The position numbers and the translations under genes are program-made. The notes beneath the pieces are model-generated. The model had not been told where the DNA came from and ran no database searches. It saw only the letters and a program-made list of their open reading frames with translations. From the NCBI GenBank assembly GCA_017510985.1, contig JAFWLR010000012.1:1-61663 (forward strand): DNA of 61,663 nt, written 5' to 3'. The DNA comes from Candidatus Saccharimonadota bacterium (GTDB lineage Bacteria; Patescibacteriota; Saccharimonadia; Saccharimonadales; Saccharimonadaceae). Shown one piece after another: positions 1 to 61,663 of the stretch; position 1 is the stretch's first letter, and the number at the start of each line of letters is the position of its first letter.

Positions 1-2679
1 AATAAGTGGGGTTATTTACCGAGTAAGTATTGCACTGGTAGTAGCATTAGTACTTGTGTAGATAATACTACCACTAATACTCAATATTATCTACCAGCAC
101 CACTTAATGGACAAACTCTAGATATTACTAATAATGCCAATAATAACAACTATACTGTGGCTATAGGAGCTAGATTGGATTATACAGTAATACAAGGAGC
201 TTACAATACTGACTTTACCTTTGCAGCAGTAGGGAATCCTACGCCATATACTATTACTTATAATGCTAATGATGGAGCAAGTGGGGCTAATACTACTAAT
301 ATGCCAGACAATCATACTGCTAGTGATGCTGGTTCATTAGGCGAAATCACTAATCTTAGCTCTAATATCCCACATCGTAATGGTTACTTGTTTCTAGGTT
401 GGTGTACTACTCAAGTAGCGGATAATGGAACTTGCAATAGTCCAAGTACACTATATAATGCAGGTGCTACTTATATAATAGACCAGACTGGCACTATTGC
501 TAGTAATACCCTTAACCTTTATGCGGTCTGGAACTCATGTAGCGGTAATGATGCGGCATCACTCCTATATTGTAAAGTGCAAGCTCAAGTGAAGAAAGAT
601 GGTAGTGGCAATGAACTTACTCAGACCCTAGCTGATATGCATGTAGAAATCACTGAACCTACATCAAATGACCCATCTACAGATACTAGTAATTCTGGTG
701 TATATAAATACGATGCTACTCTCTTTGGTGTAGCTAGTGATGCTGCTAATACCATGCCCATCTACTACTTCCGCGGTATCTTAGACCAGACTTATAAATA
801 CTCAGATGCACCTAATGACGAACCATCAGGTATTCCATCCAGCGGTGATTCTGCTTACTACCAAAACTATGTACTTCTGGACCAAGATGGCAATAAGGAT
901 ACCAGTGATACTTGCTGGCGAATCGTGAGAACTACAGGCTCTGGTGGTACTAAAATGATCTATAATGGTAACTGGAATGCTACAGATGGGTGTGCCAGAG
1001 CACAAGGGAATGCAGAGGCTGGCTCTACTTACTTTAACCGCGGAGGAGCAAACACAACCATAGCTTACGATAAGATTAGCGATGAAGATTTGTACGGCAC
1101 CAGAGGCTATATAGCTTATGTAGGCTATAACTATAACGATGACTATAAATACGCTGGTAATCCTTCTAGTAACTCATTCTATACTACGGCTACTCTTAAT
1201 AGTACTCTTTTCAAAAACACCAATAACCAAGGCATTATGACTGCCTCTAATCTTAAGACTACTATAGAAAACTGGTACCAAAATACTAGTAACCTGACTA
1301 ATTTTAGCAGTAAATTAGAAACTAGTGCTGGATGGTGCAATGACAGGACTACTACAGCTTCACCAAACGAAAATGATACGACAATTCCTTATGCTCCCGG
1401 TTCTACTTACGGAGTTAGCGGTGGTGTTACTTTTGGTGCAGGGCAAAGGAACTATGTAGCTAATAAATCAGCTTCGCTAGCTTGCCCCAACACAACCGGG
1501 CAAGACTTACTCACTACTGATAACGGCTTCATCAATTACCCACTGGCACCTTTAACCGAAGATGAAGTAGCCTTCGCTGGGCATGGCTACCCTACTGGTT
1601 CCTCACCATATGACCCCACCCGTCCTACCAACCTGTCTTCTAGATGGTCTTATCGCTCGTTCCTTAGGTCTGGCTCCGGTTTCTGGTTGCTGTCGCCTGA
1701 CCGTCGGGACTCCATAGCTGGCACTGTCCGCGCGCTCCGCGTGGGCTCGGTTGGGTATTCTGGGAACAGCGTCGTCTATGGTTCTGGCGGGGTGCGGCCC
1801 GCCATTTCACTTAATTCCAGCACCACCATATCAGGTGGTAATGGTACCGCGGCGAATCCATGGGTGGTTAATTCAATACCGACCATGCAATCTATGAATA
1901 GTGCCAAACTCGCTAGCTTAATGCCGAATATAGGTGACACTACCACTTTGTCTGATGTCCGTGATGGCCAGTCATATACCGTAGCTAAGCTAGCTGATAA
2001 TAAATACTGGATGACGAAGAATCTAAACATTGCTGGTGGTACCGCTATCTCTTGTGACACTACGGACTGCGATAACTATACCTTACCAGATAATCAGGGT
2101 TGGCAGAGTGATGGTAGATTACCGGAGTCTAGCACGGCAGGTTTTGGTCAAAATAACTACGCCTATGTCTACAACTCTGGCAATAATACCACTAGCTGCA
2201 CCAGCACTGAACCTTGCTACTCTTACTACTCATGGGACGTAGCAACTCTAGGGTCTGGTAGAAGTATTGGTACGGAAGACACCGATGCGCCATACAGCAT
2301 TTGCCCGAAAGGTTGGAAACTACCGACGTCTGGTAACCACGAAGTTAATGACCCGACAGGGTTGAGTGGTTGGAAGCGGGGTGACTTCTACGCATTGGCT
2401 ACCGCTTACGGTGTGAACTTGGAAAATGCATACAACAGTAGCACTTCGACCTTCTTTAACAATGCAGGTAAGGGCACGCCGGCCAACTTCCTGCGCGCCG
2501 GCCTCTACGGCGGCGGCTCGTTCAACCTCGGTGGCGCGAACGGGTACTACTGGTCGTCTACGTCGGGTGGTAATACTTCCGTCGCGCGTTACCTGCTCTT
2601 CGGTTCCGGCTACGTGAGTTCCGCCGATATCGGCAATCGCTACTACGGGTTCTCCGTGCGTTGTCTGTTTGCCGATTAA
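1..2679 (+). CDS. FISUMP/DUF6273-type surface protein, 5' partial
   Basis: The frame is open from base 1, so the start lies outside the window; about 892 residues are visible. In order: an Asn/Thr/Ser-rich stretch, an InlB-type (Listeria-Bacteroides) repeat at about 240-530 with GYLFLGWCT and NLYAVWN, a DUF6273-like C-type-lectin-type domain at about 720-1820 ending GVRPAISLN, and a C-terminal FISUMP domain at about 1880-2670 with YWMTKNLNI, ICPKGWKLPTSG, YYWSSTS and GFSVRCL. It is probably a secreted adhesin or ligand-binding protein. The first part uses mostly T-ending codons (ACT, AAT, GGT), whereas 1640-1810 and 2480-2679 are GC-rich with NNC/NNT codons. Family by motif recognition; function inferred. 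Confidence 0.85.
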   Translation, partial: NKWGYLPSKYCTGSSISTCVDNTTTNTQYYLPAPLNGQTLDITNNANNNNYTVAIGARLDYTVIQGAYNTDFTFAAVGNPTPYTITYNANDGASGANTTNMPDNHTASDAGSLGEITNLSSNIPHRNGYLFLGWCTTQVADNGTCNSPSTLYNAGATYIIDQTGTIASNTLNLYAVWNSCSGNDAASLLYCKVQAQVKKDGSGNELTQTLADMHVEITEPTSNDPSTDTSNSGVYKYDATLFGVASDAANTMPIYYFRGILDQTYKYSDAPNDEPSGIPSSGDSAYYQNYVLLDQDGNKDTSDTCWRIVRTTGSGGTKMIYNGNWNATDGCARAQGNAEAGSTYFNRGGANTTIAYDKISDEDLYGTRGYIAYVGYNYNDDYKYAGNPSSNSFYTTATLNSTLFKNTNNQGIMTASNLKTTIENWYQNTSNLTNFSSKLETSAGWCNDRTTTASPNENDTTIPYAPGSTYGVSGGVTFGAGQRNYVANKSASLACPNTTGQDLLTTDNGFINYPLAPLTEDEVAFAGHGYPTGSSPYDPTRPTNLSSRWSYRSFLRSGSGFWLLSPDRRDSIAGTVRALRVGSVGYSGNSVVYGSGGVRPAISLNSSTTISGGNGTAANPWVVNSIPTMQSMNSAKLASLMPNIGDTTTLSDVRDGQSYTVAKLADNKYWMTKNLNIAGGTAISCDTTDCDNYTLPDNQGWQSDGRLPESSTAGFGQNNYAYVYNSGNNTTSCTSTEPCYSYYSWDVATLGSGRSIGTEDTDAPYSICPKGWKLPTSGNHEVNDPTGLSGWKRGDFYALATAYGVNLENAYNSSTSTFFNNAGKGTPANFLRAGLYGGGSFNLGGANGYYWSSTSGGNTSVARYLLFGSGYVSSADIGNRYYGFSVRCLFAD
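1640..1812 (+). other. Candidate hypervariable patch in DUF6273 domain
   Basis: This GC-rich, A-poor patch lies inside an AT-rich gene and has mainly Y-ending codons. It encodes the end of a C-type-lectin-like domain (FWLLSPDRR to GVRPAISLN), the place where diversity-generating retroelements put variable regions. No template repeat was seen in the window, so this is an inference from composition and position only. Confidence 0.35.
2480..2679 (+). other. Candidate hypervariable patch at FISUMP C-terminus
   Basis: The last 200 bases of the gene turn GC-rich with many NNC codons around YYWSSTS and NRYYGFSVRCL. The same position has the same composition in the FISUMP genes ending at 34987 and 60646, but not in those ending at 15065 and 54885. 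This would fit retroelement-directed diversification acting from elsewhere in the genome. Confidence 0.35.
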
Positions 2680-2748
2680 AAATTAACATGGTCCACTGAA
2701 CAATTTGTAGTGATTCTAACAATTTGTTCAGTCAAATGAACACGTGCC

Positions 2749-2777
2749 TTGCTTTTGAGGATAGGGTGTGGTATAAT
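2749..2777 (+). promoter_or_regulatory. Promoter of rplJL
   Basis: TTGCTT at 2749-2754 and TATAAT at 2772-2777 are separated by 17 bases and precede the L10 leader. An 8-bp inverted repeat (CTGAACAA at 2696-2703 and TTGTTCAG at 2724-2731) lies just upstream, after the FISUMP stop, but has no T-tract. Confidence 0.8.
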
Positions 2778-2785
2778 GGGGATAG

Positions 2786-2862
2786 TTACCAAAGACAGCG
2801 ACGGGAGTAATCCTTAATTAGGTCGCCGAGGAAAAATTCTTACAGGAGTTGTTTGGTAATGC
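2786..2862 (+). promoter_or_regulatory. Ribosomal protein L10 leader
   Basis: The leader opens with GTTACCAAAGACAGCGA and closes with TTTGGTAATGC. The two ends pair (GTTACCAAA with TTTGGTAA), giving the basal stem typical of the L10 autoregulatory leader, in which free L10-(L7/L12)4 binds and represses rplJL. Position just before rplJ supports this. Confidence 0.75.
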
Positions 2863-2914
2863 TATATTAACAATTAGCTAACCAATAATATCAACTAAAC
2901 CAAAGGAACTTTTT

Positions 2915-3436
2915 ATGGCAATTAGTAAGCAAAAAAAGAACACATTGGTTGCTGATTTAACGGAGCTGCTTTCAAACGCCAAAACTACCGTTTACGCCAA
3001 ATATCAAGGTTTGACCGTGGCAGAATTGCAAGAATTGCGCAAGGCTGCACGAGAAGCTGGCGTAAAAATCAAAGTGGTGAAAAACCGCTTGGTGCGCGTA
3101 GCGATGGGGCAAATTGCCGTTTACAAAGATACGGATACAACTAAGCTAACTGGCCAGTTGCTTTATGCCGTATCAGATGATGACGAGGTGGCACCGGCTA
3201 AAGTTTTGGCGGAGTTTGCTAAGAAACATAACGCTTTGAATCTTGTGGGTGGATTTTCTGACCTTGGTAACAATTTGTCAGAAGATGAGGTCAAATCTCT
3301 AGCGGCAATGCCGAGCAAGAACGAGTTGGTTGCTCAGGTAGTGGCACAATTACTGTCGCCAATGACGGACAGCATTTCCGGCTTGTCTGGTGGCTTGTCT
3401 GGCATCGTATCTGGGCTAGAGGCTCACGCAAAATAA
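2915..3436 (+). CDS. rplJ: 50S ribosomal protein L10
   Basis: This 173-residue protein has normal family length. It forms the base of the ribosomal stalk and anchors L7/L12 dimers through its C-terminal helix. The N-terminal rRNA-binding domain begins MAISKQKKN and contains the family-typical GLTVAELQELRK and VVKNRLVRVA segments. The start has an AAGGAA site seven to twelve bases upstream. It is followed after 92 bases by rplL, the classic stalk operon; rplK-rplA are not upstream, where a FISUMP gene lies instead. Expression is likely feedback-controlled through the leader at 2786-2862. Confidence 0.97.
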   Translation: MAISKQKKNTLVADLTELLSNAKTTVYAKYQGLTVAELQELRKAAREAGVKIKVVKNRLVRVAMGQIAVYKDTDTTKLTGQLLYAVSDDDEVAPAKVLAEFAKKHNALNLVGGFSDLGNNLSEDEVKSLAAMPSKNELVAQVVAQLLSPMTDSISGLSGGLSGIVSGLEAHAK

Positions 3437-3528
3437 TTAGTAACCAAATTATTTATAACCAACAATGGGTGACGGATATGGGAAGGAAATACCCGGCATG
3501 ACCCGTTGCCCAAAAGAAAGGATTTAAA

Positions 3529-3912
3529 ATGGCAACAGATATTAAAAAATTGGCTGAGGAATTGGTCAAATTGACCGTTCTAGAAGTTAACGAACTCAAA
3601 AATGTCCTCAAGGACGAATACGGCATTGAGCCGGCTGCAGCTGCCGTAGCTGTGGCTGCTGGCCCAGCTGCTGGTGGCGAAGCCGCTGCTGAAGAAGCTA
3701 AGTCCGAATACGACGTAGTACTGAAAGACGCTGGCGGGCAAAAGATCGCTGTGATTAAAGCGGTCAAAGAAGCTACCGGGCTTGGTCTCGGCGAAGCTAA
3801 AGCTATCGTAGATGGCGCACCTGCTACTGTAAAAGAGAAGGTGGCTAAGGACGAAGCCGAAGCAATGAAGAAGGCTCTAGAAGAAGCAGGCGCAACTGTA
3901 GAACTTGCTTAA
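3529..3912 (+). CDS. rplL: 50S ribosomal protein L7/L12
   Basis: This 127-residue stalk protein recruits translation GTPases. It has an N-terminal dimerisation segment (about 1-35), an Ala/Gly/Glu-rich hinge (about 36-62) and the conserved C-terminal factor-binding domain starting KSEYDVVL and containing [14 protein letters not shown]-like sequence. AAAGGA lies ahead of the ATG. Second gene of the rplJL operon, ended by the terminator at 3947-3972. Confidence 0.97.
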
Positions 3913-3946
3913 TCTACTAGGTTAGCTAATTGTTTGAACTGGTAAA

Positions 3947-3972
3947 ATCCACCCCGCAAGGGGTGGGTTTTG
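3947..3972 (+). terminator. Terminator after rplL
   Basis: Hairpin CCACCCC-GCAA-GGGGTGG followed by GTTTT, directly after rplL and before the separate promoter of queA. Confidence 0.85.
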
Positions 3973-4005
3973 GTAGATGGGGAAAATGTGTTATAATATG
4001 TAAAT

Positions 4006-6227
<2,222 letters not shown>

Positions 6228-6234
6228 TATATGG

Positions 6235-6300
6235 TGGGACACACACGCTAGATATAGCGTATAGTTATAGCTTTAGACGCTAGATATGGTGTTTTCTGAC
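6235..6300. repeat. Small REP-like inverted sequence between tgt and queH
   Basis: The stretch contains ACGCTAGATATAGCGTA and AGACGCTAGATATGGTG as imperfect repeats of one another, and its reverse complement resembles part of the rpsL leader at 55570-55650 (TAGCGT followed by CACCATATATA). It sits at the convergent end of tgt and queH and could act as a bidirectional transcript end. Confidence 0.35.
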
Positions 6301-6863
6301 GTTTTGACGGCTTGGTCACGAAGGATTTGTTTCTGATAACGATCTTCTTCAGAAAAGATACAGCCGCAGTATTTTTGCATATATAGCCCGAGCTCACGGG
6401 CTTTATTTTGTCCCTCGCGAAAGCCAATGCGGAAATCACGGTACAAGAATTTAATGCCGGCTAGTTTGGCTAAATCTTCACAAACTTTTTTTAGCTCCTC
6501 GTGTTTTTGGTATGGCGAAACTAAGAGGGTGGTAGTAAAAGCATCATATCCGTGGGTGGCGGCATATCTGACCGTCTCGGAAATGCGCTTAGGGTAACAA
6601 TAATTGACGCAACGGTTTGAAATGTCTTGAACCACGTGACGGCAAAATTCGTCCAGTCCGTAATCTTCTTTGATGATAATTTCGGCGCTGATCTTGGCGG
6701 CATAATCTTTGAGGCAGTCGCGACGAGTTTTGTATTCGATATACGGATGGATGTTGGGATTGTACCAAAAAAGTGTGGGTTCAATACCTTCCTTGCGTAA
6801 GCTGTCAATACAATAAACACTACATGGTGCACAACAGGTGTGCATCAAAACTTTATTTTTCAT
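6273..6863 (-). CDS. queH: Epoxyqueuosine reductase QueH
   Basis: QueH reduces epoxyqueuosine to queuosine in tRNA, the non-cobalamin alternative to QueG. It has 196 residues from the ATG at 6863. Family cysteine motifs are present: HTCCAPCSVYC at the N-terminus, CVNYCYPKR in the middle and YCGCIFSEEDRY near the C-terminus, which hold the Fe-S cluster and second metal. The minus-strand TATAAT at 6876-6871 is seven bases before this ATG, favouring a leaderless start here over the in-frame GTG at 6869. Together with queA and tgt it completes the late queuosine pathway; precursor synthesis genes (queC-F) are absent from the window, so preQ1 is probably salvaged or made elsewhere. Confidence 0.93.
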   Translation of the reverse strand: MKNKVLMHTCCAPCSVYCIDSLRKEGIEPTLFWYNPNIHPYIEYKTRRDCLKDYAAKISAEIIIKEDYGLDEFCRHVVQDISNRCVNYCYPKRISETVRYAATHGYDAFTTTLLVSPYQKHEELKKVCEDLAKLAGIKFLYRDFRIGFREGQNKARELGLYMQKYCGCIFSEEDRYQKQILRDQAVKTSENTISSV

Positions 6864-6911
6864 TAACACAATTATAGCATTTGTGCTATAATAAAGCTAG
6901 ATAGGAGGCAT

Positions 6912-8033
6912 ATGTCAAAGAAAGTTGAAACAGATATTTGTACATTTATTAAGTTTTGGCTAGTACCGTTAGGGATTGTGTTAGCGATTTTCTTGATTGA
7001 AAAAGCCATAGTAGGGTTAATTATCATTGGCGTGTCGATTTTCTTGGCACTGGCTTTGAAACCGCTGGTAAGGAAGGTAAATAATTTGTTTACCAAATTA
7101 TTCGGCAAAGAGAAAAAACACCAGACCATCTCGGTGGTATTCGCTTATTTGATTGTGGTAATTGTAATTGGTTCAATTCTAGCTATCGTGGGGCCAGTAG
7201 TAGTAAATGAAACTGCAAAGTTTGCAAATAATTTTCCCGAAACTTTTGAGACAACTTTTGGTGGCTGGGAAGGTGTAAATAATTTCGGCAAGGCAATTGG
7301 GATTGAAGACTTGCGGGGGGAAATCGACAAGAGTATTGATGGGATTTCTAAGAGTTTATTAGGAGTACTAGGGAACAACTTGATGTCTAGTGTGAGTAGT
7401 ATAGCGGATGTGGTAATGAAAGTAGTTTTGACGTTGGTATTAACATTATTAATATTATTAGAGGGGCCAACGATGTTGGATACCATGTGGAAGAATTTGG
7501 GCAGTAAAAAAGAAAGCCGGAAGACGATAGAAGCATTGCAACGTTTGGTCCGGCGGATGGCTAATGTGGTTTCTACCTATGTTTCACGGCAGATGTTGGT
7601 AGCAATATTAGATGGTTGTGCTACGATGATAATTGTGTTTATTCTTTCATTGATCTTACAATTCTCGCCCAGCTTGGCTGTGCCGATGGGTATGATTACT
7701 ATGATTTTCTATATGATCCCGATGTTTGGACAATTTATTGGTGGAACTTTGGTAACCTTACTACTTTTCTTTTCGAATCCGTTTGCGGCGCTCATATTTG
7801 CCGTGATATATATAATATATGCCCAGATTGAGAATAACTTAATTGCGCCAAAGATTCAGGGTGACGCACTGAATTTGCAACCTTTGATTATTCTGTGTGC
7901 AATTGTGATTGGGATGTATATGTTTGGGCTACTCGGAGCGATTATTGCGATTCCAATTGCGGGATGTATTAGGGTACTGGTTGAAGAATATCCGCGTCTT
8001 AGGGCTGCGAGAGAAGATCGCATAAAGGAATAA
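6912..8033 (+). CDS. AI-2E family transporter (putative permease)
   Basis: This 373-residue integral membrane protein has about eight predicted hydrophobic segments, beginning at residues 14-50, and the family-typical C-terminal half with the PMFGQFIGGTLVTLLL and IYAQIENNLIAPKIQG motifs. AI-2E family members export small molecules or ions; the substrate cannot be told from sequence. A strong AGGAGG site at about 6904-6909 precedes the ATG, and TATAAT at about 6886-6891 gives a short leader, unlike the divergent leaderless queH. It is followed after 26 bases by the next membrane protein gene. Confidence 0.9.
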   Translation: MSKKVETDICTFIKFWLVPLGIVLAIFLIEKAIVGLIIIGVSIFLALALKPLVRKVNNLFTKLFGKEKKHQTISVVFAYLIVVIVIGSILAIVGPVVVNETAKFANNFPETFETTFGGWEGVNNFGKAIGIEDLRGEIDKSIDGISKSLLGVLGNNLMSSVSSIADVVMKVVLTLVLTLLILLEGPTMLDTMWKNLGSKKESRKTIEALQRLVRRMANVVSTYVSRQMLVAILDGCATMIIVFILSLILQFSPSLAVPMGMITMIFYMIPMFGQFIGGTLVTLLLFFSNPFAALIFAVIYIIYAQIENNLIAPKIQGDALNLQPLIILCAIVIGMYMFGLLGAIIAIPIAGCIRVLVEEYPRLRAAREDRIKE

Positions 8034-8059
8034 AAATACAAGGGTATTAATGCCAAAAA

Positions 8060-9187
8060 ATGTCCAAAACAAGAAATTCGGATAATGAAGGTACTAAAAC
8101 GAGTTTGGCGATTAGAAAGTTTTCTTCTAAGCCAATTTTGGTAATATTTTTTATTTTAATTAATGTGGTAGTGATTGCAGCGACGGCAACAGCGGAGTTT
8201 GGTAACTCAGAAAACGCCGCTGAGCTATCAGAAGTAAAAATAAATTGGTGGCTGCTGATACCGGCGGCACTTTGTTTTGTGATAGCGATTACTTGCGAAA
8301 TTCATAAATACGTGATAATGATGAGAGAAATGTCGTGCCGCAAAGACTTTGATCATAAGTACGCGCGCAAGGTGGCGCGGCGCACGGTGCTACTAGGCAA
8401 ATATTATGATAGTATTACGCCGGCAGCAATTGGTGGGCAACCATTTCAGATTTATTATATGCACAAAAATGGGCGGTTACCGAGTGGATTAGCTACTACG
8501 ATTCCGATTATCGGGATGGTGTCGGGGCAATTAGGATTTTTGATTATTGCGGCGCTGTGTTTTCTGTTTGGCAGTTTGACAATTGACAATGCAGCGCTAA
8601 TCGCAACGGCTTGTTTTGGTTTATTGTTTTATGCTTTTTGGCCGGTGATTATTATGATTGCGACATTCTTGCCGGAAGGAGCTAAGGAGTTAATAAATTT
8701 AATCGTAAAAGGTCTAGCCAAAATTCATTTGGTGAAGGATAAAGAAAAAGCGATTGGCAAAATTGAGTATGAAGTGGATGAATATGCTAAAAGCGTGCGC
8801 AAGATCCTTAAAACTAAGGGGCTGTTTTTAAGAGCAATTGGGCTGTCGGTAGCGTTTAATGTGCTAATTAGTATGATTCCGTTTTTTGTGTTAACGGCCT
8901 TTGGTGGAGAAATGGATTTCTTGCCATGTTTTGTAACTACGGTGGCGGTAACAGCGGCAGTGTATTTTGTGCCGACACCAGGTAATGCCGGTGCGGCAGA
9001 GGGGACGTTCTTTGTAGTATTTTCGGCTTTGTCACAAGGGTATGTATTTTGGGCGATGCTAGTGTGGCGATTCTTCTCATATTATATATATATTATGATG
9101 GGGCCGATCATCTATCTCAAAATGCATCTAGAGAAAAAACGAAAAGAAAAGGTTTTGAATGAAAAAAATACACAAAGAGCGTCGTAG
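8060..9187 (+). CDS. Lysylphosphatidylglycerol synthase-type transmembrane protein (YbhN/UPF0104-like)
   Basis: This 375-residue polytopic membrane protein has the flippase-like fold of the N-terminal half of MprF. The family motif near the C-terminus is FVPTPGNAGAAEGTFF, and GGQPFQIYYMHKNG is also typical. There is no soluble synthase domain, so it is more likely a lipid-translocating or scaffold protein than a lysyl transferase. It overlaps the next gene by 29 bases, suggesting one envelope operon. Function inferred. Confidence 0.88.
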   Translation: MSKTRNSDNEGTKTSLAIRKFSSKPILVIFFILINVVVIAATATAEFGNSENAAELSEVKINWWLLIPAALCFVIAITCEIHKYVIMMREMSCRKDFDHKYARKVARRTVLLGKYYDSITPAAIGGQPFQIYYMHKNGRLPSGLATTIPIIGMVSGQLGFLIIAALCFLFGSLTIDNAALIATACFGLLFYAFWPVIIMIATFLPEGAKELINLIVKGLAKIHLVKDKEKAIGKIEYEVDEYAKSVRKILKTKGLFLRAIGLSVAFNVLISMIPFFVLTAFGGEMDFLPCFVTTVAVTAAVYFVPTPGNAGAAEGTFFVVFSALSQGYVFWAMLVWRFFSYYIYIMMGPIIYLKMHLEKKRKEKVLNEKNTQRAS

Positions 9188-11231
9188 ACGTAAAATAGTA
9201 ATGATAATAGCGATTGCCAGCGGTGTGATTTTGATAGGATTTGTGACTTGGTTAATTATTGCTCTAGCCACGCAGAAAGCAGAACTGAAAGTAGTCCAAA
9301 GTTATCAGCTGCCGGAATTTAAAAGTGTATCTGAGCAATTCAGTGTGAATGATGGCAGTTATGCGGTGGCAGCGGATGGAGAAGTGATAAGTGAAAATGC
9401 GATGGTGCGAGTAAATACGGCGGGGAGCGATAACGAGGAAGAAGTGGTTAATGAAGAAAAAGTAATTGACGCTACAGGACCGATTGCTCGTCCGACGGCC
9501 AGTACCGCCAAAATGATTCTAGGATTAGCAGTGATGCAAGTGAAGCCGTTTGAGTTAGGTGCAAAGGGCGAAACTTTAACGATTAGCAATGAGGATTATG
9601 ACCGATACTTGTGGTATGTGAACAATGGTGGGTCCAACACACGAGTAGAGCCGGGTGAGGAAATTAGTGAATACGATGCACTGGTTTCGGTGTTTTTGGC
9701 GTCTTCTAATAATATGGCGGATACGTTGGCGGTGTGGGGGTTTGGCTCGCTAGAAAATTACCGAGATTATGCTACGAAGATGTTGGGCGATTGGGGGCTG
9801 GTGGATACAACTATAGGCGTAGATGCGAGTGGATTTGATGCTAGCACCACCAGCACGGCAATGGATTTGGCACAAATTGGAGCTAAAGTACTAGAAAATC
9901 CAGTATTGGCGGAAATTGTTGGGACTAAAGAATTCAACGTGCCGGTAGCGGGGTTAATTGAAAATACTAACAAACTGTTAGGGCAAAGTGGAATTGTGGG
10001 GATTAAAACTGGCTTTATTGGTGACACTTCGGGATATTGTCTAGTAACGGGATATTTGGCAGGCAAGCATATTATGACTACGGCGTTAATGGGAGCGCCG
10101 AGCCGTGAAGTTTCGTTTAGTGATAGTTTGAGTTTGGTGAATAAAATGCAAAGTTTATTGCCGGAAAAAGAATTAGTGCAGGCTGGTGAAGTGGTAGGAT
10201 ATTATGATAGTTGGTGGACGGGACCAGTGGCAATTACGGCTGATGAAAGTTTGACTGGAATTGGCTGGGCAGAAGCGGAGATAAAAACAGATTTAGTGAT
10301 GGAAGGACAAAAAGGAATGTTGAAAATTATGATTAGTGAGCAAAGCTACGAAGTGCCGGTGACGGCGGCGGAATATAATGCAGAGCCGAGCTTCGGTGAC
10401 CGGCTAGGACATTTGTTTGGCTGGAGTAAGGGCGGCGAAATACCAGCGACAACAAAACCCCAACCAGACGAAGTAGTAGAAACAGCAACAATACCGGAAA
10501 ATAACGAGAACAGTGAAAACAATGGGGTACAAGAAGAATTGACAAATGATACCGGCACGTTTACCAACGCTCCGTCTAATAATTGTACGATAAAATACGG
10601 AGCTTTGATGTTGATAAATCCGAATTTTACTGTGGAAAATGATTTTATTGCGGCAAGACGCGGAGAACTGATTAGCTTGGCTAGCAATTACGGTATTAAC
10701 GAACATAATGCTTATAATGGCGACAACTTATTGGATGCGGAAGCGGCAGAACATATAAATGCAATGGTCAAAGCCTACGAGGCGGAAAATCCGGGTCATA
10801 CTTTTGAAACATTATCGTGCTTCCGGGCAGTAGGGACCTCGTGCGGGAGATTATGCGCGGCTACGGGCACGAGTGACCACCATACAGGGCTGACTTGTGA
10901 TTTGGTGGACCCGGCTTATGGGGTATCTTTGGATGCAGATACTTATAATGCGCACCCGGATTGGCAGTGGCTAAAAGCCAATTCTTATAAATATGGATTC
11001 ATTGACCGATTCCCAGAAGCTTGGGCGGGTGGCTCGATGGATGAACCTTTGAACGTAGACGAAAACGGCTCCACTGGGCTATTTGAAACTTGGCACTACC
11101 GCTACGTAGGTGTAACGGCGGCAACTGAAATTGCCACTGGTAAATATAATAATGGGCAATATGACTCCTTGGAGCATTATTTATTGGCGCGCGGAATGGT
11201 AGCAAATCTGAAAGCCGGATTATGTAATTAG
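9159..11231 (+). CDS. Membrane-anchored D,D-carboxypeptidase: S11 (DacA) plus VanY domains
   Basis: This 690-residue bifunctional peptidoglycan hydrolase trims D-Ala from stem peptides. It has a basic N-terminus, one membrane segment (about 12-37), then a serine S11 domain with STAK (about residue 115), SSN in LASSNNMADTLA and KTG in GIKTGFIGDTSGYC, a Thr/Asn/Glu-rich linker (about 430-480), and a zinc D-Ala-D-Ala carboxypeptidase (VanY/M15) domain at about 520-690 with SDHHTGLTCDLV and ETWHYRYVG. All catalytic signatures look intact. Fusing a serine and a metallo-carboxypeptidase acting on the same bond is unusual. It overlaps the upstream gene by 29 bases. Confidence 0.92.
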   Translation: MKKIHKERRRRKIVMIIAIASGVILIGFVTWLIIALATQKAELKVVQSYQLPEFKSVSEQFSVNDGSYAVAADGEVISENAMVRVNTAGSDNEEEVVNEEKVIDATGPIARPTASTAKMILGLAVMQVKPFELGAKGETLTISNEDYDRYLWYVNNGGSNTRVEPGEEISEYDALVSVFLASSNNMADTLAVWGFGSLENYRDYATKMLGDWGLVDTTIGVDASGFDASTTSTAMDLAQIGAKVLENPVLAEIVGTKEFNVPVAGLIENTNKLLGQSGIVGIKTGFIGDTSGYCLVTGYLAGKHIMTTALMGAPSREVSFSDSLSLVNKMQSLLPEKELVQAGEVVGYYDSWWTGPVAITADESLTGIGWAEAEIKTDLVMEGQKGMLKIMISEQSYEVPVTAAEYNAEPSFGDRLGHLFGWSKGGEIPATTKPQPDEVVETATIPENNENSENNGVQEELTNDTGTFTNAPSNNCTIKYGALMLINPNFTVENDFIAARRGELISLASNYGINEHNAYNGDNLLDAEAAEHINAMVKAYEAENPGHTFETLSCFRAVGTSCGRLCAATGTSDHHTGLTCDLVDPAYGVSLDADTYNAHPDWQWLKANSYKYGFIDRFPEAWAGGSMDEPLNVDENGSTGLFETWHYRYVGVTAATEIATGKYNNGQYDSLEHYLLARGMVANLKAGLCN

Positions 11232-11247
11232 TGTTATAATAATATAT

Positions 11248-12999
11248 ATGTTTAAACTTTTCCGGTATCTCAAGCCATATTGGTGGCAGGTAGCGATATT
11301 GCTCGCGGCGACGGGTGGGCAAGTATTTGCAACTTTGCAAATTCCGGCCCTGATAGCTGACATCATTAACAATGGCATCGTAAAGGAAGACACTGGTTAT
11401 ATTTGGCAGCAAGGGCTGATAATGCTTGGGATTGCGGTGGTAGCGGCGGGGTGTTCGCTAGTGGCAAGTTATTTTTCGGCACGAGTAGGAGCAAATTTTT
11501 CACGCGATATTAGGGCGAATATTTATAGCAAAGTGCTGAGTTTAAATCTAGCTGATACTAAGGATTATAGTACGGCGTCCTTAATCAACCGTACAACGGA
11601 TGATGTAAACCAAGTTCATCAGGCCATTATGATGATGTTGTCGGTGATGCTGCTGGCGCCGATGTTTTGTATTTTTGCGCTAGTGATGGCGGTTCGGACG
11701 GCACCAGATATGAGCTGGATTATTGCAGTGGGGGTGGCGGCGATTGCGCTTTCGGCGGGAATAATCTTGGGTATTACAATGCCAAAGTTTAAGATTTTTC
11801 AAAAATTAGTAGATAGAGTCACTTTGCTGACGCGGGAGAATTTGACGGGGCTACGGGTAATCCGAGCATTTGACAATGAACAATTGGAAAAAGATAAATT
11901 TGCAGCGACCAATAATGAACTAACTAAACTAAATATTTTCCTAGATAAATTACTAAAGTTAGAGGGGCCGTTAGTGAATATTATTTTCAACGGGACGACT
12001 TTACTATGTTCGTGGGTGGGGATTTCACTGTTAAATCAAGATTTTAGCTATCTTGGGAATATGTCTGCTTTTGCGCAGTATGTGAGTTATGTAATGATGT
12101 CGTTCTTGATGCTTTCAATGTTGTTCGTAATGTTGCCGCGAGCAAATGTTTGTGCAGGGCGGATTAACGAAGTACTAAATATTAGGTCCAAAATTTGCTG
12201 GAAAGCGCAAACACAAGGTGTACCAGACAAGCAAGTTTCGATTGAGTTTAAGAAAGTGGATTTTCGCTATCCGGGGGCAGAAGAAAAAGTGCTAGACAAT
12301 GTTTCGTTTAGCGCTAAGGCGGGAGAGTCGGTGGCATTTATCGGTTCTACGGGGTCGGGTAAATCTACTTTGATAAATTTGGTGCCGCGATTTTATGAGG
12401 CTACCAGTGGAGATATTTTGGTAAATGGGGTAAATATTCGAGATTATAGTAAGGATGATTTAATGAAAAAAATTGGTCTAGTACCACAGAAGGGTGTATT
12501 ATTTGCCGGGACGGTAAAATCAAATATTATGTTTGGAGCACCAAACGCCACCATGGAACAAGTGGAAAAAGCGGCGCAAGTGGCTCAAGCAGAAGATTTT
12601 ATTAAAAAGTTACCGGGCGGTTATAATGCGCATATTGCGCAAGGCGGGACTAATGTGTCTGGTGGACAGAAACAACGGCTCTCAATTGCGCGGGCGATTT
12701 GCAAGAATCCGGATATTTTTATTTTTGATGATTCGTTCTCGGCACTAGACATGAAAACGGACGCGAAATTGCGTGAGGCGCTCAAACCGATTACAGCAGA
12801 TATGATAACTTTGGTTGTGGCGCAAAGAGTGAGTACAATTAAAAATGCCGACCAAATTGTAGTGTTGAATAACGGCAAAGTAGTAGGAAAAGGCAAGCAT
12901 AAGGAGCTATTGCGTAAGTGTGAAGTTTATCGCTCAATTGTAAAATCGCAGCTGTCGGATAAGGAATTTGAGAGAGAAATGAGGTTGGCGGATGCGTAA
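11248..12999 (+). CDS. ABC exporter, permease-ATPase subunit (degenerate site)
   Basis: This 583-residue type IV ABC half-transporter has six membrane segments in its N-terminal 300 residues and an ATPase domain with Walker A GSTGSGKSTL, signature VSGGQKQRLSIAR and Walker B FIFDDSFSALD. The residue after the Walker B aspartate is Asp rather than the catalytic Glu, as in the non-catalytic half of heterodimeric exporters (BmrC/TmrA type). TATAAT at 11235-11240 lies seven bases before ATG, so it is leaderless. It overlaps the partner gene by eight bases (ATGCGTAA). Substrate unknown; drug or lipid export is plausible. Confidence 0.93.
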   Translation: MFKLFRYLKPYWWQVAILLAATGGQVFATLQIPALIADIINNGIVKEDTGYIWQQGLIMLGIAVVAAGCSLVASYFSARVGANFSRDIRANIYSKVLSLNLADTKDYSTASLINRTTDDVNQVHQAIMMMLSVMLLAPMFCIFALVMAVRTAPDMSWIIAVGVAAIALSAGIILGITMPKFKIFQKLVDRVTLLTRENLTGLRVIRAFDNEQLEKDKFAATNNELTKLNIFLDKLLKLEGPLVNIIFNGTTLLCSWVGISLLNQDFSYLGNMSAFAQYVSYVMMSFLMLSMLFVMLPRANVCAGRINEVLNIRSKICWKAQTQGVPDKQVSIEFKKVDFRYPGAEEKVLDNVSFSAKAGESVAFIGSTGSGKSTLINLVPRFYEATSGDILVNGVNIRDYSKDDLMKKIGLVPQKGVLFAGTVKSNIMFGAPNATMEQVEKAAQVAQAEDFIKKLPGGYNAHIAQGGTNVSGGQKQRLSIARAICKNPDIFIFDDSFSALDMKTDAKLREALKPITADMITLVVAQRVSTIKNADQIVVLNNGKVVGKGKHKELLRKCEVYRSIVKSQLSDKEFEREMRLADA

Positions 13000-14773
13000 C
13001 TTGAGAAAAAACAGACGGAAGAAAGGTAGTGGCGAGGCAATGAAAACGTTTAAAGAATTTTTGGCGTCGCTCAAGAGATATCGTTTTTGGATTGTGACGT
13101 CAATTATTCTGGCGGTCGGGTCAGCGGTCTTAAGTATTTTTATTCCAAAGATTTTGGGTGACATGACTAATATTGCGGTAAATACTTATCCCGATATCGA
13201 TTTCGGGGCAATTTTGGGATTAGTGTGGCTAGTGCTAGGGCTATTAGTGGGGTCGGCAGCACTAAATTATGCGCAGGCGTATATTTTAACAATTGTGGCG
13301 GCAAAATATACGCGTGATTTACGTAACCAGATTATAGATAAAGTCACGCGGCTACCGATTGCATATTTTGATCGCCACCAATATGGTGATACGTTATCGC
13401 GAATGACAAACGATATTGATATTATCACTACTTCTTTATCACAGGAGGTGACGGATATTTCTTTGAGTTTGTCTACTTTGGTGGGGACAATGGTACTGAT
13501 GTTAACGATTTCGGTGCCGTTGTCGCTGGTAGCGTTTGTAGTGGTCCCACTTTCAGTAGTAGTAGTGGGGAAAATTATGGGGCATGCGCAAAAGTTCTTT
13601 AATGAACGGCAGAATACTTTGGGGCTACTCAATAACAGCATTGAGGAAGATTATTCTGGGCAATTAATCATTAAATCAAACTCGCACGAAAAGGCGTCGT
13701 TTGCGGATTTTGATAAAACTAATCAAAAATTAACTACCATTACCTATAAGGCGCAGTTCTTATCGCAACTTTCAATGCCGGTGACACATATTTTTACTAA
13801 TTTAGGGTATGTAGCAATAGCAGTGTTGGGTGGAATATTAACAGTAAATGGAAAAATTACGATTGGCTCCTTGCAGGCGTTTATCCAATATGTGTCGCGG
13901 TTTAACCGCCCGATTACGGAAATGGCATCTACTACTGCTACAATTCAAGGACTATTGGCGGCATCGAAGCGGATTTTTAGTTTCTTAGATGAGCCGGAAG
14001 AGACTCCAGATTATTCGCCAGCCAAGACAATTGACAAAGTAAAGGGTGCGGTGGAATTTCACCATGTGGACTTTGGTTATTTTGCCGATAAGCCGGTGAT
14101 ACGAGATTTTTCGGTGAAGGTAGAGCCAGGAATGAAAGTGGCGATTGTGGGGCCGACGGGGGCTGGGAAGACAACATTGATTAATTTGTTAATGCGATTC
14201 TATGATCCGGATTCGGGTTATATCACGGTAGATGGGGTGCCGACTACTGAAATGAAACGGTCAGACGTACGGAAATTATTTGGGATGGTATTGCAAGACA
14301 CTTGGCTATTTAGTGGTACGGTAGAGGATAATTTGCGCTATGGGCGGCCGTCGGCGACCCTAGCGGATATTAAGCGGGCAGCGCAAATGAGCAATGTAAG
14401 CCATGTGATTGAGGCTTTGCCACACACATATCATTCGGAGATTTCTGAGGACTCGGATAATATTTCGGCGGGAGAGAAACAGCTGATTACAATTGCACGG
14501 GCCATGGTGGCGAATCCGCCGATGATGATACTGGACGAGGCGACATCCAATGTGGATACGCGGACGGAGCAGTTAATTCAGGATTCGTTTGAGAAGTTAA
14601 CATCTGGCCGGACTTCGTTTGTGATTGCACATAGGTTATCTACTATCCGGAATTCGGATTTGATACTGGTGATGCGAGATGGGGCGGTGGTAGAGCAAGG
14701 GACGCATAAAGAGTTGTTGAAGGCGGGTGGGTTTTATGCGGAGTTGTATAATTCACAATTTGCCGAGAGCTAA
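12992..14773 (+). CDS. ABC exporter, permease-ATPase subunit (catalytic half)
   Basis: This 593-residue partner of the preceding half-transporter has a six-segment membrane domain and an ATPase with Walker A GPTGAGKTTL, signature ISAGEKQLITIAR (departing from LSGGQ) and Walker B MMILDEATSNVD with the catalytic Glu. The complementary defects of the two subunits point to an asymmetric heterodimer. The start overlaps the previous stop; an internal ATG at 13040 preceding KTFKEFLASL is an alternative start. A hairpin at 14780-14819 follows. Confidence 0.93.
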   Translation: MRNLRKNRRKKGSGEAMKTFKEFLASLKRYRFWIVTSIILAVGSAVLSIFIPKILGDMTNIAVNTYPDIDFGAILGLVWLVLGLLVGSAALNYAQAYILTIVAAKYTRDLRNQIIDKVTRLPIAYFDRHQYGDTLSRMTNDIDIITTSLSQEVTDISLSLSTLVGTMVLMLTISVPLSLVAFVVVPLSVVVVGKIMGHAQKFFNERQNTLGLLNNSIEEDYSGQLIIKSNSHEKASFADFDKTNQKLTTITYKAQFLSQLSMPVTHIFTNLGYVAIAVLGGILTVNGKITIGSLQAFIQYVSRFNRPITEMASTTATIQGLLAASKRIFSFLDEPEETPDYSPAKTIDKVKGAVEFHHVDFGYFADKPVIRDFSVKVEPGMKVAIVGPTGAGKTTLINLLMRFYDPDSGYITVDGVPTTEMKRSDVRKLFGMVLQDTWLFSGTVEDNLRYGRPSATLADIKRAAQMSNVSHVIEALPHTYHSEISEDSDNISAGEKQLITIARAMVANPPMMILDEATSNVDTRTEQLIQDSFEKLTSGRTSFVIAHRLSTIRNSDLILVMRDGAVVEQGTHKELLKAGGFYAELYNSQFAES

Positions 14774-14779
14774 AAATAA

Positions 14780-14819
14780 AGAGATGCACTTGATTCAATT
14801 CAGTATCGCATGCATCTCT
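14780..14819 (+). terminator. Possible terminator after ABC exporter operon
   Basis: AGAGATGCA and TGCATCTCT form a 9-bp stem around a long loop directly after the ABC gene. The T-run is poor, so termination is only plausible. Confidence 0.4.
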
Positions 14820-14850
14820 ATTGACTATGATTATACTATAAATTATGCTC

Positions 14851-15053
14851 ATTTCAAAACCGTAATTTTCGTGAGCGGTTCACTGCACGCCATGTTAATT
14901 TTTACAACATTTCGCTCAATCCTCGCCTCGATTAAGTTGCCAGCTCGCTCGACTTAAAAGTCTCGCTCGGCAACTTTACTCGTCTCGGATGAGGAAAGGT
15001 TGTGAAAAATAACTGGGTTTGTCAAATGCTCACGAGAAATTAGGCTTTGAAAT
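14851..15053. repeat. Large inverted-repeat element, copy 1
   Basis: The outer arms ATTTCAAAACCGTAATTTTC and AGAAATTAGGCTTTGAAAT pair, then ATTTTTACAACATTTC pairs with GGAAAGGTTGTGAAAAAT, then inner stems including AAGTTGCC with GGCAACTT. The layout and the segment GTGAGCGGTTCACTGCACGCC are shared with 52883-53155 and partly with 60456-60639. It ends 12 bases from the stop of the minus-strand FISUMP gene and fills the space between two convergent genes. Confidence 0.75.
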
Positions 15054-15064
15054 AGTGTCGTATT

Positions 15065-16408
15065 TTAGCTGTTAACAACACAACGAATATATCGTCCTAC
15101 ATATTTGACCCACCCGCCAACCTCTAGTTGGGAATTTATATGACGTAAAACATATTGGTCACCGGGTCCATACGCAGTTGATGACCACCAATTGCCTCTG
15201 CTGACTGGATAATTAAGAACTCCATTATCATAGAATCCACCATAAATAGGCGAAAAGATAGCTGTATTGTTAGTTATATTAATAATTTGATTACTAGTTG
15301 GCAATGTCCAATTGGCAGGGCAAATATTTTCCGACCCAGAATATGCTTCATTTTCACTACAAGCACCGTCGCCACTTTTTGCCGAAGCCGCACAAAAATT
15401 ATAGTACACACCTATTTCGTTTGTTGTAAGACTAGAAGCTTCTAACTCCAAATTTGTTGGTATATGATAGTATGCTTTGACATAATTGTTGCCAAGTGCC
15501 AAATCCCCATCGAATACGATACTATTGGCGTTAAAATTTGATCCTTGACCTAGGATGGTGCCTTCTGGTTGATTCTCTGTATGAGTGATACGTAGATTTT
15601 GCGTCATCCAACAATGGCCATTGATTTTGGCTATAGAGTAGTCGTTATTGTCTCGGATATCTATAACTCGTAATTCAGATCCTTCTGTAGCCGTAGCGCA
15701 AATAGCAGGTGACATATCCTGCATTTTGTAGTAACCATTGTACATAATCTTACCTGCTGCGGCATAGGAATCAGCTAGACTTAAGGGTTCTTGATAAGTT
15801 ACTGCATAGAAGTTAATAGTATTAGTGTATTCTCCTGCTGCTTGAACATTACTAGCTTTAGCACCTATCTTAAACTGAATAGGATTAGTACTAGTAGATT
15901 CTTCTGTATCTATGAGAGTAATACCAGTAGTACCAGAATCATTATTATCTAGTGGTAAACCATTATAACCAGTGACTGTGCTACTTATATTACCACTAAT
16001 CCAAGTAGTACCAGAATCAGTAGAATAAGAGTATCCCCAAGTATTATCATTAAAGTTAGCTAAAGAAGCTTTATTAGTAGTTAAATTAGTGAACTTATTG
16101 GTGTTATCATTACTATTTAATCTTAAGTCTGTATAGTTGGTATTACTAGTACCTACTGTAGTAGATAAATGATAACCAGCTAGTGAGTTAGTAGCTACTG
16201 CTACAGTAATGATATTGCTATCCTGACTACTACCTGGTGCTAGTTCGTCTATAATTAAGTCACCAGAAACAGAAACACTAATAGAGGGGTTGATGGTGAA
16301 GTTGATGCCGGCTGAACTGCTATATTCTAAGGCGGAAACATGATTATTACATATAATAATACCTACTATACTAATAATTGTTGTTGTAATGATTGTTTTT
16401 GCCTTCAT
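15065..16408 (-). CDS. FISUMP-domain secreted protein, paralog with shared N-terminus
   Basis: This 447-residue protein has a signal peptide (about 1-26, MKAKTIITTTIISIVG... ending VSA), then a roughly 190-residue Ser/Thr/Asn-rich segment with FTINPSISVSVSGDLIIDEL, closely like the N-terminus of the gene at 53191, then NGYYKMQDMS and a FISUMP domain with HCWMTQNL, ICPANWTLPTS, WWSSTAYG and YIRCVVNS. Probably a cell-surface binding protein. Its C-terminus keeps the AT-rich composition of the gene, unlike the GC-rich ends of three paralogs. The start follows an AAAGGCAAAGCGAGGC purine-rich stretch, also found before 53191. Codons are dominated by ACT, AGT, AAT and GGT. Confidence 0.88.
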   Translation of the reverse strand: MKAKTIITTTIISIVGIIICNNHVSALEYSSSAGINFTINPSISVSVSGDLIIDELAPGSSQDSNIITVAVATNSLAGYHLSTTVGTSNTNYTDLRLNSNDNTNKFTNLTTNKASLANFNDNTWGYSYSTDSGTTWISGNISSTVTGYNGLPLDNNDSGTTGITLIDTEESTSTNPIQFKIGAKASNVQAAGEYTNTINFYAVTYQEPLSLADSYAAAGKIMYNGYYKMQDMSPAICATATEGSELRVIDIRDNNDYSIAKINGHCWMTQNLRITHTENQPEGTILGQGSNFNANSIVFDGDLALGNNYVKAYYHIPTNLELEASSLTTNEIGVYYNFCAASAKSGDGACSENEAYSGSENICPANWTLPTSNQIINITNNTAIFSPIYGGFYDNGVLNYPVSRGNWWSSTAYGPGDQYVLRHINSQLEVGGWVKYVGRYIRCVVNS

Positions 16409-16440
16409 GTTTGCCTCGCTTTGCCTTTAAATATCCTTTT

Positions 16441-16563
16441 CCCAGCGGTGCCATTTTGTCATGAAAGGCGTACACTAAAAATGGCACCGTAGGTGTCATA
16501 AGTCAATAACTCGTCCAGCATAAAGCTCGTCGAAGCTAATGGCTATCCTACGATGCCATTTCT
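16441..16563 (-). promoter_or_regulatory. Structured FISUMP leader, copy 1
   Basis: Read on the minus strand: AAATGGCATCGTAGGA inside a stem GAAGCTA/TAGCTTC, then CCTACGGTGCCATTTTT, then GTGTACGCC, then AAAATGGCACCGCTGGGAAA, followed by the start codon about 33 bases on. Three elements (one complementary to the other two) allow mutually exclusive hairpins. The same order occurs at 33027 and 52768, also upstream of FISUMP genes, with different but still complementary flanking stems. Confidence 0.7.
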
Positions 16564-16710
16564 AGCTTCCACGAACAATGATATTAAAATGTGCCGGACT
16601 TTTGATTGTTATTAACTTATGACATTTTTATTTTATCATACAAAATCCCGCCCGAAAAGTCTTGTTTTTCATTAATTTTATGTTGTAATATGTTATTTTT
16701 GACAGAGATA

Positions 16711-16750
16711 AAAACGCTCATGCTGTAATTTTTCAGAGTGGGGTGTTGAC
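16711..16750. repeat. 40-bp sequence shared with 54911-54950
   Basis: AAAACGCTCATGCTGTAATT here matches AAAACACTCATGGTGTGATT at 54911, followed in both by a TCA-AG-GG-G-TTGA pattern. Both lie beside FISUMP genes. Here the end of the repeat supplies the -35 of the following promoter. Confidence 0.4.
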
Positions 16751-16774
16751 TTTGTACTTATGGCATGCGTATAA
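16745..16774 (+). promoter_or_regulatory. Strong promoter of unidentified RNA
   Basis: TTGACT at about 16745 and TATAAT at about 16769 with an 18-base spacer are the best sigma-70-type match in the window outside rplJ. The transcript would begin near 16781 in AGCAGCGG and contains no long reading frame. Confidence 0.75.
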
Positions 16775-16780
16775 TAGCAG

Positions 16781-17062
16781 CGGTTGGGCGGAGTTTAATT
16801 CTTTTCTAGTATAGAGTCTTGGTGTGGGCCCGTATGACCTTTGTCTACGCGGGGGCTTTATATAGCTATCCTAGTTAGGCTATGGTCGTTAAGTCCCCAT
16901 TTTATTAACTACTAAAATGGAAAGGATGCTAGTAGTGAGAAAGCGATTTGTTTTCGTACTGGCAGTACGACTATTTAGAAAAGAGATTACCATCCGTATA
17001 GGATGGTAATCAACTTCGTTTGACCTTGAATGGGGGCTACTAGGCCTCATTCTTTAATTTGA
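16781..17062 (+). ncRNA. Unidentified structured RNA of about 280 nt
   Basis: Between a strong promoter and a terminator-like hairpin there is no plausible coding frame but a series of stems: GGGGCTTTA with TTAAGTCCCC enclosing CCTAGTTAGG, CCATTTTA with TAAAATGG, CGTACTGGCAGTACG, GATTACCATCC with GGATGGTAATC, and a final GAATGGGGGC with GGCCTCATTC then TTTAATTT. ACTAC in one loop can pair with GTAGT in the following single strand, a possible pseudoknot. I do not see the hallmarks of tmRNA, RNase P RNA or SRP RNA. It could be a divergent 6S-like RNA or a new class. Confidence 0.6.
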
Positions 17063-17070
17063 TTGTAGCA

Positions 17071-17676
17071 CTAGTGGTTGATTTTGTCTAGGATTTCGGT
17101 GAAAATTTCGTCGATAGTGCCGGAAGCGTCGATTAAGTGGAGGTTGAAATCTTGCGCGATTTTGGGATAGGCGGCGTTGACTTTTTGCTGAAATTCGTTG
17201 GGCTTAGCCTCAAAAGTTTCGGTAGCTTTACCGCGATCTTTTTGGCGGGCAAGGCGAACTGCGTCTGGAACAGTAAGGATAAAACCGTAGTCTGGCGTGA
17301 AATATTTGGCGGGCAAAGTGTCTTTGGTGATTTTGATGATTTTACTGCGAGAAACTCCTTCACCGTAACCTTGATAAGCGAGTGTGGACCAGTAATTACG
17401 AGAGGATACAACAACTCCGCCGCGTTTTAAGACTGGCTCGGCGATTTTTTTCCAAAGCTCAACACGCGCAGCGGTGAATAATAAAACATTGGTGAGTGGT
17501 TCTAGATTGTAGCCACGAGCGAGAATCATATCGTGCAAATCATGGGCTTGGGGCAAGTCGCCATCTGGCTCTTCAAGCATGACAACTTCCTGGCCTTGTT
17601 TAGTGTAATAATCTTTGAGCAGCTCGGCTTGAGTGGATTTGCCGGTGCCGTCTTGACCTTCGATGACAATATACAT
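17071..17676 (-). CDS. tmk: Thymidylate kinase
   Basis: This 201-residue enzyme phosphorylates dTMP to dTDP. The P-loop GQDGTGKSTQ is at the N-terminus, and the segment SSRNYWSTLAYQGYGEG resembles the DR(Y/F) substrate-binding region. The start MYIVIEGQDG at 17676 is chosen because the minus-strand TATAAT (17688-17683) is exactly six bases upstream, implying a leaderless message; an upstream extension of 12 codons is unlikely. It is divergent from ung and shares overlapping -10 sequence with it. Confidence 0.94.
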   Translation of the reverse strand: MYIVIEGQDGTGKSTQAELLKDYYTKQGQEVVMLEEPDGDLPQAHDLHDMILARGYNLEPLTNVLLFTAARVELWKKIAEPVLKRGGVVVSSRNYWSTLAYQGYGEGVSRSKIIKITKDTLPAKYFTPDYGFILTVPDAVRLARQKDRGKATETFEAKPNEFQQKVNAAYPKIAQDFNLHLIDASGTIDEIFTEILDKINH

Positions 17677-17690
17677 GTTATAATTATACC
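17677..17690. promoter_or_regulatory. Overlapping divergent leaderless -10 of tmk and ung
   Basis: The palindrome TATAATTATA (17679-17688) supplies TATAAT on both strands. On each strand six bases separate it from ATG (tmk at 17676, ung at 17691), so only 14 bases lie between the two start codons. Initiation in the two directions must be mutually exclusive on one DNA molecule. Confidence 0.75.
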
Positions 17691-18338
17691 ATGCATGAGA
17701 GTTGGAAATCATTTTTGGAAAGTGAATTCGCTAAACCATATTTTAAAGAGTTGGCGAATTTCTTGCACAGCGAGTATGAAAATAAAACTATTTTTCCGAA
17801 AAAGTCGTTGGTGTTTTCGGCGTTTACGACAGATCTGAATGCGATAAAGGTAGTGATACTAGGTCAAGACCCTTACCATACGCCGGGGGCAGCGGAAGGA
17901 TTAGCTTTTTCGGTGCCGAGCTCGCAACCGATTTCACCATCGCTCGTGAATATATACAAAGAAATAGATAACGATATTGGGCAGCACGTTAACCCTACGG
18001 GGAGTCTAAGAAATTGGCAAAAACAAGGAGTACTACTACTAAATACTGTATTGACGGTGGAGGCGCACAAGCCAAAATCACACAGTGGCAAAGGTTGGGA
18101 GATTTTTACTACGGCGACAATCGAATACCTGAATCATGAGCGACCACACTTAGTATTTATTTTGTGGGGAAGAGATGCGCGGAATAAAAAGTCGCTGATT
18201 GATACTTCTAAACATTTAATATTAGAATCGCCACATCCGTCGCCGCTGTCGGCATACGCGGGATTTTTTGGCAGTAAGCCGTTTTCTAAGTGTAATAATT
18301 TTTTGCGAGAAAATGGAGTAGATGAAATAGTTTGGTAA
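17691..18338 (+). CDS. ung: Uracil-DNA glycosylase (family 1)
   Basis: This 215-residue enzyme excises uracil from DNA. Signature motifs are GQDPYHTPGAAEGLAFSV with the catalytic Asp, LLNTVLTVEAHKPKSH, LVFILWGRDARNKK and the DNA-intercalating loop ESPHPSPLSAY. Leaderless start with TATAAT six bases upstream, divergent from tmk and followed by a convergent dCMP deaminase, making a small group that controls dUMP/dTMP and uracil in DNA. Confidence 0.96.
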   Translation: MHESWKSFLESEFAKPYFKELANFLHSEYENKTIFPKKSLVFSAFTTDLNAIKVVILGQDPYHTPGAAEGLAFSVPSSQPISPSLVNIYKEIDNDIGQHVNPTGSLRNWQKQGVLLLNTVLTVEAHKPKSHSGKGWEIFTTATIEYLNHERPHLVFILWGRDARNKKSLIDTSKHLILESPHPSPLSAYAGFFGSKPFSKCNNFLRENGVDEIVW

Positions 18339-18468
18339 TTTTAAGGAAACTTTAATTTGGCTTGCATATTTAGGAAATAATTATAGGGTTGGTGGATATT
18401 TTTTTAAGAAAACTTGGTGGAATGCAATAGAAAGTAGTTTTGTCGCGTTTTCCAAAAACGTCGCCCGC

Positions 18469-19017
18469 TTAAGCCCACTTCTTTAGTCTAGCATACTCGT
18501 CAGAATCATTAGGATAGGAATCTAAGATATCTTCAATATAAGTCTTGCCGTTACTAATGTTGAGAGTTTCCACCTCGGGCATGGAAGTAAGTAGACGGAT
18601 AACAGCTTCGTCGGTTTCAACATTGGTCATGGACTTTTTGGGGTCGGCAGAGTGAGAGTGAACGCGAAGCTGGCCATAGACAAAGCGTTTGATGCCAGCT
18701 TGCAAGCAATATTTAAGACAGTTTTCACAAGTAGCGACGCGATTATAGAGAGTACAGCCGGCCAAATCCTGGTGGGCAAAAATCAAAGCGTTCATTTCGG
18801 AATGGATAGCAAAGTAATATTTCATGGGGCGTTCAGATAAAGTCATTTTGGACTCGTCGGCGCCTTGAAGCATGCCATTGTAGCCGAGAGACACTACCCG
18901 CTTATTGGCGTCTACAATGACACAACCCATTTTGCTAGATGGGTCCTTGGACTTGCTGGCTACCGTTTCGGTAATTCGCATGAAGTATTCGTCCCACTCT
19001 TTTTGCGTACTACTCAT
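18469..19017 (-). CDS. dCMP deaminase (ComEB-type cytidine deaminase family)
   Basis: This 182-residue zinc deaminase probably converts dCMP to dUMP for thymidylate synthesis. The zinc site is visible as HSEMNALIF and CENCLKYC, and KMGCVIVDANKRVVSLGYNGM is typical of the dCMP/ComEB group. The start MSSTQKEWDEYF at 19017 is chosen because TATAAT lies six bases upstream on the minus strand; a longer frame starting 27 codons earlier would include the promoter. The 130 bases between it and ung hold nothing recognisable. Confidence 0.92.
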   Translation of the reverse strand: MSSTQKEWDEYFMRITETVASKSKDPSSKMGCVIVDANKRVVSLGYNGMLQGADESKMTLSERPMKYYFAIHSEMNALIFAHQDLAGCTLYNRVATCENCLKYCLQAGIKRFVYGQLRVHSHSADPKKSMTNVETDEAVIRLLTSMPEVETLNISNGKTYIEDILDSYPNDSDEYARLKKWA

Positions 19018-19168
19018 ATTAGTATTATAACATAGATTAGGTGGGGGGTTGAAAAAATTTGCTACTCGTGATTGGCATAAGCGTGATAAAAAGACCATAA
19101 AAAGGTGAGGGGTTGATTTTGAATTTTAGCTGTGCTTATAATTTGAAGAATTAAAATAGGAGTAAACT

Positions 19169-20971
19169 ATGCGAGGAAAAAATCAGAGCAAAAAGCACGA
19201 TGGGCAAAGCAAAAAAATCAAAATTCGGCAAAATTGGCGATTGTATAATTGGCGCTTGCATAGAGTGTGGAAAATTAAAATTCGTTATATAGCGATGGCG
19301 GTGCTGTTTAATGCGATGCTAATACCACAGCTACCGGTGCAGGCGGAAAGTTGCCCGGCGGTGAGAATTGTGTTTGCAAGAGGGTCGGGAAGTGAAAGAT
19401 GGACAGATAGAGATTATCAGACTTTTCAGCAGGAAATTGAGAGTAAATTAAAAACCGTGACAAGCGATTATGAGTTTATTGATCTGGATTATCCAGCAGT
19501 AGGGATAGGGCTAGATAAATTAGATATAACTGTAGGTGCATTGCTTGGCTCTGGCGATGCGTATGAATTTGGCAAAAGCGTGGATGCAGGAGTAGAAAAC
19601 TTGAAACGGATGGTGAATAGCGCGGCTTGCCCAAATACTAAATATGTGCTGGGTGGCTATTCGCAAGGGGCGATGGTAGTATCAAAAGCTTTGCGGTGGC
19701 TGGAGGCGGACCGATTGATTTATGCGGCGACTTTTGGTGATCCGAAATTATATTTGCCAGAAGGTGGTGGTATAATGCCGCCAGCTTGCCGAGGGGAAAA
19801 TTTGTCAGATTACCGGATGTATGTGCCAGACTGTCAAGCTTACAAAGGGATGCTAGGGGCATATATTCCATACGAGCCGGATGCTCTGGCGGGAAAAGTG
19901 GGGACATGGTGTAATGGGCGAGATGTTTTTTGCAGCTCACATATAAACTTTAGCGACCATACCGGATATGTAGACAAAGGACTATACGGGGATGCGTCAA
20001 AAGTGATTTTTGATAAAATTACTAAGGCGCTAAAAGTAGAAAACCATCTTTCTTCGCCTCATGATACGGCGATTTTGATAGATTCAACTGGTTCGATGGC
20101 GGGAATGATTGAACAATATAAGTCGGAGGCGATGAGACTGGCAACAGAGACATTGAATAGTGGTGGACGAGTGGCGCTGTTTGATTACCGAGACCTGCGT
20201 GACCCGTATGACCTCACCCAACATTGCGGGTTTGAGGATTGTACGCTAGAAAAATTCCAAGATGAACTAATGGCGATTGAAGTGGATGGGGGTGGAGACG
20301 AGGCGGAGTCTTTACTGTCGGCCTCTTTTCATGCTATGCAAGCTTTAAATTGGAAACAAGGCTCAACTAAATCGCTGGTAATTTTGACGGATGCAAATTT
20401 CTTGATGCCGGATTGGGATGGAGTGACGGTGGAAGATGTGAAAAATTTGAGTAAACAAATTGACCCAGTGAATTTTTATATTATTACCACGAATGAGCAT
20501 GCGGAGGATTATGCGGATTTAGCAGCGGGGACGGGTGGTAAGGTGGTAACAAATTTTGATGAACTTTCACTGCTAACAGATTATATTATGGAACGCTATG
20601 ATAGTTTGCCAAGAGTGGAGGAAAATGCAGCGCCCACGGAAGTTCCGACAATAGAAGTGAAAAATGTAGATTATAGCGGTGATACGGCGATGATAGAATT
20701 TGTGAGTACGAGTGAGCGAGTGTTAGTGGCACTGAATGATAAGGTGTTAGGGCTGGTAGAGGGCAATAAAGTAACTTTGACGGGCCTAGATGGTACTCGG
20801 GAAAATATAGCGACTTTAGTGCCGCTGGGGGAAGAGCTGCGGGGCGAGAGTGTGCAAGTAGAGTTATTTGTAGGCAAGATGGGGGTGCCTGCTGGCGGGG
20901 GATATGGTGGGATCGTATTGAATATACCGGATGTCGCCGCACTGAAAGCGCCGAAGACGGGAAGGCGATGA
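19169..20971 (+). CDS. Secreted cutinase-family esterase fused to von Willebrand A domain
   Basis: This 600-residue exported protein has a basic N-terminus and hydrophobic segment (about 40-58, ending VQA), a cutinase-type alpha/beta hydrolase (about 62-290) with VFARGSGSE, the nucleophile motif GGYSQGAMV and FSDHTGY holding the likely catalytic His, then a vWA domain (about 298-480) with the MIDAS-type DSTGSM, and a C-terminal beta-rich region. The chain ends KAPKTGRR, an LPXTG-like sequence without a following membrane anchor. It may bind and de-esterify host lipids or cell wall; that is inference. AGGAG precedes the ATG. Confidence 0.85.
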   Translation: MRGKNQSKKHDGQSKKIKIRQNWRLYNWRLHRVWKIKIRYIAMAVLFNAMLIPQLPVQAESCPAVRIVFARGSGSERWTDRDYQTFQQEIESKLKTVTSDYEFIDLDYPAVGIGLDKLDITVGALLGSGDAYEFGKSVDAGVENLKRMVNSAACPNTKYVLGGYSQGAMVVSKALRWLEADRLIYAATFGDPKLYLPEGGGIMPPACRGENLSDYRMYVPDCQAYKGMLGAYIPYEPDALAGKVGTWCNGRDVFCSSHINFSDHTGYVDKGLYGDASKVIFDKITKALKVENHLSSPHDTAILIDSTGSMAGMIEQYKSEAMRLATETLNSGGRVALFDYRDLRDPYDLTQHCGFEDCTLEKFQDELMAIEVDGGGDEAESLLSASFHAMQALNWKQGSTKSLVILTDANFLMPDWDGVTVEDVKNLSKQIDPVNFYIITTNEHAEDYADLAAGTGGKVVTNFDELSLLTDYIMERYDSLPRVEENAAPTEVPTIEVKNVDYSGDTAMIEFVSTSERVLVALNDKVLGLVEGNKVTLTGLDGTRENIATLVPLGEELRGESVQVELFVGKMGVPAGGGYGGIVLNIPDVAALKAPKTGRR

Positions 20972-21044
20972 AATAAGATAGAATGGGTATAGGTTAAGGG
21001 GCACACAAGATACTGAACTGAATTAAGTGCGTCTTTTCCGTTGT

Positions 21045-21248
21045 TTAAGTGGAGGACAAGTGGTAGTGGTTGGCGTAGGGGCATTTGTAAGGCTTGAGAG
21101 GTTTGTCTAAGTGATGGTCGTAAGCGGCGACCGCTGCAGCAAGTTCGGCTTCTTCCAAGGTATCATAAATAATCTTATGGGTATCACCGACCCAGCAGCG
21201 GGCGGGCTGATAAAGCTGAAACTTCTGATGTTTGTTGCGATTTGCCAT
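21045..21248 (-). CDS. Small hypothetical protein
   Basis: This 67-residue protein is rich in His, Tyr and Ala, with a Glu/Ala helix (DTLEEAELAAAVAAYDHH) and a C-terminal YKCPYANHYHLSS. One Cys and clustered His residues could bind metal but no full zinc motif is present. A minus-strand CATAAT lies eight bases before the ATG, consistent with the leaderless pattern of this genome. I do not recognise the family. Confidence 0.65.
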   Translation of the reverse strand: MANRNKHQKFQLYQPARCWVGDTHKIIYDTLEEAELAAAVAAYDHHLDKPLKPYKCPYANHYHLSST

Positions 21249-21327
21249 ATGATACTATTATGGCACGAAATATGGTTGGTGTCAAGAACCCTTGTTTTTT
21301 GATGAAAATTATATTATAATAGCGTTT

Positions 21328-23148
21328 ATGACTTTGAATAAGGATTTGATTCGGAATGTGGCAATTATTGCCCATGTGGACCATGGGAAAACTACGCTAG
21401 TGGATGGGCTTTTGAAACAATCACATACTTTCCGAGATAATCAGGCAGAAATGCAACAGACGCTGTTAATGGACTCAATGGACCAAGAACACGAGCGAGG
21501 AATTACAATTACCGCCAAGCAGACTTGCGTGCATTATAATGGCTATAAGATTAATATTATCGATACGCCGGGGCACGCGGATTTTAGTGGCGAAGTAGAA
21601 CGAACGCTTAATATGGCAGATGGAGTACTATTAATCGTAGATGCGCAAGAAGGCCCGATGCCGCAAACGAAATTTGTATTGCAAAAGGCGCTGGAACTGA
21701 ATTTGAAGCCAGTAGTGGTGATTAACAAGATTGATAAACCAGCAGCAAGAATACCGGAAGTGTTATCCGAAATTGAAAGTTTGTTTCTAGAGCTCGCAAC
21801 AGACGAATCGCAACTGTTTTATCCGGTGTATTATGCGATTGCGCGCGAGGGGCGAGCGGGAAAAACAACGGACCTAGATAATGACCTTACGGTAATTTTT
21901 GAAGCAATTATTAATGATATTCCGGCGCCGAGCGTGGATAGTAATAGCGAGTCGGCGCAGCTCTTAGTGGCGGCATTGGCGGCGGATAACTATCTCGGGA
22001 AGTATTGCATTGGAAAGATCTTTAGGGGAAAGTTGAAAAAAGGACAGAGTGTAAAGATTATACACGCGGAGGAAATAAAAAATGGCAAGATTGATAATTT
22101 GTTTGTTTATAAAGGTCTAGGTAAGGAGGAGGTACAGGAGGCGATTGCGGGGGATATTGTGGCGTTAACTGGGGTGGCAGAGGCGAATATTGGGGATACG
22201 ATTGCGACAGGGGAAAACCCAGAGGCTTTGCCGGGGATTAAATTGGAAGAACCAACTCTTTCTATTTATATCGGGCCAAATACCTCGCCGCTTAAAGGGC
22301 GCGAAGGGGAATTTACAACTTCTAGACAGATTGCAGAGAGATTAGAAAAAGAATTAGAAACTAATATTGCTTTGAAAATCAAACCAGATGGACTAGGATA
22401 TAAAGTGTCGGGGCGGGGGGAATTGCATCTGTCGGTATTGATTGAAACTATGCGGCGTGAAGGTTACGAGCTGGAGGCGGGACGCCCGGAGGTGGTGTAC
22501 CGAGAAATTGATGGGGTAAAATGTGAGCCGATAGAAGATTTAACGATAGAGGTAGCACCGGAGTATGTGGGGGCAGTTTCGCAAGAGCTAGGAGTGCGCA
22601 AGGCGGAGCTGATTTCACAAGAACTGACGACAGCGAATACTACGAGGTTTGTATATAAGATTTCCACGGCGGCGCTGATTGGACTAAGAAATAATTTGTT
22701 AACGGCAACTAGGGGAACGGTGCTGATGTCTAGTATTCCTTCTGGCTATCAATCCATAGAGAGTAAATATAAACCGGAGCGAAATGGAGCCCTCGTGGCA
22801 GCGGAAAATGGTAAATCTACCGCCTATGCGCTAGATTCGGCACAGGCACGGGGAACTTTGTATATTCCGCCGGGGGTGGATGTGTATCAGGGGATGATTG
22901 TAGGACTGTCTAACAAAAAAGATGACTTAGATATTAATGTTTGTCGGGAAAAACAGCTCACTAATATGCGGACGCATGCTAGCGATGGAGCGATTCAGCT
23001 AACGCCCTATACGCAATTGTCTCTGGAGCAATGCTTAGATTTTCTTTTGGATGATGAATTATTAGAGGTGACACCGCAGTCTTTAAGGTTGCGCAAGCGA
23101 CAATTAGACCCAGTCAAGCGGAAACGCGAAAACCGAGAACATGGTTAA
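21328..23148 (+). CDS. typA: Ribosome-associated GTPase TypA/BipA
   Basis: This 606-residue translational GTPase is involved in 50S assembly and stress or low-temperature growth. G motifs are [31 protein letters not shown] and NKIDKPAAR; the elongation-factor-like domains and the TypA-specific C-terminal domain ([25 protein letters not shown]) follow. The start at [10 protein letters not shown] is chosen because TATAAT at 21315-21320 lies seven bases upstream; the frame extends 12 codons further but across the promoter. Confidence 0.97.
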
Positions 23149-23321
23149 GGTATTTGGGGGGGTGATTAGTAATAGAGGTATACAGTTGTGGTAATAGAGG
23201 TGAGTGCTACCTTGCATTTTTGTGTGTTTTGTGGTATAATTAAGGTAGTGGTTTATTTTTTTACTATAGGCTAAACCCCTGTAGTTTGCTGTTGAATCAG
23301 GCACGTTGAAAGAGGTGGTTT

Positions 23322-23477
23322 ATGTCGGTAACAGAGATGATAAGTGCAGGAATGCTGATGATAGCGGGAGTGATTTTCGTCGTAATATTAATTGGTGAAG
23401 GACATCATAGGCTCAAACAAAAGCGAGAGGGAAAGCAAAAGCAAAAGGAAGGTAAAAATGGACGAAAAACTAAGTAA
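23322..23477 (+). CDS. Small single-span membrane protein
   Basis: This is a 51-residue reading frame with GAGG before the ATG. It has a hydrophobic segment at about residues 10-25 and a very basic Lys/Gln/Arg tail. It overlaps the next gene by 20 bases in another frame. A TATAAT at about 23234 gives a leader of roughly 80 bases, unlike the leaderless genes nearby. Function unknown. Confidence 0.6.
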   Translation: MSVTEMISAGMLMIAGVIFVVILIGEGHHRLKQKREGKQKQKEGKNGRKTK

Positions 23478-24162
23478 GAACGGACGGGTGACGATTGGTT
23501 TGGCTATAGTTGCGGTAATTATTCTGTGGGCGTGGTCGCTCTCGACTAGAGAAGTAGTGCCGATAATCATGTCTAGTGTTATCGGAATGTTACTAATCGG
23601 AATCGCAGTAAGCATTTTGAGAGATGATCGTGAAGCTGACAAGCAAGGGGAGGTGATGAGATATCTACTAGAAGACGTTACTAAGACGATGTACCTTAAT
23701 GGTTTATCGGTTGACGAGTGGCTGTGCCGAGGTATCGTCTGGGAGCTATCCTGGCATGAAGTGGGGGATTTCGCTAGGCCTCTAGGATGCCTGATACTAG
23801 ATGCTCTGTATGAGGCTGGGGACGAGACTGCTAGGCTATATTGGCAGAAGCGCGAAGACATTAATGGACAAGAGTATTATAACACCTATATCGTGTTTAA
23901 ATACGATGGTTGGGATTGGCAGCTTAACCTCAGGTGTCGTTGGCTAAACGAAGGTTTGAGGAGGTTTAGGCGTAAAACCGTAGCCGGATACACTGTTTGC
24001 TATTTAGATATCCCCCCTGAGGAACGCTCGAATATTGAAAGATACAAAGATCCGCACCAGTCTGAACTGGCACCGGATTTTTGGTACGAGAACTGGGATC
24101 TGGCCAGCGGGGAAAAGGCAGTAAACAGCCTGATCGCGAGAACGATCAAGCAAGAGATCTAG
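23458..24162 (+). CDS. Hypothetical membrane-anchored protein
   Basis: This 234-residue protein from the ATG after AAGGAAGG has two hydrophobic segments (about 9-27 and 31-50) followed by a soluble Trp/Tyr/Arg-rich domain with EYYNTYIVFKYDGWDWQLNL and GYTVCYLDIPPEERS. I recognise no family. The frame is open 22 codons further upstream, but that extension would overlap the small gene at 23322. Its GC content and codon use are more balanced than in the leaderless neighbours. Confidence 0.7.
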   Translation: MDEKLSKNGRVTIGLAIVAVIILWAWSLSTREVVPIIMSSVIGMLLIGIAVSILRDDREADKQGEVMRYLLEDVTKTMYLNGLSVDEWLCRGIVWELSWHEVGDFARPLGCLILDALYEAGDETARLYWQKREDINGQEYYNTYIVFKYDGWDWQLNLRCRWLNEGLRRFRRKTVAGYTVCYLDIPPEERSNIERYKDPHQSELAPDFWYENWDLASGEKAVNSLIARTIKQEI

Positions 24163-24208
24163 GAATTTGTAATTTGCAGGACGTGTATTGATTTTAGACC
24201 ACCTAGAC

Positions 24209-24235
24209 AAAGCCCTCGCTTGCGGGGGCTTTTTT
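24209..24235 (+). terminator. Terminator before tatD
   Basis: AAAGCCCTCGC-TTG-CGGGGGCTTTTTT is a strong hairpin with T-run ending the unit at 23322-24162. Confidence 0.85.
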
Positions 24236-24251
24236 GTGGTAAAATAGAAGT

Positions 24252-25034
24252 ATGAGCTATTTAATAGACACGCATTGCCATTTGCATGATAGAGAGTTTT
24301 TTAGTGAAAGGCAAGCGGCGAAAATGCTCAAGCGAGCGGAAGAAAATAAGGTAGAGAAAATTATTTGTATAGGGACGTCGCATGGGGATTCTCTTGCGGC
24401 AGCGGAGTTTGCTCTTCAGCACGAAAACATTTATTGGACATATGGGGTGCATCCAGAGGCGTTGTCTACTCCACCGACGGGGGGTATTTTATTCGAAAGA
24501 ATAGAAGAGGTAGAGGATGATCCTACGCTGGTGGCTATTGGTGAGGTGGGGTTGGACTATCATTATGGACAGGACAATAAAGAGGCTCAAATATGGTTAT
24601 TTGAAGAAATGTTACAGATCGCCTCTGATAGTGACCTGCCGGTGGTGTTTCATGTGCGGGAGGCATTTGATGATTTCTTCCCGGTAGTAAGGAATTTCCC
24701 AGGGATAAAGGGAGTGGTACACTCTTTTACAGATAGCAAAAAGGTTTTGAAACGAATTTTAAATGAAACGGAGTTTTTTATAGGGGTAAATGGCTTGGCA
24801 ACTTATTCTACTTTACCTACGCCACCCCTGGAGCGGATATTGTTAGAGACAGATGCGCCCTTCTTGACTCCTGTGCCATTTCGTGGTATAATAAATGAGC
24901 CGGCCTATGTTTATAATATTGCCGAATGGCTAAGCGCGAAACTAGGCGTGGAGTTAGAAATTATAGAGAGGGAGACTACGAAAAATGCCGAGAAATTGTT
25001 CAAATTTCGAGATCCCGTCCTTTGCGAGAGCTGA
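24252..25034 (+). CDS. tatD: TatD family metal-dependent hydrolase/DNase
   Basis: This 260-residue TIM-barrel hydrolase has metal-binding motifs DTHCHLHD, IGEVGLDYHY, FHVRE, VVHSFTDS and LLETDAPFLTP. The family has 3'-5' DNase activity and acts in nucleic acid repair or turnover. TAAAAT six bases before ATG marks a leaderless start. Its 3' end overlaps a small frame at 24985. Confidence 0.94.
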   Translation: MSYLIDTHCHLHDREFFSERQAAKMLKRAEENKVEKIICIGTSHGDSLAAAEFALQHENIYWTYGVHPEALSTPPTGGILFERIEEVEDDPTLVAIGEVGLDYHYGQDNKEAQIWLFEEMLQIASDSDLPVVFHVREAFDDFFPVVRNFPGIKGVVHSFTDSKKVLKRILNETEFFIGVNGLATYSTLPTPPLERILLETDAPFLTPVPFRGIINEPAYVYNIAEWLSAKLGVELEIIERETTKNAEKLFKFRDPVLCES

Positions 25035-25134
25035 GGCCTATAATTTTGATACGACTCCGGAAACTTTTGATATTTACCGAGAATTAAACGCAATTGCAGA
25101 GGAGATTGAAGAATGTCGCGCACGAAATTCCTAA
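24985..25134 (+). CDS. Possible small protein overlapping tatD end
   Basis: This 49-residue frame overlaps tatD by 50 bases and the next gene by 22. The sequence from residue 10 on (IPSFARAEAYNFDTTPETFD...) has natural composition and ends with an acidic helix. There is no clear ribosome site, so it could be read by coupling from tatD. It may instead be a chance frame. Confidence 0.4.
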   Translation: MPRNCSNFEIPSFARAEAYNFDTTPETFDIYRELNAIAEEIEECRARNS

Positions 25135-25499
25135 AAGGGCCTCTCAAAATCTTACGGAAAACCGTGCTAGAGAAGCCGGTTTATACTAATAAGTTGAGCT
25201 ACGATGATTTGATTAATGCCGAAAGTGAATTAGGACGAACTCTGTTTGGGCCAATTCCGGTGGGGCACCGGAGGGAGTTTTTTGCCGCACGAAAAAATGT
25301 ATGGATTTGGCATGAGAGTTGGCAGGATAAGTTTGGGGCGCTGCAAGATTTGACGGTGCGCTACGAAGTACGACCGACTGGAGTATATAAACGAGCAAAT
25401 CAAGGTGGGTACGAGCGGATTGAAGGAGAGGAGTTAAACAATTTTCGGCGGGCGGCGCATTTGTATTTGGATCTTGTCAAATCAAAACTCTACTGCTAA
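25113..25499 (+). CDS. Hypothetical protein
   Basis: This 128-residue soluble protein has a basic N-terminus and conserved-looking NVWIWHESWQDKFG and RYEVRPTGVYKRANQGGYERI. It occurs 79 bases after tatD with only the small overlapping frame between; GAGGAGATTGAAG precedes the ATG. I do not recognise a characterised family and give no function. Confidence 0.75.
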   Translation: MSRTKFLKGPLKILRKTVLEKPVYTNKLSYDDLINAESELGRTLFGPIPVGHRREFFAARKNVWIWHESWQDKFGALQDLTVRYEVRPTGVYKRANQGGYERIEGEELNNFRRAAHLYLDLVKSKLYC

Positions 25500-25508
25500 A
25501 ATGGAGTT

Positions 25509-25973
25509 ATGGATAACTCTAAGCGTGAATTTAAAGCCAAAACTAAAACCGTAAATAAAATTGATGGCAAGACTGGTGACTCTTTGAAAAAGAAAAAGAT
25601 CTTTTCGATTAGTGCGCTAGTAATAGGGCTAATTATGCTGGTAGTGGGAGTGGTGTTTTTGGTAATCAATCTGATAGGAGCGTCAAAAACAGCAGATGGG
25701 GAGTATTTGATAGACGCTGGACAGTGGGCTTTAGAGGGCGAAGAGGGGGTGGTTTGGGATTTTACGGAAGTAGGCAAAGGTGTGCTAACCACCAATAATC
25801 ATTTAAATGATTATGATTTTATCTGGGCGATTGAAGATGGTAAGCTACTAATAGAGACGGATTGGTTATATGATTTAGAAAATGAGTTTGCATATGAATT
25901 GAATCATGGGACAGGGGAGTTGTTTTTGACTGCGAATGGAGAAAAATACGTTTTTAAGGTGTTACAGGAATAA
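25509..25973 (+). CDS. Hypothetical single-span membrane protein
   Basis: This 154-residue protein has a Lys-rich cytoplasmic N-terminus (about 1-32), one membrane segment (about 34-58) and an extracytoplasmic domain of alternating strands with ANGEKYVFKVLQE at the end, lipocalin-like in appearance only. TAAAAT is exactly six bases before ATG, so it is leaderless. A terminator follows. Confidence 0.75.
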   Translation: MDNSKREFKAKTKTVNKIDGKTGDSLKKKKIFSISALVIGLIMLVVGVVFLVINLIGASKTADGEYLIDAGQWALEGEEGVVWDFTEVGKGVLTTNNHLNDYDFIWAIEDGKLLIETDWLYDLENEFAYELNHGTGELFLTANGEKYVFKVLQE

Positions 25974-25988
25974 TTTTAATATCACTTT

Positions 25989-26017
25989 AAGGGGCTGGGT
26001 TTACACCCGGCCTTTTT
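25989..26017 (+). terminator. Terminator before cysteine desulfurase gene
   Basis: AAGGGGCTGGGT-TTAC-ACCCGGCCTTTTT is a good rho-independent hairpin immediately upstream of the next leaderless promoter. Confidence 0.8.
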
Positions 26018-26034
26018 CATGGTATAATTTGGTT

Positions 26035-26088
26035 ATGATTTATTTGGATTTTCTGGAGTGCCTAGGCTATGCGGAGGGTCGAGCATGA
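26035..26088 (+). other. 17-codon upstream frame created by start-region duplication
   Basis: ATGATTTATTTGGAT occurs at 26035-26049 and again at 26085-26099, where the desulfurase gene now starts. The first copy lies exactly six bases after TATAAT (26023-26028), the place where this genome puts leaderless starts. The first copy leads into a 17-codon frame ending in TGA that overlaps the true ATG (ATGA), so re-initiation could supply the enzyme. Confidence 0.65.
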
Positions 26089-27293
26089 TTTATTTGGATC
26101 ATGCAGCGGCAACACCGGTGTGTCGGAAAGCTTTAGAGGCGATGAAGCCTTACTATATGGAGGAGTTTTTTAATCCGTCTAGTCCGTATTTGCCGGCAAA
26201 AAAAGTGGCCAGCGATTACGAAGCCGCCAAAGCAGAGATTGCGCATGCGATCGGGGCTAAGGGCAATGATCTTGTGATTACTGCTGGGGCGACTGAGGCA
26301 AATAATTTGGCGTTTACGGCTTTATCTCTGGACGGGTCCTGTCGCCGCCTCCTCCCCCAAGATTTTGCTAACGCAAACATTTTGGGGGTCCCCCTCCGGC
26401 GCCACCACCCGTCCATGCTATATCTGGAGACCGAACATGATTCGGTGCGACGCGTGGCGGAAGCTCTTGGTGGTACTACCATTAAGGTGTTGCCGTCGGG
26501 AGTGATAGATTTGCAGGATTTGCGTGATAAGATTACCGATGAAATAGAGATGATTTCGGTGTCGCTAGTGAATAATGAGCTGGGGACGATACAGCCGTTA
26601 GCGGAAATAGCTGAAATTATTAGGAGAGTAAAGTTGGACCGGATGAAGCGGGGGTTGAAACGACAACTATTGTTACACTCTGATGCTTCGCAAGCTTTGA
26701 ATTTGCTAGATATTAGCGTGGCGAGAATAGGGGTGGACCTTTTGACTTTAAATTCGGCGAAAATTTATGGTCCTAAGGGAGTGGGGGCTTTATATATGTC
26801 ACACGAGGCGCATTTACACCCCTTGGTAACTGGGGGTGGACAAGAGAATGGGTTAAGGTCTGGAACAGAGAATGTGCCAGGGGTGATAGGATTTGCAACG
26901 GCGGCGACAGAAACTAAGAAGCATTTGAAAAGCAACCGAAAGAAATACCAAAAGTTGAAGAAAATTTTGCTGACCGAATTACAGGGGTATGAATTAGTCA
27001 ACAAAAAGCACTCGATTGACAATTTTGTAGTTTTATGCTATAATGGTATAGATGCAGAGAGGTTAATTTTCTTATTGGAAGAACGGGGAGTGTATGTGGC
27101 AACAGGGGCAGCTTGTGCGGCGAGTAAGGGTGAGAAATCGCATGTGCTTTCTGCAATTGGCTTGTCTGATGCCCAGATTGCCGGATCTTTGAGGTTGTCG
27201 CTAGGGGAATTGAATGATGCCGAGCAAATGCACGAGGCCGCACGAGTAATTAATGAAGTGGTAGCGCTTGAAAGAAAACGAGTAAATGGCTAA
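26085..27293 (+). CDS. Cysteine desulfurase (NifS/IscS-like) with palindromic insert
   Basis: This 402-residue PLP enzyme takes sulfur from cysteine, here probably for MnmA directly downstream. Typical parts are MIYLDHAAATP, ITAGATEANNLAF, SVSLVNNELGTIQPL, the PLP-lysine region HSDASQALN to LNSAKIYGPKGVGALY, and the catalytic Cys loop TGAACAASKG. An insert of about 29 codons (26329-26415) comes between NNLAF and the LYLETEHDSV strand that normally follow closely. The product overlaps mnmA by eight bases. The start lies behind a duplicated leader, so translation may be reduced or coupled. Confidence 0.92.
   Translation: MIYLDHAAATPVCRKALEAMKPYYMEEFFNPSSPYLPAKKVASDYEAAKAEIAHAIGAKGNDLVITAGATEANNLAFTALSLDGSCRRLLPQDFANANILGVPLRRHHPSMLYLETEHDSVRRVAEALGGTTIKVLPSGVIDLQDLRDKITDEIEMISVSLVNNELGTIQPLAEIAEIIRRVKLDRMKRGLKRQLLLHSDASQALNLLDISVARIGVDLLTLNSAKIYGPKGVGALYMSHEAHLHPLVTGGGQENGLRSGTENVPGVIGFATAATETKKHLKSNRKKYQKLKKILLTELQGYELVNKKHSIDNFVVLCYNGIDAERLIFLLEERGVYVATGAACAASKGEKSHVLSAIGLSDAQIAGSLRLSLGELNDAEQMHEAARVINEVVALERKRVNG
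26329..26415 (+). repeat. Protein-coding palindromic element, family B, in cysteine desulfurase
   Basis: Arms TGGACGGGT (26329) and ACCCGTCCA (26407) bracket an inner palindrome CCCCCAAGATTTTG with CATTTTGGGGG. It aligns over its whole length to 27673-27758 in mnmA, but the third arm base pair changes from G-C to A-T on both sides, a compensatory change. It is read in a different frame from the mnmA copies. Confidence 0.85.
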
Positions 27294-28485
27294 AACGGTA
27301 TATGTAGGGATGAGCGGAGGAGTGGATTCGAGCGTGGCGGCTTTATTGCTGTTGGAACAGGGTTACAAGGTGGTGGGGGTATATATGAAAAACTGGTCGG
27401 AAGATTTACCTGGAATGAAATGCCCATGGGCGGAGGATTTAGCTGACGCCAAGCGAGTGGCGGTGAAACTGGGGATTGATTTTGAAGTGTGGGATTTTGA
27501 AAAAGAATACCGAGAGAAAGTGGTAGAATATATGCTGCGTGAATTCCGTGCTGGCAATACGCCTAATCCGGATATTATGTGTAATCAAGAGATTAAGTTT
27601 AAATTGTTTTATGAAAAGGCCATGGCAGCTGGGGCGGATTTTATCACTACAGGACATTATGCTAGGGTACTCTGGGCGGGTCCTGCCGGGCTTTCCTCCC
27701 CCAAAATTTTGCAAAGCAAACATTTTGGGGGTCCCCCTAGAGGTCCGTCACCCGCCCATGTCTGCCTGGCTAGAGCTATAGATGAGAATAAGGATCAAAC
27801 TTATTTCCTCTATCGTATCTCAGAAGAGGCTTTAAGGCACACCATTTTTCCGATTGGGGAAATGTGTAAACCGGAAGTAAAAAAACTAGCCAAAGAGCGT
27901 GGATTACATAATGCTTACAAAAAAGAGTCTATGGGGGTGTGTTTTGTAGGCCAGGTGGGAATGAAAGATTTTTTGAAAAAATATATCGATGTGCGGCCGG
28001 GCGAGATAAGGGAGGTTGAGTCCGATAAAGTATTAGGGTATCACGAGGGGGCGGTATTCTATACGATCGGGCAACGACATGGGCTGTATCTAAATGGGAT
28101 GAAGGGGGAAGTGAATGATGGCATGCCGTATTATGTGGTGGCAAAAGATACTAAACAAAACATTGTATATGTGTCGAAAAACCTGAATGACAAACGAATT
28201 TGGGTACGAGAATTAAAACTACGAGACATGGTTTTTCGGGCGGGTCCCGCCGAGCTTTCCTCCCCTAAAACTTTACAAAGCAAACATTCCGGAGGCTCTC
28301 CTCCGAGCCCGTCATTCACCTATACTAATCTTTCGGTTCGTTTACGACACCGAGCGCCGTTAATTCCGGCGGAGCTGGACGGGAACACACTAAAATTTGC
28401 ACAAGAAATTAAACGCCCAGCTAGTGGACAGAGCGCTGTGTTTTACCTAGACGAAGTTTGTCTAGGCGGCGGGATAATTATTTAG
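27286..28485 (+). CDS. mnmA: tRNA-specific 2-thiouridylase MnmA with two palindromic inserts
   Basis: MnmA thiolates U34 of Lys, Glu and Gln tRNAs using persulfide sulfur. The PP-loop GMSGGVDSSVAALLL is at the N-terminus, catalytic cysteines lie in PDIMCNQEIKF and ESMGVCFVGQ, and GATFYTIGQRHGL-like and DENKDQTYFL motifs are present. At 399 residues it is longer than the usual 360. The excess lies in two segments, after TTGHYARVL (27673-27758) and before the C-terminal barrel (28237-28322), both encoded by family B elements. Overlaps the desulfurase gene by eight bases; convergent with the small gene at 28482. Confidence 0.95.
   Translation: MAKTVYVGMSGGVDSSVAALLLLEQGYKVVGVYMKNWSEDLPGMKCPWAEDLADAKRVAVKLGIDFEVWDFEKEYREKVVEYMLREFRAGNTPNPDIMCNQEIKFKLFYEKAMAAGADFITTGHYARVLWAGPAGLSSPKILQSKHFGGPPRGPSPAHVCLARAIDENKDQTYFLYRISEEALRHTIFPIGEMCKPEVKKLAKERGLHNAYKKESMGVCFVGQVGMKDFLKKYIDVRPGEIREVESDKVLGYHEGAVFYTIGQRHGLYLNGMKGEVNDGMPYYVVAKDTKQNIVYVSKNLNDKRIWVRELKLRDMVFRAGPAELSSPKTLQSKHSGGSPPSPSFTYTNLSVRLRHRAPLIPAELDGNTLKFAQEIKRPASGQSAVFYLDEVCLGGGIII
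27673..27758 (+). repeat. Protein-coding palindromic element, family B, mnmA copy 1
   Basis: Arms TGGGCGGGT and ACCCGCCCA enclose CCCCCAAAATTTTGC and CATTTTGGGGG. Near-identical in its core to the copy in the upstream desulfurase gene, 1.3 kb away. It encodes an Ala/Gly/Pro/Ser-rich loop. Confidence 0.85.
28237..28322 (+). repeat. Protein-coding palindromic element, family B, mnmA copy 2 (degraded)
   Basis: The left half (CGGGCGGGTCC, CTTTCCTCCCC, then CAAAGCAAACATT) clearly matches the other family B copies; the right arm has drifted (GTCATTCACC in place of a perfect ACCCGCCC). It is read in the same frame as copy 1. The drift suggests an older insertion. Confidence 0.75.
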
Positions 28486-28688
28486 ACCATCATCATAGCA
28501 GCATTGGCGCAAAGTAAGATACCAGCAACGATAGCCATAGCAGTAACAATATAAACGTGCATACGCTCTTGATTAGAGATGCCTTGTTGCTTTTTGCTAG
28601 TGCGGGTGTTGGCCCGGCTGCCGGTTTGGCGTTGCTGTGTGCTAGATTTTTTAGTTTTGGTGGAAGTTTTTCTTTTTGCTTGTGCCAT
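28482..28688 (-). CDS. Small basic membrane protein
   Basis: This 68-residue protein has a very basic Lys/Thr/Gln-rich N-terminal half (about 1-40) and one membrane segment near the C-terminus (about 45-66). AGGAATT precedes the ATG on the minus strand. It overlaps the mnmA end by four bases in convergent orientation. Unknown function; the basic tail could contact nucleic acid or phospholipid. Confidence 0.7.
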   Translation of the reverse strand: MAQAKRKTSTKTKKSSTQQRQTGSRANTRTSKKQQGISNQERMHVYIVTAMAIVAGILLCANAAMMMV

Positions 28689-28768
28689 AATAATTCCTTT
28701 TTTATTATTCTTAAGGTTATTTTAGCACAGTTTTTGGAAAATGCAAGTAATTTTGATATAATTGCTGT

Positions 28769-30643
28769 ATGAATGCGAATGAGATCAGAAAAAAGTTTTT
28801 GGAGTTTCAAGAGGCGCGAGGGCACAAAGTGATTCAGCCAGCGCCATTAGTACTAGAAGGTGACCCAACCACCCTATTTACAGGGTCGGGGATGCAGCCT
28901 TTGTTGCCGTATTTGTTGGGCGAGCCGCATAAAGACGGAACGCGACTCTGCGATTCGCAACCATCGATGCGAATGCAAGATATAGATGAGGTGGGCGACC
29001 CTAGGCATACTACGGTGTTTGAAATGCTGGGAAACTGGTCTTTAGGGGATTACTTTAAGGAAGAACAGATACGGAATTTTTTTGAGTTTTTAACCTCTGT
29101 AGTGGGGTTAGATCCGGAGCGGATTTATGTGACCTGTTTTATTGGCAACGAAAAGTACGGTATCCCTAAAGATACAGAAACGGCGAAGATTTGGCAAAAA
29201 GTATTTGAAGAGATGGGGATAGAGGCGAAAATTGCGGAAATTGGGGAAGCCGCTAGAGGTGACGAGAGGGGGATTAAGCCAGGCGAAAGGATTTTCTTTT
29301 ATGATGACCATGAAAACTGGTGGTCGCGCGGGGGTGGGTGTGAAACTACCCCAATTGGTGACCCCTGTGGGCCAGACTCAGAAGTATTTTACGACTTTGG
29401 GGCCGATTTGCAAGATGAGGCAAAATACGGGAAAGCACATCCAGCGAGCGACGGGGCCAGATTTATGGAAATAGGCAACCAAGTGTTTATGCAATACCGA
29501 AGATTGCCAGATGGTACGTTTGAGGAATTAGAGAAGAAAAATGTGGATTTTGGGGGTGGATTAGAACGGATTGCGGCAGCGGCAATTGGGTCGTTTGACG
29601 TGTTTAAGATTTCGCTGATGAAGCCAATTATTGATAAGTTGGAAGAAATATCAGGGAAAAAATATGAAAATAATACCGACGAAATGCGGGTAATCGCTGA
29701 TCATATCAGGGGTGCGTATCTGTTGGCGGCGCAAGGGTTAGTGCCATCTAATAAGACACAGGGGTATGCGATGCGACGATTGCTCCGGAGGGCGATATTG
29801 CGGGCACTAGACCTCGGGATTTCGTCCAACTTCTTGTCAGAAATTGTACCGATTGTAGCAGAGAACTATGCAGAGTTGCCAGATTCAGTTTTGACGCATA
29901 GGGAAAGTGCGCTAGAGGTGATGCTGCGAGAGGAAGAGATGTTCCGAAAAACGCTCAATAGAGGTTTAAGGGAACTGAAGAAAATTCCTAAACAGCAATT
30001 ATCTGGGTATGATTTGTTTAAGTTGCAGGATACCTATGGTTTTCCGTTGGAATTATCCGTAGAGGAATGCTACCGGGAAGGGATTAAGCTGACTGATGAC
30101 TATATGAAAGAGTTTGAGGCGGCGCTTAAAGAACAGCGCGAGCGGTCACAAACGGCTTCGAAGGGAATGTTTAAGGGTGGATTAGAAGATCATGGCGAAC
30201 AGACGGTAAAATATCATACCGCTACGCATCTGTTACTGGCGGCTTTGCAAAAATTAATTTCACCCGATATTGTGCAAAAGGGTTCAAATATCACTTCAGA
30301 GAGGGTGCGATTTGATTTTAATTGTGACCATAAGTTGACGCCAGAGGAAAAAGAGGCAGTAGAAAAACAAGTGAACAAGTGGATAGAGGCGGATTTGCCG
30401 GTGGTACATGATGAATATGATAAGGCTTATGCACGAGACGAGTTGCACGCACACGGGCAGTTCTGGGATAAATACCCCGAGAAATTGACGGTTTACACGA
30501 TTGGAGATTTTGACAGCCCAGTATCGCGCGAAGTATGCGGTGGGCCGCACGTGGAACACACGGGAGCGATAGGGAAATTTAAGATAAAAAAAGAGGAATC
30601 TTCCTCGGCTGGCGTGCGGCGGGTTAAGGCGGTGATAGAATAA
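28769..30643 (+). CDS. alaS: Alanyl-tRNA synthetase, short form
   Basis: This enzyme charges tRNA-Ala. The catalytic domain includes HTTVFEMLGNWSLGDYFK, FGGGLERIAAA and the tRNA-recognition region; the editing domain is present with HTATHLLLAALQ and CGGPHVEHTG. The chain stops at 624 residues just after the editing domain, about 250 short of the usual 870, so the C-terminal oligomerisation/tRNA-elbow (C-Ala/DHHA1) domain is missing. The stop is followed directly by a terminator, so this is not an obvious frameshift. Leaderless: TATAAT is six bases before ATG. Confidence 0.96.
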   Translation: MNANEIRKKFLEFQEARGHKVIQPAPLVLEGDPTTLFTGSGMQPLLPYLLGEPHKDGTRLCDSQPSMRMQDIDEVGDPRHTTVFEMLGNWSLGDYFKEEQIRNFFEFLTSVVGLDPERIYVTCFIGNEKYGIPKDTETAKIWQKVFEEMGIEAKIAEIGEAARGDERGIKPGERIFFYDDHENWWSRGGGCETTPIGDPCGPDSEVFYDFGADLQDEAKYGKAHPASDGARFMEIGNQVFMQYRRLPDGTFEELEKKNVDFGGGLERIAAAAIGSFDVFKISLMKPIIDKLEEISGKKYENNTDEMRVIADHIRGAYLLAAQGLVPSNKTQGYAMRRLLRRAILRALDLGISSNFLSEIVPIVAENYAELPDSVLTHRESALEVMLREEEMFRKTLNRGLRELKKIPKQQLSGYDLFKLQDTYGFPLELSVEECYREGIKLTDDYMKEFEAALKEQRERSQTASKGMFKGGLEDHGEQTVKYHTATHLLLAALQKLISPDIVQKGSNITSERVRFDFNCDHKLTPEEKEAVEKQVNKWIEADLPVVHDEYDKAYARDELHAHGQFWDKYPEKLTVYTIGDFDSPVSREVCGGPHVEHTGAIGKFKIKKEESSSAGVRRVKAVIE

Positions 30644-30673
30644 AAAGGACACCCTTAAAGAGTGCCCTTTTAT
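30642..30673. terminator. Terminator shared by alaS and convergent gene
   Basis: AAAAAGGACACCC-TTAAA-GAGTGCCCTTTTATA forms a hairpin with A-rich and T-rich flanks between convergent genes and can serve both strands. Confidence 0.75.
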
Positions 30674-30676
30674 ATA

Positions 30677-31474
30677 CTAGTGAGACATTGGCTGTTGGTT
30701 TGGCGCAAGAGCTAAAATATGATCAACACTCTCTTTTAGCCTGGAGATTTCTTCTGGCGTTATGAAATGAAATGTTGTTTTGGGCAAATATTTTGCCTGC
30801 TTTGCTGATAGATTAAGCTGTTCAGCAAGAGCCATAGTCACCAATTCTAACAACTCTCCTTCGAAATAAGTCCTTACGATGGCCTCAATCTCATCGTTAA
30901 GTTCTGCTAGTACTGTGTCCGTTTTCTCATCATACGGGGTGCTGTTATCAGAAATTCCTCGCAGCGTAGTAAGTTTTGATACTCTGCTGCTTAACTCACC
31001 TATGGCTTTATCTGCATAGTAGTATTCTACTGCTAGATATCTACATCCATTTTTGCAGATACCTTTGTAATATATTTCCCTTAATTTGTCGTAACAGTCA
31101 ATTTTGCGCTGCCTGACATCATCACTGCTATCTCTGTGGCGAGATGTACTACAAAAGATGTCACTATCATCTGTAGCGGCGGGGCGCCAACTTTTATACA
31201 TGCCGCTGTTGACTTTGATTATCCAATCCTCAACGCGCTGTGCAAAAGGAGCGGCTGATACATCAGGAAGTTCGATCATTGGGCAATCTTGCAGGAGCTC
31301 TAACATAGCTTTTTTCTTGGCCTCTTCTTTCCGTCTTTTGCTGTCAAGCATTCTCCCCAGCAAATGCTTCGGATCTCGATTATACCTACAATAAATATAT
31401 AAATCGTAAAGCCAGTTCACAGATATGAAGCACACTGCACAAGCGAGTAGTACCAAAATTATTATCTCAACCAT
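30677..31474 (-). CDS. Hypothetical membrane-anchored protein
   Basis: This 265-residue protein has an N-terminal membrane segment (about 4-24) and a mostly helical soluble part with many charged residues and a middle segment YKGICKNGCRYLAVEYYYADKA. GAAGGGATATTGGT precedes the ATG, an SD-type start. No family recognised. Like the genes at 23458, 43921 and 47861 it has balanced codon use and an SD leader. Confidence 0.75.
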   Translation of the reverse strand: MVEIIILVLLACAVCFISVNWLYDLYIYCRYNRDPKHLLGRMLDSKRRKEEAKKKAMLELLQDCPMIELPDVSAAPFAQRVEDWIIKVNSGMYKSWRPAATDDSDIFCSTSRHRDSSDDVRQRKIDCYDKLREIYYKGICKNGCRYLAVEYYYADKAIGELSSRVSKLTTLRGISDNSTPYDEKTDTVLAELNDEIEAIVRTYFEGELLELVTMALAEQLNLSAKQAKYLPKTTFHFITPEEISRLKESVDHILALAPNQQPMSH

Positions 31475-31590
31475 ACCAATATCCCTTCTCTATAAATGTG
31501 CTTTTGATATATATAAGAGCTTTCAGACAGCTCGGAACCAAACTGATAACCTTATTATAATATAAGTTTAATAAAAAATCAATAATTAAA

Positions 31591-32814
31591 TCAGTTTTGG
31601 AGTAGTTTGGCAATTTTGGCGCGAAGTTTGTTCTCGGAGGGGGCGCCGGCGAGGGTGTCTACGCCGACCCGGAGTAATCCGAGTGCAGTAGCAAAGGAAT
31701 AATCTAGAGCGAATTGGTCGTCAATAATTAAATTAGGCAACTCGTTAACATCTATAAGGTGAATTAGTGGGCGCCGGGCAAAAGGTAGACCCTCGTACCA
31801 ATCAGAAATAGCAAGTGTCTCCTGCAACAACGATAGTCCTGCGCCGCCGCCACAGAGCAAAATATTGCGAGGCAAGCTGCCGACATTTTCAAATTCTTCG
31901 AGGGCTACTTCTACACCTGTTAGCCAGACAGAAATGTTGCGCGAGAGGGCGGTCTCGATTTTGGATTTGATTCTATCATCTAGCTTGCCAGTGTCGTAGT
32001 CTAGTTTGTAGTTCTCGGCGGTTTCGAAATCTACACCGAGGGACTCGGCAATTTGGTGAGTAAAGCTGCGGCCACCAATGCCAAACATTTTGGTACCTTC
32101 TACACCTCCATCCTCGACTACAGCAATGTCAGTAGTACCGCCCCCGATATCCATGACGATCCCAGAGAAACTAGATTCTACGTCGTCTCCTAGGCAGGCC
32201 CGGCAGACGGCAAATGGCTCTACTGCTACGGTAAGTAAGTCTAAATTCAGCTCAGCACAAACTTTCTCAATGGCTGCAACATGAATAAGGGGAGCAAAAG
32301 CAGTGTAGAATTGAATCACGATGTCTGAGCCTTTGAAACCAATGGGGTTGGATATTTTGTAACCATCAATCGTGAGTGAGACAATAGCTGAATTGATAAG
32401 ACGAACTTCGACGTTTTCATTGCCAGTCTCAAGTGCTACTGTCTTCTTGGCAACCTCGCCGGACTTTTGCTGAACTTTTTTGATGATTTGTTCCATTTCG
32501 GCATTGGTAATAGGCTTGTTGGGATTCTTGCGGGAGTAATTAACGGTAGTAGTATTGCCCTTAATGAGCTCGCCAGCGATGCCGACTACCGTAAGGTTAG
32601 CACGCTCACCGGCTTGTTTTTCTACCTCGATTAAAGCCTCTTCGCAAACTGAAACTACCGCTGGAATATCCGCCACGGCACCAGCGTGCATGTTGCCTTC
32701 GACTTGACGAGCCTTGCCGACACCGAGAATTTCGAGGTTACCTTTCTTGGCAGGTCGAGCTAGAACCGCCTTAACAAATTCTGTGCCAATGTCTAACGCT
32801 AGAATAGTGCTCAT
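31591..32814 (-). CDS. Actin-like ATPase of the FtsA/PilM family
   Basis: This 407-residue protein has the actin-type ATPase fold. Phosphate motifs are ALDIGTEFVKAVLA at the N-terminus, MDIGGGTTDIAVVEDG in the middle and LLCGGGAGLSLLQE near the C-terminus. The region between (GIAGELIKGNTTTVNYSR...) looks like the FtsA SHS2 insertion. FtsA tethers FtsZ to the membrane, whereas PilM organises type IV pili; no ftsZ or pil gene is adjacent, so the choice stays open. Minus-strand TATAAT lies six bases before ATG (leaderless). Confidence 0.85.
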   Translation of the reverse strand: MSTILALDIGTEFVKAVLARPAKKGNLEILGVGKARQVEGNMHAGAVADIPAVVSVCEEALIEVEKQAGERANLTVVGIAGELIKGNTTTVNYSRKNPNKPITNAEMEQIIKKVQQKSGEVAKKTVALETGNENVEVRLINSAIVSLTIDGYKISNPIGFKGSDIVIQFYTAFAPLIHVAAIEKVCAELNLDLLTVAVEPFAVCRACLGDDVESSFSGIVMDIGGGTTDIAVVEDGGVEGTKMFGIGGRSFTHQIAESLGVDFETAENYKLDYDTGKLDDRIKSKIETALSRNISVWLTGVEVALEEFENVGSLPRNILLCGGGAGLSLLQETLAISDWYEGLPFARRPLIHLIDVNELPNLIIDDQFALDYSFATALGLLRVGVDTLAGAPSENKLRAKIAKLLQN

Positions 32815-32974
32815 GGTTCAATTATAGCACATTTAGACAATCAAAACGTTAATGATTTACAAAAGACTAATTTACCCCTGTTATTACGTAAAATACAGCT
32901 TTTTGATTGTAATATTTTGCTAAATTGAGGGGTTGCAAATGAGAATGGATGTGCTAAAATGGAAGTATAACAAT

Positions 32975-33026
32975 TTCCATAGTCAAAACGTACATTAGAG
33001 AAAAAATGAAAGATTTATGAAGGTAG
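32975..33026 (+). promoter_or_regulatory. Upstream arm and promoter region of FISUMP gene
   Basis: TTTCCATAGTCAAAACG (about 32975) pairs with CGTTTTGGCTATGGAAA (about 33081), enclosing the first GGCACC element. The promoter is probably TTGCAA and TAAAAT further upstream near 32933-32960. Confidence 0.5.
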
Positions 33027-33152
33027 AATTGGCACCGTTAGGTAGCGGAATGCCTTCGTGAATCTTTGCGATTTCGATGTGCGTTTTGGCTATGGAAAAC
33101 CTAGCGGTGCCAATTTTGCGCATATCCCCGTAGAAGTTGGCACCGCTGGGGG
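33027..33152 (+). promoter_or_regulatory. Structured FISUMP leader, copy 2
   Basis: The order is AATTGGCACCGTTAGGT, then ACCTAGCGGTGCCAATT, then GCGCATATCC, then GTTGGCACCGCTGGGGGAAA, ending 26 bases before the ATG. The first and third elements can each pair with the middle one, so two exclusive folds exist. Same architecture as 16441-16563 and 52768-52872. Confidence 0.7.
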
Positions 33153-33178
33153 AAATAATAACCACAAGCGAGGTAGAT

Positions 33179-34987
33179 ATGCAGGTCATCAATTATAAAC
33201 TAGAAAAACAAATCAACCATATTATATATGGTATGGTGGGTGGATTATTAATATTTACGATTTTGGCTGGGCTAGGATTGGCTTTTAGTAATGTCTTCGC
33301 AATTGCTGGTACCGCTAGCGATAGCATTTCTTCTCGCGCTTCCGTGACTGTGACCGCCACCTGTTCTATGACAGCTAATATCTCTTCTGCTCATAATGCT
33401 ACTTTGCCTAATGGTGTCTGGTCTGGTAACAATGGATATTATCCAGATGGCATAGGTAAAACTACTATTTCTACTATTTGTAATGATTCTTCTGGTTATT
33501 CTATCTATGCAGTAGGTTACACTGGTGATAGTACTTCTGGCAATAATACAGTGCTGCGTGATACTAATCTAGGTAGTAATTATGATATTATTACTGGCAC
33601 TAATCAAGGTGGCAACAATTCTAACTGGATGATGAAACTAACCAAAGTGACAGATTCTAGTATTTCTTATTTGCCAGAAAACATGACCATAGAGAATGGT
33701 TTTGATAGCAATAATTATCATGTGATACCGAGTGAATATACTGAAGCTGTCCGTTATAGTTCTGCTACTGATGCTATGTTAGGATCTAAAATAGAAACCA
33801 CCTATGCTGCTTATATTGCTACTGCTCAGCCGGCTGGCACTTATGAGGGGCAGGTAAAATATACTCTTGTACATCCAGGTGGTACTGATATACCTACGGT
33901 AGATACGATGCAAAATGTCGCAGAGTGGGGCGGAAGAGTAGGTGTAGGTGAAACTGTGACTGCTACTGATAGTAGGGATGGTAATACTTATAAAGTTACT
34001 GGTATCTGTACAGAGTTTAATGCTACTAATCCTAACAATTGTGATCATTATGAACTCTGGATGACTGAAAATCTAGACCTGGCCCTATCTACCAATGGAG
34101 CAATTAGTACAGATGGCGAGACTGCTACAGCACTAACTTCTGAAAACACAGATTTAAACGAATATGGTACTGGTACTCTTACTCCAGCTTATGGCTACAC
34201 TTGTTCTAATAGTGATCCTAATTGTACTAGTGGAATCATCACTTGGACACCAGGGGCTACTTTAGCTACCCCAGCTACCATTAGTGACTTTAGCTATTCT
34301 GGTAGTGCTACTACGGTAGTAAGTAACTGGGTTAATGATAATTACGCTCCTCACTGGGCTGAAGGACGGCTTAATGGCAATATCAATAATGAAGTCTACA
34401 CCAGGAGTTATGACGTAATTTACACTTCCTTGTCCGATTGTGTTGCTTCTAACACTCCAGATCAGTGTGCTCACTGGCATATTGGTAATTATTATAACTG
34501 GTCTGCAGCTGTAGCCACTAATAACACCAATATTGATACTTATAAAACTCAATACACTACCATGCCAAACTCCATTTGCCCGGCTGGCTGGCATTTACCT
34601 AAAGGCCTCACTGGTTCTGATACTAGCGATGATTCTGACTTATCAGACTTTAACACTGTTTTCTACGCTAATGGTATGACTGGTGATGGTGGCAATCCGG
34701 CTGGTAAAGACTTTGCTGGTGGTACTAATGTTAAATACTCTGGTACAGGCTGGAGCAAAATGTCTAGCGACCCCTTCTATTTCGTGCGCTCCGGGCGCGT
34801 TAACGGTACTACCCTGGCTTACTCTACCGGTGTCGGCTACTATTGGTCTAGTACTGTAGCTACCTCGGGTACTAACGCGTACTACCTGTACTTCTCTTCT
34901 AGCGAGCTATACCCCTCGGGCGTGCACTATCGCGGCTTCGGGTTTTCGGTGCGTTGTGTAGCGCCGTTACCAGGAAATCAACAATAG
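33179..34987 (+). CDS. FISUMP-domain secreted protein
   Basis: This 602-residue protein starts at MQVINYKLEKQ (SD-like GAGGT upstream). It has a long N-terminal hydrophobic segment (about 14-40, signal or anchor), a Ser/Thr/Asn-rich beta region with cysteines, then a FISUMP domain with YELWMTENLDL, HIGNYYNWSAA, SICPAGWHLPKG, GYYWSSTV and GFGFSVRCVAP. Its N-terminus differs from the three paralogs at 15065, 53191 and 60646. The final 200 bases are GC-rich and Y-ending. The gene is preceded by the structured leader and ends eight bases from the convergent rluB. Confidence 0.87.
   Translation: MQVINYKLEKQINHIIYGMVGGLLIFTILAGLGLAFSNVFAIAGTASDSISSRASVTVTATCSMTANISSAHNATLPNGVWSGNNGYYPDGIGKTTISTICNDSSGYSIYAVGYTGDSTSGNNTVLRDTNLGSNYDIITGTNQGGNNSNWMMKLTKVTDSSISYLPENMTIENGFDSNNYHVIPSEYTEAVRYSSATDAMLGSKIETTYAAYIATAQPAGTYEGQVKYTLVHPGGTDIPTVDTMQNVAEWGGRVGVGETVTATDSRDGNTYKVTGICTEFNATNPNNCDHYELWMTENLDLALSTNGAISTDGETATALTSENTDLNEYGTGTLTPAYGYTCSNSDPNCTSGIITWTPGATLATPATISDFSYSGSATTVVSNWVNDNYAPHWAEGRLNGNINNEVYTRSYDVIYTSLSDCVASNTPDQCAHWHIGNYYNWSAAVATNNTNIDTYKTQYTTMPNSICPAGWHLPKGLTGSDTSDDSDLSDFNTVFYANGMTGDGGNPAGKDFAGGTNVKYSGTGWSKMSSDPFYFVRSGRVNGTTLAYSTGVGYYWSSTVATSGTNAYYLYFSSSELYPSGVHYRGFGFSVRCVAPLPGNQQ
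34770..34975 (+). other. Candidate hypervariable patch at FISUMP C-terminus
   Basis: Composition shifts from the ACT/GGT-dominated body to GC-rich NNC codons around FYFVRSGR, YYWSST and GFGFSVRCV. This is the position expected for a diversity-generating-retroelement variable region in a C-type-lectin fold, but no template or reverse transcriptase is visible. Confidence 0.35.
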
Positions 34988-34995
34988 TTTTTAGC

Positions 34996-35784
34996 CTAAG
35001 ATGGATTGGGGATTTCTTGGTAATGGCCAGACTTAAGAGTGCCGAGTGCAAATTTGCCGAGCTTAGTGCGATGAAGTTTAACGACCTCGTAACCGAGCGC
35101 CGCAAAGGTGCGACGGATTTGACGGTTGCGACCCTCAGTTAAAATGACCTGGTAACGAGGTAGTACCGCCGTCTTTCTCGGGCCGGCGTCGCCGCCGCCC
35201 GTCGTTACGGGGGCGGCGCGCCTTATACCTCGGTCGTAACCTGCGGACTCCCTCGAAAGAGGTGGTACTACCTCGTCTCGAACAATATTGAATTTAGATA
35301 CGCCGTCCGGGAGGAGGATGCCGAAGTCAGAAATCATTTGTTGGTGGAGGGGAGCTAAGGGCTTGTCGAGCTCGACCTCATAAATTTTTTCTTTTTTAAA
35401 CTTGGGGTGGGTCATTTGATAGGCAAAATCGCCATCATTGGTAAGCAAAATGAGGCCGGAGGAATCTTTGTCTAGCCTGCCAACGGTCTTAAGCTGGTGA
35501 TATTTTTGAGGTAATAAATCGTAAATGGTAGGAGCATTGCCCTGAGCGCGACGAGAGCAAACATAGCCGACTGGCTTATTGAAGGCGAGGTATAAATAGT
35601 CGGTAGCGTGAGGGATGATTTTATTGTTGTAACATATATTTGACGTCTCGTCAATTTTAGTTCCCAATACCGCTGTTTTGCCATTTACCGTAACCTTACC
35701 GGCAGCAATTAGCTCGTCGGCCTCGCGGCGAGAGACACCGATGTGTTCAGCTAAGTATTTATTGAGCCGGACTTGGTTGTTCAT
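34996..35784 (-). CDS. RluB/RsuA-family pseudouridine synthase with palindromic insert
   Basis: This 262-residue enzyme makes pseudouridine in rRNA. It has an N-terminal S4 domain (VRLNKYLAEHIGVSRREADELI), the catalytic motif TVGRLDKDSSGLILLTNDG with the active Asp, and the C-terminal YQVILTEGRNRQIRRTF. Between the central sheet and that last motif is an insert of about 40 residues encoded by a family A palindromic element in reverse orientation relative to the one in tgt. It overlaps the response regulator gene by 26 bases. RluB, RluE, RluF or RsuA specificity cannot be decided. Confidence 0.92.
   Translation of the reverse strand: MNNQVRLNKYLAEHIGVSRREADELIAAGKVTVNGKTAVLGTKIDETSNICYNNKIIPHATDYLYLAFNKPVGYVCSRRAQGNAPTIYDLLPQKYHQLKTVGRLDKDSSGLILLTNDGDFAYQMTHPKFKKEKIYEVELDKPLAPLHQQMISDFGILLPDGVSKFNIVRDEVVPPLSRESAGYDRGIRRAAPVTTGGGDAGPRKTAVLPRYQVILTEGRNRQIRRTFAALGYEVVKLHRTKLGKFALGTLKSGHYQEIPNPS
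35156..35275 (-). repeat. Protein-coding palindromic element, family A, in rluB-type gene
   Basis: Arms CGAGGTAGTACC (35156-35167) and GGTACTACCTCG (35264-35275) are perfectly complementary. The apex stem of GC triplets has loop TCGTTA, and CTTATACCTCGG follows, as in tgt. The length of 120 bp is exactly 40 codons. The strand homologous to the tgt coding strand is the plus strand here, so the gene reads the element's opposite strand, and it is open too. Confidence 0.85.
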
Positions 35785-36250
35785 CTTGTGTAGTTGGTTG
35801 AGGTTGTGGAGCTGGCTGGGATACAGGGGCGGTGGGTGTTGAGGCTGGAGCGGGTTCGGGCGCAGGCGGTACAGCAGTAGGCTTGTCGCCTAGAACCTCG
35901 TGGATAGTATTGACAACATCTTCAATGCCGACTTGGGATTTGACCAAGTAGCGATCGGCACCGAGGCGTTCACCACGTTGACGTTGATCGTCAGCAGACA
36001 ACGCGGTCATCATGATAACTTTGATCCCGGCAGTTTCAGGAGTGGAACGTAAGATGTCTAACATATCAAAACCAGAAATTTTGGGCATCATGATGTCCGA
36101 TAAGATTAAATCTGGCTTTTCACGAACCGCGACAGCTAAAGCCTCTTCGCCATCGCCAGCCGATACTACATCGTAGCCTTCGGCGGTAATACGGATACTG
36201 TAGATTTCACGTAAGGACGCATCGTCTTCTACTACCATTATTTTGCTCAT
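35759..36250 (-). CDS. Single-domain response regulator with Pro/Gln tail
   Basis: This 163-residue protein has a receiver domain (about 1-120) with VVEDDASLREIY, phosphoacceptor Asp in PDLILSDIMMPKISG, switch Thr in MMTALSADD and Lys in YLVKSQVG. There is no DNA-binding domain; instead a roughly 35-residue Pro/Ala/Gln-rich tail like that on the neighbouring kinase. It overlaps the kinase gene by four bases (ATGA). It probably signals by protein contact. Confidence 0.93.
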   Translation of the reverse strand: MSKIMVVEDDASLREIYSIRITAEGYDVVSAGDGEEALAVAVREKPDLILSDIMMPKISGFDMLDILRSTPETAGIKVIMMTALSADDQRQRGERLGADRYLVKSQVGIEDVVNTIHEVLGDKPTAVPPAPEPAPASTPTAPVSQPAPQPQPTTQDEQPSPAQ

Positions 36251-37743
36251 TTGATTTCTCCCTTTAAGTTAATATCGATTTGTGTTGGACTAGATTGAGT
36301 AATAGCCGCTGGGGCGGGGTGAGGAGGTGCTTCGGTTTGAGGCGAGATAATAGGTTGAGGCTGGGGGGCAGGTTGTGACTGCATAGTTTGAAGTTGAGGC
36401 TGGGGCTGGGGGGCGAGTTGGGATTGAGGTGGCGTTACTGGCTGTGGTCGTACTACTGGTTGGGGCTGCGGTTGTGGTTGCATGGCAGGTTGAGGTTGCG
36501 CCACTGATTGAGGTTGCGCCACTGGTTGAGGCGCTGGCTGCGTTCCTAGACCCATAGCTTGATTACGAACAGCGATCATGCGTTTATCATATTCTTCCTG
36601 CGTGAGGCGAGGTAAAGAAATAAAGAACGTGGAGCCTTCACCAAAGGCAGACTCCGCCCAGACGCGACCGCCCATAGCTTCGGTGCGTTGTTTGACTAGA
36701 TAAAGTCCCAGTCCAGTGCCACCAATAGTGCGAGTATCAGAATTATCTGCACGGTAAAATTTTTGGAAGATATGGCTGATGTCGTCGGAAGAAATGCCGA
36801 TGCCGGTATCAGTAACGTTAATTAGTACGCGGTCGCCGTCACCCCGAACGTTAATATAAACAGAGCCGCCCTCGGGGGTATATTTCAGGGCGTTGTCGAT
36901 TAAATTATCCATGATTTCGCGCATAAAGCTAGAATCGATGGAGCTGTAAGCGACTTGGTCAATTTTGCGACTTTCGCCTAATTTGAGTGGCTCGGAGGAG
37001 CCAAAAGTAAGACGAATTTTGGCAGCCTCGGCGTGGGGAATATAATCACTGACGAGATTTTTGATATAATCGATCATCTCGACTGGCTCGAAATGAGGAC
37101 GGATGCGCCCGTCGTCGAGCTTGGTGACATCAAGCAAATCTTGAAAAAGCTTACCGAGATGCCTAGAGGCGGCTTGCGCGGCAGTGAGATAGCCACGGGC
37201 GCGCTCGTCGATGGCGGCAGTCTGGGGGTTAAGCGCCAGAGACAGATACCCGTCAATGGTAGCTACAGGGGTGCGCATTTCGTGCGAGGCCGTGGATATA
37301 AATTCGGTTTGCTCGCCTTCCTCTTCTAATTCTTTGGTAATATTGCGGAGGGTGATAATGCGGTTTCCCTTGATGCCCTCGACTGGTAAAACCGAGATAG
37401 CTACTGGGATGCGCTTATCAGACTGACCTACAATGAGGCAAGCTTGGTGGGGTTCGAGTGGCTGACCAGATTGCATAGCTTGGACTAGGGGATTTTCGAT
37501 GTCGGAAAGTTCGCGACCTTCTTTGGACTCTAGTTTAACTACTAATCCATAATCTAGGCCTGTGGCCTGACTGGGAGAATTATAGCCCGTCATACTAGCG
37601 GCAGCAGAGTTGATAAATTCGATTACGCCATTCTTGTCAGTTATAATGACGCCGTCATGGATAGCTTTTAAGGCCATTTCAGCCATAGCTGACTGATTAT
37701 TAGTCGGCGCATTGGGGGTAGTATTGCGTTTAAACAAATTCAT
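36247..37743 (-). CDS. Soluble PAS histidine kinase with Pro/Gln-rich tail
   Basis: This 498-residue kinase has no membrane segment. A PAS domain (about 25-135) is followed by HisKA with FISTASHEMRTPVATIDGYL (phospho-His), and an ATPase domain with N-box DNLIDNALKYTPEGG, DTGIGIS and GGTGLGLYLVKQ. From about residue 395 the chain is a low-complexity Pro/Gln tail with QPQP and AQPQ repeats. TAAAAT lies eight bases before ATG on the minus strand. Paired with the regulator at 35759; the intracellular signal is unknown. Confidence 0.94.
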   Translation of the reverse strand: MNLFKRNTTPNAPTNNQSAMAEMALKAIHDGVIITDKNGVIEFINSAAASMTGYNSPSQATGLDYGLVVKLESKEGRELSDIENPLVQAMQSGQPLEPHQACLIVGQSDKRIPVAISVLPVEGIKGNRIITLRNITKELEEEGEQTEFISTASHEMRTPVATIDGYLSLALNPQTAAIDERARGYLTAAQAASRHLGKLFQDLLDVTKLDDGRIRPHFEPVEMIDYIKNLVSDYIPHAEAAKIRLTFGSSEPLKLGESRKIDQVAYSSIDSSFMREIMDNLIDNALKYTPEGGSVYINVRGDGDRVLINVTDTGIGISSDDISHIFQKFYRADNSDTRTIGGTGLGLYLVKQRTEAMGGRVWAESAFGEGSTFFISLPRLTQEEYDKRMIAVRNQAMGLGTQPAPQPVAQPQSVAQPQPAMQPQPQPQPVVRPQPVTPPQSQLAPQPQPQLQTMQSQPAPQPQPIISPQTEAPPHPAPAAITQSSPTQIDINLKGEIK

Positions 37744-37791
37744 CTATATATATTTTAACACAAGCACGAAAAAATGTGGTAAAATTTATAT

Positions 37792-39564
37792 ATGAATAAA
37801 GACGTAATCTATATTGAACCCGAAGATGATATCACGGATATCATTGCTAAAATAGAAAAAGCCAAAGAAAAAATCGTGGCGCTAGTGCCACCCAAGAAGG
37901 CGGGTGTATTCCGAAGCCTAGTGAATATAAAACTAATCGCAAAAGCGGGAGCGACGGCCGAAAAAAGTGTAGTATTAGTAACGGTGGACCCATCTATTAC
38001 TAAGCTCGCGGCGACGACCAAACTGCCGGTGGCCAAGAATTTGCAGTCGGCGCCAGTTGTGCCGACGGCAGAAACTGAGGTAGTAGAAGCCGAGCAGACA
38101 ATTGAAGACGTAAACGAACCGGAGGAAGATAACAAAGAAGCAGAAGAGGTCGAGGCGACTGAGGTAGTAGAAGCAAAAGACGAAGCAGATGATGAGTCGG
38201 AGGAAGACGAGGAGGCTGATGAAGCCCAGCCTAAGAAAAAAGATAAGAAAAAGGACACTAAGTCATCTGGTAATAAAATTCTGAATTGGCTTAAACTACA
38301 TAAAAAGCTGGCAATCGCTGGTGGGGTTTTGCTAGTGGCGTTGATTGGATTTTTAATTTGGGCATTCGGGTTTGCTCCAGCAGTAGATATTATGGTACCG
38401 ATTAGAACGGACTCGAAGAATTTTTCCGAGGGGATTACTTTTACCGACCAACTAACGAATGAAAATGCTAAAGAGGGGAAATTCTATCTAGAGCAAAAGA
38501 AAATGGATATTACACAAGAGGTAGAATTTGAAGCTACAGGCAAGAAAAATCAGGGGAACAAGGCTACGGGCGATGTGGTGATCTACGCCTATTTTGATGC
38601 TAAAGGAACAATCGCAGTCAATGCTGGATCTACTTTTGTGGTGAATAATTTAACATTCGTATCAAATAATGATGCGTCTTTATCTTGGGATGGCAAGCCA
38701 AGTAGTTGCGAAAATTCTAACGACGAAGTTGCTACAGGGCATTTTCAGTGCTTAAAGTCAAGTCGCGTAGAAGTAACGGCGGCGAACGGAGGATCGGAAT
38801 ATAATATCCCGGCTACTCCGTCTGGGTGGAGTACCACAGCCAATATTAGAGTATATTCAGATAAAGCTATGACTGGCGGAACGGATGATATGATCACCGT
38901 GGTTCAACAATCTGATGTAGAAAATGCCAAAAATTCGCTCAATTCTGGTAAAGAAGAGGAAAACAAGAAGAAGTTGTATGACACTATTGGGGATGAATAT
39001 TTGATTATAGAGAGTACTTATGAGCAAAATACCTCCAATGCTACAGCAGACCCAGCAGTGGACCAAGAGGTAAAGGACGGTGTAAAACCCAAATTAACCG
39101 CTACCACTACTTTGACGGTTTATGTGGTGAATAGGGACAAGTTGAAAGAGTTTGTGCGAGAAAAAGCCGATCTTGAGGAGGGGCAAAAAGTTTACGACGT
39201 GAAGGATATTTATATTGAGAACTTTACTAATAATGGCGCCAACAGCACGGCTAAATTGAAGGCACAATACTACATTGGGCCAAAAATTACCGAAACAGAG
39301 TTGGTAGAAAAAATTATGGGCAAGGGTCTAGGATACGCACAGAGAGAGATTCGCGACCTCTACGGGGTGCCTAATGCGACAATTAGCACTTCTTATCCGT
39401 GGGTGATGACGATACCGAGCGATTCAAATAAGGTGACGGTGAAATTTGAAGTGAAAGACCAAGACGGGAACGAGGTGAAAGAACAGATCGATGAGGGCGA
39501 AACTACAGATAAGAATAGCGGCGAAGATAAGGAAACCAAGAAAAACGAAGATCAAAAGAATTAA
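37792..39564 (+). CDS. Membrane protein with acidic cytoplasmic region and baseplate-J-like external domain
   Basis: This 590-residue protein has a short N-terminal domain, a very acidic Glu/Asp segment (about 95-145), a Lys-rich patch, one membrane segment (about 173-195), and a long extracytoplasmic beta-rich part. The segment ATGDVVIYAYFDAKGTIAVNAG and the following VEVTAANGGSEYNIPA resemble baseplate J-like proteins of other CPR bacteria. It ends in an acidic tail. Leaderless: TAAAAT six bases before ATG. It may take part in cell-surface or contact structures; inference only. Confidence 0.75.
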   Translation: MNKDVIYIEPEDDITDIIAKIEKAKEKIVALVPPKKAGVFRSLVNIKLIAKAGATAEKSVVLVTVDPSITKLAATTKLPVAKNLQSAPVVPTAETEVVEAEQTIEDVNEPEEDNKEAEEVEATEVVEAKDEADDESEEDEEADEAQPKKKDKKKDTKSSGNKILNWLKLHKKLAIAGGVLLVALIGFLIWAFGFAPAVDIMVPIRTDSKNFSEGITFTDQLTNENAKEGKFYLEQKKMDITQEVEFEATGKKNQGNKATGDVVIYAYFDAKGTIAVNAGSTFVVNNLTFVSNNDASLSWDGKPSSCENSNDEVATGHFQCLKSSRVEVTAANGGSEYNIPATPSGWSTTANIRVYSDKAMTGGTDDMITVVQQSDVENAKNSLNSGKEEENKKKLYDTIGDEYLIIESTYEQNTSNATADPAVDQEVKDGVKPKLTATTTLTVYVVNRDKLKEFVREKADLEEGQKVYDVKDIYIENFTNNGANSTAKLKAQYYIGPKITETELVEKIMGKGLGYAQREIRDLYGVPNATISTSYPWVMTIPSDSNKVTVKFEVKDQDGNEVKEQIDEGETTDKNSGEDKETKKNEDQKN

Positions 39565-39607
39565 CTGAGCTAATGATGGGTAAGCTGAATAGAAAAGTAG
39601 ATATTTT

Positions 39608-41053
39608 ATGCGTGTAATAGGACTTGACATAGGCGAAAAACGCATTGGCGTGGCCAAGGCGGACTCTAGTACTCGGATTGCGGTACCAATAGGGTTTATC
39701 AATGTAGATGGCTCAGAATGGCAGAGAATCGCCCGAATAGCTAACTTACAGGGGACTAATTTGTTTGTCTTGGGACTACCTCGTAGCAATGAAGGCTCGG
39801 AAACTCAACAGTCTTTATATGTGAGGAATTTTGCTAAAGAGTTAATTCGGCAAATACCAGAGGCGAAAGTGCGGTTCCAGGACGAATCTCTGACATCAGT
39901 AGAAGCGGAAGAGCGGCTAAAGTCACGCAAGCGAAATTATGAGAAAGGGGAGATAGATGCTGAAGCGGCGACGATTATTTTGCAGGATTTTATGGAGGGA
40001 CTTGTTGATATGGGTACTTCAAAGCCGCTTGCCGAGGAAGTATCTACGTCCGTAGAAGGGTCAACAGGTGTAGTAGCTGGTGTGGCAGCAGGGGTAAAAG
40101 CAGCCGCAACTGAAGTAAAAGATAATGCTACTATTATAGCCAAAAAACAATCTGACAAAGTAAAATTAAACACCAAGAAAGCGAAGCATAAGATGAAAAC
40201 GGCAACCAAATGGGTTTCGGGAATAGCAATCATAGTAATTTTAGCGTTAATTGGGGTAGGGGTAGCACTTCTAGTCAAAGAACAGAGACATCAGGAGTAT
40301 TTGGCCTGGGTAGCAGAACAAGAGGCGCAGATGCAGGCAGAGGTGTTTAATTTTACGATTCGGCCAGGGGAAACAATTTATGATATAAAACAGAGCTTAA
40401 TTGAGCTGGGATATTCTGCTACAGAGGTAGATCAGGCTTTTAACGCCAGTTACGATTTTGAGTTTTTGCGGGAAAGGCCACAAGGAGCGACGTTAGAAGG
40501 TTACCTCTATGGAGAAACTTATGAATTTTATGAAGGGACAGCAGTAAAGGATATTTTGACAAAATATCTCAAAAAAATGGGAGAGGTGATTAGTGAGAAT
40601 AGTCTCGAAGCAAGCTATGCAGCACAGGGGTTATCGCTGTATGAGGGGATTACTTTGGCTTCAGTAGTACAAAAAGAGTCTAAAGCTGCCGATATGCCAA
40701 CAGTGGCGCAGGTATTTTTAACAAGATTAGGGTATGGAATGTTACTGGGAAGCGATGTAACGGTGTCTTACGCCCTGGACACAATAGACCCGAATCGGCA
40801 AATTTACGGGGATAATTATTCTGCTTTAGACGTGGATTCATGTTATAATACTAGGCGTTATGCGGGGCTACCATGTGGGCCCATATCCAATCCGGGGCTT
40901 GCGGCTTTGCTGGCGGTAGCTAATCCATCTGATACTTCTTACCTTTATTTCTTGACAGGAGACGATGGTTTGATGTATTATAGTTATACAGAGGATGAGC
41001 ATCTTCGGAACGCATCCCTTTATTGCCAATCCCTCTGTCAAGTTTCATTATGA
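39608..41053 (+). CDS. RuvX (YqgF)-MltG fusion protein
   Basis: This 481-residue chain joins two normally separate enzymes. Residues about 1-138 are a complete RuvX/YqgF RNase-H-fold nuclease for rRNA processing, with GLDIGEKRIGVAKAD, GLPRSNEGS, DESLTSVEAE and DAEAATIILQDF. After a Thr/Val/Lys linker comes a membrane segment (about 203-222) and an extracytoplasmic MltG/YceG endolytic transglycosylase with FNFTIRPGETIYDIK, SVVQKESK carrying the catalytic Glu, and GSDVTVSYAL. ruvX and mltG are close neighbours in Firmicutes, so a fusion by loss of the stop is plausible. It overlaps the next gene by four bases. Confidence 0.92.
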   Translation: MRVIGLDIGEKRIGVAKADSSTRIAVPIGFINVDGSEWQRIARIANLQGTNLFVLGLPRSNEGSETQQSLYVRNFAKELIRQIPEAKVRFQDESLTSVEAEERLKSRKRNYEKGEIDAEAATIILQDFMEGLVDMGTSKPLAEEVSTSVEGSTGVVAGVAAGVKAAATEVKDNATIIAKKQSDKVKLNTKKAKHKMKTATKWVSGIAIIVILALIGVGVALLVKEQRHQEYLAWVAEQEAQMQAEVFNFTIRPGETIYDIKQSLIELGYSATEVDQAFNASYDFEFLRERPQGATLEGYLYGETYEFYEGTAVKDILTKYLKKMGEVISENSLEASYAAQGLSLYEGITLASVVQKESKAADMPTVAQVFLTRLGYGMLLGSDVTVSYALDTIDPNRQIYGDNYSALDVDSCYNTRRYAGLPCGPISNPGLAALLAVANPSDTSYLYFLTGDDGLMYYSYTEDEHLRNASLYCQSLCQVSL

Positions 41054-42147
41054 GTAAGAAAAAACGTAAAATTAATCTAGAGAAGGTTAGGGGGATATTA
41101 CCTTATGTAGCGGTAGGGGTAGTAACATTAGGGGTAGTGGCCTTAGGCTCGGTTGATAAACAAAATGCTGATATTAACCTCAGTCTGGATAATTTTGCGG
41201 CTAATGATTACAATGTGTCGGTGGACCAAATGAGTGAGTTGTATGTAGTGGCAGATTTGTCGGATGCGTTGGGGCTGGCTAGTGCTTCGGATGTGGCATC
41301 TAATTATGTGGTAACAACTACCATGTATGACTCAGGGCAGACAGCTGTGGGTAAACTAGAAAAACCGTCTTTGACTAACGTTGATGTCTCGCGGGGGGTG
41401 ATAGAACATACACTAGAGGAGGGAGAGTCGCTAGATAGTTTGGCAGCTAAATATGGAATTTCAGTTGACCAAATCCGGTGGTCTAACGGGCTAAAAACGA
41501 GTGATGTAGCAGTGGGGACGGTACTGTATTTGCCAAGTACTTCGGGGATTGTCTATACAGTGAAAGCGGGGGATACATTAGAGTCGATTGCCTCTAAATA
41601 TGGCTCTAATACATCCGAAATTATCGCAATGAACGACCTTGAGGTTTCGGGAATTGGTGAAGGGATGCGAATTGTGATTAGAGACGGCTCTTTGCCAGAG
41701 ACAGAAAGGCCAGAATATGTGGCACCGCGCCCGACCTATACTTATACTGCACCGACGACTACTTACACTTACACTTATTTAGGGAGTACTTCAGAGCGGC
41801 AAAATATTGAGGTAGTGGGGTATTTCTATGGTCTAGGTGGTCCATACGGAGCAGGGCAATGTACGCAGTGGGCTTGGTACAAACGGCAAGATTTGCCTAA
41901 TATGCTAGGAAATGCTAATTCTTGGGCTTACACGGCGCCAGCTTATGGATATGTGGTGAATAGGACACCGGCACCAGGGGCGATTTTCCAAACCTCTTCG
42001 GGTTGGGCTGGGCATGTGGGATATGTAGAGGCGGTGAATGGTGATGGTTCGATCGTGGTGACAGAGATGAACTACGGAATCCCATATCGGGTGATTCGGT
42101 CCACTATTCCGGCTTCGGCTGTAGGAAATTTCAACTATATTCACTAG
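41050..42147 (+). CDS. LysM-LysM-CHAP peptidoglycan hydrolase
   Basis: This 365-residue secreted or anchored protein has a membrane segment at about 14-34, two LysM domains (HTLEEGESLDSLAAKYGIS and YTVKAGDTLESIASKYGS), a Pro/Thr/Tyr linker, and a C-terminal CHAP amidase/endopeptidase domain with YGAGQCTQWAWYKR (catalytic Cys) and WAGHVGYVEAV (catalytic His). The start overlaps the RuvX-MltG stop as ATGA, coupling two wall-cleaving enzymes. Confidence 0.92.
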   Translation: MSKKKRKINLEKVRGILPYVAVGVVTLGVVALGSVDKQNADINLSLDNFAANDYNVSVDQMSELYVVADLSDALGLASASDVASNYVVTTTMYDSGQTAVGKLEKPSLTNVDVSRGVIEHTLEEGESLDSLAAKYGISVDQIRWSNGLKTSDVAVGTVLYLPSTSGIVYTVKAGDTLESIASKYGSNTSEIIAMNDLEVSGIGEGMRIVIRDGSLPETERPEYVAPRPTYTYTAPTTTYTYTYLGSTSERQNIEVVGYFYGLGGPYGAGQCTQWAWYKRQDLPNMLGNANSWAYTAPAYGYVVNRTPAPGAIFQTSSGWAGHVGYVEAVNGDGSIVVTEMNYGIPYRVIRSTIPASAVGNFNYIH

Positions 42148-42234
42148 ACGTTTTATACTTAAACAGAAAATACCGTTGTATTTTTTACAATAGTTTAGTT
42201 TTTAAAGAGTGGGGAATTATGGTATAATATAGTT

Positions 42235-43506
42235 ATGTTTGTAGATACGGCGAAAGTGAGTTTGAAAGCAGGGAAGGGCGGTGATGGGGCGGTGTCTTTC
42301 CGGCACGAGATTTATATCCCGAAAGGCGGCCCAGACGGGGGCGACGGTGGGCGAGGCGGGAATATTGTTTTTCGTGCAGATAAGGACACTAACACCCTGA
42401 TTGATTTTCGCTTTACACCGATTTTGACCGCCGAAAATGGTAAAAACGGTGCGGGGCAACGCGCTGCTGGGCGGAGTGGCAAGGATTTAATTGTAGAAGT
42501 GCCGATTGGCACGGTAGTGAAAAAAGATGGCGCTATAATTGCAGATTTGACGCACGATAAACAAGAAGCTATTATCGCCCACGGGGGGGCGGGGGGATTT
42601 GGCAATGCGCATTTTAAATCGAGCACGCGGCAAGCACCAGTGGTGGCTGAAGTAGGCGAACCGGGCGAAGAGTTTGAGGCGGAACTAGAATTAAAATCAA
42701 TGGCGGATGTGGGATTGGTGGGATTACCTAATGCCGGAAAATCTACCTTTTTGTCGGTAGTGTCAAATGCTAAGCCAGAAATTGCGGATTATCCGTTTAC
42801 GACCATTACGCCAAATTTAGGAGTGGCGACAATTGATGGTAAAGATTTATTGATCGCGGATATCCCGGGATTGATTGAAGGCGCTTCTGAGGGGAAAGGG
42901 CTGGGACATGCGTTTTTGCGACACGTAGATAGAACAGCGGTGCTTTTGCATTTAATTGACGTTTATAACAATGATGCGGGGAAGGCTTATGCCACGATTC
43001 GGGGTGAGCTAGAAAAATACTCGGACCTTGCGACTCGCCCAGAAGTGGTGGCGTTAACTAAATGCGAGGGGGTAGATAAGGAAATTATTGAGATGCAGAT
43101 GGCATCGATTTTGGCACAAAATCCGAAAGCGCAGATTTATACGATTTCAAGTGCGGCACATCAAGGTCTAAATGAATTGTTAAGGGCACTAAAAAATGAG
43201 ATTAATAATAAAAAGGAAATTGTTGAAATAACGAAAAAAATAGAAGAGCTACCCACGATTAAATTAAGTAACGATGCACTAAAAGATACTTGGCAAATTG
43301 AGCAGACAGAAGATAAATTTATTGTAACGGGTGAAAAGATTGAGAAATTTGCGCGGCGAACAGATTTGGATAACTATGCGAGTGTCAATCGTCTGCGAGA
43401 TATCATGAAGAAAATGGGGATTCGAGGGGAATTAACTTCGCTAGGTGCCAAACCGGATTCGATGATTTCAATTGCCGGTAAAGAGTTTACTTTGGTTGAA
43501 GAATAG
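42235..43506 (+). CDS. obgE: GTPase Obg/CgtA
   Basis: This 423-residue ribosome-assembly GTPase has the glycine-rich Obg fold (about 1-155, with GPDGGDGGRGGNIVF), then G1 GLPNAGKSTFLSVV, G3 DIPGLIEGASEGKGLG and G4-type ALTKCEG, followed by a C-terminal OCT-type domain. TATAAT (42223-42228) is exactly six bases before ATG (leaderless). Confidence 0.96.
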   Translation: MFVDTAKVSLKAGKGGDGAVSFRHEIYIPKGGPDGGDGGRGGNIVFRADKDTNTLIDFRFTPILTAENGKNGAGQRAAGRSGKDLIVEVPIGTVVKKDGAIIADLTHDKQEAIIAHGGAGGFGNAHFKSSTRQAPVVAEVGEPGEEFEAELELKSMADVGLVGLPNAGKSTFLSVVSNAKPEIADYPFTTITPNLGVATIDGKDLLIADIPGLIEGASEGKGLGHAFLRHVDRTAVLLHLIDVYNNDAGKAYATIRGELEKYSDLATRPEVVALTKCEGVDKEIIEMQMASILAQNPKAQIYTISSAAHQGLNELLRALKNEINNKKEIVEITKKIEELPTIKLSNDALKDTWQIEQTEDKFIVTGEKIEKFARRTDLDNYASVNRLRDIMKKMGIRGELTSLGAKPDSMISIAGKEFTLVEE

Positions 43507-43599
43507 GATTAACCCCCTAAAATTTTATTGTCCGATGAATAGATGGAGTGGTTTTCCACAACAATTTTGTTTTTTGCTAAAAAAATGTAGAAAAAGTGT

Positions 43600-43631
43600 T
43601 GACGGAATGACGTTTATGCTTTATTATAATA
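43600..43631 (+). promoter_or_regulatory. Promoter of small RNA at 43640
   Basis: TTGACG at about 43600 with TATTAT/TATAAT at about 43623-43631 gives a 17-20 base spacer, directly before a stable non-coding stretch that ends in a terminator. Confidence 0.6.
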
Positions 43632-43637
43632 TTAAGC

Positions 43638-43780
43638 TGGTACGCTTCACAGGGGTTCCACTGATTACTTAGTGGAGTGTGGAGACTTACATTAAAAACA
43701 AACAGCGGATTAAAACAAACCAATGTGCCCCAGGGTGGGCGCGTAACAGCGGGGAAAGGCTACTTAAAAGTAGCCTTTTT
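43638..43780 (+). ncRNA. Unidentified small RNA of about 140 nt
   Basis: The stretch lies between a promoter and a strong terminator (AAAGGCTAC-TTAAAA-GTAGCCTTTTT at 43755-43780), and no reading frame of note fits. It has a hairpin CACA-GGGGT-TCCACT with AGTGGA-G-TGTG, an A-rich open region, and CCCC(N19)GGGG. The next gene is on the other strand, so it is a free-standing RNA, not a leader. No SRP, 6S or tmRNA signature is evident. Confidence 0.6.
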
Positions 43781-43823
43781 CGTATTGGATAACATTGTTT
43801 TTTGAATAGTATTTGACAGGGGA

Positions 43824-43850
43824 TAAGCCCGACGCAAAATTGCCGGGCTT
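43824..43850 (-). terminator. Possible terminator of the small gene at 43921
   Basis: AAGCCCG and CGGGCTT form a hairpin 70 bases after the minus-strand stop; the following T-run is weak. Confidence 0.35.
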
Positions 43851-43920
43851 AAAAAATCTAATGTACACTCAATTATATAATGCTGTTTGTCGCAATATTT
43901 GGAAATTTTGGTAGGGGCAT

Positions 43921-44157
43921 TTAGGGTGCCTTAAAATATTCTTCATATTCTTCGGCCTCTTGCAAAAGATCCGGGTCATTGATAAACCTAAACTTATGAC
44001 ATTGGATAACCATATCAGCTAGACAATGGCCTCTGCCCCTTGCTTCGACCAGCTCGGTTCGGCATTTAGTTAATTTTCGCAGGATAACGATGAAGAGGAC
44101 CGATATTACTACTAGAAGAATACTTACCATTATTAGTACCAATTTCACAATATCCAT
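43921..44157 (-). CDS. Small membrane protein
   Basis: This 78-residue protein has an N-terminal membrane segment (about 5-28) followed by a charged helical part ending EEYEEYFKAP. A strong AGGAGG site is seven bases before ATG. No family recognised; of the same SD-led hypothetical type as the genes at 30677 and 47861. Confidence 0.72.
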   Translation of the reverse strand: MDIVKLVLIMVSILLVVISVLFIVILRKLTKCRTELVEARGRGHCLADMVIQCHKFRFINDPDLLQEAEEYEEYFKAP

Positions 44158-44287
44158 TGATTGCCTCCTAATCTGTAAAGTACAATTGGGTTTTATCTGT
44201 ATTTTTATAATATCATATTTACGTGGCTTTTACAAATTATGATAGCCTTGCGTGGGAAAAGTAGATTAAAAATGGTATAATGAAATT

Positions 44288-44932
44288 ATGATTAGATTTA
44301 CTGTGATTACATTATTTCCGGAGGCGGTAGAGCCGTATTTAAGAACGTCTATGATGTGGAAAGCGGTGGATAAAGGGTTGGCAGATTTTGAGCTAGTGAA
44401 TTTGCGGGATTTTGGGCTAGGACCACATAAAAGCGTGGATGATACACCGTATGGGGGTGGGGATGGGATGTTGTTACGGTGTGAGCCGGTGTTTGCGGCG
44501 GTTGAATTCGCCAAGACCAAAGATCCTTTGGCAAAAGTGATCTTACCTACCCCTGTAGGAAAAATTTGGAATCAAGGGATGGCGAAGAGTTTGCCGGAAG
44601 GACATTATATCATTTTATGCCCACATTATGAGGGGTATGATGAGAGAATTATGAGCATTGTGGATTATCCAATTTCGCTAGGTAAGTACGTGCTGACGGG
44701 CGGGGAATTGCCGGCGTTAGTGATTATTGACTCCGTAGTGCGATTGATTCCTGGAGTGCTAGGGGGCGAGAAATCGGCAGAGATTGAATCGTTTTCAGAG
44801 GGGGATAATTTGGAATATCCGCAATACACGAGGCCGGAGAATTTTCGCGGAATGAAGGTGCCAGAGGTACTACTATCTGGCAATCACGGTGAAATTGCCA
44901 AATGGCGGAAAGAGCACAGTGGTAAAATTTAA
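44288..44932 (+). CDS. trmD: tRNA (guanine-37-N1)-methyltransferase TrmD
   Basis: This 214-residue SPOUT methyltransferase makes m1G37. Conserved segments are RFTVITLFPEAVEPYL, PYGGGDGMLLRCEPV, CPHYEGYDERI and the knot LGKYVLTGGELPALV, then YTRPENFRGMKVPEVLLSGNH. Leaderless: TATAAT six bases before ATG. Terminated at 44931-44957. The ribosomal genes rpsP, rimM and rplS usually beside trmD are absent. Confidence 0.96.
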   Translation: MIRFTVITLFPEAVEPYLRTSMMWKAVDKGLADFELVNLRDFGLGPHKSVDDTPYGGGDGMLLRCEPVFAAVEFAKTKDPLAKVILPTPVGKIWNQGMAKSLPEGHYIILCPHYEGYDERIMSIVDYPISLGKYVLTGGELPALVIIDSVVRLIPGVLGGEKSAEIESFSEGDNLEYPQYTRPENFRGMKVPEVLLSGNHGEIAKWRKEHSGKI

Positions 44933-44957
44933 AAGGGCGCCGAGATGGCGCCCTTTT
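44931..44957 (+). terminator. Terminator after trmD
   Basis: AAAAGGGCGCC-GAGAT-GGCGCCCTTTT is a perfect hairpin overlapping the trmD stop region. Confidence 0.9.
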
Positions 44958-45091
44958 GGTGGTATGGTTACTGGGATGCGTTTATTGTGGCTCGCCGTTT
45001 GCTATCATTCGGAAAGCTTTGTAGGGGGGGTGCGGATTGCACGATTATGTCAAATGTAGAAAGGCTGGCTATAGTGTAGTATAATCAAGAT

Positions 45092-47107
45092 ATGGATTTG
45101 ATGGAACCGGTGGAGAGTTTAAAGGGGGTGGGGCCGAAAACGGCGGAGATTTTGCGAAAATTTGGCATTAAGACCGTGAAAGATTTTCTCTATAATCTGC
45201 CGCGAGATTACGAAAATTACCAGGCACCAACCTCTATTAATGAAATGCGACCAGGTAAGGTAGTAATAAAAGGGCAGATTAGTGACCTTACTACTCGGCG
45301 AGCGAAGCGACGCAACCTCTCTATTACCGAGGGGATAATCAGTGACTCCACAGGGGCGGTGAAAGTGGTATGGTTTAACCAAGGATACCGAGTGCGGCAG
45401 TTTGCACCAGAGAAGGAATATTTTTTTACTGGAAATTACGAGCTAAAAAATGGGCGCTATAGCCTGATTTCGCCTTCGGCGGCTGAAGTATCCCAAGTAG
45501 ATTTGAGGGCTGGTCTAGCGCCCGTTTACGTGGCTCATGGGGGGCTTAGATCAAATGATTTCCGACGATTAGTAGCGGGAGTAAGAGATAGATTCAGCGA
45601 AATCCCGGATCTGTTACCATCTGTACGTTCAGGGGTGAGAAGAGAGGCACTATACTACGTGCATTTTCCAAATTCTCTCAAATCAGCCCAGGGGGCGCGG
45701 GATTATTTGGCTTACGAAGAGTTGTTTGAGCTAATTTTGGCCGCCAAATTGAATCGGCGGGAAAATGATAAGTTGCAAGCCTTTAAGATACCATTTAAAC
45801 TAGAGAAAATTAAGAGGTTTCTGAATAGGCTGCCGTTTGAGCTGACGGGGGCGCAAAAACGAGCGGCGTGGGAAATTTTTCAAGACATGGAAAAAACTGA
45901 GCCGATGAACAGGCTATTGCAGGGGGATGTAGGCTCAGGTAAGACAATGGTGGCGGCAATGAGCGCCTACGAGGTAGCCTCGAATGGTTATCAGATAGCG
46001 TTGCTAGCGCCTACAGCTGTCCTAGCTACACAACATTATGACAGTTTAGTCAAGATGTTGACATCGTTGGGAGTGAGGGTAGCGCTCTTAACGGGGGCAA
46101 CTAAGAAAAAGACTGATTTGAAAACTCAGATTAAACAGGGAAAGATAGATTTAGTGATTGGTACCCATGCGTTGCTTACTGATGATACTGAGTTTAAACA
46201 ACTGGGGCTAGTGATTATAGACGAGCAGCACCGGTTTGGAGTGGAACAGAGACAAAAATTAATGCTTAAATCGCCTACAGGATTAGCGCCCCACCTCTTA
46301 GCTATGACTGCTACTCCTATACCACGTTCCCTACAATTAACAGTGTTTGGAGATTTGGATGTCTCAGTCTTGAATGAGATGCCAAAGGGGCGACAGCCAA
46401 TTAAAACTCGAATTTTGCGCGAAATTGAGATGCGCGAACAATTATATCCGAGAATTATTGATACAATAGAGGCGGGAAACCAGGTATATTGGATTTGTAA
46501 GGCAATAGACGATGATCCTCGGACGGAGACCACCTCAGTTAAATCTCGCTACGCTAAATTGCAAAAACTATTTCCAAAAGCAAGAGTAGAGTTTTTGCAT
46601 GGACGGATGAAACCGGCAGAGAAAGATACTATTATGGAAAAGTTTACTCAGGGCGAAGTTCAAATATTAGTATCTACCACAGTAGTAGAAGTGGGGGTGG
46701 ATGTGCCAAATGCTACCTTGATGATAATAGAAAACGCTGAAAGTTACGGTCTGGCACAACTACATCAGTTGCGGGGGCGAGTGGGGCGAGGGAAAGTGGC
46801 TTCGAGTTGTTATCTGTTGACTTCTGGAGAAATGCAACCTTCTAGGCGACTCATAGAGCTAGAAAAATCTTGCGACGGATTTCATTTGGCAGAAGTAGAT
46901 CTGAAATTACGGGGGCCGGGGGAAATTTATGGAGCTTTACAGCATGGAGCGTTGGATTTACGTATCGCGACTTTCTCGGACACGCATTTGATTCACCGAG
47001 CCCAGAGAGACGTAGAGAAATTTTTGCAAAATCCGGAAAATATGATAAAATATCAGGAACTGATGGCGGGGATTACGAAATATCAACAGATTACAACCTT
47101 GAATTAA
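45092..47107 (+). CDS. recG: ATP-dependent DNA helicase RecG
   Basis: This 671-residue helicase remodels stalled forks and Holliday junctions. The wedge/OB domain comes first, with GVGPKTAEILRKFG and YNLPRDYENY; helicase motifs are LLQGDVGSGKTMVA (I), VIIDEQHRFGVEQR (II), TATPIPRSLQL (III) and VSTTVVEVGVDVPNA with QLRGRVGRG (V and VI). Leaderless: TATAAT at 45080-45085. rsmD begins one base after the stop. Confidence 0.97.
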   Translation: MDLMEPVESLKGVGPKTAEILRKFGIKTVKDFLYNLPRDYENYQAPTSINEMRPGKVVIKGQISDLTTRRAKRRNLSITEGIISDSTGAVKVVWFNQGYRVRQFAPEKEYFFTGNYELKNGRYSLISPSAAEVSQVDLRAGLAPVYVAHGGLRSNDFRRLVAGVRDRFSEIPDLLPSVRSGVRREALYYVHFPNSLKSAQGARDYLAYEELFELILAAKLNRRENDKLQAFKIPFKLEKIKRFLNRLPFELTGAQKRAAWEIFQDMEKTEPMNRLLQGDVGSGKTMVAAMSAYEVASNGYQIALLAPTAVLATQHYDSLVKMLTSLGVRVALLTGATKKKTDLKTQIKQGKIDLVIGTHALLTDDTEFKQLGLVIIDEQHRFGVEQRQKLMLKSPTGLAPHLLAMTATPIPRSLQLTVFGDLDVSVLNEMPKGRQPIKTRILREIEMREQLYPRIIDTIEAGNQVYWICKAIDDDPRTETTSVKSRYAKLQKLFPKARVEFLHGRMKPAEKDTIMEKFTQGEVQILVSTTVVEVGVDVPNATLMIIENAESYGLAQLHQLRGRVGRGKVASSCYLLTSGEMQPSRRLIELEKSCDGFHLAEVDLKLRGPGEIYGALQHGALDLRIATFSDTHLIHRAQRDVEKFLQNPENMIKYQELMAGITKYQQITTLN

Positions 47108-47108
47108 A

Positions 47109-47702
47109 ATGAATACAGTGAAAATTACAGCAGGAAAATATCGGGGGCTAACTTTAGTTACCCCAGGAGAGGGTACACACCCAATGGGAGCAAGAGAGCG
47201 ATTGGCGCTGTTTAATATGATTGCAGGTTATCTAGAGGGGGCTAGGATACTGGATGCTTATGCCGGTAGCGGGGCGCTGGGGATAGAGGCATTGTCCCGT
47301 GGAGCAAATGAAGCGTTATTTGTAGAGAAGAGCCATGTGGCGATGCGGACGATTATGATGAATTGCGCCGCTCTAGGATTGAGAGACGAAGAGGTAGCAT
47401 TCTATCGGGGGTCAGTGGCAGAATTTGACCGAAAAATAGTACAGGGGCGAGGCTTAGTAGTGGATCCTAGAATGGCAATGGCGACGATGAGCTTCCCGGA
47501 TAAGGTAGAGGTGATTTTGGCTGACCCGCCGTATGATAACTTTGTGCCAGAGGAAATTGGACATTTGGCTAATGACTATTTGAGTAAAGGAGGGATTTTG
47601 GGATTGTCACACCCGGGGGAAACGCCAGAATTGACAGGTTTGAATTTGCTAAAAACCAAAAAATATGCTGGGGCACGAATTTCAATTTACCAACAAGGGT
47701 AG
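47109..47702 (+). CDS. rsmD: 16S rRNA (guanine-966-N2)-methyltransferase RsmD
   Basis: This 197-residue enzyme has the SAM motif LDAYAGSGALGIEALSRGA and catalytic ADPPYD; the N-terminus KITAGKYRGLTLVTPGEGTHPM is typical. A short segment GRGLVVDPRMAMATMSFPDK before the DPPY strand is slightly longer than usual but lacks any palindromic element. Co-transcribed with recG. Confidence 0.93.
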   Translation: MNTVKITAGKYRGLTLVTPGEGTHPMGARERLALFNMIAGYLEGARILDAYAGSGALGIEALSRGANEALFVEKSHVAMRTIMMNCAALGLRDEEVAFYRGSVAEFDRKIVQGRGLVVDPRMAMATMSFPDKVEVILADPPYDNFVPEEIGHLANDYLSKGGILGLSHPGETPELTGLNLLKTKKYAGARISIYQQG

Positions 47703-47860
47703 AATTGCAAATAATCGGTGTTTTATGGTATTACTATTGCTTTTTTTGGATAAATGTGCTATAATGAGGAAGTTATATATACTGATAATGGGGGTGGTTA
47801 TATCTGGTAGTATAAGGACCTTAAATCGTTTCTTGAAAAAACCTAGAGAAAGGGGATGCG

Positions 47861-48526
47861 ATGGGCTCATTAAGCCAAAAAACGCAGCAGAAGCTCATGG
47901 TTGCCACCCTAGAAGGGTGGTACGTGGGGCTCGAGAAAATCGAGTTCCCGATGGAGGAGCTGCCGGATGACCCGGCGGAGTTGATCAAAGATGGTGAAGT
48001 CAGCACCCCAGCAAAGGTTTGGGGGCTGCTCAATAACGACGAGCGATTCGTCAACAAGCATCATCTAGTAATATACCCTGGTCTCCTCAAGAGGCATGTG
48101 GTATGGGTACAGACAGCTATAAAACTAGGGACGGGCCCGCTTGGACTCCTGGAAAGGCATCCGAACCTGGCCTTGCCACTGGGGTTAACTGGTGTGTCTT
48201 ATATTAAAAGTACACTAGAAGACGCCAAGGACGAAATCAACGGTTTCGGCTTGGGTCGAGACCCTAAACAAAATGTGCTAGGCGGTTTTCCTTATCCTAG
48301 CGTAATCGGTCTGTTTTACGCAGAGCGAGAACGACTGTGGAAAAAGTATGGTCTTCAGGACTTCTATGCGATGTTTCGCTTTATTGCGAAATCATCGCAA
48401 TACCTGAAGGGCTGGCCGGAAGACCTGTCGCGCCCATTCAACGAGAACTGGGATCTGACGCTAGAGGCTATGAAAAAGGTTTATAGCCAACAGCGCGAAA
48501 TCGAACCCAGAGCTAAGAGGGGTTAA
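47861..48526 (+). CDS. Hypothetical soluble protein
   Basis: This 221-residue protein has no membrane segment. It contains VATLEGWYVGLEKIEFPMEE and LKGWPEDLSRPFNENWDLT. GC content is clearly higher than in neighbours. A TATAAT at about 47758 gives a leader of about 95 bases. No family recognised; a lineage-specific or transferred gene is possible. Confidence 0.72.
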   Translation: MGSLSQKTQQKLMVATLEGWYVGLEKIEFPMEELPDDPAELIKDGEVSTPAKVWGLLNNDERFVNKHHLVIYPGLLKRHVVWVQTAIKLGTGPLGLLERHPNLALPLGLTGVSYIKSTLEDAKDEINGFGLGRDPKQNVLGGFPYPSVIGLFYAERERLWKKYGLQDFYAMFRFIAKSSQYLKGWPEDLSRPFNENWDLTLEAMKKVYSQQREIEPRAKRG

Positions 48527-48540
48527 AAGTTCGAGAAACA

Positions 48541-48590
48541 AAAAACCGGGGATTTACAAGGTCCGCAAACTCACCTTGCCCCGGTTTTTT
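48541..48590 (+). terminator. Terminator after hypothetical gene
   Basis: AAAAAACCGGGG and CCCCGGTTTTTT pair, with inner CAAGGT and ACCTTG also pairing; a long, near-symmetric terminator. Confidence 0.88.
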
Positions 48591-48681
48591 GATTTTTGTG
48601 AATAGAATAAAAGTGAACTCTGAAACATAAGCTTGCATTTTTAGCAAAAGTGTGATATAATGGTCGTATAAGGAGTTTTTT

Positions 48682-49113
48682 ATGTATTATCAAGATGAAA
48701 CAGATAAGAAGGAGCGCCGAAAAATTATCATCGTGGCGACTGTAGCAGCGGTGGTGATTTTGCTTTTGATTGTGGCGATTGTGGTGGTAGCGACTAAGAA
48801 ATCGGCCAATCATAATGTGGCAACGGTAGCGGAAACGACCCAAACTACAGAAAATGAAACTGAACAAAAGAATACCGACGAGCAAAAAGCGGCGGAGTCC
48901 AAAACTGAAGAAACCACAAAGTCTGAAGCTAAGGAAACTGCAACTATTGGCAGTTTGTCGACAGGTAGTACAAATAGTTCAACCTCTAGCAACACTGGTA
49001 GCAATGATAAAATGCCTTCTACTGGACCAGAGGAAGTTTTGCCAATTGCCTTGATAGCTGGAACATTAGTGGCTTATTTGTCCTCCCGAGCAATAGCAAA
49101 ACACGAAGCGTAA
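48682..49113 (+). CDS. Small surface protein with LPXTG-like C-terminus
   Basis: This 143-residue protein has an N-terminal membrane segment (about 14-38), a Thr/Glu/Lys/Ser-rich disordered stretch and a C-terminal MPSTGPEEVLPIALIAGTL hydrophobic segment with basic end, the layout of a sortase substrate with MPSTG in place of LPXTG. AAGGAG precedes the ATG. No sortase gene is in the window. Confidence 0.75.
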   Translation: MYYQDETDKKERRKIIIVATVAAVVILLLIVAIVVVATKKSANHNVATVAETTQTTENETEQKNTDEQKAAESKTEETTKSEAKETATIGSLSTGSTNSSTSSNTGSNDKMPSTGPEEVLPIALIAGTLVAYLSSRAIAKHEA

Positions 49114-49123
49114 AACCAATTAT

Positions 49124-49154
49124 AAAAAAGAGCGAGCTGAACGGCTCGCTTTTT
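49124..49154. terminator. Bidirectional terminator
   Basis: AAAAAAGAGCGAGC-TGAAC-GGCTCGCTTTTT lies between the surface protein gene and the convergent tRNA gene and can end both. Confidence 0.88.
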
Positions 49155-49165
49155 GTGGCTGAGTA

Positions 49166-49250
49166 TGGTGCCCGGGACAGGATTTGAACCTGCACACCTT
49201 GCGGCATATGCTCCTAAGGCATACGTGTCTACCAATTCCACCACCCGGGC
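49166..49250 (-). tRNA. tRNA-Leu (UAG)
   Basis: On the minus strand the acceptor stem GCCCGGG pairs with CCCGGGC, the T-loop is GGTTCAAATCC, the anticodon loop CTTAGGA gives anticodon UAG (codon CUA), and there is a variable arm as expected for leucine. The 3' CCA is encoded. Confidence 0.96.
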
Positions 49251-49317
49251 GTGACTTAATTATACCACACTTTAGCACAAAATATATATGATATAATAAG
49301 GAAAAGGAGGTCACCAT

Positions 49318-49563
49318 ATGGAATTTGTGAGGTTAAAGTATGCCAACAATAAGCTAATTAACGCGGATATCAAAGAACACCGCGAAATTATCGAGGAATA
49401 TATTGAGAAAAAAGGCTATGAATATCTAGGGTTTATCCCGGTGCTGTTTGGGCCGAGTGGAAAAACTTTGGAAGTGGACTTGATTTTTCGCAAGCCAGAA
49501 GAAACGAAAAAAGAAGAGGTAAAAGCGACAAAAGATGAGAAACAATTAGAAAAGCGAAAATAA
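49318..49563 (+). CDS. Small conserved-type protein, DUF4177-like
   Basis: This 81-residue protein has an ideal AAAGGAGGT site eight bases before ATG. A strand-helix-strand pattern, with EEYIEKKGYEYLGFIPV, is like the DUF4177 group of small proteins, followed by a Lys/Glu-rich tail. Function unknown. Confidence 0.72.
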   Translation: MEFVRLKYANNKLINADIKEHREIIEEYIEKKGYEYLGFIPVLFGPSGKTLEVDLIFRKPEETKKEEVKATKDEKQLEKRK

Positions 49564-49670
49564 AATTCACGTATGACGAATTTAGCTAAAGACAAATTTA
49601 ATCAGACATCCGATTGTTGGTGAGAAAAATAAAAAATCTAAAAAAATAATGTGATATAATGATAAGCAGG

Positions 49671-51257
49671 ATGGGGAAAATTGCCAAATATTTGAATCAG
49701 TTGACGGTGGGGAATGTTTTTGATAATCCAGAGGTACTAGAGAATTACGCGACGGATCGTTCGGCGCTAAAAATTAAACCTAAGTTCGTAGCTTTTCCGG
49801 AATCAACAGACGACATTCGGAAATTGCTCAAATTTTTTAACCAATTATCAGAAAAAAATATTAAAGTTCCGATAGCGGCACGTGGTAATGGGCAAGGCAA
49901 AGGTGGTGCGGCGCTGACGAACGGTATTATTATCTCGACAGAGAAGCTAAATAAACTATTAGAAATAGACCCGCGCGAAAGGCTAGTGCACGTACAAGCG
50001 GGGATCACGCTGAAAGAATTGAATACCGCATTGTCAGTATCAGGACTAACGTTGCCAATAGATGGACACGAAGACGACACAATTGGCGGCCTGATAGCTA
50101 GCGCGCCAATAGATAATAAAGCGGGTAAATATGGTGGAATTCAAAATTATATTGAACGAATTGAAGCGGTATTAGCTAGTGGCGAATGTTTACAAACTAA
50201 CCGGCTAAAAAAATATGCCGTAGCAAAAAAAGCCGCTGAAAAAACTCCAGAAGGAGCAATTTATCGCAAAATCGCTAAAATCGTGCACGATAAAAAAGAT
50301 TTATTGTACGAAATTGAAGACGACCCGCATAATTTAGCAGGATATCCTGGTATTGCAAGAGCGTCGATTAAAGAAACGCTGGATTTGATGCCGCTGTTCT
50401 TTGGCTCGGAGGGGACGCTGGGAATAATTTCGGAGGTAATTTTGAGAGCGGTGCCGTTAAAGAGCCGGCCTACGCGGGTGGTGACAACTTTTAAAGATAT
50501 CGCGACAGCGATTCGCTATATGAAAGAAATCGAAATTTTGAAGCCGGAAAAATTGGATTTGTATGATTTGAAGATTATTATGGAAGCGCGAGAGTCGGGA
50601 AAAAATTTGGATGGAGTGATTAGGCGGTTGGAAGATGGTTATGTAGTATTTACAAGCTTTGCCGAAAGAATAGGTAGCCGAGTGAAAAAGGTATTGTCTT
50701 TGCAAGAAAAGTTCCCACGTACGGTTAAGTTTATGATTGAGGATATTAATAACCGCGGGATAATCAATGAATTTGAAAATTCGCTAGTAAACTATTTGAG
50801 CTATGTCAAAAACGGTGAGAGAGTACCGATCTTGACGGATTTTTATTTACCGCCGTATAATTTGGAAAGTTTTTTGAAAGATTTGAAGATTTTAGCGGAA
50901 AAATTGGAACTAGATTTGGCGCTTTATGGTTCGTATGTAACAGGGATTTATAATTTACGCCCAAAATTTGATTTGGAAAAAGAAAACTATAGCAAGAGAG
51001 TTACAACATTCTTGAGGGCTGGGGCGTATATTATAGATCGCCAGGGCGGAAGATTGACGGGTGGTACACCGGAAGGACGTCTCAAGGCGGCAGTAGTAAA
51101 TGATGAGATGCCAGAACCGCGCAAAGAATTGTATGCCGAGATTAAGGATATTTTTGATCCGAAAGGGATTTTGAATGCAGACGTAAAGCTAGGGGCGGAG
51201 TCTAGATTTACTTTGACACACTTCAGAAATAGTAATCAGCCTAAAATTATCATCTAA
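49671..51257 (+). CDS. FAD-linked oxidase (GlcD/D-lactate dehydrogenase-like)
   Basis: This 528-residue flavoprotein has a PCMH-type FAD domain at about 35-230 with VPIAARGNGQGKGGAALTNG, IDGHEDDTIGGLIAS and LFFGSEGTLGIISEV, and a C-terminal cap ending FDPKGILNADVKLG. It probably oxidises a 2-hydroxy acid such as D-lactate or glycolate; substrate uncertain. The start MGKIAKYLNQ is chosen because TATAAT (49655-49660) overlaps the earlier in-frame ATG at 49659. Confidence 0.88.
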   Translation: MGKIAKYLNQLTVGNVFDNPEVLENYATDRSALKIKPKFVAFPESTDDIRKLLKFFNQLSEKNIKVPIAARGNGQGKGGAALTNGIIISTEKLNKLLEIDPRERLVHVQAGITLKELNTALSVSGLTLPIDGHEDDTIGGLIASAPIDNKAGKYGGIQNYIERIEAVLASGECLQTNRLKKYAVAKKAAEKTPEGAIYRKIAKIVHDKKDLLYEIEDDPHNLAGYPGIARASIKETLDLMPLFFGSEGTLGIISEVILRAVPLKSRPTRVVTTFKDIATAIRYMKEIEILKPEKLDLYDLKIIMEARESGKNLDGVIRRLEDGYVVFTSFAERIGSRVKKVLSLQEKFPRTVKFMIEDINNRGIINEFENSLVNYLSYVKNGERVPILTDFYLPPYNLESFLKDLKILAEKLELDLALYGSYVTGIYNLRPKFDLEKENYSKRVTTFLRAGAYIIDRQGGRLTGGTPEGRLKAAVVNDEMPEPRKELYAEIKDIFDPKGILNADVKLGAESRFTLTHFRNSNQPKIII

Positions 51258-51310
51258 GAACTAGAGTACTTGATAAATTTGTGATATAATCGTAGTAAAT
51301 AGGAGTTATT

Positions 51311-52588
51311 ATGAAAACTAAAGTGAAGAAACTATCTGATTCTCGGGTAGAAATTACAGTGACATTAGACGACAAAGATTTGAAAGTGGCACGAGAAAAG
51401 GCGTTGGAAAAATTAGCCAAAGAGGTGAAGGTAGAGGGGTTCCGCAAGGGTAAAGTGCCGACTAAAGTAGCGGAAAAATTTATTCCAGAAAATGATTTAA
51501 ACGCGGAAACGATTGATTTGGCAGTGAGAACGACAGTAATAGAGGCATTTCAGAAGGAATCCAAGTCACCGTTAGTGATTCCAAACGTAAATGTGACGAA
51601 ATATGTGCCAGGTGAGTCGGCCGAATACACTGCTACGGCAGATATTGTACCAGAGATTAAACTGGGCGATTATAAGAAGTTGGGCGTAAAGAAGCCGGAG
51701 GTAAAAGTTGCAGCGAAAGATATCGACAACGTGCTGGAACAACTTTCTGGTTCGTTTGCCGAGAAGAAGGTAGTGCGACGAGCAGCAGCGCTAGACGACG
51801 AAGTAATTATTGATTTTGTAGGCAAGAAAAATGGCGAACCCTTTGCTGGCGGCTCAGCTAAGGATTATAAGTTAGTATTGGGGTCTAAAACCTTTATTCC
51901 GGGATTTGAAGATGGAATTGTTGGGCACGAGGTGGGGGATAAGTTTGAACTTAAATTGACTTTCCCGAAAGATTATGGCGTAAAAGATTTAGCTGGTGCC
52001 AAAACTGTGTTTGAGGTGCTTTTGAAACAAGTGAATGAGATTAAAAAAGCGCCAATTGACGACGAAATGGCGAAGAAATGTGGACCCTTTAAGACTTTGG
52101 ATGAGCTGAAGGCGGATATTAAGAAAAATTTAACGGCGCAAAATGAACACCGAACGGAAGAGAAATTTAAAGATGATTTAGTGAAGGCTTTGGTAAAGAA
52201 ATCTACCGTACCGGCACCAGAGATTTTGATCGATGATCAAGTGCGAGCGATTAAAGACGACGTGACAAGGAATGCGGCGGCGCGAGGGATGGAGTTTGAA
52301 GATTTTTTGGAAGCTAATGGAACGAATTTGGAAGAGTGGGAAAAGGAAGCTCGCAAGGCGGCCGAAATGCGAGTAAAAGGTTCGTTGGCTTTGCAGACTT
52401 TGGCAGTAGAAAATAAAATTACCGTGTCAGATGATGAAGTGGCGGCAAAAATTAGTGAATTGAAAGATGTGTACAAAAAATCTTCCGAAGCAATGAAATC
52501 TTTGAAGGATCCAAATGTCAAGATGAACATTCGGAATCGGCTAGTGATCGAAAAGACTTTAGACTTCTTAGTGAAAGCAAATTCATAA
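51311..52588 (+). CDS. tig: Trigger factor
   Basis: This 425-residue ribosome-bound chaperone and peptidyl-prolyl isomerase has the ribosome-docking signature VEGFRKGKVPTKVAEKF, the FKBP domain (about 150-235) with DDEVIIDFVGKKNGEPF and FIPGFEDGIVGHEVGDKF, and the C-terminal chaperone arms. AGGAG precedes the ATG, so this gene has a conventional leader. The terminator at 52599-52628 follows. Confidence 0.96.
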   Translation: MKTKVKKLSDSRVEITVTLDDKDLKVAREKALEKLAKEVKVEGFRKGKVPTKVAEKFIPENDLNAETIDLAVRTTVIEAFQKESKSPLVIPNVNVTKYVPGESAEYTATADIVPEIKLGDYKKLGVKKPEVKVAAKDIDNVLEQLSGSFAEKKVVRRAAALDDEVIIDFVGKKNGEPFAGGSAKDYKLVLGSKTFIPGFEDGIVGHEVGDKFELKLTFPKDYGVKDLAGAKTVFEVLLKQVNEIKKAPIDDEMAKKCGPFKTLDELKADIKKNLTAQNEHRTEEKFKDDLVKALVKKSTVPAPEILIDDQVRAIKDDVTRNAAARGMEFEDFLEANGTNLEEWEKEARKAAEMRVKGSLALQTLAVENKITVSDDEVAAKISELKDVYKKSSEAMKSLKDPNVKMNIRNRLVIEKTLDFLVKANS

Positions 52589-52598
52589 AGTTGCCTTG

Positions 52599-52628
52599 AA
52601 TAGCCCCGCCAACTGGCGGGGCTATTTT
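52599..52628 (+). terminator. Terminator after tig
   Basis: AATAGCCCCGCC-AACT-GGCGGGGCTATTTT is a perfect strong hairpin. Confidence 0.92.
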
Positions 52629-52767
52629 GAATTTTAGCTTTGATGGGTTTCGGCAGATTTTGGCGAATTGTGTGGATTGATTTTTTATGGTTGATTTTGA
52701 TGGGAATGTGAATTATAATAAAAGAGCAATAGTTCAATGATTATTTATTTTATGTCATAGCCAATAG

Positions 52768-52872
52768 AAATGGCATCATAGGGTGTCCAATTGGTTATGA
52801 TAATCGTTGGACTATTGCACCCCCTGTGGTGCCATTTTTGTATACGCCTTTTGCTAAAATGGCACCGCTGGG
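52768..52872 (+). promoter_or_regulatory. Structured FISUMP leader, copy 3
   Basis: AAATGGCATCATAGGG lies inside stem TCATAGCC/GGTTATGA, then CCCTGTGGTGCCATTTTT, GTATACGCC and AAAATGGCACCGCTGGGAAA. Matches copies at 16441 and 33027 in order and spacing. Here a 273-bp inverted-repeat element separates it from the gene start at 53191. Confidence 0.68.
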
Positions 52873-52882
52873 AAACATTAAC

Positions 52883-53155
52883 AAATAGAATGGGTAGGAA
52901 TCCAAAACTGTAATTTCTGTGAGCGGTTCACTTCGCGCCTGAATTAAAATCATAATTTCAGGCAGGTCTTCGCCGAAATTATCAGACAAATTCTGAGTTA
53001 ATCATTTCTATATATAATTTATTTACTATATATATTATGCATAGGAATTCCACTCAGCCAGTTTCGGACTCGGGACCTGTGAAATTATGATTTTAATTAG
53101 GGCTCGTTTAATGCTCACATAAATTAAGTTTTGGATTCTAATAATCATTCTATTT
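52883..53155. repeat. Large inverted-repeat element, copy 2
   Basis: Arms AAATAGAATG and CATTCTATTT, then GGAATCCAAAACTG with AGTTTTGGATTC, then GCCTGAATTAAAATCAT with ATGATTTTAATTAGGGC make one long imperfect hairpin. GTGAGCGGTTCACTTCGCGCC matches copy 1. Inserted between the leader and start codon of the FISUMP gene, so it would lie in the 5' UTR or carry its own promoter. Confidence 0.78.
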
Positions 53156-53190
53156 AATCAACATAACCAAAAGGCAAAGAAAGGCAATAC

Positions 53191-54885
53191 ATGAAGATAA
53201 AATTAGCCGTAGTAACAATCTTAAGTATAGTAGGTGTGATAAGCATTGCTGTAATTAGTAATAGTAAAGTAATGGCCCTAGAATACAGCACCTCAGCAAA
53301 AATAAACTTCACCATCAACCCTTCTATTAGTGTTGCGGTCTCCGGTGACTTAATTATAGATGAATTAGCTCCAGGTAGTAGTTCCGATAGTAATGTGATT
53401 AATGTGACAGTTCTAAGTAATAATAGTACTGGTTATGTCCTTAGTAGTACAGTAGGTACTAGTAGTGTAGCTTCTACAGACTTAAAACTAGATGGTAATA
53501 GTGATGATAATACTAATAAGTTTACTAATTTAGACACTAATAAAGCTAGTCTATCTAACTTTGATGATAACTATTGGGGATACTCTTATTCAATAGATGC
53601 TGGTGCTAATTGGATTAGTGGTAATACTGGTAGTACTAATGCTGGTTATAATGGTTTACCTTTATATACTAATACGGGTATTAAGCTAGTAGATACTACA
53701 GCTACTGGTACTAATACTATTCAGTTTAAAATAGGAGCTAAAGCCTCTAATACACAAGCAGCAGGAGAATATACTAATACGGCTAACTTTACTGTAGTTG
53801 GTAAAGCAGTACCAGTATCTTTCTATGATGCCTTCAAAGAAGCTGCAACATCTGATCCTTCTATTACTATGCTTAATGGTTATTATAAGATGCAGGATAT
53901 GAGCACAACTATATGTAATAATGTTTATACTTCACAACTAACTGATAATAGTGATACCATGGAGGCACAATTAATAGATGTTAGAGACAATAATGTTTAC
54001 TGGGTAGCAAAGCTTAAGGATGGGCATTGTTGGATGACGCAAAATTTGGACTTGAATTTGGATAAGGACGTAGCACTTACTTCGAATGATACAGACCTTA
54101 GAGAATATGGCACAAATGGCTATATAGATGGTTATAGCTGTTCTAACAACGTAGCAAATTGTAGTGGTGGGGTGATTAGATGGATGCCGGAGAGAAGCAC
54201 AATTAATGCGGTGACGACCGAGGATACAAGCGTTGCCTCTTTGCAAGGTTATTGGGAGGACAGTGCAAATCAACCTTATTCGATAGATAGTGGAAATTGG
54301 TATTGGTATGGACAATATTATGATTCAGATAATTGTCCGAGCAATTCGAGCAACGCGTGGTTTGCTTGTAATTATATTTCGAAAAGAGGCAATTGGTCTA
54401 CATATTATTCTATCTCAAGCTATCCTATTAATAAATTACATGGGCATGTGGGGAATTATTATAATTGGACTGCAGCAATTGCGAGTAATGATTCTAGTAG
54501 TTATAATGTACCCACTGAACAAGAATCGACAACGTATAATAGTCCAAGCAATTCAGTCTGTCCGGTTGGCTGGAGGCTGCCTATTATTGTAACAGATTAT
54601 GGAATTGAAGTATTAGGCCACAATGATTTTTATAACATAATTTTTAAATATAGTAGCGATATAAACAATGATTCGGCCTTAATATCTAATCCTTTATATT
54701 TTATCCGTTCTGGAGAAATTTTTTACTATAATTTAAGGGATGGCGGTAATGCTGGTATGTATTGGTCTAATACGGTTGGCGCTGCAACAAACGCTTATTA
54801 TTTTAGTTTTAGCGGGAATGATATAGAACCCAAGAGTTCATATCATCGGTTGCGGGGTATGTCGGTGCGGTGTTTGGCGCGGTAA
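53191..54885 (+). CDS. FISUMP-domain secreted protein, paralog with shared N-terminus
   Basis: This 564-residue protein has a signal peptide (about 1-30, ending VMA), a segment nearly the same as in the genes at 15065 and 60646 (FTINPSISVAVSGDLIIDEL, FKIGAKASNTQAAGEYTNT), then NGYYKMQDMS and a FISUMP domain with HCWMTQNLDL, GHVGNYYNWTAA, VCPVGWRLPI, GMYWSNTV and GMSVRCLAR. Probably surface-exposed binding protein. The C-terminus remains AT-rich, with no hypervariable-type patch. AAAGGCAAAGAAAGGCAA precedes the ATG. Confidence 0.87.
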   Translation: MKIKLAVVTILSIVGVISIAVISNSKVMALEYSTSAKINFTINPSISVAVSGDLIIDELAPGSSSDSNVINVTVLSNNSTGYVLSSTVGTSSVASTDLKLDGNSDDNTNKFTNLDTNKASLSNFDDNYWGYSYSIDAGANWISGNTGSTNAGYNGLPLYTNTGIKLVDTTATGTNTIQFKIGAKASNTQAAGEYTNTANFTVVGKAVPVSFYDAFKEAATSDPSITMLNGYYKMQDMSTTICNNVYTSQLTDNSDTMEAQLIDVRDNNVYWVAKLKDGHCWMTQNLDLNLDKDVALTSNDTDLREYGTNGYIDGYSCSNNVANCSGGVIRWMPERSTINAVTTEDTSVASLQGYWEDSANQPYSIDSGNWYWYGQYYDSDNCPSNSSNAWFACNYISKRGNWSTYYSISSYPINKLHGHVGNYYNWTAAIASNDSSSYNVPTEQESTTYNSPSNSVCPVGWRLPIIVTDYGIEVLGHNDFYNIIFKYSSDINNDSALISNPLYFIRSGEIFYYNLRDGGNAGMYWSNTVGAATNAYYFSFSGNDIEPKSSYHRLRGMSVRCLAR

Positions 54886-54910
54886 AAGTTTCTAAAATTT
54901 TTCAGAGGCG

Positions 54911-54950
54911 AAAACACTCATGGTGTGATTTGTCATAGGTGGAGGTTGAA
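54911..54950. repeat. 40-bp sequence shared with 16711-16750
   Basis: AAAACACTCATGGTGTGATT followed by a GTTGA-containing stretch, 25 bases after a FISUMP stop; see the partner copy beside the FISUMP gene at 15065-16408. Confidence 0.4.
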
Positions 54951-54984
54951 ATTTTGATAGATGTGTGATAGGGTGGAGGGCATT

Positions 54985-55416
54985 ATGGATAATAATAAGT
55001 TGGAAAAGAGTAGTTTTATTGATTGGCGAGATTATAAAAAATGGATGCCGGTAAAACAAAAAGTTCACAATGGCGCGAGGTTTCGCACTTTTAGCGAAGG
55101 ACAAATATGGTGGTGTGTATTGGGAGAAAATGTGGGTGTAGAAATAAATGGAAAGGGTGATTATTTTTTGCGTCCAGTATATATTTTTAAAAAGAAGGGT
55201 AAACTTAGTTTTATTGGTATACCATTAACTACGCAGGCCCATGAGGGATATGGCTATGTGAAATTTAGGTTCAAAGATAAATATACTTATGCCGTATTGT
55301 CACAAATTACGACTGTGAGTGTCTTTCGATTGATGCGCAAAATGGGAGAGGCCGACGATTCGGATGTTAAATTAATACATGAGAGGTTAGGCCAATATTT
55401 AGATTTTTTGGATTAA
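54985..55416 (+). CDS. MazF/PemK-like protein, no adjacent antitoxin
   Basis: This 143-residue protein begins at the ATG after GTGGAGGG. GQIWWCVLGENVGVEINGKG followed by FLRPVYIFKK, FIGIPLTTQ and YAVLSQITTVSVFRLMRKMG follows the MazF/PemK endoribonuclease fold order. No antitoxin-like frame precedes it. It may be a domesticated regulator or an RNase with a distant partner. It lies right after a FISUMP gene. Confidence 0.78.
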   Translation: MDNNKLEKSSFIDWRDYKKWMPVKQKVHNGARFRTFSEGQIWWCVLGENVGVEINGKGDYFLRPVYIFKKKGKLSFIGIPLTTQAHEGYGYVKFRFKDKYTYAVLSQITTVSVFRLMRKMGEADDSDVKLIHERLGQYLDFLD

Positions 55417-55419
55417 AAA

Positions 55420-55701
55420 TTCCTCCAGTATTGCTACTGGAGTAGGGCGGGAAAATCCCGATATGGTTATATTATAGCAAAAGGGGCTGGTAAAGTCAAG
55501 AAGTTTGTGGTATAATGAGGGTAAGAGTTTCAGCTGGTTTGTTATTGCTGTACGCAAACTGGCAAAATACAGACGCTAGATGTGGGGTTTTGAGGGTGAT
55601 TTTAGCCTGCAGGACGCCGTATATAGCGTGGTGCATCTCACCATATATAATATGTATGGTAGGGGGGGATAAGAATAATAAAATTTAACGAGGAAATTTG
55701 A
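55420..55701 (+). promoter_or_regulatory. rpsL upstream region and leader
   Basis: CTCCAGTA and TACTGGAG form a hairpin at about 55425-55443 after the MazF-like gene. TATAAT at 55511-55516 is the likely -10 of rpsL, giving a long leader of about 180 bases with imperfect repeats AGACGCTAGATGTGG and GACGCCGTATATAGCGTGG, then CACCATATATAATATG. This could be a ribosomal-protein autoregulatory site. Confidence 0.5.
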
Positions 55702-56115
55702 ATGCCAACTATTAATCAGTTGATTCGCAAGCCGCGCAAAAAAGCGGCGAAGAAATCAAAATCTCCAGCACTTGGTTCAATTATTAATACATTAAAAACC
55801 AAGCGCTATGAGAAGCCGGCGCCATTAAAGCGCGGGGTATGCATTAAAGTTACAACTAAGACGCCAAAAAAGCCAAACTCCGCAATGCGGAAAGTTGCGC
55901 GCGTGCGGCTAACCAACGGACAAGAAGTTTGGGCCTACATTGGGGGCGAAGGTCACAATTTACAGGAACACGCCGTAGTACTAGTACGCGGTGGTCGGGT
56001 GCCGGATTTGCCAGGTGTGCGATATCACGTGGTACGCGGCACACTAGATTTGCAAGGGGTGCAAGGACGTAAACAAGGTCGCTCAAAATATGGGGCGAAG
56101 AAGGAGGATAAGTAA
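55702..56115 (+). CDS. rpsL: 30S ribosomal protein S12
   Basis: This 137-residue decoding-centre protein has the conserved [17 protein letters not shown] and [17 protein letters not shown] loops that contain the streptomycin-related positions. GAGGAAA precedes the ATG. The stop overlaps the rpsG start (TAATG). Confidence 0.98.
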
Positions 56116-56591
56116 TGCCACGCAAAACTACTAAATCACTCGTTCGGAAAGTAAGCCCCGACCGCAAATACCAATCCATGCTAGTACAAAGGCTAATTAA
56201 TAAGTCAATGCTCAATGGCAAAAAACAAGTTGCAGAGCGAGCGGTATATTCGGCAATTGAAGGGGCGGCCAAGAAATTGGATTCAGAAAATCCAGTAGAA
56301 GTATTGGAAAAAGCGATTGCGAATGTGTCACCGGATTTTGAAGTTAAGAGTCGCCGAGTAGGTGGAGCAAACTACCAAATTCCGTTCCCGATTTCTGGGC
56401 ACAGACAACTACATTTTGCCTTTTCGTGGCTAGTACAGTCCGCACGAGCACGCAAGGGCATGCCGTATGCCAAGCGACTAGAAGCGGAAATCGTAGATGC
56501 TTACAATGAACAAGGAGCAGCCTTTAAGAAGAAGGAAGATTGTCACCGGATGGCCGAAGCGAACCGCGCATTTGCACACTTCGCGCGCTAA
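56115..56591 (+). CDS. rpsG: 30S ribosomal protein S7
   Basis: This 158-residue assembly-initiating protein binds the 3' major domain of 16S rRNA. Typical segments are KSLVRKVSPDRKYQS, RRVGGANYQIPFPI and KKEDCHRMAEANRAFAHF. It overlaps rpsL by one base. Instead of fusA and tuf, which usually follow in the str operon, gap follows with its own ribosome site, so the operon is broken here. Confidence 0.98.
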   Translation: MPRKTTKSLVRKVSPDRKYQSMLVQRLINKSMLNGKKQVAERAVYSAIEGAAKKLDSENPVEVLEKAIANVSPDFEVKSRRVGGANYQIPFPISGHRQLHFAFSWLVQSARARKGMPYAKRLEAEIVDAYNEQGAAFKKKEDCHRMAEANRAFAHFAR

Positions 56592-56658
56592 AAATTGCGT
56601 ACAATTTTTAATCTACTTATGTTATAATTAACGTAAGTAGATTTTTTAGGAGGTAAAA

Positions 56659-57663
56659 ATGGTAAAAGTGGCGATTAACGGCTTTGGGAGAATTGGTCGG
56701 AATGCGTTGAAAATATTGCTAGAGAGGCATGACACGCAAGTAGTGGCAATTAACGACATTACCGACGCGGCAACTTTAGCACACCTTTTGAAACACGATT
56801 CCGCCTACGGAACTTATGATAAGAAGGTCACAGCTAAAGATAATTCTATTGTAGTAAACACACGTGAGATTCCGGTGTATGCCGAAAAAGACCCAGCTAA
56901 ATTGCCGTGGAAAGATTTGGGGGTAGATGTAGTGATAGAGTCAACCGGGTTTTTCACTAACCCCAAAGACGCAAAAGCCCACATCAAAGCGGGGGCAAGA
57001 AAGGTAGTAATTTCGGCGCCGGCGAAGGGCGAGGGGGCAAAGACGGTAGTGATTGGCGTAAATGAGGAAATCGTAGATGAAAAAGACGAAATTATTTCTA
57101 ATGCCTCTTGCACCACCAACTGCATTGCACCAATCATGAAAGTATTGGAAGACGAACTGGGAATTGAAAAGGCCATGATGACAACAGTGCATTCATATAC
57201 TGGATCACAAAAGATTTTGGACGCACCGGCTAAGGACTTGCGTGAGGCCCGTTCGGCAGCCGAAAATATCGTACCGACCTCCACGGGAGCTTCCAAAGCG
57301 GCAGCACTAACGATTCCGAGTTTAAAAGACAAATTTAACGGATTATCGGTGAGGGTACCGACGCCGGTAGTATCATTGTCTGACATTACAGCAATTGTGA
57401 AACGCAATACCACTAAAGATGAATTAAACAAAATTTTTCAAAAGGCAGCAAAAGAACCGTATTATCAAGGCATCATCGGAGTAACAGAAGAAGAACTAGT
57501 ATCGTCTGATTTTATCGGCGACCCACATTCTTGCATTGTAGACTTACCTTTACTTGATGTAGTGGACGGCAATATGGTAAAGGTGGTAGCTTGGTATGAT
57601 AATGAATGGGGATATTCAAATCGTTTGGTGGAGCTGGCAGTAGATTTTGGAAAGGAAAATTAA
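56659..57663 (+). CDS. gap: Glyceraldehyde-3-phosphate dehydrogenase
   Basis: This 334-residue NAD(P)-dependent glycolytic enzyme has Rossmann motif INGFGRIGRNALK, catalytic SCTTNC and the conserved WYDNEWGYSNRLVEL. Strong TTAGGAGGT site; a TATAAT at about 56625 lies upstream. First of a tightly overlapping sugar-phosphate operon (gap-rpiB-rpe-pfkB-LOG). Confidence 0.97.
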   Translation: MVKVAINGFGRIGRNALKILLERHDTQVVAINDITDAATLAHLLKHDSAYGTYDKKVTAKDNSIVVNTREIPVYAEKDPAKLPWKDLGVDVVIESTGFFTNPKDAKAHIKAGARKVVISAPAKGEGAKTVVIGVNEEIVDEKDEIISNASCTTNCIAPIMKVLEDELGIEKAMMTTVHSYTGSQKILDAPAKDLREARSAAENIVPTSTGASKAAALTIPSLKDKFNGLSVRVPTPVVSLSDITAIVKRNTTKDELNKIFQKAAKEPYYQGIIGVTEEELVSSDFIGDPHSCIVDLPLLDVVDGNMVKVVAWYDNEWGYSNRLVELAVDFGKEN

Positions 57664-58109
57664 TGACGATTTATGTAGGTGCAGATTATCGCGGGTTTGA
57701 GAAAAAACAAAAATTACTGGAGTTTTTGGCCAAAACTAACTATGAAGTAGTAGATTTGGGCGCGTATGAAAACTCCGAAAATGATTTTAATGATGCGGCG
57801 ATAGCGGTAGCTAAAGCGATACGAGAAAACCGCGGGGCTTATGGAATTTTGATTTGTGATTCAGCGCACGGAATGACAATACAGGCAAATCGGTTTAAGG
57901 GCATACGAGCAGCGCACTGTGGCTCGGTGGAGTCGGCTAAGTTGGCGCGCGAACACGATGATGCCAACATATTGTGTTTATCGGCGCATTTTATGGATGA
58001 TGCAACAATGTACGCCGTGGCGGAAACATTTTTGACCACGGATTTTGTACCTTTGGAGCGCCGAGTGCGGCGGATAAACCGTTTAGATGAAAGGGAAGAT
58101 TATGATTAG
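57663..58109 (+). CDS. rpiB: Ribose-5-phosphate isomerase B family
   Basis: This 148-residue RpiB/LacA-fold protein starts MTIYVGADYRGFEKKQ (TAATG overlap with gap). The usual CGTGIG catalytic loop is replaced by ICDSAHGMTIQANRF, which keeps the Cys position and the following GIRAAHC, so activity is likely but specificity could differ. Interconverts ribulose-5-phosphate and ribose-5-phosphate. Confidence 0.87.
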   Translation: MTIYVGADYRGFEKKQKLLEFLAKTNYEVVDLGAYENSENDFNDAAIAVAKAIRENRGAYGILICDSAHGMTIQANRFKGIRAAHCGSVESAKLAREHDDANILCLSAHFMDDATMYAVAETFLTTDFVPLERRVRRINRLDEREDYD

Positions 58110-58758
58110 GCAAGTTTCAATTGTGCCAACAATTTTGACGGACAATAAACAAAGTTTTCGAGAGCAAGTAGAACGTATTAATGCGTTTACGCGGCGGGTA
58201 CAAATTGATATAACAGATGGAGTGTTTGCACCTACCCAGACACTAGACATTACCAATATCTGGTGGCCCAAGAATTGGCAAACTGATTTGCATTTGATGG
58301 CAACTAACCCGTCTCAGCATCTAGATACTATTTTAAAATTACAACCGTCGCTGTGTATTTTGCACGCTGAGGCAAGTGAAAATTTAATGCCGTCGTTTCA
58401 GGCCTTGAAAAAGGCAGGGATCAAAACTGGCGTGGCGCTTTTGCCATCTACTTACCCAGGCAATGTGAAGCAATATATTGACATGGCAGACCATGTATTG
58501 ATTTTTGCTGGGCAACTAGGAGTACAAGGTAACCCGGCAGACTTAATGCAAATGGAAAAAATCTCTTTAGTGCGTAATATGAAGCCAGAAGTAGAAATTG
58601 GCTGGGACGGTGGTGCTAATATGACTAATGTAAGAGCTTTGGCACATGCGGATTTAGACGTGATCAACGTAGGGGCGGCAATTTCGCAAGCACAGAATCC
58701 AGCGGCAGCCTTCCAAGAATTGGTGGCAGAAATTGATAAAAGTGGAGTGGTTTTGTAA
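58102..58758 (+). CDS. Ribulose-phosphate 3-epimerase-like protein
   Basis: This 218-residue TIM-barrel protein of the Rpe family has VQIDITDGVFAPT, DLHLMATNP, CILHAEA and IGWDGGANMTNV. Two departures stand out: the first metal His of HxDxMDG is Gln, and the GFGGQ phosphate loop is replaced by FAGQLGVQG. It may be an epimerase with altered metal or a relative acting on another sugar phosphate. It overlaps rpiB by eight bases. Confidence 0.82.
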   Translation: MIRQVSIVPTILTDNKQSFREQVERINAFTRRVQIDITDGVFAPTQTLDITNIWWPKNWQTDLHLMATNPSQHLDTILKLQPSLCILHAEASENLMPSFQALKKAGIKTGVALLPSTYPGNVKQYIDMADHVLIFAGQLGVQGNPADLMQMEKISLVRNMKPEVEIGWDGGANMTNVRALAHADLDVINVGAAISQAQNPAAAFQELVAEIDKSGVVL

Positions 58759-59720
58759 TGGCACGAATAGTATCACTGGGAGCGGCTTTGCAGGACGTTT
58801 ATTTGATAGACCACGACGATTTGACGCCAACCACAATTGGCAACGAAGCGATTTTTGGCAAAGTATTAGTAGGATCTAAGGTAGATATTGACCGCATCTC
58901 TTATGAGGTAGGAGGCGGTGGGGTAAATTCGGCAATTACTTTTGCTAGACATGGACATGAGACAATATTGATGACAAATGTAGCACGCGACCCAGCAGGC
59001 TCTGCGATAACGAAGGTATTGGCGCAGGAAGGAATTGATGATAGCTATTTAAATTTCTTAGAGCGCAAAACTACTGGAACGTCCGTAATATTGCTAGACA
59101 GCAAAAGCGGGGAGCGAACAATTTTGACTTGTCGGGGGGCAAGTGAGCAATTTGGTAATTTTTCGGAAAATGATTTGGAATTAGTGCAGCCAGATTGGCT
59201 CTATATTACCACTTTGCGTGGAGACCTAGAAACTTTGGAACGATTTTTGAAAAAGGCGTTTAGTATGGGCACGAAAATTATGTTTAATCCTGGGGTAAGA
59301 GAACTAGATAGAGTGGCTGATTTGACAAAGTTACTTAAATATGTCGATGTGTTAAATGTGAATAAATCCGAAGCGGCGCGGATAGTGTCAGGGACAGTAT
59401 TGACTGAGCTATTGTATCGTTTGCAAAGTTATGTGGATATGGCGATTATTACCGATGGAGCAATGGGGGGGATTGCGGGGAATGGTGAAGAAGTCTACAG
59501 GTTTGGAATTTATGAAGACAAAAAAGTACGAGATGCGACTGGAGCGGGGGATGCGTTTGGTTCGGGATTTTTGGCGGCATGGTCGGCAGGCAAGTCGTTC
59601 AGAAATGCCTTGACGTTTGCCTCGGCTAATTCTACTGCCGTAGTATCGCAATTAGGGGCAAATAAAGGGATTTTGACTGGTACGGAAAAATTACACCCGA
59701 TGCCGATTCAGAAGTTGTGA
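58758..59720 (+). CDS. PfkB-family carbohydrate kinase
   Basis: This 320-residue ribokinase-like kinase has substrate-binding VGGGGVNSAITFARHG at the N-terminus and the ATP/anion motif RDATGAGDAFGSGFLAAWS with the catalytic Asp near the C-terminus. The substrate could be ribose, fructose-type sugars or a nucleoside. One-base overlap with the epimerase gene. Confidence 0.9.
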   Translation: MARIVSLGAALQDVYLIDHDDLTPTTIGNEAIFGKVLVGSKVDIDRISYEVGGGGVNSAITFARHGHETILMTNVARDPAGSAITKVLAQEGIDDSYLNFLERKTTGTSVILLDSKSGERTILTCRGASEQFGNFSENDLELVQPDWLYITTLRGDLETLERFLKKAFSMGTKIMFNPGVRELDRVADLTKLLKYVDVLNVNKSEAARIVSGTVLTELLYRLQSYVDMAIITDGAMGGIAGNGEEVYRFGIYEDKKVRDATGAGDAFGSGFLAAWSAGKSFRNALTFASANSTAVVSQLGANKGILTGTEKLHPMPIQKL

Positions 59721-59738
59721 ATTGTTGAAGGAGGAAAA

Positions 59739-60449
59739 ATGTTAAAAAGTCAGGAAGAGCTATTAAAAAAATTGTCAATTGAAGATTTGGAAAGGGCGAA
59801 TGCCTACGCGAAGGATTTGATCGGAGGATTGCAGATTGTGCGGTCATTCCCGCAAGGAGTGACGATTTTTGGCTCGGCCAGATTGCCGCAAGATAATAAA
59901 TATTGTAAGATGGCATATGAATTAGGTAGATTATTGGCGGAAAATAGACATGCGGTAGTGACTGGCGGGGGTCCGGGAATTATGGAGGCAGCTTCGCACG
60001 GGGCTTACGAAGTGGGCGGGCGAACAATTGGGTTTAATATTACACTAGCTCATGAACAATTTCCGAACCCATATCTTACGGATTGTTTGACTTTTGAATA
60101 TTTCTTTGCGCGGAAGGTATCATTGGCTATGGCGGCAAAAGTGTTTGTGTTTTTCCCGGGTGGGTTTGGTACGATGGATGAGCTATCAGAAATTCTGTGT
60201 TTGATGCAAGAAAACAAGATGCCACAGATGCCAGTATTTTTGATAGGCTCAGATTATTGGAGGGGTTTCGACAAAATGATTGGCAAAATGATTGCACTGA
60301 AATTAATTGGCGTCAAGGATACAGGGATTTTTAGGATTACAAATGATATGAATGAAGTAGTGAAAGCAGCCAATAAAATTGGACATCCGAAAGTTTCCGA
60401 GAATTTCTATGATGGGTTTAGAGAAGCCTCGGCGTTCGCGAAAACTTAG
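59739..60449 (+). CDS. LOG family protein (Rossmann-fold nucleotide-binding)
   Basis: This 236-residue protein has the LOG signature VTGGGPGIMEAASHGA and PGGFGTMDELSE. Family members hydrolyse cytokinin riboside-type or plain nucleoside monophosphates to base plus ribose-5-phosphate, which would feed the pentose genes in this operon; that role is an inference. GAAGGAGG precedes the ATG. Confidence 0.9.
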   Translation: MLKSQEELLKKLSIEDLERANAYAKDLIGGLQIVRSFPQGVTIFGSARLPQDNKYCKMAYELGRLLAENRHAVVTGGGPGIMEAASHGAYEVGGRTIGFNITLAHEQFPNPYLTDCLTFEYFFARKVSLAMAAKVFVFFPGGFGTMDELSEILCLMQENKMPQMPVFLIGSDYWRGFDKMIGKMIALKLIGVKDTGIFRITNDMNEVVKAANKIGHPKVSENFYDGFREASAFAKT

Positions 60450-60455
60450 GCTTAG

Positions 60456-60639
60456 AGATTTAAAAACCACAATTTTTACAATCCAATCGCTGCACGCCAG
60501 GAAAGTTTTTGCAAATTTCTTTACGGAAATTACTCGTGTCTCACGGCTATCTTCACGGTTCGCACGAGATAATTTCCTAAAATTTACAAAAACTTTCTTG
60601 GGTTTGCTCAACGCTTGTAAAAATTAGGTTTTTAAATCT
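60456..60639. repeat. Large inverted-repeat element, copy 3
   Basis: AGATTTAAAAACC pairs with GGTTTTTAAATCT, AATTTTTACAA with TTGTAAAAATT, and GAAAGTTTTTGCAAATTT with AAATTTACAAAAACTTTC. GCTGCACGCCAGGAAAG is related to copy 1. It starts seven bases after the LOG stop and ends seven bases from the convergent FISUMP stop. Confidence 0.76.
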
Positions 60640-60645
60640 TTAATA

Positions 60646-61663
60646 TTATTCATTGTTGGCGATGCAACGGATAGAGTGCCCGTTGCGGCGATTGCCGATG
60701 CTTTGTTGGTCGACACTGTCCGAATCGACGTAGAGGCCGTACATGTAAATATCATCGCTCCGAGTAGAGGAAAAGAAGCGGCCGCTGCTACCTAGACGAG
60801 TCTGCGAGCTGCCGTAGAAGCGGCCTGATAGGGGAGTAGAGAGAGCATTACGGAAGTTAGTAACGTTGCTAGAGTAGGCAGTGTAGAGGACTTGGTATTC
60901 AGCGGGGTCGTTGCCACCAGTAGGTATGCGCCAGTTAGTGGGGCAGATGTCCTCAGAAGCATTACCGGAGCTGGAGCTAGAGTCGTAACAGTAGCTACCG
61001 GCAGAAGCTGCACAGAAGTTGTAGTAGACCCCTACTTTACCACTACCGTTGCCATAATGTGTGGCTATAGTGTTTTTCGTGTACTCTCCAAGATTTCCCG
61101 TGCCCCCAGCATTTATTTGGGCGGTCGTATACGAATTAAGCCCCCTCGTTATCCCATGTGGCAAGGTCCAATCCTCAGCTATGTTGGTATCTTGTGGGGT
61201 GAGGGGGATTTCGTAATCATTGGAGCCTAGCCTGAGGTTATCTAGTAGCCAACACCTATTGTCTTTAAGTTTACCAATCCAGTAGACTTCATTGTCTCTA
61301 GTGTCTATCAATTGGGCGTGGCTAGCATCATCATAGAGACTTACTGCGGCACATATACTGGATGACATATCCTGCATTTTGTAGTAGCCGTTATACATAG
61401 TAATGTTAGGATTGGTACTAGCAGCTTCAGTGAAGGCATCATAGAAAGATACTGGAGTAGCTTTTCCTACCGCAGTAAAGTTAACTGTATTAGTATATTC
61501 ACCTGCTGCTTGAGTATTAGATGCTTTAGCTCCTATTTTAAACTTGATAGTATTAGTACCAATAGCAGTAGTATCTACTAGCTTAATACCAGTACTAGAG
61601 TAGATGGGTAGACCATTATAACCATTGGCTGTACTACCAGTATTACCACTAATCCAATTAGTA
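60646..61663 (-). CDS. FISUMP-domain secreted protein, 5' partial
   Basis: The frame runs off the window end, so the start is missing; about 339 residues are visible. The upstream part repeats the segment of the gene at 53191 (FKIGAKASNTQAAGEYTNT, then NGYYKMQDMSSSIC) and continues into a FISUMP domain with RCWLLDNLRLG, ICPTNWRIPTGG, FFSSTRSDD and GHSIRCIANNE. The C-terminal 200 bases are GC-rich with NNC codons, unlike the almost identical upstream region shared with the other paralogs. Confidence 0.87.
   Translation of the reverse strand, partial: TNWISGNTGSTANGYNGLPIYSSTGIKLVDTTAIGTNTIKFKIGAKASNTQAAGEYTNTVNFTAVGKATPVSFYDAFTEAASTNPNITMYNGYYKMQDMSSSICAAVSLYDDASHAQLIDTRDNEVYWIGKLKDNRCWLLDNLRLGSNDYEIPLTPQDTNIAEDWTLPHGITRGLNSYTTAQINAGGTGNLGEYTKNTIATHYGNGSGKVGVYYNFCAASAGSYCYDSSSSSGNASEDICPTNWRIPTGGNDPAEYQVLYTAYSSNVTNFRNALSTPLSGRFYGSSQTRLGSSGRFFSSTRSDDIYMYGLYVDSDSVDQQSIGNRRNGHSIRCIANNE
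60655..60880 (-). other. Candidate hypervariable patch at FISUMP C-terminus
   Basis: Coding for LSGRFYGSSQTRLGSSGRF to NRRNGHSIRC, it is GC-rich with mostly Y-ending codons, in contrast to the T-rich codons just upstream. Third paralog with this feature. Confidence 0.35.

Follow-up and report, generated by a model that had tools for sequence, protein, structure and literature searches.

A candidate type I toxin–antitoxin family with a predicted β-hairpin peptide in one genus of Saccharibacteria

Introduction

A locus in the window, by which we mean the whole 61 663 nt stretch of Saccharibacteria DNA analysed here, almost certainly comprises a short coding frame carried by a structured mRNA and an antisense RNA gene that overlaps its 3′ end. 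We interpret it as a type I toxin–antitoxin family without detectable relatives in one Saccharibacteria genus and, from comparative analysis of the sequences, place the probability of this reading at about three in four. From the asymmetric decay of its copies we infer that the peptide probably harms the cell that produces it. An earlier note on this DNA had described a free-standing noncoding RNA with its own promoter, structured and belonging to no known family. The promoter, the structure and the lack of a known family hold, but the RNA is neither free-standing nor noncoding; it is a short message overlapping an antisense gene. A further promoter, on the opposite strand (17090–17062), and the antisense gene that it drives had been overlooked.

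Results and discussion

Organization of the locus and fold of the mRNA

The features of the locus and of its surroundings are listed in Table 1.

Table 1. Features of the candidate toxin–antitoxin locus (window coordinates unless another locus is named)
Feature	Position	Strand	Basis and remarks
Peptide mRNA promoter, TTGACT-18-TATAAT	16746–16775	+	Sigma-70 type, 11/12 consensus; same place upstream of P1 in relatives
Structured peptide mRNA, ~275 nt	16782–17055	+	z = −7.5; paralogues and relatives; inferred ends, based on promoter and 3′ hairpin
P1 5′ strand, GGTTGGGCGGAGTT	16782–16795	+	14 bp with 17012–17025; 5′–3′ helix
P1 3′ strand, AACTTCGTTTGACC	17012–17025	+	Swap test
Leader helix P2, 5′ strand	16810–16819	+	Pairs with 16853–16862; 94% of cells paired, compensatory changes in 4/10 pairs
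Leader helix P2, 3′ strand	16853–16862	+	Pairs with 16810–16819
5′ kissing loop CCTAGT	16870–16875	+	Complement of 17039–17044; 98% of cells paired, covariation
Shine–Dalgarno GGAAAGG	16919–16925	+	Sequence; relatives have AAAGGAG(G) in this position
Putative toxin ORF, MRKRFVFVLAVRLFRKEITIRIGW, GTG start, 24 aa	16935–17009	+	In-frame N/S ratio; profile match
3′ hairpin, terminator-like, GAATGGGGGC..CCTCATTC	17028–17052	+	Compensatory changes in 7/7 pairs
3′ kissing loop ACTAGG	17039–17044	+	Swap and covariation tests
Antisense promoter TAGACA-17-TACAAT, TG-extended	17062–17090	−	10/12; position conserved in relatives
Antisense RNA, ~80 nt, putative antitoxin	16976–17056	−	z = −4.3; covariance model R1; ends inferred
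Antisense intrinsic terminator, GATTACCATCC..GGATGGTAATC TCTTTTCT	16977–17011	−	Terminator scan; covarying hairpin then T-run in relatives
Surface protein genes beside module	15065–16408; L033, 1–504; L034, 4728–5433	− (window)	

The near-consensus promoter and the terminator-like final stem that had been noted earlier are both present, and the RNA between them is strongly structured, with a fold of −106.4 kcal/mol compared with −72.0 ± 4.6 kcal/mol in dinucleotide shuffles (z = −7.5). The named structure has 29 pairs, including those of the leader helix and of the 3′ hairpin and those by which a leader loop kisses the loop of that hairpin. It is 90.4% paired in 34 aligned RNAs, with changes on both sides in 20 of the 29 pairs, against 13.7 in shuffles and at most 12 in slid controls. 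The kissing contact, previously suspected as a possible pseudoknot, is now backed by covariation: the Watson–Crick total is 192 over 35 distinct loop pairs and falls to 155 ± 4 when the 3′ loops are exchanged among loci, with none of 20 000 swaps reaching the observed value. Two loci have a switched loop core, CCAG/CTGG and CTGG/CCAG. P1, the 5′–3′ helix, is locus-specific, with a family mean of 7.64 bp against 6.39 ± 0.14 bp in swaps. Swap and covariation tests support a model in which the mRNA is held by the 5′–3′ helix and by the contact between the leader and 3′ loops.

Read on the opposite strand, the 3′ hairpin also forms the hairpin at the 5′ end of the antisense RNA. Complementarity between the leader loop and the 3′ loop means that the hairpin loop of the antisense RNA repeats the leader loop sequence, and the two may compete for one contact. 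In silico, removing the 3′ UTR left the Shine–Dalgarno sequence no more accessible than before (mean unpaired 0.50 both ways) in a pseudoknot-free model, which omits the kissing contact, so that activation by 3′ trimming in the style of hok or AapA is not supported by that folding model.

Coding evidence and predicted shape of the peptide

Side-by-side reading of the relatives shows a short frame and a Shine–Dalgarno sequence at a matching position (MFIEFNFVIRFGSKTKKITIRIEW and MRRRFVFALVVRLFRKEITIRIEW), the window counterpart of which is (GTG)RKRFVFVLAVRLFRKEITIRIGW. Coding potential, which had been denied to this RNA, is evident from the conservation of the frame as protein. Among 76 loci with a start and a Shine–Dalgarno sequence, the N/S ratio (nonsynonymous over synonymous change) is 0.13 for the coding frame, against 1.28 and 1.23 for the two others; detection of these loci with the peptide profile biases the in-frame value downward. 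Over the first 15 codons, the part of the ORF that the antisense overlap does not cover, the in-frame ratio is 0.08; for the whole ORF and this part together, the other frames range over 0.81–1.47. Peptides of 24–28 aa with a start and a Shine–Dalgarno sequence occur in at least 73 loci; the small protein genes of type I systems usually have fewer than 60 codons. In addition, 11 loci detected solely by the antisense model have an ORF of 23–31 codons with a Shine–Dalgarno sequence and an ATG in the same position, and their peptide sequences are unlike.

These data bear on the earlier note's view of the locus as a new structured RNA without coding potential. The stability of the fold (z = −7.5) and the absence of an Rfam match are in its favor: a covariance search against Rfam 15 at gathering and permissive thresholds matched no family at the locus and hence, as had been stated before, neither tmRNA nor RNase P nor SRP. 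The reading frame is nevertheless conserved together with its start and Shine–Dalgarno sequence, as is the antisense gene, and this explanation, already disfavored, is very improbable.

The peptide is short, cationic in most cases (mean net charge +2.9) and amphipathic as a β-strand, its N-terminal half having a moment of 2.13 at 170° (β) against 0.53 at 100° (α). AlphaFold2, given a shallow alignment and the frame plus some untranslated residues ahead of the peptide, predicts two strands, one per peptide half, with block pLDDT values of 81–87. The predicted fold is a β-hairpin, and on these predictions the peptide does not take the hydrophobic α-helical transmembrane form of membrane-associated type I toxins. 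Searches of Pfam, NCBIfam, PADLOC, PHROGs and PDB sequences gave no significant peptide match, including to the AapA, Fst/Ldr, Hok and TxpA/BsrG peptide families; such searches have weak power for peptides this short. In three loci (L152, L162 and L156) frameshifts within or close to the A-rich codons for Lys-Lys disable the peptide and the rest of the mRNA is retained; these may be pseudogenes or cases of phase variation.

The antisense RNA gene

The antisense RNA starts at the mRNA 3′ hairpin, with its promoter immediately beyond the hairpin, and the predicted transcript is by position a perfect complement of the final codons, of the 3′ strand of P1 and of the 3′ hairpin. Its terminator sits within the last codons of the ORF, where the conserved Lys-Lys codons appear on the antisense strand as the T-run; relatives retain this T-run and show covariation in the antisense hairpins. 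Covariance model R1 matches the window copy with E = 6e-10, this copy having been among the sequences from which R1 was built. The antisense gene overlaps 91 of the 93 loci found by peptide, an agreement that is partly tied to the peptide because the model contains the end of the ORF.

The promoter statistics, unlike this overlap, are independent of the peptide. An antisense promoter of at least 10/12 is present in 57 of 94 loci, against 1.8% of dinucleotide shuffles. Among the loci with an intact peptide, all 73 have one of at least 8/12 at a fixed position and 57 have one of at least 9/12, compared with 9.9% of shuffles. The antisense promoter is closer to consensus than the sense promoter in 46 of 63 cases.

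Many antisense promoters (L079, L083, L101, L123 and others) contain a perfect or nearly perfect inverted repeat centered on the −10 element, CCTGCTACCAT..ATGGTAGCAGG, which is not found in window-type copies and is perhaps an operator. Eleven loci (L219–L230) share the antisense layout and encode short, basic, unrelated-looking peptides, such as MAIRFSFWKIKITVTLSIKRKAKEKR and MTQIALVIINFGKKSKQPKKKRLGLKA, behind a different leader; the superfamily is probably wider than the window-type copies.

Distribution and decay of the copies

Conservation in related Saccharibacteria, which had been proposed as a check, extends across the genus. The window genome (60% complete, 14 contigs) contains two more copies, on contigs C5 and C1, and related species hold further ones. 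The peptide profile matches in 43, after widening 52, of the 174 genus genomes, and the antisense covariance model, used without the peptide, in 71. Peptide and strong antisense matches together define 113 loci in 60 genomes, distributed patchily with 1–6 per genome. The search covered 393 genomes from 156 genera of the order; in the 155 genera other than this one, no convincing match came from either the peptide profile or the antisense model. A single outside peptide match (G098) was rejected, as it lies within a 217-codon open frame without an antisense match. All leader-pattern matches with names are Saccharibacteria assemblies, mostly from the gut of goat, sheep or buffalo, and the leader pattern is absent from viral contigs. 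RNase III is present in all five near-complete relatives.

In these genomes, which are drafts, the copies decay asymmetrically. Of the peptide loci, 17 have been disabled (through a truncation, a frameshift or leader loss), and 13 of these keep an antisense promoter of at least 9/12. Eight further loci, in a set for which the antisense model selects intact antisense genes, have the antisense gene and lack the peptide start, several through internal deletions that spare the antisense gene as well as the sense promoter. No locus has an intact peptide without an antisense promoter. Such asymmetry is what a harmful peptide and a protective antisense RNA would be expected to produce. The strong purifying selection on the peptide and its predicted β-hairpin, which is not the usual helical toxin, could also suit a non-toxic small-protein gene with a normal job (for example, binding to the ribosome or to a membrane protein), the level of which is tuned by the antisense RNA. 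We consider this unlikely: start-deleted copies retain an intact antisense gene and never the reverse, the distribution is patchy with 1–6 copies per genome, and the antisense layout is common to very unlike peptides.

Neighboring genes

The genes downstream of the module vary (tmk, hrcA, eno, nrdG and smpB). An ORF within a structured RNA, directly upstream of smpB in one relative, might be taken for a divergent tmRNA, a leader peptide or an attenuator, but this is scarcely credible, as the locus has neither a tRNA-like domain nor a tmRNA match, up to six copies occur per genome and the ribosome-binding site is canonical; moreover, the downstream gene is often convergent, which leaves no fixed target for a leader or attenuator. 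Whole-genome tmRNA matches were of tRNA length and fell below the cut-off, and were rejected.

All three module copies in the window genome adjoin a FISUMP surface protein gene starting ..NFTINPSISVSVSGDLIIDELAPGS.., a motif that is beside the module in none of the other genomes sampled; the link was therefore dropped as a general feature, as it holds in the window genome alone. The three-of-three association, together with the elaborate conserved fold, speaks for a dual-function regulatory RNA of the RNAIII/SgrS type, with the sense or antisense RNA acting in trans, the peptide secondary and, in the window genome, the neighboring surface protein genes as a conceivable target. Its restriction to one genome, the variable downstream genes and the selection on the reading frame make this distinctly improbable, and we retain the toxin–antitoxin interpretation.

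The leader of the FISUMP gene in the window contains nested inverted repeats around AAAATGGCACCG (window 16440–16640, − strand; the observation also takes in 52765–52875, + strand). Similar DNA occurs at ~6 other sites in the genome, several of them upstream of genes with the same surface-protein N-terminus, and is possibly a shared structured leader or a recombination site. Elsewhere in the window, 2771–2924 matches the ribosomal protein L10 leader (RF00557) slightly over the gathering score.

Proposed mechanism

In the mechanism that we propose, the mRNA leader would be locked to its own 3′ hairpin both by P1 and by the kissing of the CUAG loops. With the leader loop sequence in its 5′ hairpin loop, the antisense RNA would begin pairing at the loop of the mRNA 3′ hairpin and then zip into the ORF; the resulting duplex would expose the mRNA to RNase III, or translation would be blocked. 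If antisense transcription were halted or the module lost, the peptide would be made. A broader proposal, which we hold tentatively and with rather less than even confidence, is that of a genus-specific type I superfamily in the candidate phyla radiation that combines a β-hairpin toxin, a kissing-locked mRNA and an antisense loop that repeats the leader loop and competes for its contact.

Given that Saccharibacteria have very small genomes and are presumed to live on other bacteria, 1–6 addiction-like modules per genome would be surprising if true and might matter for stress, defence against phages or host dependence. The peptides would then widen the structural range known for type I toxins, and the kissing-loop lock would offer a model of riboregulation open to testing with more than 100 natural variants. 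We found no paper in the open-access literature that names type I toxin–antitoxin systems with Saccharibacteria or Patescibacteria.

Comparison with known systems

With hok/Sok, the window family shares a short peptide mRNA with a 5′–3′ closed, covarying fold. Sok pairs with the leader and the mok frame, whereas a mok-like frame was not identified in the window family, and release by 3′ trimming is unsupported in its folding model. The AapA/IsoA systems of Helicobacter pylori are alike in having several chromosomal copies, a peptide of ~30 aa or less, a cis antisense RNA, a long-distance 5′–3′ helix in the mRNA and kissing loops (PMC6733600, PMC8167048). IsoA1 binds aapA1 by kissing loops and RNase III cuts the duplex (PMC8167048); in the window family, by contrast, the kissing contact supported by covariation is intramolecular, inside the mRNA, the antisense RNA covers the end of the ORF and the 3′ UTR, and no sequence similarity to AapA/IsoA was seen.

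The Gram-positive systems TxpA/RatA, BsrG/SR4 and Fst RNA I/RNA II resemble the window family in their convergent toxin mRNA and antisense RNA, which overlap at the 3′ ends (PMC4147584, PMC5848175). They differ in that the antisense terminator of the window family lies inside the coding sequence, with its T-run complementing conserved lysine codons, and that the peptide is unrelated. Membrane-associated type I toxins of known structure or mechanism are described as α-helical (PMC8309996), as is AapA1, so the predicted β-hairpin of the window-family peptide would be a real difference. The mRNAs of hok and AapA are closed from 5′ to 3′ (PMC6733600), and the layout of the window family is the 3′ overlap of TxpA/RatA and BsrG/SR4 (PMC4147584) joined to this closed mRNA.
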